A stretch of 61,412 nucleotides of DNA from Pseudomonadales bacterium. GTDB taxonomy: Bacteria; Pseudomonadota; Gammaproteobacteria; Pseudomonadales; JAHRWD01. The notes below the pieces were generated by a model, which was not told where the DNA came from, did no database searches, and was given only the letters and a program-made list of their open reading frames with translations. Positions 1 through 61,412 of the stretch are shown piece after piece; position 1 is the first letter of the stretch; each line of letters opens with the position of its first letter. The DNA lies in contig JAESUM010000093.1 of assembly GCA_016763075.1 (NCBI GenBank), positions 1 to 61,412 on the forward strand, written 5' to 3'. The translations under genes and the position numbers were made by a program.

Positions 1-1434
1 TTCCATGTGCGGGTTTGGAATGACGGTGATGGTGGAATCATATGTCGCTTCAAGTGCGCTGATGCGTGCCCGTTTTTCGTTGAGCAAGAATGATGCAACG
101 GGTAGTGGCACGATAGCGCGAATATGCGCGCCGGGCTCACGTACAGTGGTTTCTTCAATTAAACGCATCACGGACAACGCGAGGGATTTATCGGCCCGAA
201 TGGTGCCTTGGCCATTACAGCGAGGGCAGATGATTGCGCTTGTTTCACCGAGCGAAGGCCGTAGCCGCTGGCGAGACATTTCGAGTAAACCAAAGCGCGA
301 AATACGGCCGGTTTGTACGCGTGCACGATCGTCTTTTAGCGCATCGCGCATGCGGTTTTCAACTTCACGTTGATTGCGCGTAGGGCCCATGTCGATAAAA
401 TCGATGACAATAAGTCCGCCAACATCGCGAAGTCGTAGTTGCCGCGCTATTTCGTCTGCAGCTTCTAAGTTGGTGTTTAGAGCGGTATCTTCGATATCGC
501 TGCCACGGGTTGAGCGCGAGGAGTTGATGTCGATAGAGATCAGGGCTTCGGTTTGGTCGATAACAATCGAGCCGCCCGAGGGAAGTTTTACTTCGTGCTG
601 ATAAGCCGTTTCAATTTGGCTTTCAATTTGGAAGCGATTAAAAAGCGGTGTGGCGTTGTCATACAGTTTGATGCGTTCGGCGAAGGTTGGCATCACTTGC
701 TTGATGAAGTTAAGTGCTTCTTCGTAAGCTTCTTTGGTATCGATTAGGACTTCATCGATATCTTGTCGTAGATAATCCCGAATAGTTCGGATGATGACGT
801 TGCTTTCTTGATAAATAAGAAATGGTGAGGGTTTGTCTGCCGCAGTGGTGATGGCATCCCATAACTGAATTAGGTATTGAAGATCCCACTGAAGCTCTTC
901 TTCGCTACGGCCAATACCAGCGGTACGAACGATGATACCCATACCTTCTGGAATGGGTAAGTTGGCAAGTATTTCGCGAAGTTCGGTACGCTCGTCGCCT
1001 TCGATTCGACGAGATATGCCGCCGGCACGCGGATTGTTTGGCATAAGTACCAAATAGCGGCCAGCCAAACTGATGAAGCTTGTGAGCGCCGCGCCTTTAT
1101 TGCCACGTTCTTCTTTGTCTACTTGGACGATCAGTTCTTGCCCTTCGGAGAGCACATCCTGAATATTGAATCGACCTTTGACGTCAGAAGGGGACTTGGT
1201 GAAGTACTGGCTGGAGATCTCTTTTAACGGAAGGAAGCCGTGGCGGTTAGCGCCATAGTCTACAAAAGCGGCTTCAAGGCTAGGCTCGATGCGAGTGATA
1301 CGGCCTTTATATATGTTGGCCTTCTTCTGTTCTCGGCCTCTGTTTTCGATATCGATGTCATACAGACGTTGTCCGTCGACAAGAGCTACACGCAACTCTT
1401 CAGAATGAGTTGCATTGATAAGCATTTTTTTCAT
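1..1434 (-). CDS. rne: Ribonuclease E, N-terminal catalytic part (partial)
   Basis: Endoribonuclease that starts mRNA turnover and rRNA/tRNA processing and scaffolds the degradosome at the inner membrane. The ATG is at 1434 and the frame stays open for 478 codons to the window edge, so the C-terminal scaffold half is missing from view. An S1 RNA-binding domain occupies roughly residues 35-120. The catalytic acidic residues align as Asp302 (in ISIDINS) and Asp345 (in VIDFIDM), matching Asp303/Asp346 of E. coli, and the zinc-link CPRC has Cys403 and Cys406. The last visible residues, PNPHME, match the end of the E. coli catalytic core. The gene is divergent from rluC, the usual gammaproteobacterial arrangement, across a long structured leader that suggests the autoregulated rne mRNA. 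Confidence 0.96.
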
Positions 1435-2407
1435 GTTGTACCGCTACTAATTAGTTAGTGTATAGCGCTAACAACATATGGAGCTGGCGTCTTACAGCGT
1501 ATGGCTGGCGTGATTCAAAAAACAGATAAGAACCCTTGAATACCACAAATTATTTGAATACTACCAACTAATTTGTGGGGCGGGTTTCGCCTTCGCTGGT
1601 CTTTCGGACCAGGGTGTTTTATCGGTTTTCTAGTTTAAAAATAACAGCTCGTTGTTGGTGTGGAGGTATACAGCAACTAGTACGATGGCTTCTGAGCCAG
1701 AGTAACCGCACACTTTTGAGTTATGGCCAATTCGGTCCGTAACATCAATGTCGAAACAGCTTCCAGAGTAGTATGTACCGTGGTGTGTTTCTGTAAAGTT
1801 CCAAAAAACGAGAGGCTATGTGATCATCACAAAGCTACAAAATAAGACCTTTTATTAGCGGGGATTTGATCCCGGTTTAAAATCTTAAAAGTACCGCGCG
1901 ATTCTTTGCGCAGGCATAAAACGTGTTCGTCAGCTCGGATATATTGTTAGCCGAGTAAAATATTGTCCAGCGATCACGTTCGGTGATCGGTGTAAAATCC
2001 TGTAAGTGTCTGCTCCGCGTACCTTGTCTTAACTTGGTTAGGGTGAGGCAAAAAATATGAATGCGTCAGATGCAGATCTAAATTGTTGGGGATGCGCACT
2101 TTTTAATGAAAGCGCCAGTTTATATATCGACTGGAAGAATCATTGCTTCAAAAGTGATGTTAACGCAATACCGTTACAGCTACTCTCTTCAGCTTGAAGT
2201 AGAGACAACCCAACTAACTCGGAAATATAGCACCTTTTATTAACCCCTTCAAATTTAACGTGTTTATTGCTGAATTGCGTTGCCATGCTGGAACGCCGAT
2301 TCGGCAATTATTTGTCAGGGGGGTTATCTCTTTTAGGTGTAGAATGCCGAAAAATACATCGTGCGGAAATGCACGTGGCCATATAGAGAGCATCATCGGG
2401 GTGGTGA
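1435..2407. other. Long divergent leader region between rne and rluC
   Basis: No convincing gene is seen in 973 bases. The rne-proximal part holds two clear stem-loops (listed separately). Farther out there is a 7-bp hairpin at 1971-1989 (arms CGATCAC and GTGATCG, loop GTTCG). A minus-strand TGGACA near 1966 with an AT-rich stretch about 17 bases downstream is a weak candidate rne promoter. In E. coli the rne leader is about 360 nt and mediates feedback by RNase E; the length and structure here fit an rne leader plus the rluC promoter, but no promoter is assigned with confidence. Confidence 0.5.
1543..1612 (-). promoter_or_regulatory. Stem-loops in the rne 5' leader
   Basis: Two perfect hairpins lie 109-178 bases upstream of the rne start. 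The first pairs 1543-1552 with 1569-1578 (10 bp, CCACAAATTA). The second pairs 1596-1601 with 1607-1612 (6 bp, CTGGTC), giving a CGAAA loop in the rne transcript. E. coli rne autoregulation uses leader stem-loops recognised by RNase E; functional equivalence here is inferred from position and structure only. Confidence 0.5.
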
Positions 2408-3391
2408 ATGGGCGAATCGTCCGAACAAGTACGTTTTAAAGTTGCGCTGGTCGATATCCCTTCGGAATCGGTTGGGCAGCGATTAGATAATTTTTTGATG
2501 TTTTACTGGGATGATATTCCAAAAAACAGGATCTATCGGGCAATCCGAAAAGGCGAGGTGCGGGTTAACAGTGGGCGTAAGAGCGCTCAGTATCGTCTAA
2601 AGGCCGGCGATAAGGTTCGTATTCCGCCCATTGGTACAGGGTCGCTGGATAAAAAATCCTATGGTGATGCGTTGCCGGCATGGGTGAGTTCGGCGCTGAA
2701 AACTGGCGTGCTGTACGAGGATGATCACCTCTTGGTGATCAATAAGCCATCGGGTTTGGCTGTTCACGGTGGTAGTGGTGTCAGTTTTGGTTTGATTGAG
2801 GCATTGCGTAAGTTACGTCCCGAGCAACGAAGTCTTGAGCTGGTGCATAGGCTTGATCGAGATACCTCTGGTTGTATTATTGTTGCAAAAAACCGCAGCA
2901 GCTTGAAGAACTTGCAGAACCAGCTGCGATTCAGCTCGATGAGCAAAACCTACCAAATGTTGGTCGTAGGTCGGTGGCCTGCCAGAAAGCGCCGCGTTGA
3001 AGTCGCGTTGCAAAAAAATGTACAAAAGTCAGGCGAGCGAATCGTCGTTGTTTCGGCAGATGGCAAAGCCAGTCGTACTGACTTTAAAGTAATTCAACGT
3101 TTTTCGGGCGCAACACTATTAGAGGCAGACCTTATTACCGGGCGCACTCACCAGATTAGGGTGCATACTCAGTATTCCGGTTTTCCGATTGTTGGCGACA
3201 CTAAATATGGCGACGACGATGCGAACAGTACTTTTGCGCGCCACGGCGTTAAGCGCTTGTTCCTTCATTCAATGCGAATAGAATTCCAACACCCGGATAC
3301 CGCTGAACAAGTAATAGTAGAAGCACGTATCGATAAATCTTTGCAGGCCGCGCTGAATCGCTTGTCGCCAGAGGATTCCCGCAATAAATGA
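2408..3391 (+). CDS. rluC: 23S rRNA pseudouridine synthase RluC
   Basis: RluA/RluC-family pseudouridine synthase (327 aa), expected to modify 23S rRNA at positions equivalent to 955/2504/2580. An N-terminal S4 RNA-binding domain (about residues 18-80, with QRLDNFL and RKGEVRVNSGRK) is followed by the synthase domain. The HRLDRDTSG signature places the catalytic aspartate at Asp150. A GRTHQIRVH motif follows near residue 245. It is divergent from rne, which is its normal neighbour in gammaproteobacteria and supports RluC rather than RluD or RluA. Confidence 0.93.
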   Translation: MGESSEQVRFKVALVDIPSESVGQRLDNFLMFYWDDIPKNRIYRAIRKGEVRVNSGRKSAQYRLKAGDKVRIPPIGTGSLDKKSYGDALPAWVSSALKTGVLYEDDHLLVINKPSGLAVHGGSGVSFGLIEALRKLRPEQRSLELVHRLDRDTSGCIIVAKNRSSLKNLQNQLRFSSMSKTYQMLVVGRWPARKRRVEVALQKNVQKSGERIVVVSADGKASRTDFKVIQRFSGATLLEADLITGRTHQIRVHTQYSGFPIVGDTKYGDDDANSTFARHGVKRLFLHSMRIEFQHPDTAEQVIVEARIDKSLQAALNRLSPEDSRNK

Positions 3392-3502
3392 TTCGGTGGT
3401 CTAGTATTATTAGGTTGTGAAGTTGCGATATCTGAATTGTGAGCACTTGAAGTGCTGGCTCGTTTAACCGGGTTTTGTAAACCCATACTTGAGAATAACT
3501 GT

Positions 3503-4522
3503 ATGAGTGATAACCAATGGCGTGAGGATTCGCCCGTAGCATCGAATGCCGGAAATTCTGGCAGTGCTAGCAAAGACAGCAAAGAATGGAAACTCATCGA
3601 AAAAACGATGGGTTCAATGCTCAGTGAGCAGCGGCGCTCAAGGCGCTGGGGAATATTCTTTAAGTTGCTCGGGTTTGGGTATCTCATTTCTATTGTATTG
3701 ATGTTCTCCTCGCGCAGCGAAGTGTTTGACGAGGCTAGTTCTAGCAAAGGCGCTCACACTGCGTACGTGGATATCCAAGGCGTTATCGCTGCCAATCAAG
3801 ACGCCAATGCAGACAGCATTGCTGGCGCGCTACGTAAAGCGTTTTCAAATGAAGATAGCGTTGCTGTCATGCTTCGGATTAACAGCCCTGGCGGCTCACC
3901 GGTTCAGTCGGGTTATGTGTACGATGAAATTAAGCGCCTGCGTGAAAAGTATCCGGACAAAAAACTATATTCTGTTATCGGTGATTTAGGTGCATCCGGT
4001 GCCTACTATATAGCAGCAGCTTCAGACGAAATATGGGCCGATAAGGCCAGTTTGGTCGGCTCAATTGGTGTCACTGCTGCTGGCTTTGGTTTTACTGAGG
4101 TGATCAAAAAGCTTGGAATAGAGCGCAGAAAGTTCACATCAGGAGACCATAAAGCGTTTTTAGACCCGTTCTCTCCTGTAGTTGAAGAAGAAAAAGTGTT
4201 CTGGGAAGGGGTATTAAAAACAACCCACCAGCAGTTTATTGGCAAAGTTAAAGAAGGGCGCGGTGACCGATTAAAACTCACTGAAGGGCATAAGTTGTTT
4301 AGCGGGCTAATCTGGACAGGCCAGCAGTCACTCGAACTTGGTTTGATTGATGGTCTTGGTAGCCCCGGGTATGTAGCGCGTGAGGTGATTGGCGAAGAAA
4401 AATTGGTCGATTACACCCTGCGCCCAAGCCCATTCAAGCGCTTCACCGATAGGCTTGGCACGAGCATTGGCAATACGTTGGCTCGTAATCTTGGGTTAGA
4501 AGAATACCGCTCAATGCGTTAA
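3503..4522 (+). CDS. sppA: S49 family signal-peptide peptidase (SppA-like)
   Basis: Membrane-anchored serine protease of family S49 that degrades released signal peptides. The start ATG at 3503 follows a weak GAG-containing site; an upstream in-frame start at 3452 would add an unsupported extension. It has a cytoplasmic N-terminus, one membrane segment at about residues 49-70, then the protease core. The nucleophile is Ser165 in GDLGASGAYY and the general base is probably Lys217 in SGDHKAF. At 339 aa it is the short single-domain form rather than the two-domain E. coli SppA. Position between rluC and yceD is standard for pseudomonad-like genomes. Confidence 0.88.
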   Translation: MSDNQWREDSPVASNAGNSGSASKDSKEWKLIEKTMGSMLSEQRRSRRWGIFFKLLGFGYLISIVLMFSSRSEVFDEASSSKGAHTAYVDIQGVIAANQDANADSIAGALRKAFSNEDSVAVMLRINSPGGSPVQSGYVYDEIKRLREKYPDKKLYSVIGDLGASGAYYIAAASDEIWADKASLVGSIGVTAAGFGFTEVIKKLGIERRKFTSGDHKAFLDPFSPVVEEEKVFWEGVLKTTHQQFIGKVKEGRGDRLKLTEGHKLFSGLIWTGQQSLELGLIDGLGSPGYVAREVIGEEKLVDYTLRPSPFKRFTDRLGTSIGNTLARNLGLEEYRSMR

Positions 4523-4595
4523 GCAGATTGAAGCTTGGGCGCCGCCGATAATATTTTTTGACAGTGCCCTATGATCTCCCTATGATTGCGCGGCT

Positions 4596-5108
4596 ATGCA
4601 ACAGGAGCGCCTACCAAAAACAGTAAACCCCGCCCGATTGGCGCAACGTCGTATTGTCATGCGTGGAGAACTCCCGCTGAGCGACTTGGATCGCCTGTGT
4701 GAACAACTGGTAGGAAGCGATGGTGTTGTTGAGCTAGAGTTAGAGTTTGGCGAAGATGAGCAAGGCCATACAACCATTGCCGGTTCTGCATCTACTAAAG
4801 TAGAGTTAATTTGCCAGCGCTGTATGGATAAAATGCTGCACAGCGTAACCGCAAATATAAACTTAGCATTGGTTGCAGACGACGACGCGGTCAACGAACT
4901 TCCTGATAGATACGAGCCTATTATGGCTGATCGATCAGGGTTTTTATCGTTACGCTGTTTGATTGAAGATGATTTAATTCTCGCATTGCCTATTGTTGGC
5001 TACCACGACGAAAACTGTGGTTTTGTAGATGAAGATGCAGAGAAAGAACAAGATATTGAAGTTTCAGTAGAAAATCCGTTTAGTGTTTTAGAGATTCTTA
5101 AGCACTAA
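4596..5108 (+). CDS. yceD: YceD / DUF177 family protein (23S rRNA accumulation)
   Basis: DUF177 protein of 170 aa upstream of rpmF, as in most bacteria. E. coli YceD is linked to 23S rRNA accumulation. A CQRC pair sits near residue 73 and a second Cys-containing segment near residue 126; the C-terminal acidic stretch (DEDAEKEQDIE) and the ending NPFSVL are family features. Cotranscription with rpmF (29-base gap) suggests coupling of ribosome and lipid synthesis. The molecular activity is not proven. Confidence 0.9.
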   Translation: MQQERLPKTVNPARLAQRRIVMRGELPLSDLDRLCEQLVGSDGVVELELEFGEDEQGHTTIAGSASTKVELICQRCMDKMLHSVTANINLALVADDDAVNELPDRYEPIMADRSGFLSLRCLIEDDLILALPIVGYHDENCGFVDEDAEKEQDIEVSVENPFSVLEILKH

Positions 5109-5137
5109 ATTTTTGTTAAAGAAAAGGTATACAAGTC

Positions 5138-5320
5138 ATGGCTGTACAAAAAAGTAAAGTGACCCGTTCACGACGTGGCATGCGCCGCTCACACGATGCG
5201 CTTTCTGGTCCAACACTTTCGATTGACCCCACTTCCGGTGAAACTCACCGTCGTCACCACATTACGGCTGATGGATTCTACAAAGGTAAGAAAGTGCTCG
5301 AGATCAGCTCCGAAGATTAA
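5138..5320 (+). CDS. rpmF: 50S ribosomal protein L32
   Basis: A 60-residue basic protein of the large ribosomal subunit. It begins [20 protein letters not shown], the near-invariant L32 start, and lacks the zinc-binding cysteines found in some L32 forms. An AAAGAAAAGG purine-rich site precedes the ATG. It lies between yceD and plsX, the standard conserved order that couples ribosome production and membrane-lipid synthesis. Confidence 0.97.
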
Positions 5321-5323
5321 ACG

Positions 5324-6340
5324 TTGGATTCCGTCATTCATCTGGCGGTAGATGTTATGGGCGGGGACTATGGCTCCGCCGTAACTGTCCCTGCTTCTCT
5401 TGCAGTTCTGCAAAAGCTCCCCACGTTGTCCCTAACTTTGGTCGGTGACCAGTCAGAGATCGAGTCGCAAATTGCTGCGTTCGGCACTGCTGCGTCTGAT
5501 CGTATTCAAATCGTTCATACTGAAGAGGTTATTCAGATGGACGACAAGCCTTCCATTGCCCTAAGAAAAAAGAAGAATTCGTCTACTTACCAAGCGATCG
5601 AGCTGGTAAGCCAAACTGCCGCACAGGCGTGTGTGAGTGCTGGGAATACCGGCGCACTGCTAGCGATTGGCTGCTACCTATTAAAAACCTTTCCGGGTGT
5701 TGATCGTCCAGCCATTGTAAGCGCATTTCCAACGCTTGATGGTCGTTGCTTTATACTCGATTTGGGCGCTAATGCAGCGGTTCAGCCACAGTCTCTTTGT
5801 CAGTTTGCAGTAATGGCAAATGCCATGCTTGAAGCGATATACGACATAGCCTCTCCGCGCGTTGGTATTTTGAACATGGGTAAAGAGGTGGGCAAAGGTA
5901 ATGAGTTGGTTCAATTGGCCGATGAGCTTATCCGCAAAATCGAACCGTTAAACTATATTGGTTTTGTTGAACCCAGTGATATCTTTGAAGGGCGAGTCGA
6001 TATTGCGGTTTGTGATGGCTTTGTTGGAAACATGATGTTGAAAACCATGGAAGGGGTTGCCTCTATGGTTGACCAACTGCTGGCTAAGCAAATTAACAAG
6101 AAAGAACTTATCGGCGAACATTCTAGTACGATATCGGCGTTGTTGAGTACGGTGCGTGGCCAGCTTGACCCACGTAAGTATAATGGCGCTAGTTTTTTGG
6201 GGTTGCAGGGTATCGTGGTTAAGAGTCACGGAGCCGCTGATCAGTCGAGCTTTGAGCAAGCGCTATACACCGCTATTGCAGCGGTGGAGTCAGATTTGCC
6301 GAATCAAATTCGTAAGCGAGTCGCGCCAGGGCATCATTAA
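5324..6340 (+). CDS. plsX: Phosphate acyltransferase PlsX
   Basis: Converts acyl-ACP to acyl-phosphate, the first step of the PlsX/PlsY route to phosphatidic acid; a peripheral membrane enzyme. The start is probably the TTG at 5324, three bases after the rpmF stop, because it places AVDVMGGDYG at the family's usual N-terminal distance; the next ATG (5357) would cut into that motif. Conserved segments include ACVSAGNTGAL (around residue 105), LDLGAN, VCDGFVGN and GLQGIVVKSHG. Length (338 aa) is normal. No fabH follows; fabD comes next. Confidence 0.94.
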   Translation: MDSVIHLAVDVMGGDYGSAVTVPASLAVLQKLPTLSLTLVGDQSEIESQIAAFGTAASDRIQIVHTEEVIQMDDKPSIALRKKKNSSTYQAIELVSQTAAQACVSAGNTGALLAIGCYLLKTFPGVDRPAIVSAFPTLDGRCFILDLGANAAVQPQSLCQFAVMANAMLEAIYDIASPRVGILNMGKEVGKGNELVQLADELIRKIEPLNYIGFVEPSDIFEGRVDIAVCDGFVGNMMLKTMEGVASMVDQLLAKQINKKELIGEHSSTISALLSTVRGQLDPRKYNGASFLGLQGIVVKSHGAADQSSFEQALYTAIAAVESDLPNQIRKRVAPGHH

Positions 6341-6429
6341 TTTAGTCATAACATTGTTTTACAATAATAACTGCCCTCCGAGCATGGCTTGGGTCAAAGC
6401 GGCAAAACCAAGATTTTTAAGAGGTTTAC

Positions 6430-7374
6430 ATGAGTAACAACATCGCATTCGTATTTCCAGGCCAAGGGTCCCAGCATGCGGGCATGCTTTCTGATGTTGC
6501 TGTAGAAAGCGCTATTGTTCAGCAGTGCTTTTCTGAAGCCTCAGAAGTTCTTGGCTACGACCTGTGGGATCTTTGTCAAAACGACCCGGATTCAAGCCTC
6601 GCGAAAACCGAAATTACTCAACCAGCACTACTAACCGCCAGCGTATCGCTTTGGCGCCTTTGGCAGGATCGCAGTAACGTTAAACCAAGCATGATGGCAG
6701 GCCACAGTTTGGGTGAATATTCAGCAATGGTTTGCTCCGGCGCCATTGGATTCTCTGATGCCGTTAAACTGGTGCAATCACGTGGCCAGTATATGCAAGC
6801 CGCGGTTCCTCAGGGTGTTGGCGGGATGGCTGTTATTATCGGTTTAAATGACGCAGATGTCGTTGCAGCCTGTGAAGAAGCGGCTCAAGGGCAGGTGGTT
6901 TCCGCAGTGAATTACAATTCGCCAGGACAAATTGCTATCGCGGGCAATGCAGAAGCGATTGAACGCGCTATGGTCATTGCCAAAGACAAAGGCGCAAAAC
7001 GTGCCATGCCATTGGCAGTAAGCGTACCATCACATAGCGCATTGATGGAGCCGGCAGCGAAGCAACTAGCGCTTGATTTAGAATCCATTGAAATTAAAAC
7101 GCCGAGTATTACCGTCGTGCAAAACGTAACGGCGGAACCTTGCGGCGAGCCTGGGCAAATACGCGCTAACTTGGTTGCGCAGCTATATAGCCCGGTTCGT
7201 TGGGCCGAGTCCGTTCAGTTAATGGCCGGCAAAGGTATTAATACGTTGGTAGAAGCGGGCCCCGGTAAAGTGTTATGTGGCCTTGCGAAGCGAATTGATC
7301 GCTCGATTACAGCATATCCAATTGCTGAATCTGCAGGTTTAGCCGCGGCACTAGAAACATTGGCCGCACAGTAA
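6430..7374 (+). CDS. fabD: Malonyl-CoA:ACP transacylase FabD
   Basis: Transfers malonyl from CoA to acyl carrier protein, supplying the extender unit for fatty-acid synthesis. The GQGSQ motif is at the N-terminus, the nucleophile is Ser93 in GHSLGEYS, and His202 in PSHSALM is the partner base. An AAGAGG ribosome site precedes the ATG. The 314-residue length is typical. It lies 33 bases upstream of fabG in the fab operon. Confidence 0.97.
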   Translation: MSNNIAFVFPGQGSQHAGMLSDVAVESAIVQQCFSEASEVLGYDLWDLCQNDPDSSLAKTEITQPALLTASVSLWRLWQDRSNVKPSMMAGHSLGEYSAMVCSGAIGFSDAVKLVQSRGQYMQAAVPQGVGGMAVIIGLNDADVVAACEEAAQGQVVSAVNYNSPGQIAIAGNAEAIERAMVIAKDKGAKRAMPLAVSVPSHSALMEPAAKQLALDLESIEIKTPSITVVQNVTAEPCGEPGQIRANLVAQLYSPVRWAESVQLMAGKGINTLVEAGPGKVLCGLAKRIDRSITAYPIAESAGLAAALETLAAQ

Positions 7375-7407
7375 GCCGTCAATCACCCCAATTATTTGGA
7401 GCTTGAA

Positions 7408-8151
7408 ATGAGTTTGGAAGGAAAAGTAGCGTTAGTGACCGGTGCAAGCCGAGGAATAGGCCGCGCCATTGCAACACAGCTGGGCGAGCAGTCCGCCTGT
7501 GTACTTGGGACAGCCACCACCGATGCTGGAGCCGCTGCGATTACCCAGCGCTTTAGCGAGCAAGGTATTAAAGGTCGTGGGTTTAAGCTTAATGTCACTG
7601 ATCTCGCTGAAGTACAGTCGGTACTCAAAGAGATTCAGACAGAATATGGCGCGCCAGAAATTCTGGTAAATAACGCTGGCATCACTAAAGACAACTTGCT
7701 GATGCGAATGAAGGAAGACGAATGGCAGGATGTTATCAGCACCAACCTTGGCTCAATGTACAGCGTCTCGAAAGCGTGCCTGCGTGGAATGAGTAAGGCG
7801 CGATGGGGCCGAATTGTGAACGTCAGCTCGGTTGTGGGTTCGATGGGCAATGCAGGCCAAACCAACTATGCTGCCTCAAAAGCAGGTGTAGAGGGTTTTA
7901 CGCGGGCACTAGCACGAGAGATCGGTAGTCGCGGCGTTACCGTTAATTCTGTTGCCCCGGGTTTTATTGACACCGACATGACCAAAGCGCTGGAAGAAAG
8001 CCAGCGAGATTCACTGGCTTCTCAAATCCCTCTCAAGCGCCTTGGCGCACCCGAAGAGGTTGCAGCGGTTGTTGCATTTTTGTGCTCGGATTCAGCGGGT
8101 TACATTACTGGCGAGACACTGCATGTGAATGGCGGCCTCTACATGGCGTAA
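7408..8151 (+). CDS. fabG: 3-oxoacyl-ACP reductase FabG
   Basis: NADPH-dependent reduction of 3-oxoacyl-ACP in each elongation cycle. Short-chain dehydrogenase fold: TGASRGIGRAIA cofactor loop (about residues 12-23), NNAG, and the Ser141-Tyr154-Lys158 catalytic set. The ATG at 7408 is chosen because GGAG lies six bases before it; an in-frame TTG at 7396 overlaps that site. Length is 247 aa, typical for FabG. It ends NVNGGLYMA, a characteristic FabG C-terminus. Confidence 0.96.
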   Translation: MSLEGKVALVTGASRGIGRAIATQLGEQSACVLGTATTDAGAAAITQRFSEQGIKGRGFKLNVTDLAEVQSVLKEIQTEYGAPEILVNNAGITKDNLLMRMKEDEWQDVISTNLGSMYSVSKACLRGMSKARWGRIVNVSSVVGSMGNAGQTNYAASKAGVEGFTRALAREIGSRGVTVNSVAPGFIDTDMTKALEESQRDSLASQIPLKRLGAPEEVAAVVAFLCSDSAGYITGETLHVNGGLYMA

Positions 8152-8402
8152 TAAAACAGCGTAAACAGGCTTTTCGTAGAGTCATTGCTATGCTGAAAAC
8201 TGAATTTATGATGATTCGGGGCAACAAAAGTACCGAAACAGATTACATCGTTTTTAAAAAAAGTTAGAATTAGCGCATCCAACGGCTAAGTTGATTAGAA
8301 TTTGAACGAATTGTTGTTATTTTGAACGTAATGACAGTTCCTCGATATGTGTAATGATTTTAAATAGATAAGACCACCAAGGTTAGGAGTGTTTGGACAA
8401 CC

Positions 8403-8636
8403 ATGAGCACCATAGAAGAACGTGTAAAAAAGATTGTTTGTGAGCAGCTGGGCGTTAAAGAGGAAGAAGTTGTAGGCACAGCCTCCTTCGTTGAAGACCT
8501 CGGCGCTGATTCACTGGATACGGTTGAATTAGTAATGGCTCTCGAAGATGAATTCGAAACTGAAATTCCTGATGACGACGCGGAAAAAATCACTTCTGTT
8601 CAGGAAGCGATTGATTACGTTCAAGCAAACGGCTAA
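8403..8636 (+). CDS. acpP: Acyl carrier protein
   Basis: A small acidic carrier (77 aa) of acyl intermediates for lipid synthesis. The phosphopantetheine attachment serine is Ser37 in GADSLDTVE, with helix-2 residues typical of bacterial ACP. The gene is preceded by about 250 bases without a gene, consistent with its own promoter giving higher expression than the rest of the operon, as known for acpP elsewhere. A strong AGGAG lies 13 bases before the ATG and a weaker GGA five bases before it. Confidence 0.98.
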
Positions 8637-8763
8637 ATCAGAGCCGTCATTATTGTTCGTTGAGTAATGTCTGTTGAGTATTGACAGCTAAGTAGTATTG
8701 TAGAGCCGTTCTTGCGTATGTGAGGCGGCTTTTCTTTTGGGTTAAATATAAGGAGTGCGGAAC

Positions 8764-10005
8764 GTGTCCAAACGTCGTGTAGTAGTTACTGGTATGGGTA
8801 TGGTTAGCCCTTTGGGTAACACTGTTGATGAGACCTGGGAAAACATATTAAAAGGCAAAAGTGGCGTTGCTACTATCGAGGCTTTTGATGTGTCGGGGCT
8901 TGGCACGCAGTTTTCCGCCTCTGTTAAAGGCCTTGACGTGTCTGAGTACTACTCAGCTAAAGATGCGAAAAGACAGGATATATTTATCCAATACGGTTTG
9001 GTTGCAGGCATTCAGGCCATCAAAGATGCTGGATTAGAAATTTCTGATGAACAAGCGGATCGCGTAGGTGTAGCGATAGGCTCTGGCATTGGCGGCTTGC
9101 CCAATATCGAGGCGAATCGCGATATATACCGAGACAAAGGACCAAAACGGATATCACCGTTTTTCATTCCTGGTTCTATCGTCAACATGATCGCTGGAAA
9201 CCTCTCGATTATGTACGGTTACCGTGGTCCAAATATCTCGATAGCCACTGCATGCACCACCGGTACTCATAATATTGGTATGGCGGCACGCATGATTTCG
9301 TATGGCGATGCCGATGTGATGATCGCTGGCGGTGCCGAAATGGCAACCTCTGAATTGGGTGTGGCTGGTTTCGGTGCAGCACGTGCGCTTTCAACTCGTA
9401 ACGATGACCCGCAGGCGGCTAGTCGCCCATGGGATCGTGATAGAGACGGATTCGTATTAGGTGATGGAGCCGGAGCAATGGTTCTTGAAGAATATGCTTT
9501 TGCTAAAGCACGTGGCGCCAATATTCTTGCTGAGCTAACCGGCTTTGGCATGAGCGCAGACGCATTCCATATGACCTCGCCGCCAGAAAACGGCCGTGGT
9601 GCAGCAGCCGCTATGAAAGCTGCAATGGCTGATGCCGGCATAAACGCCGACCAAATGGACTATATCAATGCCCACGGTACCTCAACACCTGCGGGTGATA
9701 TTGCCGAGTCTCAGGCTGCTGAATCGGTATTTGGAGACCACGCCAAAAAGTTGGTGATGAGCTCTACTAAGTCTTCCATCGGACACCTTTTAGGTGCTGC
9801 TGGCGCGGTTGAAGCGATCTTCTGCGTGAAAGCGCTGCTTGACCAAGTTGCACCGCCAACCATCAACTTAGATAACCCTGATGAAGGCTGTCACCTGGAT
9901 TACGTCGCAAACACCGCACGAAACTTGAAATTGGATACCGTAATTTCCAACTCGTTTGGCTTTGGTGGTACCAACGGATCGGTGATCTTTAGCAAGCTAA
10001 GCTAA
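8764..10005 (+). CDS. fabF: 3-oxoacyl-ACP synthase II FabF
   Basis: Condensing enzyme that elongates acyl-ACP with malonyl-ACP. The Cys164-His304-His341 triad is visible ([27 protein letters not shown]), matching E. coli 163/303/340. The GTG at 8764 is chosen: AAGGAG ends nine bases earlier and the product then starts [10 protein letters not shown] as in relatives; the in-frame GTG at 8755 overlaps the ribosome site. The 413-residue product is normal. A weak GCCG/CGGC hairpin in the acpP-fabF gap (about 8702-8730) may modulate read-through. Confidence 0.96.
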
Positions 10006-10042
10006 GTCTTGCTCTTTTGCCTGATTATTGGATAACCTCATC

Positions 10043-10927
10043 ATGGCATCAACCGGCTCCATCGTATTAGTTAACGGGATTGAATCGAATTCAATTCCCG
10101 TTAACGACAGGGGTTTGGCGTACGGCGACGGCTTGTTTGAGACCGTAAGAGTGCACAACGGCGAAACCCCGCTATGGCCCTATCACAAAGATCGTCTTAC
10201 AGCTGGCTGTCAGCGTTTAGGTATTCAGCTTGATCTAGCGGGCATTGAAGCCGACCTGCAACAACTGATCAGTAATAAAGCCCAATCTAGCTTGCTTGCA
10301 TCGTCAGACCACGTGATCAAAATCATGGTCACCCGCGGCCCCGGCAAACGCGGCTATTCCCCCATTGGCGCAAATACCCCCACTCGAATTTTATCTCACT
10401 CTGATTACAGCGTTGCGGATGCTCAGCGCTATCAGCTGGGCGTTGCTGTACGGGTCTGCAGTACCCAATTGGGGCTTAACCCTCAATTGGCTGGCATCAA
10501 ACACCTCAATCGTCTCGAGCAAGTATTGGCGCGTTCAGAATGGAATGGCAACGAATATGCTGAAGGGCTGATGTGTAGCGCTGAAGGTCATGTCATTGAC
10601 GGCACCATGAGTAATTTTTTCGCCGTAACCTCCGGTGAGTTAATCACTTCAGAATTAAATGGAGCGGGAGTAGAAGGCGTCATGCGCCGTTTTATACTCA
10701 AGCATGCTAACGATCTGGGTTTTACCATTCGAACCAAAAACATAGCGCTGGACGAGCTATTCGAAGCACAGCAATTGTTCGTTTGTAATAGTGTATTCGG
10801 CATATGGCCGGTGCGGTTATTGGTTGACGATACCGGTGAGCTTTCGCGGCATAAAGAGTACAGCGATGAATTTAGCGTAGCTCGAGCGTTTCAAACGTTG
10901 ATCGAATCTAAGCTTTATCCACAGTGA
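10043..10927 (+). CDS. pabC: Aminodeoxychorismate lyase PabC
   Basis: PLP-dependent lyase releasing 4-aminobenzoate from 4-amino-4-deoxychorismate for folate synthesis; fold type IV aminotransferase family. It has the N-terminal NDRGLAYGDGLFET motif and the PLP lysine probably Lys153 in GIKHLNR. The ATG at 10043 is used; an upstream TTG (10028) would overlap the only ribosome-site-like GGAT. The gene overlaps mltG by four bases. A D-amino acid transaminase cannot be excluded by sequence alone, but the fabF-pabC-mltG-tmk order favours PabC. Confidence 0.9.
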   Translation: MASTGSIVLVNGIESNSIPVNDRGLAYGDGLFETVRVHNGETPLWPYHKDRLTAGCQRLGIQLDLAGIEADLQQLISNKAQSSLLASSDHVIKIMVTRGPGKRGYSPIGANTPTRILSHSDYSVADAQRYQLGVAVRVCSTQLGLNPQLAGIKHLNRLEQVLARSEWNGNEYAEGLMCSAEGHVIDGTMSNFFAVTSGELITSELNGAGVEGVMRRFILKHANDLGFTIRTKNIALDELFEAQQLFVCNSVFGIWPVRLLVDDTGELSRHKEYSDEFSVARAFQTLIESKLYPQ

Positions 10928-11973
10928 AGAATCTGCGCTGGAAAATATTAGGGTTGATGCTGTTTGGTGTGTGCGTATGCACTTCCGCAGGCACGTATTG
11001 GTTTCAAAAGAATATATCCACCCCAATGAATATTGGCGCAAACGGCCATGCGGTAGTGGTAGAAAGAGGCACAACGCTTGCCAGTATTGCAGCCCGACTA
11101 CACAAAGAAAATATCATTCGTGTCCCGCAAGCAATGGTGTTGTACGCGCGCTTTACCGACCAAGCACGGCGCATACAAGCGGGTGAATACCGCATATTAC
11201 CAGGTACAACGCCCACTGATTTTATAAACCTACTCGTGGCGGGGAGCGTGCAGCAGTTCCCCGTAACGTTCATAGAAGGTTGGAATTTTTCAACCCTGCG
11301 CTCTGCGCTTGCGCAGCAGTCACGGTTAGGGCAACACATCACCAACATGACTGACCAACAGGTTATGGCAGCACTTGGTATGAGAGGTGTATCCCCTGAA
11401 GGAAGGTTCTTCCCCGACACCTATCTTTATATCGCGGCCTCAACAGATTTAGCGTTACTGCACCGTTCGGCGTCTAAAATGACTGATTTCCTCAAGTTAG
11501 CATGGCCGAAGCGAGCGAAGGAGTTGCCTTATTCAGAAGTTGATGAGGCATTGGTAATGGCCTCTATTATTGAAAAGGAAACCGGGGCCGCGAGCGAGCG
11601 ACGACAAATCGCTGGAGTATTCGTACGTAGGTTGCGTCTGGGTATGCGCTTGCAATCGGACCCAACGGTTATTTTTGGCATGGCTGATCAGTACAAAGGC
11701 AACATCAGCCGCACAGATCTTAAGCGCCATACGCCGTACAATACCTACCGAATTAACGGCCTACCGCCCACGCCCATCGCGTTGCCAGGCAAAGCATCCA
11801 TTGAGGCAGCGCTGCATCCGGCAGCCGGTAAAGCATTGTATTTTGTCGGTAAGGGCGATGGCAGCCACTACTTTTCAGCAACCTTGGCGGAGCACCGTAA
11901 AGCCGTCGAGTTGTACCAACGCTCTGGGCGCCGCAAAGATTACCGCTCAAGCCCCACTACCGGGCCTCAATAA
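10924..11973 (+). CDS. mltG: Endolytic murein transglycosylase MltG
   Basis: Inner-membrane lytic transglycosylase that cuts nascent glycan strands and sets their length. It starts at a GTG overlapping the pabC stop (GTGA). One N-terminal membrane segment (about residues 8-25) is followed by a LysM-like region and the YceG catalytic domain. The catalytic glutamate aligns as Glu217 in IIEKETG. LQSDPTVIFG and NTYRINGLPPTPIALPG are family signatures. Length is 349 aa. Confidence 0.94.
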   Translation: MKNLRWKILGLMLFGVCVCTSAGTYWFQKNISTPMNIGANGHAVVVERGTTLASIAARLHKENIIRVPQAMVLYARFTDQARRIQAGEYRILPGTTPTDFINLLVAGSVQQFPVTFIEGWNFSTLRSALAQQSRLGQHITNMTDQQVMAALGMRGVSPEGRFFPDTYLYIAASTDLALLHRSASKMTDFLKLAWPKRAKELPYSEVDEALVMASIIEKETGAASERRQIAGVFVRRLRLGMRLQSDPTVIFGMADQYKGNISRTDLKRHTPYNTYRINGLPPTPIALPGKASIEAALHPAAGKALYFVGKGDGSHYFSATLAEHRKAVELYQRSGRRKDYRSSPTTGPQ

Positions 11974-11990
11974 GTTTAAGGGCTATTTGG

Positions 11991-12629
11991 ATGAATGTAC
12001 CTGTTAGTCAGTTTATTACCGTTGAAGGCACCGAAGGCGCGGGAAAATCCACTTGTATCGAGCATATTCAACAGTGGGCGCTACAAAATGAAATACCGCT
12101 AGTTTGCACCCGTGAACCCGGCGGTACGCCATTGGCCGAGCAAATTAGAGATATCTTGCTTGAAGCACGCGATGAACAGGTCGATGGATTAGCGGAGTTA
12201 TTGCTGGTGTTTGCCGCACGTGCACAGCACCTTAACGGCTGGATTCTGCCAAATATAAAAGCCGGTAAATGGGTTTTAAGCGACCGATTCACCGATGCAA
12301 CTTACGCTTATCAGGGTGCTGGTCGTGGGTTATCAACAGATCAAATTGTTGCGCTGGAAACCTTGGTTCAGGGCGGTTTTCAGCCCGCATTGACGCTTTT
12401 GTTAGATTTGCCTGTCGAAGTTGGTCTGGAGCGAGCGCGGCAGCGCAGTGAGCCAGACCGGTTTGAATTAGAGCAACAAGAGTTCTTTGAAAAAGTCCGC
12501 GCAGGATACCGAGAAAGGGCCAAGCAGCAGCCCTGGCGCGTAAAAATAATTGATGCGAGTAAAGCGCCGGAGCAGGTTGCAGAGCAATTAGTCGAAGCGT
12601 TGGATCAGTGGTTAGCGAGCCTGCGATGA
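11991..12629 (+). CDS. tmk: Thymidylate kinase
   Basis: Phosphorylates dTMP to dTDP for DNA synthesis. The P-loop GTEGAGKST is at about residues 12-20, CTREPGGTPLAEQIR and the DRFTDATYAYQGAGRG substrate/LID segments follow. The 212-residue length is normal. The stop codon overlaps the holB start (ATGA), indicating translational coupling in the mltG-tmk-holB-pilZ run. Confidence 0.96.
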   Translation: MNVPVSQFITVEGTEGAGKSTCIEHIQQWALQNEIPLVCTREPGGTPLAEQIRDILLEARDEQVDGLAELLLVFAARAQHLNGWILPNIKAGKWVLSDRFTDATYAYQGAGRGLSTDQIVALETLVQGGFQPALTLLLDLPVEVGLERARQRSEPDRFELEQQEFFEKVRAGYRERAKQQPWRVKIIDASKAPEQVAEQLVEALDQWLASLR

Positions 12630-13648
12630 AAAAAAATCTCAAAGAAATTGAGGCTCCAAAACTTCCGCCGGTAGAAGTCCCGCTACCTTGGCAAACTAGT
12701 CAATGGCAGCAATTGTGTTCTTTGTTTGAAGGCGGCTCGATGCCACATGCGCAAATACTGTGCGGGGCTCAAGGCCTCGGTAAGCAAGAATTTGCGTTTG
12801 CGTTGGGTCTTTTTATGTTTTGCACCGCAAAAGTGGCCGATAAGGCTTGTCGGTCATGCCGGAATTGCCACTTGATACAAACCCAAGTGCACCCCGACTT
12901 TCTACGAATTGCACCGGAAAAACCGGGTAGCGCCATTAAAATCGATGATATTCGAGCGCTGGACGAGTTTACAAACCGTACCTCGGAATCAGCGATAGCC
13001 AAAGTGGTGGTGATAGAAAACGCAGAGAGTATGAACCGTAACGCTGCGAATGCGTTATTGAAAAGTCTTGAAGAGCCCCCCGCAGGTACTTATTTCCTGC
13101 TTGTAACCAGTAGAGAGATGCAGCTACCGATTACCGTTCGAAGCCGCTGCCAGTTAGTCCGGTTTATAACGCCGCATCAATCGGTTGGGCTTAAATGGTT
13201 AGAGTCGCGAACCGATGCGCGTGAGAATTGGGAGTTACCCATGTTATTGGCTGCTGATGCGCCATTGGCTGCCGAACTACTCATGCTGCCGACCAGCCGC
13301 TCGAAATACAGTAGTTTTTTTGCCGCCTTTGAAGCCCTGTCTTGCGGGCGCTCAAACGTTGTTCACGAAGCAAAAGGTTTGTCTGATCTAGAGTTGCCGC
13401 AGCTACTCACGTGGGTGTCCAGTTGGATCGCTAACTTGGTTCGAGCGATTAATATACCTGACGAAAAAGCAATGAAAATAGGGTACCCCGCACTCGAAGC
13501 ATCTACGCAAGCATTACCGATGGTTGATTTGCTACAATTTCAAGGCGCTGTACAGCGTGCGTTTAGCGATAGCCGAGCGGTATCTAATATCAATAAGCAG
13601 TTGATATTAGAGGACCTATTGATGAACTGGCAGCGAATCACACGCTAG
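12626..13648 (+). CDS. holB: DNA polymerase III subunit delta prime
   Basis: Clamp-loader subunit that helps place the beta clamp on DNA. AAA+ fold with a degenerate P-loop region (GAQGLGKQEFA) and four cysteines of the zinc module (CTAKVADKACRSCRNC, about residues 62-80). An SRC-like arginine motif occurs in VRSRCQLV. The ATG at 12626 overlapping the tmk stop is preferred over an in-frame GTG at 12608. Length is 340 aa. Confidence 0.92.
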   Translation: MKKNLKEIEAPKLPPVEVPLPWQTSQWQQLCSLFEGGSMPHAQILCGAQGLGKQEFAFALGLFMFCTAKVADKACRSCRNCHLIQTQVHPDFLRIAPEKPGSAIKIDDIRALDEFTNRTSESAIAKVVVIENAESMNRNAANALLKSLEEPPAGTYFLLVTSREMQLPITVRSRCQLVRFITPHQSVGLKWLESRTDARENWELPMLLAADAPLAAELLMLPTSRSKYSSFFAAFEALSCGRSNVVHEAKGLSDLELPQLLTWVSSWIANLVRAINIPDEKAMKIGYPALEASTQALPMVDLLQFQGAVQRAFSDSRAVSNINKQLILEDLLMNWQRITR

Positions 13649-13790
13649 AGCGCGTTGAGTCAATGCAAGCTGAAAAGTAAGAATTGGACTAGAATTGGGC
13701 TATAGTTAAACCGCTTGATCGTGACCTTATGTGTTTGCGGTTAAAAGTTAGCAATCATAAAAACACGAAATACCACTGAGTAATCTACGA

Positions 13791-14138
13791 GTGAGACCCA
13801 AACAAGCCTCCGGAAATGGAATTTTATCTTTAACGATTAAAGATAAGGCTATTTTGTATGCCGCCTATATGCCGTTTATCAATAACGGCGGGCTATTCAT
13901 CCCAACAAGTAAGCAATATCGCCTTGGCGATGAAGTGTTTATGTTGCTGAACTTAATGGAAGAACCAGAAAAGTTACCCGTAGCGGGGAAAGTGGTGTGG
14001 GTTACCCCTAAAGGAGCTCAAAACAACCGCGCGGCAGGAATTGGTGTGCAGTTCGCGGACGATAATGCCGCTAGGCAAAAAATTGAAAATTATCTTGCAG
14101 GTTCGCTCGATTCAGGCCGGCCAACTCATACAATGTAA
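13791..14138 (+). CDS. pilZ: PilZ domain protein (type IV pilus biogenesis)
   Basis: A 115-residue single-domain protein of the PilZ type required for type IV pilus assembly in Pseudomonas. It starts with GTG. Features are the segment NNGGLFIPTSKQYRLGDEV and the pilZ strand AAGIGVQF. The c-di-GMP-binding RxxxR and D/NxSxxG motifs are not evident, as in true pilus PilZ. Its place after holB is the canonical pseudomonad position. About 140 bases separate it from holB. Confidence 0.88.
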   Translation: MRPKQASGNGILSLTIKDKAILYAAYMPFINNGGLFIPTSKQYRLGDEVFMLLNLMEEPEKLPVAGKVVWVTPKGAQNNRAAGIGVQFADDNAARQKIENYLAGSLDSGRPTHTM

Positions 14139-14307
14139 GTTGCAGACTATGCTTGTGCAGCCACGGTTATTGTGGCAGAATCCTGCAGCTCGAAAATAGC
14201 CAGTTTACCTACATTGATTTACTTTAAATTAACGGGCAAGCAATGGTCGGTAAGGTCTGTTCAGATCACTGGTCTAGTTAAATATTCGAAATATTCAAAA
14301 CTAAATT

Positions 14308-14393
<86 letters not shown>

Positions 14394-14502
14394 ATTTATA
14401 CAATTCAAAATATCGGTTGTAGATTTAGCAAGATGCCTAATCTATCTTGCGGCCCATGGTTGATCTCTCCCTGATCTATTTATTCTCCTGTGAGGAAAAC
14501 AG

Positions 14503-15819
14503 ATGCAAGTTTCAGTGGAAAGCCTTTCTGGCTTAGAACGTAAGCTAACGATAACCGTTCCTGCAGATCGGGTCGAAGGCGAAGTTGATAAACGAGTTCA
14601 GAAAGCCACTCAAACCGTTTCACTTAATGGTTTCCGAGCCGGAAAAGTCCCTGCTCGAGTCATCCGTCAGCGCTACGGTGACAGTATCCTCAATGAGGTG
14701 GTGGGCGAAGTGATCCAAGAGAGCTATTTCGGCGCTCTTCAGCAAGAAGAACTTAACCCTGTTAGCGAACCGGTAATTGATCCGGGTACCGTTGAGCTCG
14801 GCAAAGATGTTGTATTCACAGCCGTGTTTGAAGTATTTCCGGAAATTTCCTTAAACGACTTTTCAACTCTCGAAATTGAAAACCCGGTTGCCGAATTAAA
14901 CCAAGAAGACCAAGACGAGCTCATTGAAAACCTAAGAAAGCAAAAGGCCACATGGTCTGAAGTCGAGCGTGCAGCAGCAGATAGCGATCAATTGAAAATT
15001 GATTTCGACGGCTTGCTTGATGGCGATGCTTTTGAAGGCGGGTCTGGCGTAGATGTTGAGCTAGAGCTTGGCAGCGGCACCATGATTGAAGGATTTGAGT
15101 CTGGTTTGGTTGGTGCTAAAGCAGGTGATGAGAAAACACTTGAATTGACATTCCCTGAAGACTATAAAGCAGATGAACTCGCCGGCAAGGCTGTCGTATT
15201 TACTGTGAAGGTCAATCAAGTCAATGAGTCTGCGTTGCCAGAATTGGATGAAGAGTTCATTAAAGAATTTGGTTTTGAAGACAAAACCATAGAAGAATTC
15301 AAAGAAAAACTAAAGAGCAACATGGAGCGAGAGCTCGAAAATGCTGCAATTAGCCAGAAAAAGAAAAGTGCGTTTGATCAACTCATCGAGAAAAATGAAG
15401 TTGAAGTGCCTAAAGCACTGGTTGAGCGTGAAGTTAGCCAATACGGCCAGCAGTTTAGCTCGCAAATGGGCACTGAAGGCATGAATGAAGTCATCGGAAC
15501 GTTGATGGATGGGTTCAGAGAAACCGCAGAGCGCCGCCTGAAACTGAGCTTATTAGTCGGCGAAATCGTCCGCGAGCACAGCATTGAAGCTGATGCTGGG
15601 CGTGTGCGCGCCAAGATTGAAGAAACGGCAGCTGGATACCCCGAACCTCAGCAAGTCATCGAATGGTATTATAACAACGATAAAGAGCTGGCCTCGGTTG
15701 AGTCTGCTATATTAGAAGAGCTGGTGGTTGAGAAATTGCTAGAATCGGCTAAAACAGTTGATAAAACTTACAATTACAAAGACCTGATGACGCAGAGCGC
15801 GGGCAACGAATCCTTTTAA
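14503..15819 (+). CDS. tig: Trigger factor
   Basis: Ribosome-associated chaperone with peptidyl-prolyl isomerase activity, docking at L23 near the tunnel exit. The N-terminal ribosome-binding signature GFRAGKVPARVIRQRYG is at about residues 45-62. A central FKBP-type domain (about 150-245, with FDGLLDGDAFEGGSG) and a charged helical C-terminal domain follow. Length 438 aa is standard. GAGGAAAAC precedes the ATG. It heads the tig-clpP-clpX-lon quality-control cluster. Confidence 0.97.
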   Translation: MQVSVESLSGLERKLTITVPADRVEGEVDKRVQKATQTVSLNGFRAGKVPARVIRQRYGDSILNEVVGEVIQESYFGALQQEELNPVSEPVIDPGTVELGKDVVFTAVFEVFPEISLNDFSTLEIENPVAELNQEDQDELIENLRKQKATWSEVERAAADSDQLKIDFDGLLDGDAFEGGSGVDVELELGSGTMIEGFESGLVGAKAGDEKTLELTFPEDYKADELAGKAVVFTVKVNQVNESALPELDEEFIKEFGFEDKTIEEFKEKLKSNMERELENAAISQKKKSAFDQLIEKNEVEVPKALVEREVSQYGQQFSSQMGTEGMNEVIGTLMDGFRETAERRLKLSLLVGEIVREHSIEADAGRVRAKIEETAAGYPEPQQVIEWYYNNDKELASVESAILEELVVEKLLESAKTVDKTYNYKDLMTQSAGNESF

Positions 15820-15876
15820 AGGTACGGGTCGCTCAGCAGTTCTGTAATTATACTCATTTAGATAAGGATACACGCA

Positions 15877-16482
15877 ATGGCTCTGGTACCCATGGTTGTA
15901 GAGCAAACCTCGAGAGGAGAGCGATCTTACGATATCTTCTCGAGACTGCTGAAAGAACGAGTGATTTTCTTGGTTGGGGCAGTTGAAGATCACATGGCAA
16001 ATTTGGTGGTTGCGCAACTACTTTTCCTTGAGTCTGAAAACCCAGACAAAGATATTCATCTTTACATAAACTCCCCCGGCGGTTCGGTTACCGCTGGAAT
16101 GGCGATATATGACACCATGCAGTTTATTAAACCTGATGTAAGCACACTTTGCGTTGGCCAAGCCGCCAGCATGGGCGCATTATTATTGGCCGGCGGTGCT
16201 GCTGGAAAGCGTTATTGCTTACCGAATTCCCGAGTTATGATTCACCAGCCGTTAGGCGGCTTTCAAGGGCAAGCTTCGGATATTGCTATCCATGCCCAAG
16301 AAATTATAGATATTAAAAATCGCTTGAATCGAATACTTGCCGAGCACACTAAGCAAGATATTGATAAGATCGCTGAAGATACCGACCGCGATAATTTCAT
16401 GGATAGTGCAAGCGCGGTCAAATATGGCCTGATCGACGAGGTGCTAGAACGTAGACTTGTTGCGCCGACGAACGACGAATAA
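15877..16482 (+). CDS. clpP: ATP-dependent Clp protease proteolytic subunit
   Basis: Serine protease that forms the tetradecameric barrel fed by ClpX or ClpA. Catalytic Ser98 (AASMGALLL), His123 (MIHQPLGG) and Asp172 (DRDNFM) keep the exact E. coli spacing (25 and 49 residues). The N-terminal propeptide is short ([16 protein letters not shown]). Product is 201 aa. It lies 57 bases after tig and 130 before clpX. Confidence 0.98.
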
Positions 16483-16612
16483 TTGATTCGATGTCATTCG
16501 GTATATCGCTTTGACTGAAACGATAGCTCAAGCGATACTCTTGTCGTAACACATACAACCTAAGTATAAGTCGACAGGCTCTTAGATAGATTGAATACGG
16601 TAGGGTACAACG

Positions 16613-17911
16613 ATGTCTGATGATCGCAGTGGAAAAAATGAAGACGGCGGCAAGCTTCTGTATTGTTCTTTTTGCGGGAAGAGCCAACACGAAGTACGTA
16701 AATTAATTGCAGGACCTTCGGTATTCGTTTGTGACGAATGCGTAGATTTGTGCAACGATATTATCCGTGAGGAGATCGAGGAGAGCACTCCTGAGGCCGA
16801 GCAGGAAAAACTGCCAACGCCTATCGAAATTAACGATATCCTCGATCAATATGTAATCGGTCAGAGTTGGGCCAAAAAAGTGCTTTCTGTGGCAGTTTAC
16901 AACCACTACAAGCGTTTAGATCACAGTTCGAGCAGCAAAAACAAAGATGCAGTAGAGCTAGGTAAGAGTAACATCCTGCTCATTGGCCCTACAGGCAGCG
17001 GTAAAACTCTGTTGGCTGAAACACTCGCGCGTCTTCTTGATGTGCCATTCACTATTGCTGACGCTACGACGCTCACCGAAGCTGGTTATGTTGGTGAAGA
17101 TGTCGAAAACATCATTCAAAAACTTCTTCAAAAATGCGACTACGACGTTGAGAAAGCCCAACGCGGAATCGTATATATTGATGAAATTGACAAGATTTCT
17201 CGCAAGTCAGATAATCCCTCTATTACGCGTGATGTGTCGGGGGAAGGCGTTCAGCAGGCGTTGTTGAAACTCATCGAAGGTACAGTGGCTTCTGTGCCTC
17301 CTCAAGGCGGACGTAAGCACCCACAACAAGAATTTTTGCAAGTTAACACAGCTGAGATTTTATTCATCTGTGGCGGCGCATTTTCAGGCTTAGAGAAACT
17401 TATCCAAGATCGTTCAGCAAAGGGCGGGATCGGGTTTTCAGCCAACGTTAAAAGCATCGATGCTGGAAAAGCGGTAGGTGAGACCCTTCGTGATGTTGAA
17501 CCCGAAGATATGGTCAAGTATGGGTTGATTCCAGAGTTTGTCGGTAGGCTGCCCGTCATTGCAACTCTAGAAGAGTTGGACGAGTCGGCTTTAATTCAGA
17601 TTCTAACCGAACCAAAGAACTCCCTAACCAAGCAGTACGGAAAACTGTTTGAGATGGAAGGAGTCGAAATTGATTTCAGAGAGGATGCTTTACTTGCGAT
17701 TGCCGCTAAAGCCATGCAGCGTAAAACTGGCGCGCGGGGTTTGAGGTCAATCTTAGAAGGTGTGCTGCTTGACACAATGTATCAATTGCCGGCTCAAGAA
17801 GGCGTGATTAAGGTTGTCATTGACGAAAATGTCATTACCGGTGACTCTGAACCTTTGATGGTGTACGAACAGCAGAATGAAGAGAAAAAGTCTGCTCAGG
17901 ACGGTAGCTGA
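16613..17911 (+). CDS. clpX: ATP-dependent Clp protease ATP-binding subunit ClpX
   Basis: AAA+ unfoldase delivering substrates to ClpP. An N-terminal C4 zinc finger (CSFCGKS ... CDECVDLC, about residues 20-45) precedes the AAA+ module with Walker A GPTGSGKT and Walker B VYIDEIDK. The pore GYVGED loop and the IGF-type loop (GGIGFSA) for ClpP docking are present. Length is 432 aa. A perfect 17-bp hairpin terminator follows 19 bases after the stop. Confidence 0.98.
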
Positions 17912-17930
17912 TTAGCTTCTAACTTTAAGT

Positions 17931-17968
17931 AAACCAAAAAAAGGGCCTTATGGCCCTTTTTTTGGTTT
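17931..17968 (+). terminator. Intrinsic terminator after clpX
   Basis: Perfect 17-bp stem (17931-17947 with 17952-17968), loop TTAT, with A-rich left and T-rich right arms flanking a GGGCC/GGCCC core. It could work in both directions and separates the tig-clpP-clpX unit from lon. Confidence 0.9.
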
Positions 17969-17974
17969 TAAGCG

Positions 17975-18001
17975 CTTGTAATTCCGGTTGTCGATACCCA
18001 T
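17975..18001 (+). promoter_or_regulatory. Candidate heat-shock (sigma-32) promoter of lon
   Basis: CTTGTAA at 17975-17981 and a CGATACCCAT element at 17992-18001 resemble the sigma-32 consensus (CTTGAAA and CCCCAT) with suitable spacing. It lies just after the clpX terminator and about 85 bases before the lon start. lon is heat-shock controlled in E. coli; assignment here is by motif likeness only. Confidence 0.45.
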
Positions 18002-18086
18002 TGTTGAAGCTGAAAGTTAACAAATGGCTGTGCTGTTTATCCTTAATAGACACATGGTTAAGTCTGTATTGATTGGAGTTTCTGAA

Positions 18087-20507
18087 ATGAGCGAAGACAC
18101 TTTGGAAGTATTACCGGTATTGCCGCTACGTGATGTCGTTGTGTTCCCTAACATGGTTGTGCCCCTGTTCGTTGGACGCGATAAATCGATCGTTGCGTTA
18201 ACTGAAACGCGCGAAACCGACAAAAAAGTGTTTCTTGTGGCTCAAAAAGATGCATCGGTTGATGATCCGGGTTTTGATGATCTCCATGAGATTGGAACAA
18301 TCGCGACCTTATTACAGATGATACGACTACCTGATGGCACAGTTAAAATCTTGGTCGAAGGAGATAGCCGCGGACAATTAACTACATTCATTGATGAGCC
18401 GGACTTTTACCAAGCGAAGGTAAAAGTACTCGAAACGGATAATTCTGCGGATAGTCGCGAAGTAGACGTTCTATCTCGTTTATTGCATGCCCGCTTTGAT
18501 CAGTATGTTCAAGTAAGTAAGAAAATATCCTCTGAAGTGGTCGATTCTGTAACGGTTATCGAAGATGTCGAACGCCTCATCGATACCATCGCTGCGCATA
18601 TGGCACTTGGGTTATCCGAAAAACAAAACATATTGTCGATTCATGAGCTCCCCAAACGGCTTGAAAAGTTACTCGAGCTGATTGAAACGGAAACTGATCT
18701 TATTCAGATTGATAAACGTATTCGCGGCCGCGTTAAGACCCAAATGGAAAAGAGCCAGCGCGAGTATTATTTAAACGAGCAAATGAAAGCCATCCAAAAA
18801 GAAATGGGAGATCTTGATACCGCCGGCAACGACCTCGAGCAATATGCAACTCGGATTAAAGATACGGGTATGACGGATGAGGCCAAAGAGAAAACCACCT
18901 CCGAGCTTGGCAAGTTAAAAATGATGTCCCCGCAGTCGGCCGAGGCCTCTGTAGTGCGCGGATATCTTGACTGGGTGCTTGGCGTACCCTGGAAAAAACG
19001 TAGTAAAGTTAACACCAACCTAAGTCGTGCAACCAAGATACTTGATGAAGATCATTATGGCCTAACCGACGTTAAAGAACGCGTTACAGAGTATCTTGCT
19101 GTTCAAAAACGTGTGCGAAAAATTAAGGGCCCGGTGCTTTGTTTAGTGGGCCCACCTGGAGTCGGAAAAACTTCATTGGGTGAATCAATTGCACGTGCCA
19201 CCAACCGTAAGTTCATTCGAATGTCTTTGGGTGGGGTGCGCGATGAAGCCGAAATACGTGGGCATCGCCGAACCTACATCGGCTCTATGCCGGGCAAGCT
19301 GATTCAAAAAATGTCTAAAGCTGGGGTCAAAAACCCACTCTTCTTGCTCGATGAAATAGATAAAATGGGAATGGATCACCGTGGTGATCCAGCATCCGCT
19401 CTACTTGAAGTGCTAGACCCCGAGCAGAACAGTACGTTTAACGATCACTACTTAGAGGTTGATTACGACCTTTCTGACGTCATGTTCATCTGTACGTCCA
19501 ATACGATGAATATCCCCGGCCCACTATTGGATCGTATGGAAGTCATTCGTATTCCAGGTTATACCGAAGAAGAGAAGCTAAATATCGCGACACGGTATCT
19601 AATACCCAAACAGATCAAAAACTCTGGCCTAAAAGCAGGCGAGCTGGAAATTAACGAAGAAGCAATTCGAAGCGTGATCCGCTTTTATACCCGTGAAGCG
19701 GGTGTCAGAGAATTAGAGCGACAATTTGCCAAGCTGTGCCGAAAATTAGTAAAAGAACACACAATCGCAAAATCCGAGGAATTGGTCCAAGTATCCAATG
19801 ATAATCTCGAGCATTACCTCGGTGTGCACCGATATACTTTTGGTCGCGCAGAGGAAGATAATCAAATTGGCCAAGTGACTGGTTTAGCCTGGACACAGGT
19901 CGGTGGCGAATTGCTAACGATAGAAGCAGTAGCGATGAAAGGTAGTGGTAAAGTATTAAGTACCGGATCACTGGGTGATGTCATGCAGGAATCTATCCAG
20001 GCTGCTAGAACCGTCGTTCGAAGCCGTGCAGAGTCCCTAGGCATAGACCCAGCGTTTCATGAATCGACTGACATCCACATTCACGTGCCAGAGGGTGCTA
20101 CCCCTAAAGACGGACCAAGTGCCGGTGTTGGCATGTGTACGGCTTTGGTGTCGGTACTGACCGAAATACCTGTGAGAGCCGACGTTGCAATGACCGGTGA
20201 AATCACCCTTAGAGGCCAGGTGCTACCTATTGGTGGCCTTAAAGAGAAGCTACTTGCCGCGCACCGTGGTGGCATCTCAACGGTACTTATACCAGATGAA
20301 AACTTAAGGGATTTAAAAGAGATCCCTGAAAACATTAAAGAAGAGTTAGAAATCATCCCGGTTAAATGGATTGACGAAGTACTGAGTATCGCGCTGGAGC
20401 GTAACCCTCAGCCACAAACCAAAAAGAAAGCAGCTGCCAAAACTTCATCTTCAACCCGAAAAAAATCAAACGCTAGTGGCTCAAAAAAGCAGATAAGTAC
20501 CCACTAA
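18087..20507 (+). CDS. lon: ATP-dependent protease Lon
   Basis: Cytoplasmic AAA+ serine protease for misfolded and regulatory proteins. The N-terminal substrate-binding domain begins [20 protein letters not shown]; Walker A is GPPGVGKTS; the protease dyad is Ser678 (KDGPSAGVG) and Lys721 (GGLKEKLLA), matching E. coli 679/722. The ATG at 18087 is chosen because GGAG lies eight bases before it; an upstream in-frame start at 18024 lacks support. The 806-aa product carries a Lys/Ser/Thr-rich C-terminal tail of about 30 residues not needed for the core. Confidence 0.96.
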
Positions 20508-20628
20508 TTAGTCTCGCAATCCCCTAGGTTCCTTGACGAAGATATATTCAGTTGGTATAAGACGTCATGCTTGACTGGGAGCGAGCTGAAGACCCAATTA
20601 TGAAAACAAAAAATACAAAGGTGATAGA

Positions 20629-20904
20629 GTGAATAAGTCTGAATTAATTGATGCCGTTGCTGAGTCTGCGGACCTTTCTAAGGCATCCGCAGGTCGTGCA
20701 GTAGATGCATTTGTAGAAGCTGTAACTGGCGCATTAAAAGATGGTGAGCAAGTAGCACTGGTCGGTTTTGGTACATTTTCTGTTAAAGAGCGCGCAGCAC
20801 GTACTGGCCGCAACCCTCAAACTGGCGAACCAATCCAAATTAAAGCGGCCACCATACCTAGCTTTAAAGCAGGCAAAGGATTGAAAGACGCTGTAAACGG
20901 CTAG
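20629..20904 (+). CDS. hupB: DNA-binding protein HU-beta
   Basis: A 91-residue nucleoid protein that bends DNA non-specifically. It begins with GTG after AAGGTGATAGA. The signature [22 protein letters not shown], split here as [13 protein letters not shown] then TGRNPQTGE, includes the DNA-intercalating proline of the beta arm. The lon-hupB-ppiD order is the E. coli order, which favours hupB over hupA. A strong terminator follows. Confidence 0.96.
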
Positions 20905-20980
20905 AATGGTAGTTCTTATCTGATACAGCATATTGCTGAAAGGCCCACTTAGCGCAATTTCCATTGAGCAAAGTGGGCTG

Positions 20981-21025
20981 AGATACAAAAAAAGCGCATC
21001 GTTTGAATGCGCTTTTTTTGTATCT
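20981..21025 (+). terminator. Intrinsic terminator after hupB
   Basis: Perfect 19-bp stem (20981-20999 with 21007-21025), 7-base loop, GCGCAT core with A and T tracts. A weaker 8-bp GC-rich hairpin (20943-20978) lies upstream. It isolates hupB from ppiD. Confidence 0.9.
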
Positions 21026-21068
21026 TAGATCTCAAAACTGAAAACGGTTTTTATAAGTAGGAGGAGCC

Positions 21069-22949
21069 ATGCTTCAAGATATTCGTGACAACATGCAGGG
21101 AGTCATTGCAAAGATTATTATCGGCTTGATAGTGATTACCTTTGCACTGTTCGGTATTGACTCGATCTTCGGGGGAGTTACCGAGCAGCCTGCGCTTGAA
21201 ATCAATGGCGACGAAATCTCTGAAAGGCAGCTGCTCAACGCAATTATGCTAGAAAAGCGTAAATTGCTGAGCCGTGCTGGTAAAGCCTTTGATCCGAGTT
21301 TGATCGACGACAACCTACTTCGACCTGGTGTACAGCAACGTTTGGTAAACCGTCAATTATTGGTTCAATACGCTGGCCAGCAAGGCATGAGCACAGATAA
21401 AGCGAATATCGATGAACTGATCCGAAGTCAGACTGATTTCCAAGTAGATGGTGTTTTTAATCAAAAACTGTTCGCTCGGGCGCTCAATAACAGCGGAATG
21501 ACACCGCAAACCTACGTGAACTCTGTACGCGAAGAGATGATGTTAACGCAGGTCGCATCGGCGTTTATAAATTCTGAGTTTGTATCGGACCAAGAATTAA
21601 AACGTATAGCTACGTTGATGCAGCAAACCCGTAGTTTTAGCTACGCCACCGTCACTCAAGAATCTGTTGCGGCATCACTAAACGTTGATGAACAGCAATT
21701 TGAAGAGCATTACCAGCAAAACAGCGACCGCTTCATGACCGATGAAAAGGTTTCAATTGAATATATTGAACTAAGCAGAAAGTCGATTGCCGATTCCATC
21801 GAGATTACCGAGCAAGCGATATTGGATGCTTTTGAGTTTGAGGTTGGCGAAGATTCACGAGCCATCCAGCGAACAGCGGCCCACATATTGATTGAGCTGG
21901 CTTCAGCTGACTCAAGTGAGGCATTAGCCAGAGTAACATCGCTCAAGCAGCAATTGTTAGATGGAGCAAGTTTTGAAGACTTGGCCAAGCAGCATTCTGC
22001 AGATATCAGTTCTGCGGCTGATGGCGGTCAACTTGGTGTAACCGAAGGTGATACCTTCCCAGCAGAATTTGAAGAGGCACTGTCTGAGTTAAGCGTTGGG
22101 CAGGTATCTGACCCAGTTAAAACCGATGCGGGTTACCATTTGATCAAATTGGTAGCCAGTTACGCACCGGCACCTTTGGTGCTAGAAGATAACCGCGGGC
22201 GTATTGTGCGGCAACTTGAAGGTGAAGCCACCGAGCAGCAGTACATTCGCGCCGCAGAAGAGTTGGCTGACCTGGCGTTTGAGTCCTCGGACTTAGCGGA
22301 ACCATCGGAAGAGCTGGGACTGGAAATTAAGTCGCTATCGGCGTTTGATCGCTCAGGTGGCGAAGGCTTGTTGAGCAATCGTGCAGTTGTGAATGCAGCG
22401 TTTTCAGATGAAGTGCTGCTAGAAGGTAACAACAGTTCACTCATCGAGTTAGGGCAAGACCAACTGTTGGTGCTGCGCGTTAGTCATCACGATAAGCCTC
22501 GGCAGTTGTCGTATGCTGAATCTGCTGAAGCGGTTAGACAAGATTACATCGTAAGCCTTGCGCGGATCGAAGTGCAGAACACCGGTAATCGTGCTTATGA
22601 TGCGCTTGTTGGCGGGGCTAGCGGCAATGAGTTAGCGCAGAAATATCATTTCGAGTGGCATGTATCGAGTAACGTGATGCGAGCGGTAAAAGGTGTTCCT
22701 CAAGAGATTCTGCGACATGCATTTAGCATGAGTGGTGCGACGGCGGATAAAACATCGACCAGCAAACTTACCTTAAAGAACGGCGATTTTGCATTGGTTG
22801 TATTGACCAAGGTTTCTGATGACGGTGATCAAATGAGCCCGCAAGAACGCAAACAATTCCGCGAGTCGTTGTCGGCTTTTGCTGGACAGACTCAGTTTGA
22901 AGCGTTGACTAATATTCTGCGTGATGAGGCTGAAATCCGAGTATTCTAA
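21069..22949 (+). CDS. ppiD: Periplasmic folding chaperone PpiD
   Basis: Membrane-anchored periplasmic chaperone at the Sec translocon, SurA-like. One N-terminal membrane segment (residues 12-35) is followed by a SurA-N-like helical domain and a parvulin domain around residues 265-360 (AAHILIEL ... GGQLGVTEGDTFPAEFEEAL ... VKTDAGYHLIKL). The C-terminal helical part completes 626 aa, the normal length. GGAGGAGCC precedes the ATG. Confidence 0.93.
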   Translation: MLQDIRDNMQGVIAKIIIGLIVITFALFGIDSIFGGVTEQPALEINGDEISERQLLNAIMLEKRKLLSRAGKAFDPSLIDDNLLRPGVQQRLVNRQLLVQYAGQQGMSTDKANIDELIRSQTDFQVDGVFNQKLFARALNNSGMTPQTYVNSVREEMMLTQVASAFINSEFVSDQELKRIATLMQQTRSFSYATVTQESVAASLNVDEQQFEEHYQQNSDRFMTDEKVSIEYIELSRKSIADSIEITEQAILDAFEFEVGEDSRAIQRTAAHILIELASADSSEALARVTSLKQQLLDGASFEDLAKQHSADISSAADGGQLGVTEGDTFPAEFEEALSELSVGQVSDPVKTDAGYHLIKLVASYAPAPLVLEDNRGRIVRQLEGEATEQQYIRAAEELADLAFESSDLAEPSEELGLEIKSLSAFDRSGGEGLLSNRAVVNAAFSDEVLLEGNNSSLIELGQDQLLVLRVSHHDKPRQLSYAESAEAVRQDYIVSLARIEVQNTGNRAYDALVGGASGNELAQKYHFEWHVSSNVMRAVKGVPQEILRHAFSMSGATADKTSTSKLTLKNGDFALVVLTKVSDDGDQMSPQERKQFRESLSAFAGQTQFEALTNILRDEAEIRVF

Positions 22950-22963
22950 AACGCTGATATGTT

Positions 22964-22999
22964 TGCTGCTTAGGTGACGAAATGGCCACCTAAGCAGCA
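22964..22999 (+). terminator. Hairpin after ppiD
   Basis: Perfect 13-bp stem (22964-22976 with 22987-22999), 10-base loop, 14 bases after the ppiD stop. There is no long T tract, so strength is uncertain. Confidence 0.65.
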
Positions 23000-23192
23000 T
23001 TATCCGCAGCACGTTATGCTCGTTATACCTATACAAGCCTGCATAAAAAAAGAACTGTAATAAAGAGATACAAAAATAGTACGCAATAAAGATATTTAAC
23101 AGAGTCTTTGGCTTTGTTCTGAGTGGTTGCGAAATATTGCGAGAAGGGCAATAGGGTAACTAACGGCGCGGGTTTTTCCAGCGGTTACTACG

Positions 23193-23218
23193 GTATGGCC
23201 CATCGAAATGAGCCATAC
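23193..23218 (-). terminator. Possible hairpin after fabI
   Basis: A 7-bp stem (GTATGGC/GCCATAC) with a 12-base loop, 11 bases past the fabI stop on the minus strand. No clear T tract; weak call. Confidence 0.3.
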
Positions 23219-23228
23219 ACAAAGCATC

Positions 23229-24023
23229 TTATCCAGCAGATTCAATATCGCCCATAGCGGTGGTATTGAAACCACCATCTACGTACAACACTTCACCACT
23301 AATACCACTTGCTAAATCAGAGCACAAAAACGCCGCTGCGTTACCGACTTCGCCGGTAGTAACGTTGCGTCGCATTGGTGTTTGCATTTCATTGTGCGAA
23401 AGCATTTTTCTGAAGTCTTTAATTCCAGAGGCCGCTAATGTCCGAATTGGGCCTGCTGAAATTGCGTTGACTCGAATCCCTTCTGGGCCAAGGCTACCCG
23501 CCAAGTACCGAACGCTAGCTTCTAGGCTGGCTTTGGCTAAGCCCATGACGTTGTAGTTAGGCATGGTACGTTGTGAACCCAAATACGTGAGGGTTAGCAG
23601 CGCGCCGTCGCGGCCCAGCAACATGGGTTTAGCGGCTTTGGCTAGGGCTACAAAACTGTATGCGCTGATATCGTGTGCTATTTTGAAGCCTTCGCGGGTC
23701 GATGCATCGACGAAATCACCATCGAGTTCATCACGTGGCGCAAACCCCACACAATGTACAACGATGTCGATGCTATCCCAGGTTTGTCCTAGGTCGGCGA
23801 AGACTTGGTCAATTTCAGCGTCATCGGCAACATCACACGGAAATACTAAGCTTGAATCCCAGGCACCGGCGAATTTAGTAACACGATCTTTAAGTTTGTC
23901 GTTTTGGAAAGTAAAGGCTAGTTCAGCCCCTTCGCGGTGCATGGCATCTGCAATGCCGTAGGCGATAGACAGTTTGCTAGCGATGCCAACGATCAACGCT
24001 CTTTTTCCGGTAAGAAAACCCAT
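23229..24023 (-). CDS. fabI: Enoyl-ACP reductase FabI
   Basis: NADH-dependent reduction of enoyl-ACP, the last step of each elongation cycle. Divergent SDR: the [22 protein letters not shown] cofactor region, given as [18 protein letters not shown], is at the N-terminus. The Tyr-x6-Lys catalytic pair is in [12 protein letters not shown]. The C-terminal segment [23 protein letters not shown] is typical, here cited by its ends AAAFLCSDL and YVDGG. Length is 264 aa, normal for FabI. AAGGG lies seven bases before the ATG. It completes the Fab set, which here lacks only fabH, fabA/fabZ and fabB. Confidence 0.95.
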
Positions 24024-24170
24024 AAGACAACCCTTATTTAGTATGTGTAGATAAATAAAACAGATCTGTTTTTATAGGTCCCAGTATAAATTAAAAGACC
24101 TTCTGATGCGATTTCAACGTATTCGTAAATACGCCGAAATCGATTGAGGTGTGTTTATGTCGTCAAACGC

Positions 24171-25013
24171 CTACATCACGATGCGGTAAATCACCGTTCC
24201 ACGCATATAGACTTTTTGATCTTCCGCCCCTGCGAGCTCAACATCACACCAGAATATCTCTTCATCGCGCTGCGTAACCTGGCTATAGGCGACCAAATCG
24301 CCCTTTGGTGGCGGAGCGAGCACTTGAGCTTGTATAGCTGGGGTCGACGCTTTGTACATTCCGGGCCCGGTTTGCGCCCAGGCCGCCATTGCGCCGGTGG
24401 TATCGAAAAGTGCGAGAGCTGCGCCTTCGTGAATACCCTCTACATCCGCGTTGTTATCTTGCCAGGGCATTACCAGCCGTGACCGACCTTCTTTCATTAG
24501 CTCCGCTTTGATACCACGATTACCGATAAACGAATTCATACCGATGCGTGCACCCATTGGGCCTGGGTCTATCTCGCCGTTATCGCCAATGCAGCTTGCC
24601 AACTGCGGTTGATCTTTGCCAAACCGGCCGCGCACAGCTATTGATGCACTGGCTATTGGTTTGCCTTCGGTAGTTTTTACTTCGACGTTAAAAAAGCACA
24701 GCTCTTTGCCGCGTCGAAGCAGTTTGATGTCGGCATAGACTGCTTCGTTAATTGCAGCAGCAAGGTAGTTGATTTGAAAACCGACGGTGTGCAATGTCTT
24801 AGCGTCAGCCCCTAACGTGGCGCGAGCGACTGCATGAGCACCAATAACTGATAACGAAGCCGCCACGCCGCCATGCAATACGCCGCCAGGGTTGCAGTTA
24901 TTTTCATTGAAGGGCAATTCGAATATCGCGTCTTCTTTGGTGAGTGTGTTTGCGACCACTCCTAAAGTTGAAATATAGGGCGACTGATCCAACCAATTTC
25001 GGGCAAATTCCAT
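24171..25013 (-). CDS. Double-hotdog PaaI-type thioesterase
   Basis: A 280-aa protein with two hotdog folds in one chain, predicted to hydrolyse acyl-CoA or acyl-ACP thioesters. The first domain has the PaaI-type GVLHGGVAASLS motif near residue 42; the second has GIHEGAALALFDTTGA near residue 193, where the His-Glu arrangement replaces His-Gly-Gly. AAAGG precedes the ATG. It is divergent from another PaaI-type gene at 25199, leaving a 185-base shared control region. The substrate is unknown; proximity to fabI suggests lipid metabolism. Confidence 0.8.
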   Translation of the reverse strand: MEFARNWLDQSPYISTLGVVANTLTKEDAIFELPFNENNCNPGGVLHGGVAASLSVIGAHAVARATLGADAKTLHTVGFQINYLAAAINEAVYADIKLLRRGKELCFFNVEVKTTEGKPIASASIAVRGRFGKDQPQLASCIGDNGEIDPGPMGARIGMNSFIGNRGIKAELMKEGRSRLVMPWQDNNADVEGIHEGAALALFDTTGAMAAWAQTGPGMYKASTPAIQAQVLAPPPKGDLVAYSQVTQRDEEIFWCDVELAGAEDQKVYMRGTVIYRIVM

Positions 25014-25198
25014 TTTGTTAAGCCTTTAATTTAAGTGTGGTTTAAAGAGGAAATATTCACAAAGCCGAATATTTAGTGAGCCTAGAATGCGTGCTAGCGG
25101 TGCTATGAATTGGCAATGCGGATACAAAAAATATTGTTTTCGTATTATGCTCAACCACGTTTACACGATTCCAATAATAAAATACAAGGATTGATATC

Positions 25199-25651
25199 AT
25201 GCCAGAACTTCCAAAATTTGAAAATTTTAATCAAGATATCGCAGATGCTATGTTGGCGGGCCACGCAAAAGGTCAAACAGGTATAGCCGGTTATCTTGGA
25301 ATCAACTTAGTAGAATTTGGCCCCGGTACATTGGTTGCCGAAATGGATGTAGCGGAGGAGTTGATAACACCCAATGGCGCTATGCACGGTGGCGTGATGG
25401 CTGCTTTTATGGATCACGTGTTAGGGGTGGTCTGTTACCCAGTAATGGACGCCGGCAAATGGGCCGCCACAACTGAGTTCAAATTAAATTACATGGCCGC
25501 GATTCGTGGTGGAAAACTAACCGCGAAATCAGAAGTGGTTTCTATGACACGCTCAACTATTGTGGTTCGCGCATTGGTAGAAAACGCAGGGCGGTTGTGC
25601 TGCTCGGCGCAGGGTACGTTGTTGATACGCGAGCCTAAAAATAAATCGTAA
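25199..25651 (+). CDS. PaaI family thioesterase
   Basis: Single hotdog-fold thioesterase of 150 aa. The signature NGAMHGGVMAAFMDHVLG lies around residues 59-76, with an Asp in the position used for water activation. Residues WAATTEFKLNYMAAIRGGKL fit the second half of the fold. It is divergently arranged with a two-domain homologue, suggesting shared regulation and related acyl-CoA substrates. A hairpin terminator follows 31 bases downstream. Confidence 0.85.
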   Translation: MPELPKFENFNQDIADAMLAGHAKGQTGIAGYLGINLVEFGPGTLVAEMDVAEELITPNGAMHGGVMAAFMDHVLGVVCYPVMDAGKWAATTEFKLNYMAAIRGGKLTAKSEVVSMTRSTIVVRALVENAGRLCCSAQGTLLIREPKNKS

Positions 25652-25682
25652 GTAGCACTTCACATATCTCCTAAACACCATT

Positions 25683-25710
25683 AAAACAGCTCGCTATGGC
25701 GGGCTGTTTT
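25683..25710 (+). terminator. Intrinsic terminator after the PaaI thioesterase
   Basis: Stem AAAACAGC/GCTGTTTT plus CGC/GCG with one T-G step between them, loop TATG, ending in a T run. The rest of the 238-base gap before the next gene shows no gene. Confidence 0.8.
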
Positions 25711-25889
25711 GCTTCAATCGCTCTTGCTGGTATACGTTGTAAGAGTTATGATCCGAGGGATTTTTATCAGTTTCGCTCTTCCATACGTGTTCAGCGCACT
25801 TTCGTTTGAGCGTGTTACGGGGAAGAGCCTGTGTAATCAAGAGTGCCTAAAACTCATTTGGGCAGTTTAATAATAAATGGAGAATAGCT

Positions 25890-26975
25890 ATGAAAGCAGC
25901 GGTATACCGAGGCGCGGATAAGGCAATTTTGGTCGAAGAAGTTGAACTTGAGTCAACTGAAGGTGGTGAAGTACTGGTTGATATCACTTCATGTGGTGTT
26001 TGCCACAGTGATTTGCACATCATGAACATGATGCCAGAAGCGCCAATGCCAATGATTTTTGGTCATGAAGCAGCTGGAGTTGTAAAAGAAGTAGGCGAGA
26101 ACGTTACTTCAGTAGTAGCGGGCGATCACGTCATTATCGCTTTCTACGGATCTTGCGGGTTCTGTTTCCATTGCGTTAAAGGTATGCGTAACCTTTGTAC
26201 TAACCGTGATTTCGCAGATCGCCAGTTTGACGGTTCACGTCCTCGTCTCAAAGTTGGTGGCGTTCCTACCATGCAAGGCGTTGGTGTTGGCGGTTGGGCT
26301 AGCCAGGCTTTATTGCCTGAATCAAGCATCATCAAAGTACGTAAAGATGCTCCTCTCGAGAAAATCGGCTTGATCGGTTGTGGCGTAATGACCGGTGTTG
26401 GCGCAGCCATTCACACGGCTAAAGTTGAGCCAGGTTCTGACGTTGCAGTTATTGGTTGTGGTGGTGTTGGACTTAACATCATTCAAGGCGCACGCCTTGC
26501 AGGTGCTAACAAAATCATCGCTATTGATTTGATGGACAGCAAACTTGAAATGGCTCGCCAATTCGGCGCGACTCATTGCGTAAGTGGCGCAAATGGCGAT
26601 CCAGTTGCACAGGTTCAAGCAATTGCACCTACTCTTGACTACGCGTTCGAAGCGATTGGTCTTGGCATAACTGTTCAACAAGCATTCGCGATGATTCGTC
26701 CAGGCGGAACCGCAGTAGTGGTTGGCGTAGGAATGGGCAAAGTAGCTGAGCTACCTGTTGGTGACTTCTTGCAAGAGAAGAAAATCATGGGCTCTATGTA
26801 CGGTTCTGGCCAAGTACACGTGGATATTCCTCGTTTGGTTGACCTCTACATGGAAGGCAAGCTTGAGCTTGACGCATTGATCTCTAAGGTGCGTCCTTTG
26901 AGCGAAGTGAAAGAAGCATTTGACGATATGACTGGCGGAAACGTTGCTCGTACCATGTTGGATGTAAACGCGTAA
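25890..26975 (+). CDS. Zinc-dependent alcohol dehydrogenase
   Basis: Medium-chain NAD(P)-dependent alcohol dehydrogenase, 361 aa. The catalytic zinc ligands are in CGVCHSD and GHEAAGVV, the structural zinc cysteines in CGFCFHCVKGMRNLC, and the Rossmann motif is GCGGVGLNIIQGA. It resembles class III/aryl or long-chain alcohol dehydrogenases. Codon choice is strongly biased (GGT, GTT, CGT, AAC) compared with neighbours, suggesting high expression. It may oxidise fatty or aryl alcohols, including products of the P450s about 20 kb away; that is inference. GGAG lies about eight bases before the ATG. Confidence 0.85.
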   Translation: MKAAVYRGADKAILVEEVELESTEGGEVLVDITSCGVCHSDLHIMNMMPEAPMPMIFGHEAAGVVKEVGENVTSVVAGDHVIIAFYGSCGFCFHCVKGMRNLCTNRDFADRQFDGSRPRLKVGGVPTMQGVGVGGWASQALLPESSIIKVRKDAPLEKIGLIGCGVMTGVGAAIHTAKVEPGSDVAVIGCGGVGLNIIQGARLAGANKIIAIDLMDSKLEMARQFGATHCVSGANGDPVAQVQAIAPTLDYAFEAIGLGITVQQAFAMIRPGGTAVVVGVGMGKVAELPVGDFLQEKKIMGSMYGSGQVHVDIPRLVDLYMEGKLELDALISKVRPLSEVKEAFDDMTGGNVARTMLDVNA

Positions 26976-26987
26976 ACGGTTTTTTTG

Positions 26988-27070
26988 GCTGATTACAGCA
27001 CCCTGTGCGGTAATCAGCTGCCGTTATATGTGACAAAAAAGGGGCGTTCGTAAGAGCGGCCCTTTTTTTT
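26988..27070 (+). terminator. Tandem hairpins after the alcohol dehydrogenase
   Basis: A 9-bp stem GCTGATTAC/GTAATCAGC (26988-26996 with 27010-27018) is followed by an A-tract GGG / CCC T-tract hairpin (27035-27043 with 27060-27068). The second has the look of an intrinsic terminator and could work in both directions. Double terminators fit a highly expressed gene. Confidence 0.75.
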
Positions 27071-27146
27071 GCTCAACCGATATTGAAATTGCCCAATTGC
27101 TACGCTTTGTTCGCCACATAAAGCCCCATGGAACTCATCACCAGAC

Positions 27147-28145
27147 ATGATCAAAACCAGCTCCTTCGAGCCCACTAAAAGGTTTCGGCCCACTCACATA
27201 CAAACGATATACCCAACGTATGTAAGCAGGCCGTCAAACATTAAAAGAGACCGTGAGCGATTCGAACTATTGGATGGCGATTTTGTAGATCTAGATTGGG
27301 CGGGCCAACAATACACTAACAGCAGTAATCCGCGCATCGTGCTAATACTGCACGGGTTATGCGGTTCATCCAGCTCAAATTACGTGCTTGGGTTACAGCA
27401 ACAACTACTGGACCAAGGTATCGCCAGCGTCGCGATGAATTTTAGAGGTTGCAGCGGCGAACCAAACCGCTTGCTGCGGGCCTATCATTCCGGCGAAACC
27501 AGCGACATGAACGAGGTCTTTTTTGCGCTGGCAGAGCGTTATCCAGCAGCATCTTTTGCTTCTGTTGGATACTCCCTTGGGGCCAATGCAATGCTCAAAT
27601 GGCATGGCGAAATGGGCCCCAATTCGCCACTGGTTGCCGCCGTTGCCGTTTCATCCCCCTATGATTTAAGCCTCAGCACTAATCGTATGAACCGTGGCAT
27701 TTCGGTGTTGTATCAGCGCCATCTTGTGCAAGGGTTAATCCATTATGTGGAATGCAAATTAGCGCACTACCGCAAGCAGCAAGACTGGGAGAATTATAAA
27801 AAATTGCGGGCCTTAGGCTCGCTAGTGAGCACCAAAACCTTCGTTGAATTTGATGGTCTTGTGACCGCGCCATTGTTTGGTTACGACAGCGCAGAACATT
27901 ACTATGAAAAGTGCAGCAGCTTGCCATTTTTGGCACAGATCAAAACCCCAACATTATTAATTCATGCGTTGGATGATCCCTTTGTACATGCCGAGGCAAT
28001 CCCTACAGCAGCTCATTTGGCAGCAGATACAGTGCTTGAATTAAGCGAATTCGGCGGTCATGTGGGCTTTGTTAACGGAACCTTTCGTAAACCGAATTTT
28101 TGGCTTGATACACGTATCAGTGATTATTTGGTAGAGCGGTTATAA
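27147..28145 (+). CDS. YheT-family alpha/beta hydrolase
   Basis: Alpha/beta hydrolase of the YheT/ABHD1-3 type, 332 aa. LILHGLCGSSSSNYV carries the oxyanion region, the nucleophile elbow is GYSLGANAMLKW, and the acid/base pair is probably the Asp in HALDDPFV and the His in EFGGHVGF. Relatives act on esters or lipids, but the substrate is not established. It converges with the M23 peptidase gene; the stops are 13 bases apart with no clear terminator. Confidence 0.85.
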   Translation: MIKTSSFEPTKRFRPTHIQTIYPTYVSRPSNIKRDRERFELLDGDFVDLDWAGQQYTNSSNPRIVLILHGLCGSSSSNYVLGLQQQLLDQGIASVAMNFRGCSGEPNRLLRAYHSGETSDMNEVFFALAERYPAASFASVGYSLGANAMLKWHGEMGPNSPLVAAVAVSSPYDLSLSTNRMNRGISVLYQRHLVQGLIHYVECKLAHYRKQQDWENYKKLRALGSLVSTKTFVEFDGLVTAPLFGYDSAEHYYEKCSSLPFLAQIKTPTLLIHALDDPFVHAEAIPTAAHLAADTVLELSEFGGHVGFVNGTFRKPNFWLDTRISDYLVERL

Positions 28146-28158
28146 CGCTAAGTGACCG

Positions 28159-29091
28159 CTAACGTGTGGGTTGCTCGATGAGTTGAAGCGTATCGCTTAA
28201 AAAAAGCATGGGGTCGATTCGAACATTATTTAAATTCAGGCTCCAATGCAGATGCGGCCCGGTAGCGCGGCCAGTTTGCCCCACGGTACCTAGTTGCTCT
28301 GCGCGTTTAATCACTTGCGTAACACCGACATCGATTCGTTCAAGGTGACAAAACATACTCACCAAGCCTTGGCCATGATCCAAAATTACGGTATTTCCGT
28401 TAAAAAAGTAGTGACCAGTTGCAACTACGCGGCCTGATTTAGGCGCTTTAACTGGGGTTCCTTCAGTAGCGGCAATATCAATGCCGCTGTGTGGCAGTCG
28501 AGGTTGCTGATTAAAAAAACGAGTTAAACCAAATGGGCTGCTAATTGGCCCGCGCACCGGCCAATCCATTTTCAGAGCATCTTTACCAGCAGGGCTCCAG
28601 TGGACGAAAGCTCGTTTCATCTCACGATACTCTTGTGAGATTCGGCTCATATCGCGCTTTTCAGGGTTCACCAACCGCTTGTTTTTGATCTCAATATGTT
28701 GCTCGGGATAGCTCTTGTTTTGCACTTCGAATGGTTGTTTGCTGGTTTTTTTCTTATTCAAACCTGCGGGGGTGCGCCATTGAATATCAATCGAATGAGT
28801 GCCGGGTTTTGCCGAGCGCGCAATGCCAACCACTGCTAGCCACCCAGGCGTTGTGCCGGAAGAGCGAACCACCATTACCCGGTTCCCATAAAAATGGACG
28901 AGAGGCTCAACTTCGTCTTTTTGTGCATCATGTGTTTGGGCGTTACCAGCGTTGATGGGAACAATGACAATGCCCCCAGGAGCAGCATGCTCAAGGGGAA
29001 GGTCAGCGCTGGTCGCGTACAGCGGCAACTGCAAGCAGGAAAAAAACCAAAACGTAAGGCGAAAACGCCTGAGAGGCTTGAGACGCTTCAT
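28159..29091 (-). CDS. M23 family peptidase (murein hydrolase-like)
   Basis: Exported LytM/M23 metallopeptidase, about 310 aa. The start at 29091 overlaps the xseA stop (ATGA) and gives MKRLKPLRRF followed by a hydrophobic signal peptide ending near ATSA; an upstream in-frame ATG at 29121 would lie inside xseA. The catalytic domain has GPISSPFGLTRFF, HSGIDIAATEGTPV (zinc His and Asp), and HLHW near the end, all four zinc/catalytic positions intact. Role: peptidoglycan cross-link cleavage in the periplasm. Translational coupling with xseA is seen in pseudomonads too. Confidence 0.87.
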   Translation of the reverse strand: MKRLKPLRRFRLTFWFFSCLQLPLYATSADLPLEHAAPGGIVIVPINAGNAQTHDAQKDEVEPLVHFYGNRVMVVRSSGTTPGWLAVVGIARSAKPGTHSIDIQWRTPAGLNKKKTSKQPFEVQNKSYPEQHIEIKNKRLVNPEKRDMSRISQEYREMKRAFVHWSPAGKDALKMDWPVRGPISSPFGLTRFFNQQPRLPHSGIDIAATEGTPVKAPKSGRVVATGHYFFNGNTVILDHGQGLVSMFCHLERIDVGVTQVIKRAEQLGTVGQTGRATGPHLHWSLNLNNVRIDPMLFLSDTLQLIEQPTR

Positions 29092-30455
29092 TGAGTCGGA
29101 AGACTCCGGTTTACCGTACATTCAAGCGATCCTTCGGCTAACCGTGTGGTGAGTTTATCGCCTGGTTTGACTTGTTGATGCGAGCGCACCAGTTCACCGT
29201 TTTCAGTTTGAGCCACGATGCTGTAACCGCGCGAAAGAGTGGCCAGCGGGCTAACGATATCTAAATTTTGAGTAACGTTTTGTAATCGGGTCTTGTGGTG
29301 CGATATCTCGTTTTTCATCTGGCGCTTTAGGCGTAACATCAGCTGCTGCAGTTGGTCGCTGCGCCGCGCTACGTGATGCGCCGGGTTGTGCTGCTGAAGT
29401 GCGGCGATACCGCCGGTTAGCTGCAGTTGAGCGGTTTTAATAGTGGTGCGGGCGCTTTGAGTAAGCCGTAGTTCGAGCTCGTCGATCCGTTGGGATTGTT
29501 CGCTAAGGCGCTCCCCCGGGTGTCGAAGACGGGCTCGCAACCAATCAGTACGGTGTTGCTCTTCTTGGATTCGCTCGGTCATTGCACGAGCCAATTGCTG
29601 CTCTATAGATGCAAACCACTGGGACACTTCCTGTTGGTCTGGGCTTAGAAGTTCAGCCGCAGCCGAAGGAGTAGGGGCGCGTACATCTGCAACATAATCC
29701 GCTATGGTGATATCCACCTCATGGCCGATGGCGCTGACGATTGGGATATCACTGTGAAATATCGCCCGCGCGACCACTTCTTCATTAAATGCCCATAAAT
29801 CTTCGAGCGAGCCACCACCACGGCCTACAATAATGGCATCAACCTGCTCAGTGAGTTGGTTGGCGGTTTCAATCGCGTCGGCAATTTGTTGTGCTGCAAG
29901 CGACCCCTGAACCACAACCGGAATAAGCGTGACCCGAATCAGCGGAAACCGGCGTTCTAACACGGTTAAAATATCGTGCACTACCGCGCCAGTTGATGAG
30001 GTGATCACCACTATATGCGAAGGCATAGTGGGTAGTTCTTGCTTAAGCTCTGCATCGAACAAGCCTTCTTGAAGCAGGCGCTCTTTTAATTGCTCGAAGG
30101 ATTGTCGTAACGCGCCTTCCCCAGCGGCTTCCATTCGATCAACGATAAGCTGAAAATCACCGCGATTCTCATAAAGGCTGACTTGAACGCGGGCCATCAC
30201 ACGCTCACCGGCTTTGGGGGTGAATTGCAGGAATCGGTTGCGACCCTTAAACATAGCGCAACGCACTTGAGCCTTATCATCCTTCAGCGTGAAATAAAGA
30301 TGCCCAGATGACGGCTGGGAAAGATTAGAAAGCTCGGCTTCAACCCAAAGAGGAGGGAAGCCACCTTCAATAAGTTGTTTTACTTTGCGGTTGAGTTTGC
30401 TGATCGAGATAACCGTGCGCTCAGGCATTTTCGATCTATAGGTAGGGGTTTTCAT
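29088..30455 (-). CDS. xseA: Exodeoxyribonuclease VII large subunit
   Basis: Single-strand exonuclease VII large subunit, 455 aa. The OB-fold N-terminus reads ISISKLNRKVKQLIEGGFPP and SGHLYFTLKDD. The catalytic core has ITSSTGAVVHDIL, VIVGRGGGSLEDLWAFNEE (cited as GRGGGSLEDLWAFN) and SAIGHEVDITIADYVAD. A long coiled region (about 280-400) binds XseB. XseB is not in this window. The stop overlaps the M23 gene. Confidence 0.95.
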   Translation of the reverse strand: MKTPTYRSKMPERTVISISKLNRKVKQLIEGGFPPLWVEAELSNLSQPSSGHLYFTLKDDKAQVRCAMFKGRNRFLQFTPKAGERVMARVQVSLYENRGDFQLIVDRMEAAGEGALRQSFEQLKERLLQEGLFDAELKQELPTMPSHIVVITSSTGAVVHDILTVLERRFPLIRVTLIPVVVQGSLAAQQIADAIETANQLTEQVDAIIVGRGGGSLEDLWAFNEEVVARAIFHSDIPIVSAIGHEVDITIADYVADVRAPTPSAAAELLSPDQQEVSQWFASIEQQLARAMTERIQEEQHRTDWLRARLRHPGERLSEQSQRIDELELRLTQSARTTIKTAQLQLTGGIAALQQHNPAHHVARRSDQLQQLMLRLKRQMKNEISHHKTRLQNVTQNLDIVSPLATLSRGYSIVAQTENGELVRSHQQVKPGDKLTTRLAEGSLECTVNRSLPTQ

Positions 30456-30744
30456 AGTTGCGCATCATAAACTAAATGTACCAACGGATCATAAATTGAG
30501 ATGCGCAGTAAATTAGGTGTTTGAGCGCGGTAAAACAGTATATTCCGCATGCATCTATTAAAACTGTGACGCAGTTCCAAACAGTCTTATCAGGAAGCGG
30601 TTACTATATGACCAGCACGGGAATATTAGCTACACTAGTTTTATAGCCATATCTTGTTGCAAGCAACTGTGGGCGCTCAATGTGCCTCCAGGCTCTTTCA
30701 CCGCAGGCCTTTGAAGGCGTGGCGGTATACCTAAAAGAGGTGAG

Positions 30745-30984
30745 ATGATGAGTGATGTTACATTTAATACCGGTGTGAGTGGTATCCAATCAGGCATTGC
30801 ACGGGCTGAGCGCGCATCACAGCAAATAGCGAGCGCCGATCAACTACGCGAAGGCGGTAATACCAGCAGTTTGGCTGATTCATTGGTCGAACTGAAATCA
30901 GCTCAAAATGAAGTGATCGCAGGGGTTAAGGTGGTCGAAGCGGCTTCTCAAAACCAAAAAACAATCATAGATATCATGGTCTAA
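30745..30984 (+). CDS. Small conserved hypothetical protein
   Basis: A 79-residue protein, likely helical, without signal peptide. A strong AGAGG/GAGGTGAG site precedes two consecutive ATGs (30745, 30748). Sequence such as GVSGIQSGIARAERASQQIAS and the Gln/Asn/Ser-rich helix near the end recalls flagellar rod/hook terminal helices, but no named family is claimed. It is 41 bases upstream of a HExxH protein, likely in one operon. Confidence 0.7.
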   Translation: MMSDVTFNTGVSGIQSGIARAERASQQIASADQLREGGNTSSLADSLVELKSAQNEVIAGVKVVEAASQNQKTIIDIMV

Positions 30985-31025
30985 TCCATTGATCTTTTAT
31001 CACTACAACATTGTTGGGGGCCGTG

Positions 31026-32045
31026 ATGGAAGTTAGTCATCAGCAACTCTTCAGAGTTGATAAACCAGTGACTCAGCCACAGCCAAAATTATTGGCTGAG
31101 TTGCGTACCGAGCGGGTCGACAGTTCCTATAAATCGGTTGAAAAAACTGACAAAGTTCAGCCTGCTAACCTGAGTAAAGAAAAGAAAAACCTCAACGAAG
31201 CAAAACCTGCACGAAATGCAGAGCAATCCGCGAAAACTCCCACTCGAACAGAAAACACTCCGCAACCTGCGGTATCGCAAGGTACTCCGCCAGCGCGTGT
31301 TGCCCTACCAAGCAACGTACAAAACACGCAGAAAAGCGCTAGTGCTAAAGAAGGCAGTGCGAAAGACAGTATCGCTAAAAACAACAATGCCAAAGCCGGC
31401 GCACAAAAAGCGGAGATAGACCCAAGCTCAGAAGATCAAGCTCAAATCAGGGCTGATCAAAGTATCATTCAGCAGTTAAAGCTCAGGGACCAAGAAGTAC
31501 GAGCGCATGAGCAAGCGCACGCATCAGTCGGTGGCCAATACGCAGGCACCGCAAGTTTTTCATACACCAAAGGCCCCAACGGAACACTGTATGCCACTGG
31601 CGGTGAAGTCGGGATCAGTACCTCGCCGGTTTCTGGTGATCCACAAGCAACACTGGCTAAAGCAAGGCAAGTACAGGCTGCAGCCTTAGCACCACTAAAC
31701 CCATCAGCGCAGGATAGGTCTGTCGCTGCACGTGCCGGCCAAATGGCCGCGGATGCGATGGCAAACTTAGCCAGTGAGCGGACTCAAAGCTCTAAAGAGG
31801 CCGCTACGCAATATATTGACGGTAAAACTGATAACAGATCAGCTGTGGCTCAAAGCAGTGAAGCAAAGCCTGCTGCAGCGAATGGTGGATCGAATGCCGG
31901 TGTGGATGATCGAGCGAAGGACGGTTTAGAGAAAAACCAGAAAAGTAGGCAAAACCAAGGCGCGAAGAACCTTTACAACGAAGTATATATCAATAAAGCA
32001 GGTAGTAAATCAGGCCCATCAGCTCGCGTGAGCCAACAGGCCTAA
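31026..32045 (+). CDS. SprA-type putative metalloprotease with HExxH
   Basis: A 339-aa protein whose first 130 or so residues are low-complexity (Lys/Ala/Ser/Gln/Asn/Pro), followed by a conserved core with RDQEVRAHEQAHASVGGQYAG, here cited as VRAHEQAHA; HEQAH is a HExxH zinc-binding motif. This fits the SprA-related putative metalloprotease family. The core continues GEVGISTSPVSGDP and ends in another low-complexity tail. The ATG at 31026 follows GGGGG by about six bases. No signal peptide is seen. Function is unknown. Confidence 0.75.
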   Translation: MEVSHQQLFRVDKPVTQPQPKLLAELRTERVDSSYKSVEKTDKVQPANLSKEKKNLNEAKPARNAEQSAKTPTRTENTPQPAVSQGTPPARVALPSNVQNTQKSASAKEGSAKDSIAKNNNAKAGAQKAEIDPSSEDQAQIRADQSIIQQLKLRDQEVRAHEQAHASVGGQYAGTASFSYTKGPNGTLYATGGEVGISTSPVSGDPQATLAKARQVQAAALAPLNPSAQDRSVAARAGQMAADAMANLASERTQSSKEAATQYIDGKTDNRSAVAQSSEAKPAAANGGSNAGVDDRAKDGLEKNQKSRQNQGAKNLYNEVYINKAGSKSGPSARVSQQA

Positions 32046-32057
32046 ACGAGCAGGGCT

Positions 32058-33257
32058 TTATAGCCCGAGCACAGCCTTGGCAAGAATATTACGTTGTATT
32101 TCATTTGATCCGCCGTACACGGTGGCTGGTCGAGAATTAAAATACCACAGGGCCGTTGCGGTGAATAAGCTGTCGCCGGTACGCTCGCCTTCATAGCCAT
32201 ATACATGTTCTTCTGAGACGTAAGGTTGCGAATAATACCCAGCCACTTCAAGTGTCAATTCTGCAATTGCTTGCTGCAGTTCACTGCCTCTAATTTTTAA
32301 AATAGAAGACTCTGCAGCGGGCGCTCCGCCTTTTTTCACATCCGACAATATGCGCAAGTCACTGTATTCAAGCGCCAACATATCGACTTCAAGCGCATTC
32401 AATTTTTGTTTGAAAGATTTGTCTTCAATCAGTGGCTGGCCGTCTGAAACCGCTACGCTAGCCATCTCTTTAAGACGCTGAATTTTATATTTAGAGCGCG
32501 CTACCCGGGCAATGCTGGTTCGCTCGTGAGTCAGTAATACTTTTGCGTAGGTCCAACCTTTGTTCTCTTCGCCAATAAGGTTTGTAACCGGTACTTTTAC
32601 ATCATCAAAGAACGTTTGGTTAAGTTGGTGCCGGCCATCAAGTCCAATAATAGGCTCAACCCGAATACCTGGGGTTTTCATGTCGATCAATAAAAACGAG
32701 ATTCCTTTTTGTTTGATATCTGCCCCAGGGTCGGTTCGTACTAAGCAGAAAATCCAGTCTGCGTAATGAGCGGTACAGGTCCAAATTTTTGAACCATTCA
32801 CAATATAGTGATCGCCTTCTCGCACCGCTTTAGTTTGTAAACTTGCAAGGTCAGAACCCGCGCCTGGCTCAGAGTACCCCTGACACCACCAAATATTACT
32901 GTTGTAAATTTCCGGAAGGAAACGCTTTTTTTGCTCATCGTTTCCGTATGCAATGATCACCGGCGCAACCATTTTTAAACCGGCTGCAAAAATCTCTGGC
33001 GTATTCGCCATTGCGCACTCATATTCGAAAATATAGCTTTGGGTTGGGGTCCATTGGGTGCCACCCCATTCCCGCGGCCAGCCCGGCGCTACCCAGCCTT
33101 TTGCAGCCAATGCACGCTGCCACTTAACCGTTACGTCCTTTGCGTAGTCCATTCCAAGGCCATATTGCTTACGGTCATCATCGCTATAATTAGCTTGAAT
33201 AAACGCTGCAACTTCTTTTTTGAAGGCAAGTTCTTCGGCGGTGAATTTGAGTTCCAT
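32058..33257 (-). CDS. Acyl-CoA dehydrogenase
   Basis: FAD-dependent acyl-CoA dehydrogenase, about 399 aa. The start is probably the ATG at 33257, since AGGA lies eight bases before it but only two bases before the ATG at 33263. Family segments: YSEPGAGSDLASLQTKA, SKIWTCTAHYADWIFCLVRT (cited as SKIWTCTAHYADW), and the C-terminal ATVYGGSNEIQRNILAK. The catalytic glutamate region near EEHVYGYEGER is compatible with a short- to medium-chain or steroid-side-chain enzyme. Alone here, without partner ETF or thiolase genes. Confidence 0.88.
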   Translation of the reverse strand: MELKFTAEELAFKKEVAAFIQANYSDDDRKQYGLGMDYAKDVTVKWQRALAAKGWVAPGWPREWGGTQWTPTQSYIFEYECAMANTPEIFAAGLKMVAPVIIAYGNDEQKKRFLPEIYNSNIWWCQGYSEPGAGSDLASLQTKAVREGDHYIVNGSKIWTCTAHYADWIFCLVRTDPGADIKQKGISFLLIDMKTPGIRVEPIIGLDGRHQLNQTFFDDVKVPVTNLIGEENKGWTYAKVLLTHERTSIARVARSKYKIQRLKEMASVAVSDGQPLIEDKSFKQKLNALEVDMLALEYSDLRILSDVKKGGAPAAESSILKIRGSELQQAIAELTLEVAGYYSQPYVSEEHVYGYEGERTGDSLFTATALWYFNSRPATVYGGSNEIQRNILAKAVLGL

Positions 33258-33498
33258 TGGCATAGTCCTGTCTTTTTATTATCTTGTGCAATTCGGTGGT
33301 GGCTGGGGTAATTAGCCCCCAGCATCCCATCCGCGATCAGTAACAGATGGTAGGTTGATCAAACTATGAATACAAGGCCTCCGGCGCTTTGTACGCGTGC
33401 TTAAGCCTTGGAAAATATACCGGCCATCACGCATAATGCCGTGTGTATTAGTTTGTATTTGCACGCCCCATAATTCCAGTACAGCCAAGGATAAAATA

Positions 33499-34827
33499 AT
33501 GAGCGATCAAAATACCTCGCAACCCCTTCAGGTTTTTAACAGCGAGTTACTGGATTTTTTGCAAGCCTCACCCACCCCATATCACGCCGTCGAGCAAATG
33601 GCAGAGCGCTTGATTGCTGCTGGATTCGTACAGTTGTTTGAAGGGGACAGCTGGCAGCTAGCGCAAAACAACGGATATTTTGTAACACGCAATGACAGTT
33701 CAATTGTGGCATTTACAACCGGCGCAGGTAACTACGCCGAACAAGGCCTTAAAATGGTCGGCGCGCATACCGACAGCCCCTGCCTAAAGGTTAAACCCAA
33801 ACCTGAGTTACATAAAAAAGGCTATTTCCAGCTGGGTGTTGAAGTCTATGGCGGTGTGTTGCTAAACCCATGGTTTGACCGTGATCTTTCGCTAGCAGGC
33901 CGCGTTACCGGCGAAGATGAACAGGGCCAATTGGTTCATAGATTGATAGATTTTAAACGCCCCATTGCAGTCATCCCCAGCCTGGCAATTCACCTAGACC
34001 GCCAAGCCAACGACAAACGTACCGTTAATAAACAAACGGATATCCCACCTATTTTGCTGCAAACGAAGGCGCTAGCAGGCGATGATAAAAAAGTAGAGTT
34101 TAGAGAGTTTCTGCTCAATTTCATGGCAGAGCAGCCGGCTAAAGCGGGTGAGCCTGCATTGAAGTCAGTGCTAGATTACGAGCTGTGTTTTTACGACACC
34201 CAGCCACCGGCGCTTGTGGGTTACAACCAAGAGTTTATCGCTTCGGCGCGCTTGGATAACTTGCTCAGTTGTTTTGTTGGGCTAAAGAGTTTGATTGAAT
34301 CTGATGGTTCACAACCGGCATTGCTGGTATGTAATGACCACGAAGAGGTTGGCAGTGTGTCGGCCTCTGGTGCCCAAGGGCCATTTTTGAAATCAGTGCT
34401 TGAACGTATTTGTGGTGATACCGAATCTCTTTTACGGGCGCTGCATCACTCCAGCATGATATCCGCCGACAACGCACATGGCGTACACCCCAATTTTGCC
34501 AGCGTACATGATGAAAACCACGGCCCGCTGCTAAACCAAGGGCCAGTGATTAAAATTAACGCCAATCAGCGTTACGCTACCAATAGCGAAACCAGCGGCT
34601 CATTTAGGCAAATATGCGAATCTATTAATGTGCCAGTTCAGGCTTTTGTAACCCGTACAGATATGGGTTGCGGTAGCACCATTGGGCCCATCACCGCAGC
34701 AGAACTAGGGGTGAAAACACTGGATGTTGGTGTGCCAACCTTCGCCATGCACTCCATTCGTGAATTGGCAGGCAGCGAAGATGCTTATAATTTGTATCGA
34801 GTTATTGAACAGTTTTATAAAGGGTGA
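33499..34827 (+). CDS. apeB: M18 family aspartyl aminopeptidase
   Basis: Cytoplasmic dinuclear zinc aminopeptidase, 442 aa. The start ATG at 33499 follows AAGGAT at six bases; the in-frame upstream extension to 33397 lacks support. Motifs: GAHTDSPCLKVKP (first zinc ligand), LDNLLSCF, DHEEVGSVSASGAQGP (catalytic Glu pair), and the C-terminal DVGVPTFAMHSIRE. Length is normal for ApeB. Divergent from the acyl-CoA dehydrogenase across 241 bases. Confidence 0.92.
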   Translation: MSDQNTSQPLQVFNSELLDFLQASPTPYHAVEQMAERLIAAGFVQLFEGDSWQLAQNNGYFVTRNDSSIVAFTTGAGNYAEQGLKMVGAHTDSPCLKVKPKPELHKKGYFQLGVEVYGGVLLNPWFDRDLSLAGRVTGEDEQGQLVHRLIDFKRPIAVIPSLAIHLDRQANDKRTVNKQTDIPPILLQTKALAGDDKKVEFREFLLNFMAEQPAKAGEPALKSVLDYELCFYDTQPPALVGYNQEFIASARLDNLLSCFVGLKSLIESDGSQPALLVCNDHEEVGSVSASGAQGPFLKSVLERICGDTESLLRALHHSSMISADNAHGVHPNFASVHDENHGPLLNQGPVIKINANQRYATNSETSGSFRQICESINVPVQAFVTRTDMGCGSTIGPITAAELGVKTLDVGVPTFAMHSIRELAGSEDAYNLYRVIEQFYKG

Positions 34828-34897
34828 TGTGTGGCGAGGAGGCGAGACTGAGTTGAACGTGTTGCGGTAAAAACTAGCGAAGACTTGGTTGCTAGCA

Positions 34898-34926
34898 ATT
34901 GCCCGGCGGGTGACCCACCGGGCAAT
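34898..34926 (-). terminator. Terminator of the PEP-CTERM gene
   Basis: A 9-bp stem ATTGCCCGG/CCGGGCAAT with an inner GGGT/ACCC pairing, 11 bases past the stop on the minus strand. Confidence 0.7.
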
Positions 34927-34936
34927 AAACTAAATA

Positions 34937-35728
34937 CTATGCACGGGTTTTGAATCGGCGTGACGCCAGCCCAAGCAGACCCAAAGCAAATACAGCAAGA
35001 GTAGATGGCTCAGGGATCTCTGAATTTCCGACATAGATATCGAGGGTCTTCACAATGTAGTCGTTTGAATTACTTGCGAATGTCCAGTCTGTTTGGCTTG
35101 TAGCTTGATTACCTATCCCAAGATCCTTGTTGGTTACGTCATAGAATCGATTCAGCGCAAATAACGTTTCTTCAGCACCGTAATTATGAATTTGCATGGA
35201 ACCGTAGTTGTATAAGTTGATGCTTTGGTCGGCAAAATCATAAACATTGCTGTCACCGTTTGGTAGGCCGGCGATGTTAGCTGGTGCATAATTATAAGGC
35301 CAAAATTCGATGTTGCCGGTAGTAATACCAAGCCCAGTCGTAATACCGGCTTTATTAGAGAACACGTTCATGTTGTTCAGCTTTTGTTGAAAACTAGTGT
35401 TACTTCCTGCAAAGCTAGGTACACCGGTTAACGATGCATTGTTGGTGAAGGCATCCATAGATACCCAAACCCATTCAATATCGCCGCCCTGTTTTTGCAG
35501 TTCAAGGTGGTATGCAATACGTTCAAATGAACCGTCGGCAATGGCTCCTGCGTTATCCAAATAGTATGGAACATTGTTGTGGTAGTTACTGTTGTCAATG
35601 TCGAGGCCATAGACTTGGGTATAACCAGCTTCCGCTGGGGCAATGATTCCCGCAGTAGCAACGTTGCTGATGCTGGCTACTGTAATGGTGAGTGCTGCTG
35701 TTGCTGCGCGAGAGAAATTGAAATTCAT
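34937..35728 (-). CDS. PEP-CTERM sorting domain protein
   Basis: An exported 263-aa protein. A signal peptide (residues 1-26, FSRAATAALTITVASISNVATAG) is cited by its ends FSRAATAAL and SNVATAG. The C-terminus has IPEPSTLAVFALGLLGLASRR: the PEP motif, membrane segment and Arg-rich tail (cited as PEPSTLAVFALGLLGLASRR). Proteins like this are processed by exosortase and anchored to or released from the outer envelope. No exosortase is in the window. The mature part is Asn/Tyr-rich and unassigned; a role in surface or biofilm material is inference. Confidence 0.85.
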   Translation of the reverse strand: MNFNFSRAATAALTITVASISNVATAGIIAPAEAGYTQVYGLDIDNSNYHNNVPYYLDNAGAIADGSFERIAYHLELQKQGGDIEWVWVSMDAFTNNASLTGVPSFAGSNTSFQQKLNNMNVFSNKAGITTGLGITTGNIEFWPYNYAPANIAGLPNGDSNVYDFADQSINLYNYGSMQIHNYGAEETLFALNRFYDVTNKDLGIGNQATSQTDWTFASNSNDYIVKTLDIYVGNSEIPEPSTLAVFALGLLGLASRRFKTRA

Positions 35729-35917
35729 GTATTAACTTCCTTAGCTTGATTGGTGTTGGATTCTAGATATTTCGGTTATATAAACAAGATACGGCAAAAA
35801 GCAGGCCAAATAAATAAAGCGTATATATAACAATACCTTAGGTTTTTATCGGTGGTAGGTTTATTGGTTGGTGTAAAAAAAGCTGACAGTCGGCGAGCGA
35901 TTGTCGCGGTGGTTTTT

Positions 35918-36247
35918 TTATAAGCAATTAGTAGGCTTGGGCAGTCCTGCTATTTTACTGGCAAGCTTTGCTGGGCTTTCTGAAAATGACCCCATCAAGT
36001 AAATGCTGCGGCCTTTGTCTTTTCCCAGTTGTTGGCCCACGGCTTTGACCAGCACTCGCATTGCTGGCGAGATTTCAAATTCTTGATAAAAACCTTGCAG
36101 CAGTTCAATGATTTCCCAGTGTTGATGGGTCAGGGTGATGTGCTCTTGCAGGGCGATCGCTTCTGCGACCGGCTTAGACCAGTCGTTTAGGTTTTTGAGG
36201 TACCCCTCTTTATCGGTGGCGATCGAGTGGCCATCTATCACGAGCAT
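35918..36247 (-). CDS. tusE: TusE / DsrC-like sulfur relay protein
   Basis: Last carrier in the sulfur relay for 2-thiouridine in tRNA, 109 aa. The ATG at 36247 lies two bases past the tusB stop; the longer upstream frame overlaps tusB and is rejected. The C-terminal GLPKPTNCL carries the conserved penultimate cysteine. Only one cysteine of the DsrC pair is clear, which fits TusE rather than sulfite-reducing DsrC. Confidence 0.9.
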   Translation of the reverse strand: MLVIDGHSIATDKEGYLKNLNDWSKPVAEAIALQEHITLTHQHWEIIELLQGFYQEFEISPAMRVLVKAVGQQLGKDKGRSIYLMGSFSESPAKLASKIAGLPKPTNCL

Positions 36248-36248
36248 C

Positions 36249-36551
36249 TTAATACCAAGAAACCACTTTGCTGAACTCGGTGCAGAGGGCAACAAAGCCG
36301 TCGTAATCAACGCTTTCGATGCCATCTAAGGTAGCTTCGTGAATACCCCTTGCTTTGAGGTCTGGGTCCAGTGCATAAAACTTATGTTTGCCAAGCGCCG
36401 CCGCGATTTGGTCGGTGTATTGGGTGTTGGGAAGTGCTGCGTATACCGCGTCTTCTATTAGAATAATTGCGCTGCCGGCAGCGGCAACGTCTAAGCATGA
36501 CTGCAAGCAGCTGGAGCCAAAGGGTGAACGGTTGATGGTGTGAAGTATCAT
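36249..36551 (-). CDS. tusB: TusB / DsrH sulfurtransferase subunit
   Basis: A 100-aa subunit of the TusBCD complex. Short N-terminus MILHTINRSPFGSS is typical of DsrH/TusB, with the family's usual Cys-containing loop CLQSC. The gene is 18 bases after tusC and adjoins tusE. It is the smallest and most diverged subunit, so identity rests partly on order. Confidence 0.88.
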   Translation of the reverse strand: MILHTINRSPFGSSCLQSCLDVAAAGSAIILIEDAVYAALPNTQYTDQIAAALGKHKFYALDPDLKARGIHEATLDGIESVDYDGFVALCTEFSKVVSWY

Positions 36552-36569
36552 GGTTTATACATTCAACCG

Positions 36570-36956
36570 TTAAAAGCTTAGCACTTGGTCTTGTTGTTCA
36601 AGCATCAGGGACAGTTCTTGTGTTGCGATGAACTGCGCAGGTATGAGCAACTGCGCAAGCGTAAGGCCGCGTTTTTGCATGGAGGCTTGCTCAACATAAA
36701 TTTCGTTCACGCCATACATTTCTAATGCAGCAAAGGTTTTAGAGAGGTTTTTCATCTCGATATCCGCAGGGTCTTGCTTCTTTTTAAGCTGAAACACGCC
36801 GTCGTCTAAAAACACCAGGGTGACTTGTTGCCCAAAAGCCGATGCCATGAGTACTGCATCTAATGCCTCGCGGGGCAAAGAACAGCCATAGGGTGCGCGC
36901 CGGTTCAAAAAAAGCAGCTTTTTAGGTTTAGGTTTTTTATGCTCGGTATCGGTCAT
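36570..36956 (-). CDS. tusC: TusC / DsrF sulfurtransferase subunit
   Basis: A 128-aa DsrE/F-fold subunit of TusBCD. The segment LFLNRRAPYGCSLPREALDAVLMA is cited as RAPYGCSLPREALD; VTLVFLDDGVFQL and the MYGVNEIYVE region match TusC. The gene lies three bases after tusD on the minus strand, so the four tus genes form one tight operon tusD-C-B-E. Confidence 0.9.
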   Translation of the reverse strand: MTDTEHKKPKPKKLLFLNRRAPYGCSLPREALDAVLMASAFGQQVTLVFLDDGVFQLKKKQDPADIEMKNLSKTFAALEMYGVNEIYVEQASMQKRGLTLAQLLIPAQFIATQELSLMLEQQDQVLSF

Positions 36957-36959
36957 TTC

Positions 36960-37352
36960 TTAGGCTCCGAAGGTGATCATACGGTCTGAAACCATCGCTG
37001 CTTCCACCATTTGGCCAAGTCCAGAAAGGGTAAACCCGGAGGCCAAGTTGTGAGCCGGTTGTTCGTAACGGTCAGCCTCGGTTTCATCGAGCATGCCGCG
37101 GCGTAAACCGGCAGCCACGCATACCACCAAGTCGAGATCATATTGTTGCGCTAGCTGACTCCAGGAGGCCTGAATATTTCGCTCGTCTTGGGGTGGGGTA
37201 GCCAGTACCGATCCGTTGTAGACACCGTCGTGGTAGAAAAACACTCGGTGTAGGCTGTGCCCCTGCTTCAGTAACGACGAAGCAAACTGATAAGCAGTAT
37301 CAGAACATTGGTTGGAGAACGGCGCGCCGTAAACCGTGAGAGAAAAGATCAT
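36960..37352 (-). CDS. tusD: TusD / DsrE sulfurtransferase subunit
   Basis: A 130-aa subunit that receives sulfur from TusA. The catalytic cysteine is in VVCVAAGLRRG, matching TusD, and the N-terminal AYQFASSLLKQGHSLHRVFF fits DsrE, cited as AYQFASSLLKQGHSL. It heads the minus-strand tus operon. The purpose is mnm5s2U34 modification of tRNA. Confidence 0.92.
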   Translation of the reverse strand: MIFSLTVYGAPFSNQCSDTAYQFASSLLKQGHSLHRVFFYHDGVYNGSVLATPPQDERNIQASWSQLAQQYDLDLVVCVAAGLRRGMLDETEADRYEQPAHNLASGFTLSGLGQMVEAAMVSDRMITFGA

Positions 37353-37405
37353 CTATTTAGGGTAACAGCCCTGGTGGAAACCTGTGAAAACTTGATGAAC
37401 AAGCC

Positions 37406-37438
37406 ATAAAAAAGGCCCCCAGTTTAACGGGAGCCCTT
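37406..37438 (-). terminator. Terminator after yccA
   Basis: A 9-bp stem with one bulged G (AAGG-CTCCC against GGGGG-CCTT) followed on the minus strand by TTTTTT. It separates yccA from the downstream tus operon. Confidence 0.7.
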
Positions 37439-37463
37439 AGTTTGTACCATTGAAACCTGAGGG

Positions 37464-38132
37464 TTAGTCGTCGCCGCCCATTACCCCGAGGATATGTAGT
37501 AGGCTCAGGAACAGATTGTAGATTGAAACATACAACGTAATGGTTGCCATGATGTAGTTGCGTTCGCCGCCATTAATGATTTGGCCGGTCTGCATCAATA
37601 TAATTGCAGATGAAAACAGTACGAACCCTGCCGAAATAGCCAGGCTCAGGCCTGCGATATCGAAAAAGAAGCCAACAAGCATGGCGCCGATCAGAACAAA
37701 AAAGCCTGCGGTGATGAAACCAGTAAGAAAGTTAAAGTCTTTGCGGGTCAGCAGTGCATAGCCAGACAAGCCCAAAAAGACCATGGCGGTCATGCCTAAA
37801 GCGGTCATTACCAATTCAGGGCCATTTGCCATCGATAGGTAAAAACCAACGATAGGGCCAAGTGTGTATCCCATAAAACCCGTTAGAGCGAAGGTGCTAG
37901 CAAGCCCCCAAACGCTGTTACTGAGTTTGGCTGTTAGGAAAAATAAGCCGTAAAAGCCGATAAGCAATGGGATGAAACCCATGGGCCGCGCTTGAATTGA
38001 GATTGCAATCCAAGCTGTGACGGTGCTAAAAACCAGCGTCATAGAAAGCAGCATGTAGGTGTTGCGAAGCACCTTATTGGTGGCCAGTACAGATTCTGGT
38101 TGGCCTTCGATGATAATTCTGTTGTCTGCCAT
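37464..38132 (-). CDS. yccA: YccA / Bax-inhibitor-1 family membrane protein
   Basis: A 222-aa inner-membrane protein with seven predicted transmembrane segments. TLGPIVGFYL, GLSGYALLTRKDF and the C-terminal LYVSIYNLFLSLLHILG are BI-1/YccA traits. E. coli YccA is a substrate and inhibitor of FtsH. Adjacent to tusDCBE as in E. coli (yccA next to tusE), which supports the name. AAGGAGAACAC precedes the ATG. Confidence 0.9.
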   Translation of the reverse strand: MADNRIIIEGQPESVLATNKVLRNTYMLLSMTLVFSTVTAWIAISIQARPMGFIPLLIGFYGLFFLTAKLSNSVWGLASTFALTGFMGYTLGPIVGFYLSMANGPELVMTALGMTAMVFLGLSGYALLTRKDFNFLTGFITAGFFVLIGAMLVGFFFDIAGLSLAISAGFVLFSSAIILMQTGQIINGGERNYIMATITLYVSIYNLFLSLLHILGVMGGDD

Positions 38133-38259
38133 AGTTGTGTTCTCCTTAATACGGATCTAAATAGCAATTATTGAGTTGAGGATGATACCTGTGGTCAGTG
38201 ATAAATCAAGCGTTATACCATTGACTATTTGTAGCTTTTCGGTAAGATTCGCGTTCTTC

Positions 38260-38351
38260 GGAGGGGTGGCAGAGTGGCTGAATGCACCGGTCTTGAAAAC
38301 CGACGTAGGTTTGTAGCTTACCCAGGGTTCGAATCCCTGCCCCTCCGCCAT
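38260..38351 (+). tRNA. tRNA-Ser (anticodon TGA)
   Basis: A 92-nt class II tRNA with encoded CCA. The GGAGGGG/CCCCTCC acceptor stem, the CGGTC-TTGAAAA-CCG anticodon arm with TGA, a long variable arm and CAGGG-TTCGAAT-CCCTG T-arm are all present. Confidence 0.97.
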
Positions 38352-38370
38352 GTATTTCGAATACCTTTTA

Positions 38371-38398
38371 AAGCCTCTGAATTTCAGGGGCTTTTTTG
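38371..38398 (+). terminator. Terminator after tRNA-Ser
   Basis: An 11-bp stem AAAGCCTCTGA/TCAGGGGCTTT with one G-U pair, loop ATT, then a TTT run, 20 bases after the tRNA. Confidence 0.85.
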
Positions 38399-38480
38399 TG
38401 CCCACCGATCGAGCGCCTCTCAAACACCTATTTATAGAACATTTATAACGCTCGACTTGAATAGTCGTAGATGGCATATC

Positions 38481-38645
38481 ATGCAAATGGTTCCTTCTTC
38501 TTATTGTCTATTAGTACAGCGTTGCCTGAGTACCCCGATGTTATTTGACCTGCCAGCGGTAGAAGTGCATATTGGCGAAATACCGGTTGTCAGTGCTGAC
38601 GGCTGTGTATCCCCGTTTATTCCCTCGCTAAAGGATTTTTTATAA
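38481..38645 (+). CDS. Possible short ORF upstream of the GST gene
   Basis: 54 codons (from an ATG at 38481, stop overlapping the gst ATG by one base). The deduced peptide has no recognised domain, and no ribosome site precedes the ATG. It may be an untranslated leader; the overlap with gst is the only hint of reality. Confidence 0.25.
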   Translation: MQMVPSSYCLLVQRCLSTPMLFDLPAVEVHIGEIPVVSADGCVSPFIPSLKDFL

Positions 38646-39250
38646 TGAAATTATTTTATACCCCAGGTGCTTGTTCAATGGCCGTGCACATTGCGTTGAA
38701 CGAAGCAGGCGTAAAATTTGATCTTGAAAAAGTAGACCTGCAAACCAAGAAAACAGAATCGGGTCTGGATTTTGTAGCGGTTAACCCTAAGGGTTATGTA
38801 CCTTGTTTGCAGTTAGATAATGGTGAATACCTCACTGAAGTCGGTGCTTTACTGCAATATATTGCTGACACTAATGCGGGCAAGAACTTGTTGCCGCTAG
38901 TGGGCGATGCAGCGCGCTACCGCGTATTGGAGACTGTGAATTTTGTTTCGACTGAGTTGCACAAAAGCTTTGGGCCGATGTTTAACCCTGCCACTTCTGA
39001 TGAAGCAAAAAAAGCACAAATCGTGCATATTGGGACACGCTTGGATATTGTGAATACTCAGCTCGAAGGGCAGGAATTCTTACTGGGTGACCAATTCACC
39101 ATTGCTGATGCATATTTAACTACGGTGTTAGGTTGGGCGAATTTTATTCAATTGGACCTTTCTCCTTGGCCGAATTTGGTGGCTTATGCGGGTCGTTGCA
39201 TGAGCCGCCCTGCTGTAATAGCAACACTAAAAGCTGAAGGCATGATGTAA
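38645..39250 (+). CDS. gstA: Glutathione S-transferase
   Basis: A beta-class GST of 201 aa. The N-terminal MKLFYTPGACSMAVHIALNEAG has the thioredoxin-like Cys of the beta class (cited as LFYTPGACSMAVHIAL) and VNPKGYVPCLQLDNG holds the glutathione-binding cis-proline. The C-terminal FTIADAYLTTVLGW is typical. AAGGA sits nine bases before the ATG. Likely role: conjugation or detoxification of electrophiles. Confidence 0.92.
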   Translation: MKLFYTPGACSMAVHIALNEAGVKFDLEKVDLQTKKTESGLDFVAVNPKGYVPCLQLDNGEYLTEVGALLQYIADTNAGKNLLPLVGDAARYRVLETVNFVSTELHKSFGPMFNPATSDEAKKAQIVHIGTRLDIVNTQLEGQEFLLGDQFTIADAYLTTVLGWANFIQLDLSPWPNLVAYAGRCMSRPAVIATLKAEGMM

Positions 39251-39320
39251 ATAGAGAAAGCCCCAAAGCACACTGCTTTGCGCTTCAATATAGCGCTTCA
39301 ATATAGCTCTAGAGTTCAGC

Positions 39321-40058
39321 ATGACTCAATCAGATCAAACTTCCGCTGCATCCCGACCAGAAACACCTCAATCCAAAGAGCTTAAGCCCAAAGGTATTAA
39401 GGCAATGGTACTGGAGATCGATATTATCTCTGATGTGCTGTGCCCTTGGTGTGTGATTGGCTACAAACAGCTTGAAAAAGCCTTGGCTCAAATTGATGAG
39501 GCGGTCAGTGTGAAAATCCGTTGGCAGCCATTCCAGCTAGTGCCAGATTTACCACCAGGAGGCCAAAATACTGCTCAGCGTATTCAGCAAAAATATGGTA
39601 TGACTGCAGAGCAAAACGCGGCATCTCGAAAGCGGCTTACGGAGCTTGGCAACTCGTTAGGGTTCGATTTTAACTACACCGACGATACTCGTTCATACAA
39701 TACGTTTAATGCGCATCAACTGCTGCATTGGGCTGGCGGCCATGGTTTGCAAACCGAACTAAAAATGGCGCTTTTTACGGCTTCGTTTACCGAGCATAAA
39801 GCGATTGATGAAATCGACGTATTGGTTAACGTTGCCCAAAAAGTTGGGTTAGATGGTAATAAAGCACGTGAAATATTAGATGAACAAATTTATGCAGAAG
39901 CGGTGAATAATATGAGTGCGCAGTGGCGCAATAACGGCATTAGTAGCGTGCCGGGTTTTGTGTTTAATCAAAAATACCTGTTGTCCGGTGCTCAACAACC
40001 AGAAGCCTTTACAAGCTGTATTGATAAGCTTATTTCAGAACAGGCCGCTGACAGTTAA
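39321..40058 (+). CDS. DsbA-family oxidoreductase (FrnE-like)
   Basis: A 245-aa thioredoxin-fold protein with CPWC (in DVLCPWCVIGYKQLE) near residue 45, and GVPGFVFN-type SVPGFVFNQKY with the cis-Pro loop near the end. Absence of a signal peptide and FrnE similarity suggest a cytoplasmic thiol oxidoreductase. The first 30 residues are Ser/Pro/Lys-rich; an internal ATG at 39405 (MVLEIDIISD) would match the usual family start and may be the true one. The stop codon is inside a 9-bp tandem repeat. Confidence 0.8.
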   Translation: MTQSDQTSAASRPETPQSKELKPKGIKAMVLEIDIISDVLCPWCVIGYKQLEKALAQIDEAVSVKIRWQPFQLVPDLPPGGQNTAQRIQQKYGMTAEQNAASRKRLTELGNSLGFDFNYTDDTRSYNTFNAHQLLHWAGGHGLQTELKMALFTASFTEHKAIDEIDVLVNVAQKVGLDGNKAREILDEQIYAEAVNNMSAQWRNNGISSVPGFVFNQKYLLSGAQQPEAFTSCIDKLISEQAADS

Positions 40059-40081
40059 TTGGGTTAATTGGGTTAATTGGG
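40055..40081 (+). repeat. Three tandem 9-bp repeats at the DsbA-family stop
   Basis: TTAATTGGG three times in a row; the first copy holds the TAA stop. Copy-number change would be a slippage event downstream of the stop and so neutral to this protein. Confidence 0.85.
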
Positions 40082-40160
40082 TTGGAGTGGCTTCATCTGT
40101 TGTGCGTACGCTCCCCGCTTTAGCCTATTTTTTATACCGATAAACCGAACCAAAACAGCC

Positions 40161-40586
40161 ATGCCAAAAACAAAGATAAAAACAAAAAAACTAAACCGCT
40201 GTCATTGTGATACTGGGCTTGCCTTTAGTCAGTGTTGCCAGCCGATACTGACACAAGCTGCTCCAGCACTGAGCCCATTGGCTTTGATGCGCAGCCGCTA
40301 TTGCGCTTATGTTTTGGCAGATGAGCCGTATTTATTAAAAACATGGCATAGCGATACTCGGCCGCAAACATTGGACCTTGAGCAAAGCCAGCAAAAATGG
40401 TTACGTTTAAAAATTATTTCGACTGAGTTAGGTCAAGCCAACGAAGAAACCGGCGTGGTGGAATTTGTTGCTACCTTTAAAGTAAACGGCCGAGCCGAAC
40501 ACTTACGTGAACGCAGTCGTTTTGCACGCCAAAACGGCCAGTGGGTTTATCTTGATGGTGTTCATGATGGCGCATCCTCAGGCTAA
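40161..40586 (+). CDS. YchJ-like SEC-C protein
   Basis: A 141-aa protein starting at the ATG at 40161 (28 codons inside the longer frame from 40077). The N-terminal RCHCDTGLAFSQCCQPIL is a zinc-binding SEC-C/UPF0225-type cysteine motif, and the rest (LMRSRYCAYVLADEPYLLKTWH, cited as LMRSRYCAYVLADEPYL) matches the YchJ family. Role unknown; linked in relatives to nucleic-acid or protein handling. Confidence 0.85.
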   Translation: MPKTKIKTKKLNRCHCDTGLAFSQCCQPILTQAAPALSPLALMRSRYCAYVLADEPYLLKTWHSDTRPQTLDLEQSQQKWLRLKIISTELGQANEETGVVEFVATFKVNGRAEHLRERSRFARQNGQWVYLDGVHDGASSG

Positions 40587-40650
40587 GTTTTGCCATAAAA
40601 TCTGCAATAAAACACTGTGTGATAGAAATGTGATATTTACGTGATGGGTG

Positions 40651-40707
40651 AGTGATTTCCTTACGCGATAGTGGAGTTACCCCATTTAACTCGTTTAGGA
40701 AATCACT
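40651..40707 (+). promoter_or_regulatory. Hairpin that hides the ribosome site of the first spondin-domain gene
   Basis: AGTGATTTCCT (40651-40661) pairs perfectly with AGGAAATCACT (40697-40707), whose last base touches the ATG at 40708. The right arm contains the AGGA ribosome site. A nested 6-bp stem GAGTTA/TAACTC (40674-40679 with 40687-40692) and an ACG/CGT pairing make the 57-base element compact. It could act as an RNA thermometer, translation attenuator or protein-binding site; function is not shown by sequence. Confidence 0.55.
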
Positions 40708-41427
40708 ATGAAGACTTCACGTATTGCTGCTTCGGCATTGGCAATGAGTGCGCTACTGCCGCTTACTGCATCTGCACAAGATCTGAGTGTTACCGTCACC
40801 AACCTTACTCACGGTATTTATTTCACGCCTGTACTTGTGGCTGCCCACGAAGACGGCACACACCTGTTTCAACAAGGCCAAGCCGCTTCAGCTAGCTTGC
40901 AAGCCATGGCCGAAGGTGGTTCTTTAGCGGGCTTGGTTACCGATGTTATCAATGCCAATGGAACCTATTCTGAAAACCCCGCAATGGGCATGTTGGCACC
41001 TACTGCCAGCACAACCACAACGTTAAATACTGACGGCACAAGCAATACGTATTTGTCTGTTGTTGCCATGATGTTGCCAACCAACGATGGCTTTATTGGC
41101 TTAGATTCAATTGCCATTCCTACTGAAGCTGGCACCTATACATTTTTGCTTAATGCTTACGATGCAGGCACAGAAGCGAATGACGAGCTTCTGAACCCTG
41201 GTGCTGGCGGCGCTCCTGGTGTTGCGGGCATTCCTGGTGCACCAGGCGGTGATACAGGAACCGGCGGAACCGGCGCGGCCGGTGCAGACAGCAATACAAT
41301 GGTTCATATTCATCGTGGCGCATTGGGTGATACCAACGCAACCGGTGGTACAAGCGATCTTGATAGCCGCATTCACCGCTGGTTGAACCCAGTGGCTAAA
41401 GTTGTGCTGACAGTCAGCAACCCATAA
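40708..41427 (+). CDS. Exported spondin-domain protein with collagen-like segment
   Basis: A 239-aa exported protein. A signal peptide ends near TASA|QD (residues 1-23). The mature part is a spondin-N-type fold (VTVTNLTHGIYFTPVLVAAHE, cited as VTNLTHGIYFTPVLVAAH; LQAMAEGG; later VHIHRGALGD and the RIHRWLNPVAKVVLTV end). Six consecutive Gly-X-Y triplets (residues 165-182, GAG GAP GVA GIP GAP GGD) form a collagen-like insert. It is upstream of a lipoprotein paralogue and preceded by a hairpin that occludes its start. Surface or periplasmic role; ligand unknown. Confidence 0.8.
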   Translation: MKTSRIAASALAMSALLPLTASAQDLSVTVTNLTHGIYFTPVLVAAHEDGTHLFQQGQAASASLQAMAEGGSLAGLVTDVINANGTYSENPAMGMLAPTASTTTTLNTDGTSNTYLSVVAMMLPTNDGFIGLDSIAIPTEAGTYTFLLNAYDAGTEANDELLNPGAGGAPGVAGIPGAPGGDTGTGGTGAAGADSNTMVHIHRGALGDTNATGGTSDLDSRIHRWLNPVAKVVLTVSNP

Positions 41428-41445
41428 CTATTGGAGGAAATGACG

Positions 41446-42144
41446 ATGAAGCCTATGATCAAAAAAAGTTTGGTTTCGGTATTAGCCCTCGGTTTGTTGG
41501 TGTTGGTGAGCGGTTGCGATAACGATAACGATAACGGAGCAGGGCGTTACGAAATCAGTGTAACGAACCTTAGCAATAATCAGCCTATGTCACCGCCTGC
41601 CTGGGCGTTTCATGATGAGGATTATATGGGCTGGGAAATTGGCAGTGCAGCGACAGCTGGCCTTGAAATACTTGCTGAAAGCGGCGATGCGAGTTCGTTT
41701 GTATCAGAAGCTAGGAACCATGCTGCAGTTTATACGCAGCGTGCTGCGGACGAAATGGTCTTGCCTGGGCAAACGCAAACGTACACCGTGGCCTTTCGCC
41801 ATGATGGTGGCTTACAATTCACGCTAGCCACTATGTTGGTCAATACCAATGACGCTTTTGTGGGGGTCAGCGGTGTTAAAATCAGTGATTTGGCGACGGG
41901 TGAAGAACGTACATATATGGCGCGTGCGTATGATGCCGGTACTGAAGAAAACCTTGAAACTGCGGCAACCATTCCTGGCCCTGCTGGTGGTGGCGAAGGG
42001 TTTAACGCAGCGCGAGAAGCATCGGATAAAGTCAGTATGCACAGTGGTGTAGTGACCAACTCTGATGGGCTTAGCAGCTCGGCGTTGGATCAATCACACC
42101 GGTTTGATAATCCGGTTGCACGGGTTGTTATTCGCCACTTATGA
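41446..42144 (+). CDS. Spondin-domain lipoprotein
   Basis: A 232-aa lipoprotein paralogue of the preceding gene. The lipobox is VSGC (Cys about residue 22) in LGLLVLVSGCDNDNDN, the start being the ATG at 41446, eight bases after GGAGG; an ATG at 41440 is too close to that site. The spondin-type body reads YEISVTNLSNNQPMSPPAWAFHDEDY, cited as ISVTNLSNNQPMSPPAWAF, and ends RFDNPVARVVIRHL. The Gly-rich insert is shorter (PGPAGGGEG). Nine Asp/Asn residues follow the lipidated Cys as a spacer. Confidence 0.8.
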   Translation: MKPMIKKSLVSVLALGLLVLVSGCDNDNDNGAGRYEISVTNLSNNQPMSPPAWAFHDEDYMGWEIGSAATAGLEILAESGDASSFVSEARNHAAVYTQRAADEMVLPGQTQTYTVAFRHDGGLQFTLATMLVNTNDAFVGVSGVKISDLATGEERTYMARAYDAGTEENLETAATIPGPAGGGEGFNAAREASDKVSMHSGVVTNSDGLSSSALDQSHRFDNPVARVVIRHL

Positions 42145-42229
42145 TACGTACCCTGAGTTCAAGTAATAAGTAAGCGTTTACACAGGGTAAGTTTCGGCGG
42201 GAGCTATGGCGGAAACTATCGCGAGTAAC

Positions 42230-42256
42230 TTTGGCGGGTACAATGTATTCGCCAAA
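42230..42256 (+). promoter_or_regulatory. Inverted repeat upstream of the response regulator
   Basis: TTTGGCG (42230-42236) and CGCCAAA (42250-42256) with a 13-base spacer, 61 bases before the regulator start. It may be a binding site for the regulator itself or a weak terminator of the lipoprotein gene (a T-rich stretch follows). An imperfect AGTTTC/GAAACT repeat lies at about 42190-42217. Confidence 0.4.
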
Positions 42257-42317
42257 ATTGTTTTTGTAGCGTGGTTTTTCACTGCGCTGCTAGAGCCGCT
42301 GTAATCCAAGGGATTGT

Positions 42318-43034
42318 ATGAAATATAAAGTACTCATTGTCGAAGATAACGCCGAAATAGCCGATTTAGTGCAGATGCACCTGCGGGATATTCATTGCGA
42401 ATCTGATATTGCTGCAGATGGTGGTACAGGTGTTTCGATGTTCTTAGCCGGAAACTATGATCTTGTGGTGTTGGATCTCATGTTGCCGGTAGAAGATGGT
42501 CTTTCGGTTTGTCGTAAAATACGAGCCGAACAGGGCTATGTTCCAATACTGATGCTAACCGCAAAATCTACCGAGCTCGACCGCGTATTAGGGCTTGAAG
42601 TTGGCGCAGACGATTACCTTACAAAACCCTTTAGCATTCCAGAATTAATAGCACGTGTTAAAGCGTTGTTTCGCCGAGTAGAAGCGATGAGCGCAAAGCC
42701 TGCGCACGCTGTATTGGATGATCAGTTACAGTTTTCAGGCATGTCGATAGATAGCGCCAAACGCCATGTATTGATCGATAATAAAAATATTACCCTGACG
42801 GCGAAAGAGTTTGACCTGCTGCTGCATTTTGCCCGAAATCCGGGCCGTGTGTATTCTCGCGTTGACCTGCTTGACCAAGTATGGGGCTATCATCACGAAG
42901 GATACGAGCACACCGTTAACTCCCATATCAACCGTCTTCGCGCAAAAATAGAACAAGACCCAACCACGCCGGTTTATATCAAAACGGTGTGGGGTGTGGG
43001 TTATAAAGTTTCTGATGATATTGCGGATACCTAG
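42318..43034 (+). CDS. OmpR/PhoB-family response regulator
   Basis: A 238-aa two-component regulator. The receiver domain (1-115) has the phospho-acceptor Asp in DLVVLDLMLP, plus conserved Lys in DDYLTKPFS. A winged-helix DNA-binding domain ends at the typical TVWGVGYKVSD. It is 82 bases upstream of its histidine kinase. Spondin-domain genes lie directly upstream on the same strand and could be its targets. Confidence 0.93.
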   Translation: MKYKVLIVEDNAEIADLVQMHLRDIHCESDIAADGGTGVSMFLAGNYDLVVLDLMLPVEDGLSVCRKIRAEQGYVPILMLTAKSTELDRVLGLEVGADDYLTKPFSIPELIARVKALFRRVEAMSAKPAHAVLDDQLQFSGMSIDSAKRHVLIDNKNITLTAKEFDLLLHFARNPGRVYSRVDLLDQVWGYHHEGYEHTVNSHINRLRAKIEQDPTTPVYIKTVWGVGYKVSDDIADT

Positions 43035-43116
43035 GTTTTTACGAGCTGCCTTGTAATGACTAATAAGTATTAAACACCTTTATACATAATACATTTTGAT
43101 AAGCAGGTAATGAATC

Positions 43117-44622
43117 ATGTTACGCACACTGTATGCAAAACTAGCGATGGTCTTGTCGTTGCTGCTCATTGCAATTGGTGCAATTTACATGGCAGTCAGT
43201 CTTTCGGTCACTCAGCAGCATAATGACGAAGTGAGCCAACGGGTCAGCAGAGACCTGGCCAAAAACTTAATCATGGATCGCAATTTGGTGGCTCAAGGTC
43301 AGCTTGATGAAGGTGCTCTTCGGGACACTTTCAACATGTATATGGTGATCAACCCCAGTATCGAAATTTACCTGCTAGATCTAAAAGGGAAAATTTTATC
43401 CCACTCAGCAGACCCCGGGAAAGTGAAACGCACTGATGTGTCACTTGCACCCATTGACGATTTTTTGGAAAAAAACCTCTATCCATTATTGGGTGATGAC
43501 CCTCGTAGCCATGACCGGCAAAAAGCATTTTCTGTAACTCCGGTACCCAATGCGAAAAATCCTGAAGGTTATCTTTATATTGTATTACAGGGCGAAGAAT
43601 ACGATTCGATAAACGAAGCCGTAAGAGAAAGCTATTTATTGTGGCTCAGTAGTTGGGCTGTTGCCGGTAGTTTAATGTTTGGGTTGCTAGCTGGCTTACT
43701 ACTGTTTTATTTTTTAACGCGGCGCCTGCGCCATTTAACACAGATGATGGAGCGGTTTAAAAACTCTGACTTTAGTGAACATAAGAGTTACAGGAATAAA
43801 ATAGGTGATGATGCTTTGAGCGAGCATCATCAAAAAAATATAGATACCAAAAGCAATGATGAAATTGACCGTTTAGGTGATACCTTTGATGCAATGGCGC
43901 AGCGTATTATGGCCCAACTACAAGCCATTACAGAACAAGATAATAACCGCCGTGAATTAATCGCTCAGGTTTCCCACGATTTAAGGACACCATTGGCCTC
44001 ACTGCGAGGTTATTTAGAGACGTTAAAAATTAAATCAGGTGAATTATCTGAGGAACAGCAACAGCGTTATATTGATATTTCATTACGCCAAAGCGAGCAT
44101 TTAACGGATTTGGTTGGCGAGTTATTTGAACTGGCTACATTAGATGCAACGGAACAACTGGCGCATATCGAACCCTTTGCGGTTACCGAACTAGTACACG
44201 ATGTCTGTCAAAAATTCAGTTTAGATCTTGAAAATAAAAGAATTTCGCTTGAGGTCACATTGGAAGAAGGCATACCGTTTGTATTGGGTGATATTGCTTT
44301 AATTGAAAGGGTGCTAGAAAACTTGCTTGAAAATGCGATTCGTCATACACCGGAAGAAGGCGCAATAAACGTGGTGGTTAAAAAAGAAAATTCCCAGGTT
44401 TCAGTCTCGATCAGAGATACCGGTATCGGTATTAAAACCGAAGAGTTGCCGCGTATTTTTGATCGCTTTTATCAAGCTGAAAACGCACACCGCGAAGGGC
44501 AGCATGTGGGTTTAGGGTTGGCAATTGTAAAGCGTGTTTTAGAGCTTCACCAAAGTACTATTTCTGTTGATAGTAAGTCAGGCCAGGGTGCGGAATTTTA
44601 CTTTCATTTAAACGCGGCTTGA
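43117..44622 (+). CDS. Sensor histidine kinase with HAMP
   Basis: A 501-aa inner-membrane kinase. Two membrane segments (about 7-29 and 172-198) flank a periplasmic sensor domain. A HAMP linker follows (about 200-270) with an unusual Lys/Asp/His-rich stretch. The phospho-acceptor His is in VSHDLRTPLASLRG, the N box in ENLLENAIRHTPEEG, and the G boxes in RDTGIGIKTEELPRIF and GLGLAIVKR. Its partner is the upstream regulator. Input signal unknown. Confidence 0.93.
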   Translation: MLRTLYAKLAMVLSLLLIAIGAIYMAVSLSVTQQHNDEVSQRVSRDLAKNLIMDRNLVAQGQLDEGALRDTFNMYMVINPSIEIYLLDLKGKILSHSADPGKVKRTDVSLAPIDDFLEKNLYPLLGDDPRSHDRQKAFSVTPVPNAKNPEGYLYIVLQGEEYDSINEAVRESYLLWLSSWAVAGSLMFGLLAGLLLFYFLTRRLRHLTQMMERFKNSDFSEHKSYRNKIGDDALSEHHQKNIDTKSNDEIDRLGDTFDAMAQRIMAQLQAITEQDNNRRELIAQVSHDLRTPLASLRGYLETLKIKSGELSEEQQQRYIDISLRQSEHLTDLVGELFELATLDATEQLAHIEPFAVTELVHDVCQKFSLDLENKRISLEVTLEEGIPFVLGDIALIERVLENLLENAIRHTPEEGAINVVVKKENSQVSVSIRDTGIGIKTEELPRIFDRFYQAENAHREGQHVGLGLAIVKRVLELHQSTISVDSKSGQGAEFYFHLNAA

Positions 44623-44628
44623 TAGCTT

Positions 44629-44958
44629 TTAAACAGGTAAACGTATAGCAGCTAAAATTAAAAAAGCACCGTTTATCAGCGCAAGCATGATGGGAAATGT
44701 TGAGGGTTGTTCTTTTTTTATAATGCCGATTACAGCCAGTACAAAGCCCAAACACAGAAATGACAGCAGTGTAATAATGGCGATGGCCAAACCATTGTAA
44801 CCGTAGTAGTCGCCCTGTGGGTTAAGCAGTTTTATCGCAGCCATCGCGACAGGTAAACTCACTAAATTGCATACGGTAGCGGTGATTGAAAAAAACGGCT
44901 TTTTATCTGGTGTGACAGTATTATTTTTCATTGTTTTCATTGTTTTCATTGTTTTCAT
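44629..44958 (-). CDS. Small hypothetical membrane protein
   Basis: About 109 aa with three predicted membrane segments (FFSITATVCNLVSLPVAMAA, cited as FFSITATVCNLVSLPVA; LAIAIITLLSFLCLGFVLAVIG, cited as LLSFLCLGFVLAVIG; LALINGAFLILAA). Four ATGs at the N-terminus (44958, 44949, 44940, 44931) come from a 9-bp tandem repeat encoding Met-Lys-Thr; the TTG start at 45006 lies inside the hairpin terminator and is rejected. No family recognised. It converges with the kinase gene, six bases apart. Confidence 0.65.
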   Translation of the reverse strand: MKTMKTMKTMKNNTVTPDKKPFFSITATVCNLVSLPVAMAAIKLLNPQGDYYGYNGLAIAIITLLSFLCLGFVLAVIGIIKKEQPSTFPIMLALINGAFLILAAIRLPV

Positions 44959-44960
44959 TG
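44925..44960 (-). repeat. Four tandem 9-bp repeats at the start of a small membrane protein
   Basis: TTTTCATTG four times (minus-strand Met-Lys-Thr codons). Each unit supplies a start codon, so repeat-number change would keep frame and add or remove three residues. Confidence 0.9.
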
Positions 44961-44988
44961 TTGTATTTAAAAATCTGGATTTCTTAGT

Positions 44989-45018
44989 AAAAAGCCAGGG
45001 TTTCAACCCTGGCTTTTT
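44989..45018 (-). terminator. Terminator downstream of P450 gene 1
   Basis: A 13-bp stem AAAAAGCCAGGGT/ACCCTGGCTTTTT, loop TTCA (or nearly closed), ending 20 bases past the P450 stop. It can serve both strands. Confidence 0.88.
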
Positions 45019-45038
45019 TATTGGTATTGCTTAAAAAC

Positions 45039-46346
45039 CTACCAAGGGTGTACTTGAACAGGTAGATCAGCAAAGCCATTTACAAATGTCGAGTGACTAC
45101 GAACAGGCTCACCAACTACTTCTACGAAACGGAAGCGTTTCATGATTTCTTCCCATGCGATACGCAACTGCATTTCTGCTAAACGGTTACCCATGCAACG
45201 GTGAATACCAAAACCAAACGAGAGATGCTCGCGTGGACGTGCGCGATCAATGATGAAGTCATAAGGGTTGTCGATGGAATCTTCATCGCGGTTTCCTGAA
45301 ACATACCACATTACAACCAGTTCACCCTTCTTAATCTGCTTGCCAGCAAGCGTAGTGTCCTTAAGTGCTGTACGCGCCATGTGAGTTAGCGGTGTCTGCC
45401 AACGAATGATTTCAGGAACCATTTTAGGGATCAGATCAAGGTTGTCGCGCAATTTTTGATACTCTTCTGGGTTTTGGTTCAGTGTGTGCACACCACCAGA
45501 AAGTGAGTTACGAGTCGTATCGTTGCCGCCAACAATCAACAGCATCAAGTTGCCTAGGAATTCCATAGGCTGCAAGTTACGAGTCGCTTCGCCGTGAGCA
45601 AGCATGGAGATCAAATCATTGCTCGGTGGCGCGTTAACACGCTCATTCCACAGTTTGGTAAAAGCAGGTAAGCACTCTTCACTTAAGATACGGAACTGCT
45701 CTTCTTCGGACTCAACGATATCGTCGATACCTGGTCGTGATGTAGCTACATCGGACCAGTACGTCAGTTTATGGCGTTCTTCAAACGGGAAGTCGAAAAG
45801 AGTAGCCAGCATTTGTGTGGTTAACTCGATCGATACACGCTCAACCCAGTTAAAGGTTTCGCCAATTGGTAGTGCATCCAGAATACCTTCCATTCGTTCA
45901 CGAATAATAGGTTCCATCAATGCTAGGTTGGTGGGTGCAACTACGCCTTGAACAGTACGGCGCTGATTGCCGTGCTCAGGTTCATCCATTGCGATGAAGC
46001 TCGTGGTGCTTTGTAGCGCTTCACTTTGGTTGAAGATAGTAATTCGTTTGTCTGAAGAATAGGTCGCGTGGTCGGCTTCGACCGTCATGATGTCTTTGAA
46101 TTTAGTGACAGACCAGAACGGACCGTTGATGGAATCTTTACAGTAATGAACAGGGTCTTCTTTACGTAAACGGTCGAAAAAGCCCCACATGGTGCTGGTG
46201 TGGAACAACGCAGGTTGAGATACGTCGATTTCATCCAGCGGCACGCTCATTGGGTCGCGGCCATACATGTTGTTTGCAAGTGTTTCAGTTTGTTCGATGA
46301 TCTTCGCGGTTACGCCGCTCTTATCAAATACGGGTGAGCTACTCAT
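45039..46346 (-). CDS. Cytochrome P450, CYP153-like (copy 1)
   Basis: A 435-aa P450 of the CYP153 type, expected to hydroxylate terminal positions of alkanes or fatty-acid chains in the cytoplasm. I-helix GGNDTTRNS at residues 273-281, ExxR at Glu312-Arg315, heme loop FGFGIHRCMGNR with the heme ligand Cys384. Leading MSSSPVFDKSGVTAKIIEQ differs from its siblings. AGGA precedes the ATG. No ferredoxin or reductase is beside it, unlike classical CYP153 operons. It has a private upstream region with a perfect inverted repeat and three direct repeats. Confidence 0.9.
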   Translation of the reverse strand: MSSSPVFDKSGVTAKIIEQTETLANNMYGRDPMSVPLDEIDVSQPALFHTSTMWGFFDRLRKEDPVHYCKDSINGPFWSVTKFKDIMTVEADHATYSSDKRITIFNQSEALQSTTSFIAMDEPEHGNQRRTVQGVVAPTNLALMEPIIRERMEGILDALPIGETFNWVERVSIELTTQMLATLFDFPFEERHKLTYWSDVATSRPGIDDIVESEEEQFRILSEECLPAFTKLWNERVNAPPSNDLISMLAHGEATRNLQPMEFLGNLMLLIVGGNDTTRNSLSGGVHTLNQNPEEYQKLRDNLDLIPKMVPEIIRWQTPLTHMARTALKDTTLAGKQIKKGELVVMWYVSGNRDEDSIDNPYDFIIDRARPREHLSFGFGIHRCMGNRLAEMQLRIAWEEIMKRFRFVEVVGEPVRSHSTFVNGFADLPVQVHPW

Positions 46347-46390
46347 AATTCAAGGTCCTGTTAGAGGTTGTTATCAGACTCGAAGGTTTA

Positions 46391-46408
46391 GTATCAAAGG
46401 GTTGATAC
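46391..46408. promoter_or_regulatory. Perfect inverted repeat upstream of P450 copy 1
   Basis: GTATCAA-AGGG-TTGATAC, centred about 53 bases before the start. The form suits a dimeric repressor or activator site. Confidence 0.5.
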
Positions 46409-46532
46409 GCTTTAGCGTCAGTGTGCGAACAATCAGCTGATCCTTCATCTAACAATCCCTACTACACCGGCAGATCGAGATAATAATAGGTATGAAGGGT
46501 TTAATAAAGGATATAGATAGAAGGGTTTGATA
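46397..46532. repeat. Three AAGGGTT-type direct repeats upstream of P450 copy 1
   Basis: Related 11-13-base elements at 46397-46407 (AAGGGTTGATA), 46494-46506 (GAAGGGTTTAATA) and 46520-46532 (GAAGGGTTTGATA). The latter two are 26 bases apart, about 2.5 helical turns. The first overlaps the inverted repeat. Candidate regulator-binding sites. Confidence 0.45.
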
Positions 46533-46741
46533 TAAGCATGTGGCAACTACGAAGCTCCCATGGCCTGAGAAAGGCACTGGCGTCAAACCCAAAATGCTAC
46601 TCTCAGATAATTCAGCCTCATGATGACGGATAACGCGGTTGAATGGGGTGGGGCGGCGTAGTGCGGAGTAGTTCAGCCAGTGGGGCGAGTGGCGTACAGG
46701 GTGCAGGATGTTGGGGTTTATGACGTTGGGGTTTATGAAAA

Positions 46742-46776
46742 CATCAGCTCATGCGGAGTTACCGCATGAGCTGATG
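46742..46776 (-). terminator. Hairpin downstream of P450 gene 2
   Basis: Perfect 15-bp stem (46742-46756 with 46762-46776), loop AGTTA, 35 bases past the stop of copy 2. Lacks a clear T tract on the minus strand. Confidence 0.65.
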
Positions 46777-46810
46777 CAGGATCAAAATATGTTGCGGACT
46801 AAATTACGGC

Positions 46811-48118
46811 CTAAAGTGCGTGCAGCTTCACAGGCAATTCAGAAAACCCTTTAATAAAAGGCGAATGGCTTCGAACAGGCTCACCGACTACCTCAACAAA
46901 ACTAAAGCGTTTCATAATTTCTTCCCATGCGATTCGTATCTGCATTTCCGCAAGCCGGTTGCCCATGCAGCGGTGAATACCAAAACCAAAGGAAAGGTGA
47001 TGGCGGGGTTTTTCGCGGTCAATGATAAAGCTGTAAGGTTGGTCCACCTCATCTTCATCACGGTTACCCGATACATACCACATCACTAACAAGTCACCTT
47101 TTTTAATCTGCTTGCCGCCAAGCTCGGTGTCTTTAGTGGCGGTACGGGCCATGTGCGTAAGCGGTGTTTGCCAGCGAATAATTTCCGGAACCATTTTAGG
47201 TATTAGGTCTAAATTATCACGGAGTTTTTGATATTCGTCGGGGTTTTCATTGAGCGCCAATACACCGCCAGAAAGCGAGTTACGGGTGGTGTCGTTGCCA
47301 CCAATAATAAGCAGCATTAAGTTACCCAAAAATTCCATCGGCTGCATGTTACGAGTAGATTCGCCGTGAGCAAGCATCGAAATTAAGTCACTGCTGGGTG
47401 GCGCGTTTACCCGTTCGTTCCACAGTTTTGTGAAGGCCGGTAGGCACTCTTCAAACAGAACTGCAAACTGCTCTTCGTCGGTTTCGACTAAACCATCGGG
47501 CCCAGGCTGGGTGGTGGCAACATCGGACCAGTAGGTTAGTTTATGACGCTGATCAAATGGGAAATCAAACAGCGTTGCTAGCATTTGAGTGGTTAGCTCA
47601 ATAGAGACTTTATCTACCCAGTTAAAGGTTTCGCCAATTGGAAGTGCATCAAGTATGTCTGCCACTCGTTCACGGATAATAGGCTCGAGAACGGCCAAAT
47701 TACTCGGCGCAACAACGCCCTGCACGGTACGGCGTTGGTTGCCGTGCTCCGGCTCATCCATAGCAATAAAACTACTGGTATCGTTTAGCTTGCCCTTGCG
47801 TTCCAGAACGGTGATGCGTTTATCCGAAGAATAAGTAACATGGTCGGCTTCTACGGTCATGATGTCTTTATATTTTGTGACCGACCAATAAGGGCCGTTC
47901 TCAGAGCTTGCGCAATAGTGAACAGGCTCTTCCTTACGTAAGCGGTCAAAAAACCCCCACATGGTATTGGAATAAAAAAGATCTGCTTGGGATACGTCAA
48001 TCTCATCTAAAGGTACGCTGTAAGGGTCGCGACCATACATGCTGTTGGGTACAGAAGTACTTTGGCTTAAGCCCGTGGCGGCCGCATCGTTTTTATCAAA
48101 ATCCGGTGATTTGCTCAT
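46811..48118 (-). CDS. Cytochrome P450, CYP153-like (copy 2)
   Basis: A 435-aa CYP153-type P450 with the same I-helix GGNDTTRNS (273-281), Glu312-Arg315 and heme Cys384 in FGFGIHRCMGNR. N-terminus MSKSPDFDKNDAAATGLSQ differs from other copies; the catalytic core is nearly shared. AGGA precedes the ATG. Private upstream and downstream sequences indicate separate transcription. Expected role: terminal hydroxylation of hydrophobic chains; likely uses redox partners encoded elsewhere. Confidence 0.9.
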   Translation of the reverse strand: MSKSPDFDKNDAAATGLSQSTSVPNSMYGRDPYSVPLDEIDVSQADLFYSNTMWGFFDRLRKEEPVHYCASSENGPYWSVTKYKDIMTVEADHVTYSSDKRITVLERKGKLNDTSSFIAMDEPEHGNQRRTVQGVVAPSNLAVLEPIIRERVADILDALPIGETFNWVDKVSIELTTQMLATLFDFPFDQRHKLTYWSDVATTQPGPDGLVETDEEQFAVLFEECLPAFTKLWNERVNAPPSSDLISMLAHGESTRNMQPMEFLGNLMLLIIGGNDTTRNSLSGGVLALNENPDEYQKLRDNLDLIPKMVPEIIRWQTPLTHMARTATKDTELGGKQIKKGDLLVMWYVSGNRDEDEVDQPYSFIIDREKPRHHLSFGFGIHRCMGNRLAEMQIRIAWEEIMKRFSFVEVVGEPVRSHSPFIKGFSELPVKLHAL

Positions 48119-48767
48119 AGTAAATGTCCTGTTAAAAAAAGGTTTAGTCGGAACTGCTCTACTTTGTACGAACTTCAGAGGATAAATAAGGTAGGGCTCA
48201 GAGAATGCCGGAGCGCTGTGTAATAAAATCCAGGTTATCCACTATCGTATTACGGTAACTTATTGCTGCCGGTAACGTATTTAAAAATTGAATAGCTAAT
48301 ATTACGCCCCCGCCGAGAAAAAGTGACATCAATAGTGCATCAATAGTAAGTCGATTTTCGACTTTTTAAAAGGTTATGAACGGATTGTTTGGCAAAACAG
48401 GATTAAAACAACTGAATTTGTAACGAGTAATGAATAAATTACGCATTTATAGATTCGAAAGTTATAAGTATTTTTAAGGCGAGCCTACATATACGATAAC
48501 AGGCAGTTTGTTGTGGTGGAGGGGTGTTCGAAAGTAAATAGAGGATCACGGTAAACGAGATAATGTTTGAATCGTTGTATGTATAACGAACAAGGTAATC
48601 AGCGTGATTACTTACCCAGCGAAAGTGTTACGATGTTGATTTAAATCGCGAGTGGTGATGAGGCGACGGGATAAGAAATGCTTGAAATAAATCAATAAAT
48701 ACGGGTGTCGAGCGGTACCCATTGTTGCCGCTCGACACCCATAAAATTGAAGGTATTGCGTATTAAA
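48119..48767. other. Intergenic region between P450 copies 2 and 3
   Basis: 649 bases with no convincing gene. It contains the hairpin terminator of copy 3 (48703-48740), a tandem CATCAATAGT pair (48327-48336, 48338-48347), and a small AAGTCGA-TTT-TCGACTT hairpin followed by TTTT (48348-48366) that looks like a plus-strand terminator. Two direct CGGTAAC elements lie near 48250-48280, within reach of the copy 2 promoter. Composition is AT-rich compared with the genes. Confidence 0.6.
48703..48740 (-). terminator. Hairpin downstream of P450 gene 3
   Basis: Perfect 13-bp stem GGGTGTCGAGCGG/CCGCTCGACACCC, 12-base loop, ending 28 bases past the stop of copy 3. Confidence 0.75.
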
Positions 48768-50069
48768 CTACTTTGCGTGAAGCCGAACAGGAAGCTCAGA
48801 AAACCCTTTAATCATAGGTGAATGGTTGCGTATGGGGTCACCAACCACTTCAACATGATCGAATCGTTTCATGATCTCTTCCCATGCAATCCGTAGCTGC
48901 ATTTCTGCTAGGCGGTTGCCCATGCAGCGGTGTATGCCAAAACCAAAAGAAAGATGCTGGCGAGGTTTTGGGCGATCAATAATAAACTCGTAAGGGCTTT
49001 CGATTTCATCTTCATCTCGGTTTCCGGAGACATACCACATGACAACCAAGTCACCTTTTTTGATGTTTTTATCACCGATGGTGGTGTCTTTAAGCGCAGT
49101 ACGGGTCATATGCGTTAACGGTGTTTGCCAACGGATAATTTCGGGTACGAGCTTAGGAATGAGGTCGAGATTGTCGCGCAATTTTTGATATTGCTCCGGG
49201 AATTCATTCAATGCCAATACACCACCAGATAATGAATTACGGGTGGTATCATTACCACCCACAATCAGCAAAATCAGATTGCCCAAAAATTCCATCGGCT
49301 GCATATTACGAGTAGATTCGCCGTGCGCCAGCATCGAGATTAAATCAGTGCCTGGAGGCTGATTTACGCGCTCGTTCCACAGTTTAGTGAAAGCCGGTAA
49401 ACACTCCTCTGCCAAAATTCGGAATTGCTCTTCGTCGGTTTCAACCAATGCACCAGGCCCTGGTTGGGTGGTTGCTACATCCGACCAATAGGTTAAATTG
49501 TGGCGCTCCTCGAAGGGGAAATCAAACAAGGTCGCAAGCATTTGGGTGGTCAGTTCGATCGATACTTTGTCAACCCAGTTAAAAGTTTCGCCAATCGGTA
49601 GTGAGTCGAAAATAGCGGCGGCGCGTTCGCGGATGATGGGTTCTAAAAGGGCCAGGTTAGTGGGCGCAACAACGCCTTGCACGGTACGGCGTTGGTCGCC
49701 GTGTGCGGGCTCATCCATTCCAATAAAGCTAGAGGTTTTTTCTAGTTCGGCTTTGCGTTGCAGTAGGGTAATGCGATCTGCAGATGAAAACGTTTCGTGG
49801 TCGGCTTCAACCGCCATAATATCCCTGTATTTAGTGACCGACCAAAAAGGCCCAGCGTCGGATTCTTTACAAAAGTGAACCGGGTCTTCTTTGCGCAGGC
49901 GGTCAAAAAACCCCCACTGAGTATTCGAATAAAAAAGGTCTGGCTGAGATACATCAATTTCATCCAACGGCACGCTGTAAGGATCTCGGCCATACATGTT
50001 GTTAGCAACTGGGTTTCCGCGGCCATCGCCGATTGGAATGAAGTTGCTGGGGATGGGTGATTTACTCAT
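48768..50069 (-). CDS. Cytochrome P450, CYP153-like (copy 3)
   Basis: A 433-aa CYP153-type P450. I-helix GGNDTTRNS at 271-279, heme Cys382 in FGFGIHRCMGNR. It is two residues shorter than the others at the N-terminus (MSKSPIPSNFIPIGDGRGN) and has a distinct C-terminal segment with NHSPMIKGFSELP. AGGA lies before the ATG. An imperfect operator-like TGGGTG-GATG-CACCCA sits at 50163-50178. It is the most diverged N-terminus of the four. Substrate chain length may differ; unproven. Confidence 0.9.
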   Translation of the reverse strand: MSKSPIPSNFIPIGDGRGNPVANNMYGRDPYSVPLDEIDVSQPDLFYSNTQWGFFDRLRKEDPVHFCKESDAGPFWSVTKYRDIMAVEADHETFSSADRITLLQRKAELEKTSSFIGMDEPAHGDQRRTVQGVVAPTNLALLEPIIRERAAAIFDSLPIGETFNWVDKVSIELTTQMLATLFDFPFEERHNLTYWSDVATTQPGPGALVETDEEQFRILAEECLPAFTKLWNERVNQPPGTDLISMLAHGESTRNMQPMEFLGNLILLIVGGNDTTRNSLSGGVLALNEFPEQYQKLRDNLDLIPKLVPEIIRWQTPLTHMTRTALKDTTIGDKNIKKGDLVVMWYVSGNRDEDEIESPYEFIIDRPKPRQHLSFGFGIHRCMGNRLAEMQLRIAWEEIMKRFDHVEVVGDPIRNHSPMIKGFSELPVRLHAK

Positions 50070-50384
50070 AAGAAATTTCCTTTTACGTGATTGTTTAGCC
50101 GAGTAGGCGCTGTTTTATAATTGCTCAATGAATGACAGTAGATTATTTTTCAATTCTTTATCTGGGTGGATGCACCCAATAAGAATAGCCCAAACCATGG
50201 CATTGCCCCTGTGATCATAAAGGAGTCATGGCTAATCTTGCGAATTAATGGATAAACCGTTAGACGATTTTATTGTATCAAGTATGCAATTTAGAATTGG
50301 AGGATGTAAGTGGTTTTTGTGGGCAAAAAATGAAATTAAAAGAAGTGATGGTATTGGCGTAGCGAGCCATGAAATCAGGTGAAA

Positions 50385-50420
50385 AAAAGCTGGTATTGAA
50401 TAGACTCAACACCGGCTTTT
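50385..50420 (-). terminator. Terminator of P450 gene 4
   Basis: About 14 base pairs (AAAAGC-GGT-TTGA against TCAA-ACC-GCTTTT with one mismatch and one G-U) and minus-strand T tract, 85 bases past the stop of copy 4. Confidence 0.6.
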
Positions 50421-50428
50421 AATCTTAA

Positions 50429-50453
50429 GTTACCGGTTACCGGTTACCGGTTA
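50429..50453. repeat. Tandem 7-bp GTTACCG repeat
   Basis: GTTACCG three times plus GTTA, giving overlapping ACCGGT palindromes. It lies between the copy 4 terminator and stop. Could be slippage-prone or a binding element. Confidence 0.7.
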
Positions 50454-50504
50454 GCGCGTTAAAACGGTGTTTAACTCGCTTACTGACTGGTTACTTTTAT
50501 AACG

Positions 50505-51812
50505 CTATAAAGGGTGTACTCGAACGGGTAAATCAGAGAAACCTTTAATGAAAGTAGAGTGACTGCGAACCGGTTCGCCGACCACTTCAACTTTGCTAAA
50601 GCGTTTCATAATCTCTTCCCATGCGATACGCAACTGCATTTCGGCAAGTCGGTTTCCCATGCAGCGGTGAATGCCAAAACCGAATGAAAGGTGCTGTCGA
50701 GGACGATCGCGATCAACGATAAATTCGTAAGGGCGGTCAACATAGTCTGCATCACGATTGCCAGATACATACCACATAACAAGTAGGTCGCCTTTCTTGA
50801 TGTTCTTGCCACCAAGCGTGGTGTCTTTAAGCGCAGTTCGTGCCATATGAGTGAGCGGTGTTTGCCAGCGGATAATTTCAGGCACGAATTTTGGAATCAA
50901 GCTTACGTCATCACGCAGTTTTTGATACTGCTCTGGGTTTTCATTGAGCGCCAATACGCCACCAGAAAGTGAATTACGGGTGGTGTCGTTGCCGCCAATA
51001 ATCAGCAGCAGCAAGTTGCCCAAAAACTCCATTGGTTGCATGTTACGAGTCGACTCACCGTGAGCCAGCATAGAAATTAGATCATTGCCCGGTGGCTCGT
51101 TTACACGTTCGTTCCACAATTTTGTGAAAGCAGGTAAGCACTCTTCACTAAGGATGCGAAATTTTTCTGCGTCATCAGCAACCAGTCCATCAACTACAGG
51201 CATAGAGGTGGCTACGTCAGACCAGTAGGTTAACTTGTGACGTTCGTCGAAAGGGAAATCAAACAACGTTGCCAGCATTTGAGTGGTTAACTCGATAGAA
51301 ACAAGGTCTACCCAGTTGAAGGTTTCGCCTACCGGTAGCGAGTCTAGAATATCCGCTACACGTTCGCGAATAATAGGCTCAAGTAGCGCCAAGTTGGTAG
51401 GAGCAACTACACCTTGAACGGTACGGCGTTGGTTGCCGTGCTCAGGTTCATCCATGGCAATAAAGCTGGATGTATTGTTGAGTTCGCCTTCACGTTTCAT
51501 GACCGAAATACGCTCAGCAGATGAGAAAATCTCATGCTTGCTTTCGACTTCCATAATGTCTTTGAATTTAGTGACGGACCAATAAGGGCCGTTTTCAGAC
51601 TCTTTACAGTAGTGCACAGGCTCTTCGTCGCGTAGGCGGTCAAAAAATCCCCACATGGTGTTGGTGTGAAAAAGCGCCGCTTGGGAAACATCCATCTCTT
51701 CAAGTGGAATGCTGTAGGGGTCTCGACCGTACATGTTGTTTTTTATCGACGCAGTTTGTTCGAGGATTTTATCCAGTACACCGCTTTTATCAAAAGCTAA
51801 TGATTTGCTCAT
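50505..51812 (-). CDS. Cytochrome P450, CYP153-like (copy 4)
   Basis: A 435-aa CYP153-type P450. Same I-helix, ExxR and heme Cys384 as copy 1. Its N-terminus MSKSLAFDKSGVLDKILEQT and C-terminal SHSTFIKGFSDLPVRVHPL are closest to copy 1, hinting at a copy 1/copy 4 pair from a duplication. AGGA precedes the ATG. A 7-bp inverted repeat (ATGCTGC/GCAGCAT, 51843-51849 with 51864-51870) lies about 31 bases upstream. Confidence 0.9.
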   Translation of the reverse strand: MSKSLAFDKSGVLDKILEQTASIKNNMYGRDPYSIPLEEMDVSQAALFHTNTMWGFFDRLRDEEPVHYCKESENGPYWSVTKFKDIMEVESKHEIFSSAERISVMKREGELNNTSSFIAMDEPEHGNQRRTVQGVVAPTNLALLEPIIRERVADILDSLPVGETFNWVDLVSIELTTQMLATLFDFPFDERHKLTYWSDVATSMPVVDGLVADDAEKFRILSEECLPAFTKLWNERVNEPPGNDLISMLAHGESTRNMQPMEFLGNLLLLIIGGNDTTRNSLSGGVLALNENPEQYQKLRDDVSLIPKFVPEIIRWQTPLTHMARTALKDTTLGGKNIKKGDLLVMWYVSGNRDADYVDRPYEFIVDRDRPRQHLSFGFGIHRCMGNRLAEMQLRIAWEEIMKRFSKVEVVGEPVRSHSTFIKGFSDLPVRVHPL

Positions 51813-52261
51813 CGTTAATTTCCTTATAAGTTATTGATTATTATGCTGCCCGGTTGCGCTGACGCAGCATCACAGGGCCAAATGGGGATGGTTTAGTGTT
51901 TTCAGCCAGTGCCTGAATAAACTTCATGCGCGCCACGCTCGGCTGAAAATAGTAATGCGTTTTTAGTTACTCTGAATTAGCTATTCGTACTACAACGATG
52001 ACCGATACGAGAACATCCACAACCAATAACTGTAAACCCTGCAGCGCTATTTATAAAGGCTTCATGGTCTTATCAGCATAAATGAGCAGAAGGATTCAGG
52101 GATAGAAGTTAGCGGCGCAGCACAACTGCACGCCACTCAAATGGAGTTAAAAACCGCAATTCAAAAAATTGTGTTAATCAACCTGAATGGATTGAAAAAG
52201 CGCATGCTAGTTGCCGGTTTGACCATTGATTTAGGGGCAAGCGCAGCTAAAAGGTCATGGG
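51813..52261. other. Intergenic region upstream of P450 copy 4
   Basis: 449 bases. It holds the ATGCTGC/GCAGCAT inverted repeat of copy 4 and, near 51890, a GGTTTAGT also seen before copies 1 and 2. The rest shows no gene. The stop of the dioxygenase gene lies at its far end without a clear terminator. Confidence 0.6.
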
Positions 52262-53053
52262 TTAATCAAACTGATAAGCCGACACGACAGCACCCATTAC
52301 ACGGTCGCTAAAAATCATGTTTGCGCCGCCTTTAGCGGCACCTGCCGCCACCATCAATGGCAGCAAATGTTCTTCTCGGGGGTGGGCTTGTAGCGCTGAG
52401 GGTGCCCCTGCCCATTGCATGAGTTGAGCGTCTCTTTGATCCGCTGGAAGCTGGCAGGTTTTGCTGAGCCATTGATCAAACTGGTCCGAATGACCATCGC
52501 AGTGGCCGGTTTGCAGTAACCCCATATTATGAAAGCTCATGCCGCTGCCAATGATTAGCACATCTTGCTCACGTAGTGGTGCCAGCGCTTCTCCCAGTGA
52601 GATATGCGCGCGTGGGTCAAGGCTGGAATTCAGCGACAGTTGGAGCACCGGAATATCTGCATCTGGGTAGATCAGTTTGAAGGGAATAAATACGCCATGG
52701 TCCAACCCGCGTACGCTGTCTTGTTTGCAGGCAATACCGGCTTGCTCCAACAATTGCTGCACTTGTTGTGCAATGTGCGGTGCGCCAGGGGCAGGGTAGG
52801 TGATTTGATAGGTATGCTCGGGAAAGCCGAAGTAATCGTAAATTAAAGGCGGATTTGCATGGCTGCCAACACTGACCACAGACTCTTCCCAGTGTGCTGA
52901 AATCACTAAAATAGCAGTGGGTTTGTTGGGCAATGTAGCGCCAAGTTCACCGAGCCATTGCGCCATTTTGTGCCAAGTATCCGCTGGCCCCATGTTCCAA
53001 TCCATAAAAAAACATGGCCCGCCGCCGTGGGGAATGTAAATGCTGGGTAACAT
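52262..53053 (-). CDS. LigB/DODA-type extradiol dioxygenase
   Basis: Non-heme, metal-dependent class III dioxygenase of the 4,5-DOPA type, about 263 aa. The start at 53053 follows AAGGAG; a further upstream frame is unsupported. Metal and catalytic residues are in YIPHGGGPCFF, VISAHWEESV, and FHNMGLLQTGHCDGHSDQ, cited as SFHNMGLLQTGHCDG. Substrate could be a catechol-like ring or DOPA analogue. It may relate to aromatic side products; no other ring-cleavage gene is visible here. Confidence 0.87.
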   Translation of the reverse strand: MLPSIYIPHGGGPCFFMDWNMGPADTWHKMAQWLGELGATLPNKPTAILVISAHWEESVVSVGSHANPPLIYDYFGFPEHTYQITYPAPGAPHIAQQVQQLLEQAGIACKQDSVRGLDHGVFIPFKLIYPDADIPVLQLSLNSSLDPRAHISLGEALAPLREQDVLIIGSGMSFHNMGLLQTGHCDGHSDQFDQWLSKTCQLPADQRDAQLMQWAGAPSALQAHPREEHLLPLMVAAGAAKGGANMIFSDRVMGAVVSAYQFD

Positions 53054-53167
53054 ATTTTCTCCTTGAAAATAAATGCACAGGTGTTGGGGGCAGCGAAGCA
53101 ATACTCGCCAAGACACTCGTCACCAAAGCACCGCTGAGCAGTGCTTTGTATTGCGATTAATCAGTGT

Positions 53168-54463
53168 CTACTGGCTGTCCTCATTTGGGAAACCTGAATC
53201 AATGGCTCGTATTGCCGGCATGAAAATAGCGGATATCAGGGTCATGGCCAGCAAAATACCGCCGCTGGTGGCCAGCGCAGCCGATACATTGTAGTGCTCG
53301 GCAATGTAGCCAATGGGTAAAATACCCAGGGGCATCAGGCCGTGGGCCATCATATCAATACTCATGATGCGGCCGCGCATACGGGGCTCTACCTGCAGCT
53401 GCATTAGGCTTCGGTTCATCGACATATTCACCGCTGATAAAAACCCGATCAGCGCAATAAAAATCACAATCAAGATATAGTTGTCGGTCGCCCCAAAGAG
53501 CATCAGCGTTAAGCCCCACAATGCGCTAGAGCCAATTACCCAGTAGCCCTTATGCGGTGCGCTAGCAAACTTGGCTAACAGCAAAGAGCCAAGGATTGCA
53601 CCGACGCCCATGGCAGTCATTAGAAAACCTAAATCATCGGCCCCGCCTTGCAGTACATCGGTGTTGAATGCCGGTAAAAAAGTATTAATAGAGAGGCCGA
53701 ATAAAAAGGGGTAAATAGACAACAAAATAAGCCCGCCAACCACCGGCGAACGTAAGCAATATTGAAGGCCTTCAATAAGGTCGTCGATCGGTGTGCTGTG
53801 AGCGGTTTTGGACGGCGCGCCATCAGACTTAATCAGTAACACCGTGACTGAAGATACAAAATAAAGAATGGATAACAGCACATAAACCATACCCACACCA
53901 AAGGTTGAGCTGGTATCGCCGGATGCAAATACCGCAATCATAAAGCCAGCCAGCGAAGGCCCAACAATACGAGAAAGGTTCCACGAAGCGGTGTTAAATG
54001 CCATCGCGTTAAAGATCAATTGTTCGTTTACAATTTCTGGGATCAACGCCGTGCGGGCAGGAACCGACAACGCCATAATCGAGCCATTAAATACTGCAAT
54101 CAGAAGGAAAAATTCAAAGGTGACCTGACCGCTCATAATGACGTACGTCATTATGAGCGTTGCAACTCCGTTGGCAAAGGGCGCCCAACCGATGATGGGT
54201 TTCTTTTTAATACGGTCTGCAAGTACACCGCCAATGGGTGAAAGTACCACTTGAGGCAGCATAAAAGCTAAGGTGACGTAAGACAGGTTGAGCGCTGAGC
54301 CGGTCATTTCGTAGACCAGCCAACCCTGGGCAATCATCTGCATATTCATGGCGAATGCCGAAGCCACCATGCCTATCCAAAGATAGCGGTAATCGGCAAT
54401 TTTGAGTGATGCAAATGTCGAGCTATCGTAGGCTTTGGTTGCAGGTTGTTCGGGCGAATTCAA
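53168..54463 (-). CDS. MFS transporter (EntS-like exporter)
   Basis: A 431-aa transporter with about 12 membrane segments, of the MFS_3 (EntS-like) type. The N-terminus has LKIADYRYLWIGMVASAFAMNMQ, cited as IADYRYLWIGMVASAFAMN, and the cytoplasmic GGVLADRIKKKP motif A follows segment 2. Substrate unknown; homologues export siderophores or drugs. It is divergent from the RND operon with a 180-base shared region. Confidence 0.87.
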   Translation of the reverse strand: MNSPEQPATKAYDSSTFASLKIADYRYLWIGMVASAFAMNMQMIAQGWLVYEMTGSALNLSYVTLAFMLPQVVLSPIGGVLADRIKKKPIIGWAPFANGVATLIMTYVIMSGQVTFEFFLLIAVFNGSIMALSVPARTALIPEIVNEQLIFNAMAFNTASWNLSRIVGPSLAGFMIAVFASGDTSSTFGVGMVYVLLSILYFVSSVTVLLIKSDGAPSKTAHSTPIDDLIEGLQYCLRSPVVGGLILLSIYPFLFGLSINTFLPAFNTDVLQGGADDLGFLMTAMGVGAILGSLLLAKFASAPHKGYWVIGSSALWGLTLMLFGATDNYILIVIFIALIGFLSAVNMSMNRSLMQLQVEPRMRGRIMSIDMMAHGLMPLGILPIGYIAEHYNVSAALATSGGILLAMTLISAIFMPAIRAIDSGFPNEDSQ

Positions 54464-54643
54464 CAGGTTAGTCCTAATAAAAATGATTCATTGTACGCCA
54501 AGCACGAAATGATTATGGCGGTTTCGTAAGCTAGTAGGTCAGCGGTGCCGCTTTGTTACAAACGGTTACAAATCAAGCCTTACCTAATGGTACATAGTTT
54601 TGTAAGGTGGTTTTTAAATTGAAGTCATTTAAGAGAATTCCTA

Positions 54644-56029
54644 ATGGATCGTCCCCAAAAACAGACCAAAACCAACCAATGGCGTAGCTGGCTATTCTTC
54701 CCCGCGCTGGCGTTCGGCATTTTGATATGGGTTGTTTTGGTTCAAAATAAAGCCCAGCCAGTCAAGCAATCGTTGGCCGAACAAGTTAGAGCCGTGCGGG
54801 TTATTGAAATACCAAGCGTGGATGAGCTGCCAACGTATATTGGCACCGGCACCATTACACCAAGCCAAATTTGGAGTGGCGTTGCAGAAGTCAGCGGCAC
54901 CATTGTAGAGCTGTCCGGCAAGCTTCATCGTGGTGAAATTATTCAAGCCGGTGAGTTGTTATTACGTATTGACCCGCGCGACTACCAGCTAAAAGTAGCG
55001 CAAGCAGAAACCGCCATTGAGTCACTAAAAGCCCAAATAGCAGAAATAGGCGTACGCGAAAAAAACAGCCATGCTTCGCTAAAAATTGAACAAAAAAACC
55101 TAAAAATAACCCAGGCTGAATTAGCCAGAAAAGAAAAACTATTAGCCAGCGGGGTAGTGACCCATTCAAGTTTTGAAAAAGAGCAGCGCTCGGTACTTGC
55201 CCAAACCCAAAGCGTTCAGTCACTCAATAATGCGCTGGATTTACTGCCCGCCGAACGCACACGCATGCAAGCAGAGCTCAAGCGTTTAGCTGCGCAGTTG
55301 GCCGACACTCAGCTTGATCTTGAGCGAACCGTCATGAGAATGCCCTTTGCCGGGCGCGTAGCAGAAACACGAATAGAGCTGCACCAATACGTGCGCCAAG
55401 GCGAAGCATTGGTATCGGTGGACAGCATAAACATGGCAGAAGTCACCGTTCAGCTACAGCCGCAGAGCGTGGCTAATTTAGTGCACTCTAAAAAAATACT
55501 TAGCTTGGCAGGCACTGAACCAATAAAAATTGGCGAAGCCCTAGGGGTCAGTGCCAAAGTGTCGTTTGTGTTTGCTGGGAACCAACTTACATGGCCAGCT
55601 CGGGTAGCAAGAGTGAGCGACCGGATGGATCCAACAACCCGTACCGTCGGGCTCATTGTTGAAATAGATGACCCGTACAAAGATGTTCGGCCGGGTGTTC
55701 GGCCACCGTTGGTAAAGGGCACTTTTGTAACCGTAACCCTAACCGGCGAACAACGCCTGGGTAGTTTGGTGATTCCGCCCTCGGCACTGCACGGGGAATA
55801 TTTATATGTGGTGGATGCGCAAAATAGGCTGAAAAAATTACCGGTAAAAACAGGTGCTCGTAGCGGCCAATATATGGTGATTGAATCGGGTGTTTCGGCG
55901 GGGCAAAAAATTATAGTTTCAGATGTGGTGCCCGCCATCGAAGGCATGTTGTTAAAACCCATTAACGATACTGTTACGCTTAGGCGCCTTATTTCAGCGG
56001 CCACTGGTAATCAGCAGGCCGAGTTATGA
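54644..56029 (+). CDS. RND periplasmic adaptor subunit
   Basis: HlyD/AcrA-type membrane fusion protein, 461 aa. One N-terminal membrane anchor (about 16-34) is followed by a lipoyl half-motif (SGTIVELSGKLHRGEIIQAGELLLRID, cited as GTIVELSGKLHRGEIIQAG), a long coiled hairpin (about 105-225) and beta-barrel domains. The last codon overlaps the pump gene ATG (ATGA), showing translational coupling. AATTCCT weak site before ATG. Confidence 0.93.
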   Translation: MDRPQKQTKTNQWRSWLFFPALAFGILIWVVLVQNKAQPVKQSLAEQVRAVRVIEIPSVDELPTYIGTGTITPSQIWSGVAEVSGTIVELSGKLHRGEIIQAGELLLRIDPRDYQLKVAQAETAIESLKAQIAEIGVREKNSHASLKIEQKNLKITQAELARKEKLLASGVVTHSSFEKEQRSVLAQTQSVQSLNNALDLLPAERTRMQAELKRLAAQLADTQLDLERTVMRMPFAGRVAETRIELHQYVRQGEALVSVDSINMAEVTVQLQPQSVANLVHSKKILSLAGTEPIKIGEALGVSAKVSFVFAGNQLTWPARVARVSDRMDPTTRTVGLIVEIDDPYKDVRPGVRPPLVKGTFVTVTLTGEQRLGSLVIPPSALHGEYLYVVDAQNRLKKLPVKTGARSGQYMVIESGVSAGQKIIVSDVVPAIEGMLLKPINDTVTLRRLISAATGNQQAEL

Positions 56030-59000
56030 TTCGGTTTTTTACAGCGCATCCAACCGCAGCAAACCTGCTGCTGCTGTTGCTAATTATGGTTGGCCTTAGC
56101 GCACTACCCACCTTGCAAAGAGAAACCTTTCCGGACTTTTCGGCACAAGAAGTAGAAGTGATTGTGCCGTACCCCGGTGCCAGTGCAGAAGACGTAGAAC
56201 TGGCCATTTGCCAGCGCATAGAAGATGCCATGGACACGGTAGATTCCATGCAAGAGGTACGCTGCCAAGCACTTGAAAGCCGCGGCGTAGTGGTTGCTAA
56301 AATGGCCGGTGGTGGCGATTTCAGCCGATTTATGGACGATGTGAAAACCGAAGTTGAAGCGATTAATGATTTTCCAGCCCAAGTAGAACAGCCCGTTATT
56401 CGCCAGCGTAACCGCACAGACCAAGTGGTGACCATTGCCATTACTGGGCCAATGTCGGTAACCGACCTAAAAGCCTATGCCGAACAAATAAAAAGTAAGT
56501 TGCAACGCCAGCCAGAAGTCTCGCAAGTTCAGGTGCAGGGGTTTTCTCAGCATCAATTACAGATCAGGGTTTCTGCCCAACGGTTACGCCAATATAACCT
56601 CAGTATTTCTGAGTTGGCCGGAGCCATTGGTCGGCAAAGCATTGACCTGCCTTTAGGTAATATCGAAACCAAAGACCAAGACATTCTGATCCGCTTTACC
56701 GACCAACGCCGTACCATCGACGAGCTAAAACGTTTGGTGGTGATTGCCTCTCATGATAGCGGTGCAGAAGTACGCCTTGGCGATGTTGCTGAGGTGTTTG
56801 ATCGGTTTGAACTCGACGAAGCCAAAACCATTTTTGACGGCCAGCGCGCGGCACTGTTGCAAGTCACCAAAACCAAAGCAGAAGATACGCTCATCGTGGT
56901 GGATGCGGTTCAAGCTTTTATAGAAAGGCAGCGCCAAATAGCCCCGCCGGGGGTGACCTTTACCCTGACTCGAGACATCTCGTCGATCGTTCGTGACCGG
57001 TTACAAATGCTGTTGGCCAACGGCGCACAAGGTTTGGTTTTAGTCTTTTTAATGATGTGGTTATTCTTTCGTTTTAGGTTCGCGCTTTGGATAGCCGTTG
57101 GCCTGCCGGCTTCTTTTCTGGGAGGCCTTTGGGTGATGTCAATTACCGGCGTCAGTATTAACATGCTCAGCATGGTGGCGCTGCTAATCGCGGTAGGTTT
57201 ACTAATGGACGATGCCATAGTCATCGCAGAAAACATCGCCGCGCATTATGCAAAAACCGGCAACGCACTTACCGCAGCGGTAGAAGGCACATTGCAAGTC
57301 ATGCCCGGTGTAGTGTCGTCATTTTTAACCACCGTTGCTGTATTTACGCCCTTGGCATTTCTTAGCGGCGACATGGGTAAAGTATTAAAATTTATTCCGA
57401 TAGTATTGATTATGGTGCTGGCGGTAAGCTTAATTGAGGCATTTTTTATTCTGCCGCATCACCTTAAATCTTCAATGAACAAAGGTGCTGGTGCGCGTAA
57501 AGGTGCGTTTAAGCAGCGCTTTGATACATTCATAGAATGGCTGCGCGACCGCGTATTAGGCCGCGCCATCGATCTGGCCATTGAGTGGCGTTACCTATTT
57601 TTGGGGCTAGTGCTGGCGGCGTTTTTTAGCTCCGTAGGCATGCTGGCAGGTGGCCACTTAAAGTTTCGTGCGTTTCCAGATATCGAAGGCGACACCATTC
57701 AAGCACGTATTTTATTGCCCCAAGGCACACCGCTTTGGCGTACCGAGCAAGTGGTAAATATCCTTACAGCTGCACTTGAAAAGGTAAACCAAGAACTAAG
57801 TCCGCAGCAACCCAATCAACAAAGCTTGGTGCAACACACCACCGTGAGTTTTAACCAAAATAGAGATGCCAACGAAACCGGCCCCCATGTAGCTACAGTA
57901 TCGGTCGACTTACTAACCGCCGAAGAACGAGTAGGCCGCTTAGGCGATATCACCCAATTATGGCGCGACCAAGTGGGCACTCTACCAGACTTAATAAGCC
58001 TCACCTTTAAAGAGCCCGCACTCGGGCCTGCCGGTAAAGCCATTGATATTCGTCTTAGCGGGCCAGACCTTAACCAGCTCAAACAAGCATCGGTCGAGCT
58101 ACAACACTGGTTGCGCCAATACAGTGGAGTATTGGATATCTCCGACGACTTACGCCCCGGTAAACCAGAAGTACGCATCAAACTACGCCCCGGCAGCTTG
58201 GCTCTTGGGGTGGATGCCACCATCATTGCTGGCCAACTACGCACCGGCTTTTTTGGCTCAACCGTAGATGAAGTGCAAATGGGCCGCGAATCCGTAGAGA
58301 TCGACATCAGCTTTGATGCATCGGATAAAAACAGCCTCGATGACCTGCGCGAGTTTCGCGTTGTCACCGCCACCGGCGTGCAAATTCCGCTTGCAACATT
58401 GGTGCGTTTTGAAGAAGCCCGAGGCTACGCCAGAATCCACCGTATCAACAGCCAGCGTACCGTCACCATCAATGGCGATGTCGATGCAGCTCGCGCAAAC
58501 GCACAGCAAGTGATCACCGACACCCAGCACCAATTCCTACCAGGTTTGTTAGAACAATACCCAGGTATACAAGTGACCTTAGAAGGGCAGATTTCTGAAT
58601 CCGGCAAAACCGGCGCATCCATGGCGCGGGGTTTCTTATTTGGGCTAGTGGCCATCTTTATACTGCTAAGCTTTCAGTTTCGTAGCTACATAGAGCCATT
58701 GGTCGTGATGGTGGCCATTCCGCTATCGCTTATTGGCGTCATATGGGGCCACATCATTATGGGCTTAGAGCTGTCGATGCCCAGCATGATGGGGGCGGTA
58801 TCGCTGGCAGGCATTGTGGTAAACAACTCAATACTCATTGTGCAGTTTTTAAAGTTTCACGCCGCGCAAGGCATCAGCATTGTAGAGTCTGCAAAAATAG
58901 CCAGCCGCGAACGCTTCCGCGCCATCTTGCTTACCTCACTTACCACCATCGTTGGATTACTGCCGCTACTGGCAGAGAAAAGCCTACAAGCACAAATACT

Positions 59001-59151
59001 CATACCCCTCGCCACCAGTATTGTATTTGGATTGCTGGCAGCCACCGTTTTAATCCTGCTAGTCGTGCCCACACTGTTTAGTGTACTTGCCGATTTTGGT
59101 TTGGTGACGGTTGAAAAAAAGGTAAAAAATGAGGCAAATGGAGAAGATTGA
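56026..59151 (+). CDS. RND efflux transporter (AcrB/HAE family)
   Basis: A 1041-aa inner-membrane pump, 12 membrane segments, of the AcrB family. N-terminus MIRFFTAHPTAANLLLLLLIM, cited as FFTAHPTAANLLLLLL, then ETFPDFSAQEVEVIVPYPGAS. The proton-relay segment VGLLMDDAIVIAENIA has one Asp-Asp pair in segment 4. The second half ends with KNLA-like VVNNSILIVQFL. It lacks an outer-membrane factor gene nearby, so it may use a TolC-type partner elsewhere. Substrates unknown. Confidence 0.94.
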   Translation: MIRFFTAHPTAANLLLLLLIMVGLSALPTLQRETFPDFSAQEVEVIVPYPGASAEDVELAICQRIEDAMDTVDSMQEVRCQALESRGVVVAKMAGGGDFSRFMDDVKTEVEAINDFPAQVEQPVIRQRNRTDQVVTIAITGPMSVTDLKAYAEQIKSKLQRQPEVSQVQVQGFSQHQLQIRVSAQRLRQYNLSISELAGAIGRQSIDLPLGNIETKDQDILIRFTDQRRTIDELKRLVVIASHDSGAEVRLGDVAEVFDRFELDEAKTIFDGQRAALLQVTKTKAEDTLIVVDAVQAFIERQRQIAPPGVTFTLTRDISSIVRDRLQMLLANGAQGLVLVFLMMWLFFRFRFALWIAVGLPASFLGGLWVMSITGVSINMLSMVALLIAVGLLMDDAIVIAENIAAHYAKTGNALTAAVEGTLQVMPGVVSSFLTTVAVFTPLAFLSGDMGKVLKFIPIVLIMVLAVSLIEAFFILPHHLKSSMNKGAGARKGAFKQRFDTFIEWLRDRVLGRAIDLAIEWRYLFLGLVLAAFFSSVGMLAGGHLKFRAFPDIEGDTIQARILLPQGTPLWRTEQVVNILTAALEKVNQELSPQQPNQQSLVQHTTVSFNQNRDANETGPHVATVSVDLLTAEERVGRLGDITQLWRDQVGTLPDLISLTFKEPALGPAGKAIDIRLSGPDLNQLKQASVELQHWLRQYSGVLDISDDLRPGKPEVRIKLRPGSLALGVDATIIAGQLRTGFFGSTVDEVQMGRESVEIDISFDASDKNSLDDLREFRVVTATGVQIPLATLVRFEEARGYARIHRINSQRTVTINGDVDAARANAQQVITDTQHQFLPGLLEQYPGIQVTLEGQISESGKTGASMARGFLFGLVAIFILLSFQFRSYIEPLVVMVAIPLSLIGVIWGHIIMGLELSMPSMMGAVSLAGIVVNNSILIVQFLKFHAAQGISIVESAKIASRERFRAILLTSLTTIVGLLPLLAEKSLQAQILIPLATSIVFGLLAATVLILLVVPTLFSVLADFGLVTVEKKVKNEANGED

Positions 59152-59458
59152 AGACATGACGGAAACGAAAATAGCGGGAGAATAACCTGATAACGTTTAG
59201 CTTAGCTTGCTACAGCGTTGCAGTGTAAGGGTTGTGGGTATGATTTTTGTGGTGTGGCCGGGTGTTGGATCGAAAGAATCGAACCTGATTTGTGGATGAG
59301 TTCTTTACTACGGTTAATAGGCTTCTAAACAAATGCCGGGAGCGAGCCGTAAGACATACCTTAAAAGCAGCATCCCGTGTTAACTCAACCGAGAACGCGG
59401 CCGAAGCATAGAATGCAGACGAAGTAATTATACGAGAGAGGGCGACCACAAATCGAAA
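59152..59458. other. Spacer between the RND gene and the decayed lyase
   Basis: About 307 bases. No gene, terminator or repeat can be supported. A minus-strand open frame here lacks any recognisable domain and is not called. Confidence 0.6.
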
Positions 59459-59794
59459 GCCCTGCTCGACATGGGCTGCTATGAAGTCTCCCTCGGCGAC
59501 TCCACTGGCGTTGCCACACCGGGGCAAACCAAAGCGATTATCGATGCCGTCGCTAGCGCTATTCCCATCGAACAAGTCGCTGTGCATTGCCATAACACTT
59601 ACGGACAAGCACTGGCTAATATTTACGCGGCATTAGAAATGGGTGTCGCGGTTATCAATAGCTCAGTGGCATGGGGATAGAGCACCGCATTGATCTTGAA
59701 AAGCTGCTACAGGCTGGAGATTATATTATTACGCAACTGGGGCGGCAGAATGATTCTGGGGTGGCAAAGGCTATGCTGGCCAAGGCCGAAAAAC
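59459..59794 (+). pseudogene. Hydroxymethylglutaryl-CoA lyase, decayed fragment
   Basis: Remnant of HMG-CoA lyase (leucine degradation). Residues ALLDMGCYEVSLGDSTGVATPGQ, cited as GCYEVSLGDSTGVATPGQ, and AVHCHNTYGQALANIYAALEMGV match the C-terminal half. At about 59675 the frame shifts and about 26-28 codons, including the signature GLGGCPYA, are missing; then IEHRIDLEKLLQAGDYIITQLG, cited as HRIDLEKLLQAGDYIITQLG, continues in another frame to the native C-terminal area. The N-terminal half is absent. It abuts the integrase stop with no intact stop of its own. Confidence 0.85.
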
Positions 59795-61216
59795 CTAAAG
59801 CCTATCTGCAGGGCTTTGCACTGGCGGCATACCCGGCCGGTTCAACACATGGGTGTAAATCATCGTCGTCGACACATCGGCATGACCCAGTAACTCCTGC
59901 ACCGTACGGATATCCGTACCCGTCTCTAACAAATGCGTCGCAAAGGAATGGCGCAGCGCGTGGCTATTCACCTGCTTGGGAATAGCCGCAAGAGTCGCCC
60001 CTTTTTTGATGGCTTTTTGCAAGGAGTTTTCATGTAAATGATGGCGTCGTGTCACCCCGCTGCGCGGGTCACGAGAAAGCCGTGACGAAGGGAAAACATA
60101 CTGCCAAGCCCACTCCTTCGCAGCATTAGGATATTTTTTGTCCAGCGCATGGGGTAGAAATACCTCCCCCCGCCCCTCGCCAAGGGACTCATCCTTCAAA
60201 TCACTATCATGCAAAGCCTTAACACCCACTAAATGCGCGTGCAAAACTTTACTATAACGCTGTGGTAAAGGCACAACGCGGTCTTTCTTACCCTTGCCAT
60301 CGCGCACCGTCAACTGTGAATAATGAAAATCCACATCTTTAACCCGCAAGCGTATGCACTCCATCAACCGCATACCGCTGCCATACATCAGCCCCGCCAT
60401 TAAGAGATAAACCCCCGACATATTATCGAGCAAAGCCTTCATTTCGAGGGGCGACAACACAACAGGCAAACGTCGCGAACGTTTCGCTCGGGCAAACTCC
60501 ATACCTTCAAGCGGCCGCTGCAACACCTCCCGAAAGAAAAATGCAATGGACGTTAAAGCAAGACTTTGCGTGCTGGGGCTAACATTACGGCGAAGCGCCA
60601 AGTCCGACAGAAAATTTTCTACTTCTGCCGCACCCATGTGATCAACTGGCTTATTCTTTGTAGAACGAAACAAACGCTCGACCCAATGGACATAGGTTTG
60701 CTCGGTGCGAATGGAAAAATGACGCAAGCGGATTGCGTTAACTAACGCTTGAATGGATGGCGCATATTCAGCACCGAGTGGCGCTACGCGAGAATTGTTG
60801 CGTAATTGTCCGTGAATACTGGCCCTAGCAATGGTCGGATGGTCGATATCAAGCGCTTTAGAAGATGCCTTAAAGTAAGCCCAGTCAATGTCATTTAACC
60901 AGGCAGGTTGTAAAACATCCGCGAAATAGATCTCCAGCGCCTCCACACATTGGATGAACTGCCAACCCTCTAACGACGAATCTGCACCACGCAAGCGCAG
61001 GTAGCTCTTCACCTCATCGCCATGAACGGCAGCTAAAGAAGTACCCTCTATTTTCAAATGTGAAATAAAAGCTTTTAACTGACGTACATACCATTGGCGA
61101 GAGGCTTCAGGTACATTTCTACCTAGCATGGCTGTTAAGTACGACTGCCAGCCGGAATTAGTGGAATGGCTAGCATTTTCTTTCGGATTTTTAATGGCTT
61201 GTTCGTTTTTAGGCAT
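59795..61216 (-). CDS. Integron-type tyrosine integrase with N-terminal extension
   Basis: A 473-aa tyrosine recombinase of the integron-integrase kind. Catalytic residues: Arg283 ([12 protein letters not shown]), a lysine near 308, His419, Arg422 ([13 protein letters not shown]), His445 ([14 protein letters not shown]) and Tyr454. The IntI-specific insert is visible at about 354-392 with [21 protein letters not shown], cited as [18 protein letters not shown], and [14 protein letters not shown]. Residues 158-260 hold the usual core-binding domain; before it are about 150 extra residues that themselves resemble a core-binding domain. It has no obvious ribosome site; a 19-bp hairpin lies just before the ATG. 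The intI stop sits in the lyase fragment. Confidence 0.87.
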
Positions 61217-61222
61217 AGAATA

Positions 61223-61263
61223 ATATTAAGGTGCTAGACAGATTCTGTCTAGCACCTTAATAT
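61223..61263. repeat. Perfect 19-bp inverted repeat before the integrase start
   Basis: ATATTAAGGTGCTAGACAG and its exact complement, spacer ATT, starting seven bases upstream of the integrase ATG. It forms a strong hairpin in the integrase mRNA and also lies 15 bases past the stop of the upstream gene. It may be a terminator, recombination site or regulatory element. No LexA-box (CTGT-N8-ACAG) match. Confidence 0.9.
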
Positions 61264-61277
61264 CTCGTTCCGTATAG

Positions 61278-61412
61278 TTAACTGTTAGCGATAATAAACA
61301 GAACATTTTTTAGGTACTCGCTGAAAGCCCGCAAAGAAAAAGACATGGGTTCAGGGTTCTCCCCATCCAGTGTGTAATACGGCAGGCTCAACGCAAGATG
61401 GCGCTCAAACAA
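61278..61412 (-). CDS. C-terminal end of an unidentified gene (partial)
   Basis: An open frame from the window edge to a TAA at 61278, coding 44 residues ending FSEYLKNVLFIIANS. The internal run SLPYYTLDGENPEP looks like real protein. No family recognised. It runs in the same direction as the integrase, 62 bases upstream of it. Confidence 0.5.
   Translation of the reverse strand: MFERHLALSLPYYTLDGENPEPMSFSLRAFSEYLKNVLFIIANS

Follow-up and report, generated by a model that had tools for sequence, protein, structure and literature searches.

The stretch of DNA analysed here (the window; 61,412 nucleotides of the draft genome of an uncultured Pseudomonadales bacterium) carries, on the minus strand at 45039–51812, four intact CYP153A-type P450 genes, in which open reading frame calling found no internal stops. 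The gaps upstream of genes A, B, C and D are 464, 649, 435 and 449 bases long, respectively, the last ending at a LigB-like gene, and a hairpin lies downstream of every gene.

44989–45018, minus strand: hairpin 3′ of gene A; five T on the P450 strand, z −5.8
45039–46346, minus strand: gene A, CYP153A-type P450, 435 aa; congener orthologue at the same locus, 82% identical, support 91/87
46347–46646, minus strand: upstream region of gene A; matches that of the congener orthologue
46742–46776, minus strand: hairpin 3′ of gene B; perfect 15-bp arms, four T after the stem, z −8.9
46811–48118, minus strand: gene B, CYP153A-type P450, 435 aa; congener orthologue at the same locus, 89% identical, support 97/93
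48119–48418, minus strand: upstream region of gene B; matches that of the congener orthologue to about −280
48700–48743, minus strand: hairpin 3′ of gene C; 16-bp arms, 94% complementary, with a weak, broken T run, z −8.4
48768–50069, minus strand: gene C, CYP153A-type P450, 433 aa; diverges outside the B pair (99/98) and is not represented at the congener's locus
50070–50369, minus strand: upstream region of gene C; resembles that of gene B weakly if at all (reached by 5 of 300 shuffles)
50392–50413, minus strand: hairpin 3′ of gene D; seven T, z −5.8
50505–51812, minus strand: gene D, CYP153A-type P450, 435 aa; no counterpart at the congener's locus
51813–52112, minus strand: upstream region of gene D; does not clearly resemble the other upstream regions

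This layout agrees with the first-pass annotation, which had described four tandem paralogues, each with its own upstream region of 400–650 bases and one hairpin downstream; for each hairpin (z −5.8 to −8.9), none of 200 shuffles folded equally well. Its assignment of the proteins to CYP153 also held. All four are 60.1–61.3% identical to CYP153A7 over 397–398 columns, above the usual P450 naming thresholds of >40% identity to named members for a family and >55% for a subfamily, and 58–62% identical to 7ant, 6hqg and CYP153A7 over about 400 columns. By score, the best solved relatives were 7ant (569 bits) and CYP153A7 (545 bits), the latter being the nearest named structure (PDB 3rwl), deposited as an alkane hydroxylase. 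The heme-thiolate loop, ExxR and the I-helix acid–alcohol pair are motifs expected of a CYP153, and FGFGIHRCMGNR, ExxR (EIIR) and GGNDTTRNS were present in all four. In the tree, all four grouped with CYP153A7, 7ant and 6hqg, and a 100%-supported branch of length 2.6 parted the CYP153 group from three P450 rows of 32–35% identity; this was a quick tree that carries a warning of long-branch attraction, and one sequence (L050, about 36% identity, end branch 2.24) was placed inside the group, probably wrongly. No CYP153 model appeared among the NCBIfam matches of the four proteins. The top-scoring NCBIfam model, SolI, was rejected, as the scores (439–459 bits) fell far under its cut-off of 850.

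Differences among the four proteins are concentrated in the N-terminus and in what a predicted structure model, used only for helix limits, places as the B–C loop and the F–G region. The divergent N-terminus noticed earlier is evident in the counts, with 22 of the first 30 positions varying against 123 of the remaining 405. Positions 92–117 vary at 17 of 26 (7 of 405 windows are as high) and positions 197–222 at 15 of 26 (23 of 405); these limits were chosen after the variation had been seen, yet they fit the B–C loop and F–G region of the later model. By contrast with these stretches, variation at positions 419–426 (5 of 8) is not unusual, being reached by 60 of 405 windows, and the I-helix stretch 268–280 varies at 2 of 13 positions and 318–326 at 1 of 9. 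In the B–C region, gene A differs from its own orthologue by 0.279 non-synonymous changes per site, a level also seen between paralogues; rapid divergence in this region therefore does not necessarily imply a changed substrate.

The array is old, well kept and of a familiar type. At the same locus, the one congener compared has two CYP153 genes, which pair with A and B in the same order, and 9 of the 11 P450 genes in the genome pair one to one with congener genes. Forcing the four window genes into one clade cost 73 log-likelihood units and was rejected (AU p = 1.5e-6). Gene D belongs to a clade of six, in which it has no supported position. Across the six pairs of the four genes, synonymous differences in the core reached 0.67–0.75 per site against 0.079–0.095 for non-synonymous differences; the core is under purifying selection and its synonymous sites are saturated. 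Gene conversion was considered and rejected, because third-position identity between paralogues was 33–68% in 60-codon windows, with no near-identical stretch.

We compared the upstream regions of the four window genes and the two congener genes (300 bases per gene, the last 14 omitted) against 300 shuffles. The two orthologous pairs exceeded all 300 shuffles, whereas the scores of the 13 other pairs were reached by 5 to 278 of them; the region of gene C weakly resembled that of the A-type gene in the congener (13 of 300). When all six regions were aligned, they shared nothing clear except a ribosome-binding stretch. Ten other gene pairs served as controls for upstream conservation, nine of which were not clean because their 300-base regions run partly or wholly into coding sequence. 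The sole clean pair, C5_2, gave no match (score 28 against a shuffled maximum of 34), nor did C5_1 (21 against 37). Matches were obtained for C49 (45 against 34), C72 (198 against 37) and C38 (148 against 41), and also for C5_3, C5_4, the reductase, a response regulator and a kinase.

Searches for control signals gave little. Consensus sigma-70 promoters were below chance (6 against 13.7 expected), with no minus-strand match in the gaps upstream of the P450 genes; the sigma-54 pattern matched 42 times in the window against 43 expected, and in none of these gaps; and Rfam at gathering scores returned only two tRNAs. The gaps contain short repeat families of two or three copies, hairpins and some imperfect inverted repeats, and a repeat search of each gap separately disclosed no motif common to all four. 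A consensus terminator scan found 8 against 7.4 expected, thus no excess, and listed the hairpin at 44989 for the plus strand only; that hairpin is symmetric and could therefore act in both directions. A good T run on the P450 strand follows only the hairpins after A and D; those after B (four T) and C (a broken run) are not textbook terminators. The proposal that each gene is transcribed separately is supported indirectly, by the gaps, the hairpins and the unlike upstream regions (two of them matching those of orthologues); no promoter could be identified.

The draft genome (95 contigs, 2.65 Mb) contains eleven P450 genes by Pfam, all CYP153-like, and a search with gene B returned eleven matches at the same places, with at least 63% identity. 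As had been stated for the array, no redox genes lie beside it: the genome-wide search found no Fer2 and no reductase match on the window contig, C79. Five Fer2 matches (contigs C9, C55, C67, C5 and C56) and three reductase matches (C5, C40 and C80) were found elsewhere. Contig C5 carries, in order, two MaoC-type proteins, a reductase, a CYP153, a ferredoxin and three CYP153 genes, and three P450s of this cluster lie closer together than those of the window. The closest relatives of the C5 ferredoxin are PDB ferredoxins and putidaredoxin, and those of the C5 reductase are putidaredoxin-reductase-type chains. This pair is the sole putidaredoxin-type ferredoxin and matching reductase found in the draft genome: of the other Fer2 proteins, two scored above the NCBIfam cut-off (an ISC ferredoxin and NqrF) and two fell under cut-offs (a fused iron-sulfur/flavin reductase and a molybdenum-hydroxylase-type small subunit); and no second putidaredoxin-reductase-type reductase was found above 31–33% identity. 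The remote redox partners predicted by the first-pass annotation thus exist as genes, and presumably serve the window P450s. Further partners may be unseen, because the genome is a 95-contig draft and C5 ends 166 bases beyond the last P450 match. Electrons might also come from the fused reductase on C9, and the congener's cluster has two ferredoxins.

The 2Fe-2S ferredoxin and FAD reductase of a class I three-component system are therefore both present on C5, and neither lies in the same cluster as the window P450s. The earlier statement that ferredoxin and reductase genes usually accompany CYP153 genes found no support in the loci that we sampled. Among 47 loci with any CYP153 and at least 4 kb on both sides, inspected 5 kb each way, a ferredoxin was found at 14 and a reductase at 4 (32 of 79 loci were omitted for short flanks, and some of the 47 share a genome). 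Redox genes in the cluster seem not to be a strict mark of the CYP153 family.

Searches for other features typical of hydrocarbon users gave negative results: neither FA_desaturase, the Pfam family of AlkB, nor FadL had a match in the genome; FadL was likewise without a match in the congener. The congener has one FA_desaturase match, in a 318-aa frame. Acyl-CoA dehydrogenases gave 25 matches, 23 above cut-off, in the 2.65 Mb. For the chain-length toolkit that the first-pass annotation raised as a possibility, we saw no specific sign: the proteins have diversified in parts concerned with substrate access, but none of the findings indicates chain length.

We favour, with reasonable confidence, a reading in which the window encodes four old, diverged CYP153A monooxygenases, probably transcribed singly, that act on different substrates and share the remote C5 redox pair. 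The age of the array, the purifying selection, the localized differences and the upstream matches restricted to orthologues lead us to read it as a set of separately regulated, functionally split hydroxylases with one electron supply. In each enzyme the heme would be held by the conserved FGFGIHRCMGNR loop, and electrons would pass from NAD(P)H through the putidaredoxin-reductase-type reductase and the putidaredoxin-type ferredoxin to the P450, all eleven P450s drawing on the single C5 pair. An aliphatic substrate would be hydroxylated, probably at or near the chain end, and the alcohol products would feed the cell's many acyl-CoA dehydrogenases. Electron supply by the C5 pair, separate transcription, chain hydroxylation and copy-specific substrates are elements that we infer.

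Recent local amplification in this species alone would account for the higher copy number here (four, against the congener's two), yet it is very improbable: A and B have congener orthologues, C diverges before the B pair, and the tree, unless misled by gene conversion, rejects a single clade (p = 1.5e-6). The copies might instead have been kept as a matter of gene dosage, performing one reaction and yielding more enzyme, as a 2026 paper proposes for multi-copy degradation genes (PMC13410759). The near-invariance of the I-helix stretch, positions 318–326 and the heme loop among the four would suit this, but dosage copies are expected to stay alike, and these are old, with saturated synonymous sites; 9 of 11 have been kept as distinct orthologous lines in two species, the greatest differences fall in the N-terminus and the substrate-access parts, and clear shared upstream sequence is lacking. 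We consequently regard dosage as unlikely. Read-through across all four genes as one operon, with the hairpins acting only as attenuators or 3′ ends, seems to us similarly improbable. The genes share a strand, the congener's two keep the same order, two hairpins lack a good T run and the gaps yielded no promoter on the P450 strand; against this stand gaps of 435–649 bases, a strong hairpin after every gene, upstream sequences at both A and B that match the orthologous ones despite saturated synonymous sites, and the closer spacing of three P450s in the C5 cluster.

A more serious contender, though still the less probable view, is that the substrates belong to another lipid class (branched isoprenoids, terpenes or cyclic compounds) and are not n-alkanes or fatty acids. 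The missing FadL match in genome and congener and the missing FA_desaturase match in the genome point this way, as does the fact that CYP153s of a single strain need not behave alike. Levels of P450-1 and P450-2 in Alcanivorax borkumensis go up on n-C14 as well as on pristane, whereas P450-3 is favoured on pristane and shows no expression on n-C14; in Sphingomonas HXN200, two of five CYP153s had no affinity for C5–C10 alkanes (PMC6850023). Nothing in the window names such a substrate, however, and the closest named structure, CYP153A7, entered the PDB as an alkane hydroxylase. Returning to the split hydroxylases with a shared electron supply, we tentatively extend that reading to a hub-and-spoke oxidation system of the genus, in which eleven separately regulated CYP153s, the genome's only P450s, would be served by one ferredoxin and one reductase, would have replaced AlkB entirely and would be tuned through their B–C and F–G regions to lipids that are maybe not petroleum alkanes.

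Such a natural set of related hydroxylases, with a common core and varied access loops, long kept in one small genome, is good material for finding which residues determine the substrate range of CYP153s and for exploring the number of P450s that a single ferredoxin can support. The window P450s share I-helix and heme motifs with CYP153A7, 7ant and 6hqg, but differ from them in the N-terminus, the B–C loop and the F–G region and in forming a tandem array without adjoining redox genes. Clusters of 3–6 tandem CYP153 genes on one strand likewise occur in Rhodobiaceae and other Alphaproteobacteria (L078, L084, L097, L099 and L116) and on contig C9 of the congener (L131), but those contain one or two ferredoxin genes and the window array none. 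A. borkumensis also has several CYP153s in one strain, P450-1, P450-2 and P450-3, which differ in expression and are partly encoded in an operon that includes ferredoxin and reductase (PMC6850023). It has three copies against the eleven here, and carries AlkB and AlmA also. Multi-copy CYP153 with divergent predicted substrates has likewise been described in the HTCC2089 lineage, Sphingomonadales and Halieaceae, including a Halieaceae genome with five cyp153 genes; the available text of that account of CYP153 duplications mentions neither an array layout nor shared redox partners (PMC13410759). In a sample of 390 Pseudomonadales genomes of at least 80% completeness, drawn from a larger group, the highest CYP153 counts found were those of the two members of this genus. 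These come from a recounted subset, the remaining counts being lower bounds because only four candidates were scored per genome (14 genomes filled all four; 13 were recounted, plus G130, and the count of six for G039 was made separately). Among the gammaproteobacterial genomes covered by a 2021 survey, the reported maximum was six P450s in a genome (PMC7998510), compared with eleven here. CYP153 duplication is thus already published, and this array is notable mainly for its copy number.

The array comprises four intact P450 genes, A to D, all on the minus strand:

P450 genes of the array
50505-51812, minus strand: gene D, 435 aa, intact; first in transcription order
48768-50069, minus strand: gene C, 433 aa, intact; second in transcription order
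46811-48118, minus strand: gene B, 435 aa, intact; third in transcription order
45039-46346, minus strand: gene A, 435 aa, intact; last in transcription order

The encoded proteins share 76–81% mutual identity and belong to CYP153, as the first-pass annotation had proposed: their identity to CYP153A7 (PDB 3rwl) is 60.1–61.3%, and the best matches of gene B among solved structures are CYP153-type (7ant, 569 bits; CYP153A7, 545; CYP153D17, 377). A quick tree (135 rows) groups A–D with CYP153A7, 7ant and 6hqg, and a 100%-supported branch parts this group from P450s of 32–35% identity. An AlphaFold model has a mean pLDDT of 86.5 and is poor only at residues 1–22 and 378–381. The family is ordinary, the copy number is unusual, and the original observation is sound.

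Profile and sequence searches of the genome's contigs found no match to a ferredoxin or ferredoxin reductase on the contig carrying the array. The genome, a 2.65-Mb draft of 95 contigs with an estimated completeness of 95.33%, contains eleven P450 genes by Pfam, and gene B as query returned eleven CYP153-like matches at the same places with at least 63% identity: the window holds four of them, contig C5 another four, and contigs C38, C49 and C72 one each. On C5 the order is two MaoC-type proteins, an FAD reductase (401 aa, putidaredoxin-reductase type), a CYP153, a ferredoxin (110 aa, putidaredoxin-type), three CYP153 genes and the contig end. The C5 reductase as query gave two further weak matches (31% and 33% identity, in frames of 874 and 482 aa). 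Of the four remaining Fer2 matches, two exceed their NCBIfam cut-offs: an ISC ferredoxin (185.6 bits versus 132.1) and NqrF (678 bits versus 295). The other two, a fused iron-sulfur/flavin reductase (325 aa) and a molybdenum-hydroxylase-type small subunit (159 aa), stay below such cut-offs. Given the rest of the Fer2 set and the weak reductase matches, the simplest reading of the sequences, though not a proof, is that one dedicated ferredoxin–reductase pair would serve all eleven P450s. In this species and its congener alike, two small MaoC/FAS1-dehydratase-type proteins directly precede the reductase (L012:6956-7879 and, on contig C9 of the congener, L131:16374-17297; family tested in L012 only).

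That CYP153 genes usually travel with ferredoxin and reductase genes did not hold in our sample. Among the 47 of 79 loci with at least 4 kb flanking CYP153 on both sides, a putidaredoxin-type ferredoxin lay within 5 kb in 14 and a reductase in 4, so that lone CYP153 genes were commoner; the loci are mostly nearer kin of gene B, because they were found with patterns derived from it. Tandem arrangement occurs elsewhere: 13 of the 79 loci hold at least two CYP153 genes, counting two from the congener's own record (L051 and L052) and one (L106) whose pair lies 4.3 kb apart on opposite strands. Another locus, L124, comes from a record titled as a Klebsiella pneumoniae MAG and groups in the quick tree with gamma- and alphaproteobacterial MAG rows; the record is therefore probably misnamed or mis-binned.

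A CYP153-like match at 1e-100 was present in 108 of the 390 Pseudomonadales genomes sampled, and a full recount in 14 genomes gave 11, 11, 10, 9, 8, 7, 7, 6, 6, 6, 6, 5, 5 and 3 CYP153 genes. The congener, the sole other genome of the genus returned by our searches, also has eleven. Six of them form a second cluster with two ferredoxins and one reductase; the counterpart of the array holds two, ordered as A and B, beside the same two-component system. The response regulator and histidine kinase of that system (42318-44622, plus strand) point towards the array from the opposite side and occupy the same position in the congener, where their counterparts are 84% and 79% identical. Over the 20-kb stretch compared, synteny stops upstream of B, where the congener has other genes; a LigB-type dioxygenase gene (52262-53116, minus strand), which adjoins the array upstream on the same strand, has no counterpart in that stretch. 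Elsewhere in the window are a 9-base unit, TTTTCATTG, in 4.2 perfect head-to-tail copies (44925-44962) near the start of a small ORF (44629-45006, minus strand), two adjacent genes with a Spondin_N domain (40708-42144, plus strand) and, near the right end, an integron integrase (59795-61216, minus strand; TIGR02249, 430 bits versus a cut-off of 265) with about 150 additional N-terminal residues.

In a careful tree (29 rows), nine of the eleven genes each have their own single partner in the congener: A with support of 91/87 (not starred), B with 97/93 and the remaining seven with bootstraps of 98 to 100. C branches outside the B pair (99/98), D falls within a clade of six (100/98) with no settled position inside it, and a single clade of A–D was rejected (p-AU 1.5e-6). 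The orthologue pairs, the position of C and this rejection indicate that at least three of the four genes were probably already present in the genus ancestor; C would then have been lost in the congener, as D probably was. Synonymous differences among A–D are saturated (0.67–0.75 per site), and core non-synonymous differences are 0.079–0.095. With region limits fixed after the variation had been inspected, variable positions concentrate at residues 1–30 (22/30), 92–117 (17/26) and 197–222 (15/26), which on the model are the disordered start, the helix B–C loop and the stretch running from the end of helix F into helix G; residues 268–280 (2/13), 318–326 (1/9) and the heme loop are near-invariant, and residues 419–426 (5/8) are not unusual. 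Most likely, the array is an old set whose members have divided functions and draw on a common electron supply; counting against split function, the B–C stretch of A differs from that of its own orthologue as much as between paralogues.

The four genes had also been proposed to be separately controlled. They are preceded by 449 (D), 435 (C), 649 (B) and 464 (A) bases, and a strong hairpin lies 3′ of each (z −5.8 to −8.9; folds as good in 0/200 shuffles each); on the P450 strand, only the hairpins of A and D are followed by a good T tract. Comparison of 286 upstream bases per gene with an orthologue was possible for A and B, C and D having none: the two orthologous pairs scored 83 (best shuffle 41) and 169 (best shuffle 38), with 0/300 shuffles reaching either score, whereas for the 13 other pairs between 5 and 278 of the 300 shuffles scored at least as high, fewest for B–C. 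Control gene pairs were mostly unclean because the upstream regions extend into coding sequence; the sole clean P450 pair (C5_2, on C5) had no upstream match. Conservation before A and B while synonymous sites within the genes are saturated suggests that these upstream regions are functional. It agrees with separate control of the four genes but stops short of showing it, and pattern scans could name no promoter type.

Among lipid-metabolism markers, a genome search found no match to FA_desaturase, the Pfam family that includes AlkB, and gave 25 acyl-CoA dehydrogenase matches, 23 of them above cut-off. FadL searches returned no match in this genome or the congener, although each has eleven CYP153 genes, nor in three other genomes compared (G022, G249 and G340); a fourth, G021, gave six.

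Published work places these features among known systems. Three CYP153s with different expression are described in Alcanivorax borkumensis and five CYP153s in Sphingomonas HXN200 (PMC6850023); cyp153 duplication and transfer in HTCC2089-lineage and other genomes, with docking profiles that differ between paralogues, are described in PMC13410759; and Deepwater Horizon Bermanella has CYP153 instead of AlkB (PMC11409719). Substrate-site residues of CYP153A33 are the topic of PMC8764613, and alkane hydroxylase copy number that of PMC9535955 and PMC10654063. In the set of PMC7998510 no gammaproteobacterial genome has more than six P450s, and the open-licence literature, searched mostly at listing level, turned up no single genome credited with eleven CYP153 genes. 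The kind of system is already known; what is notable here is the copy number and an array without redox genes.
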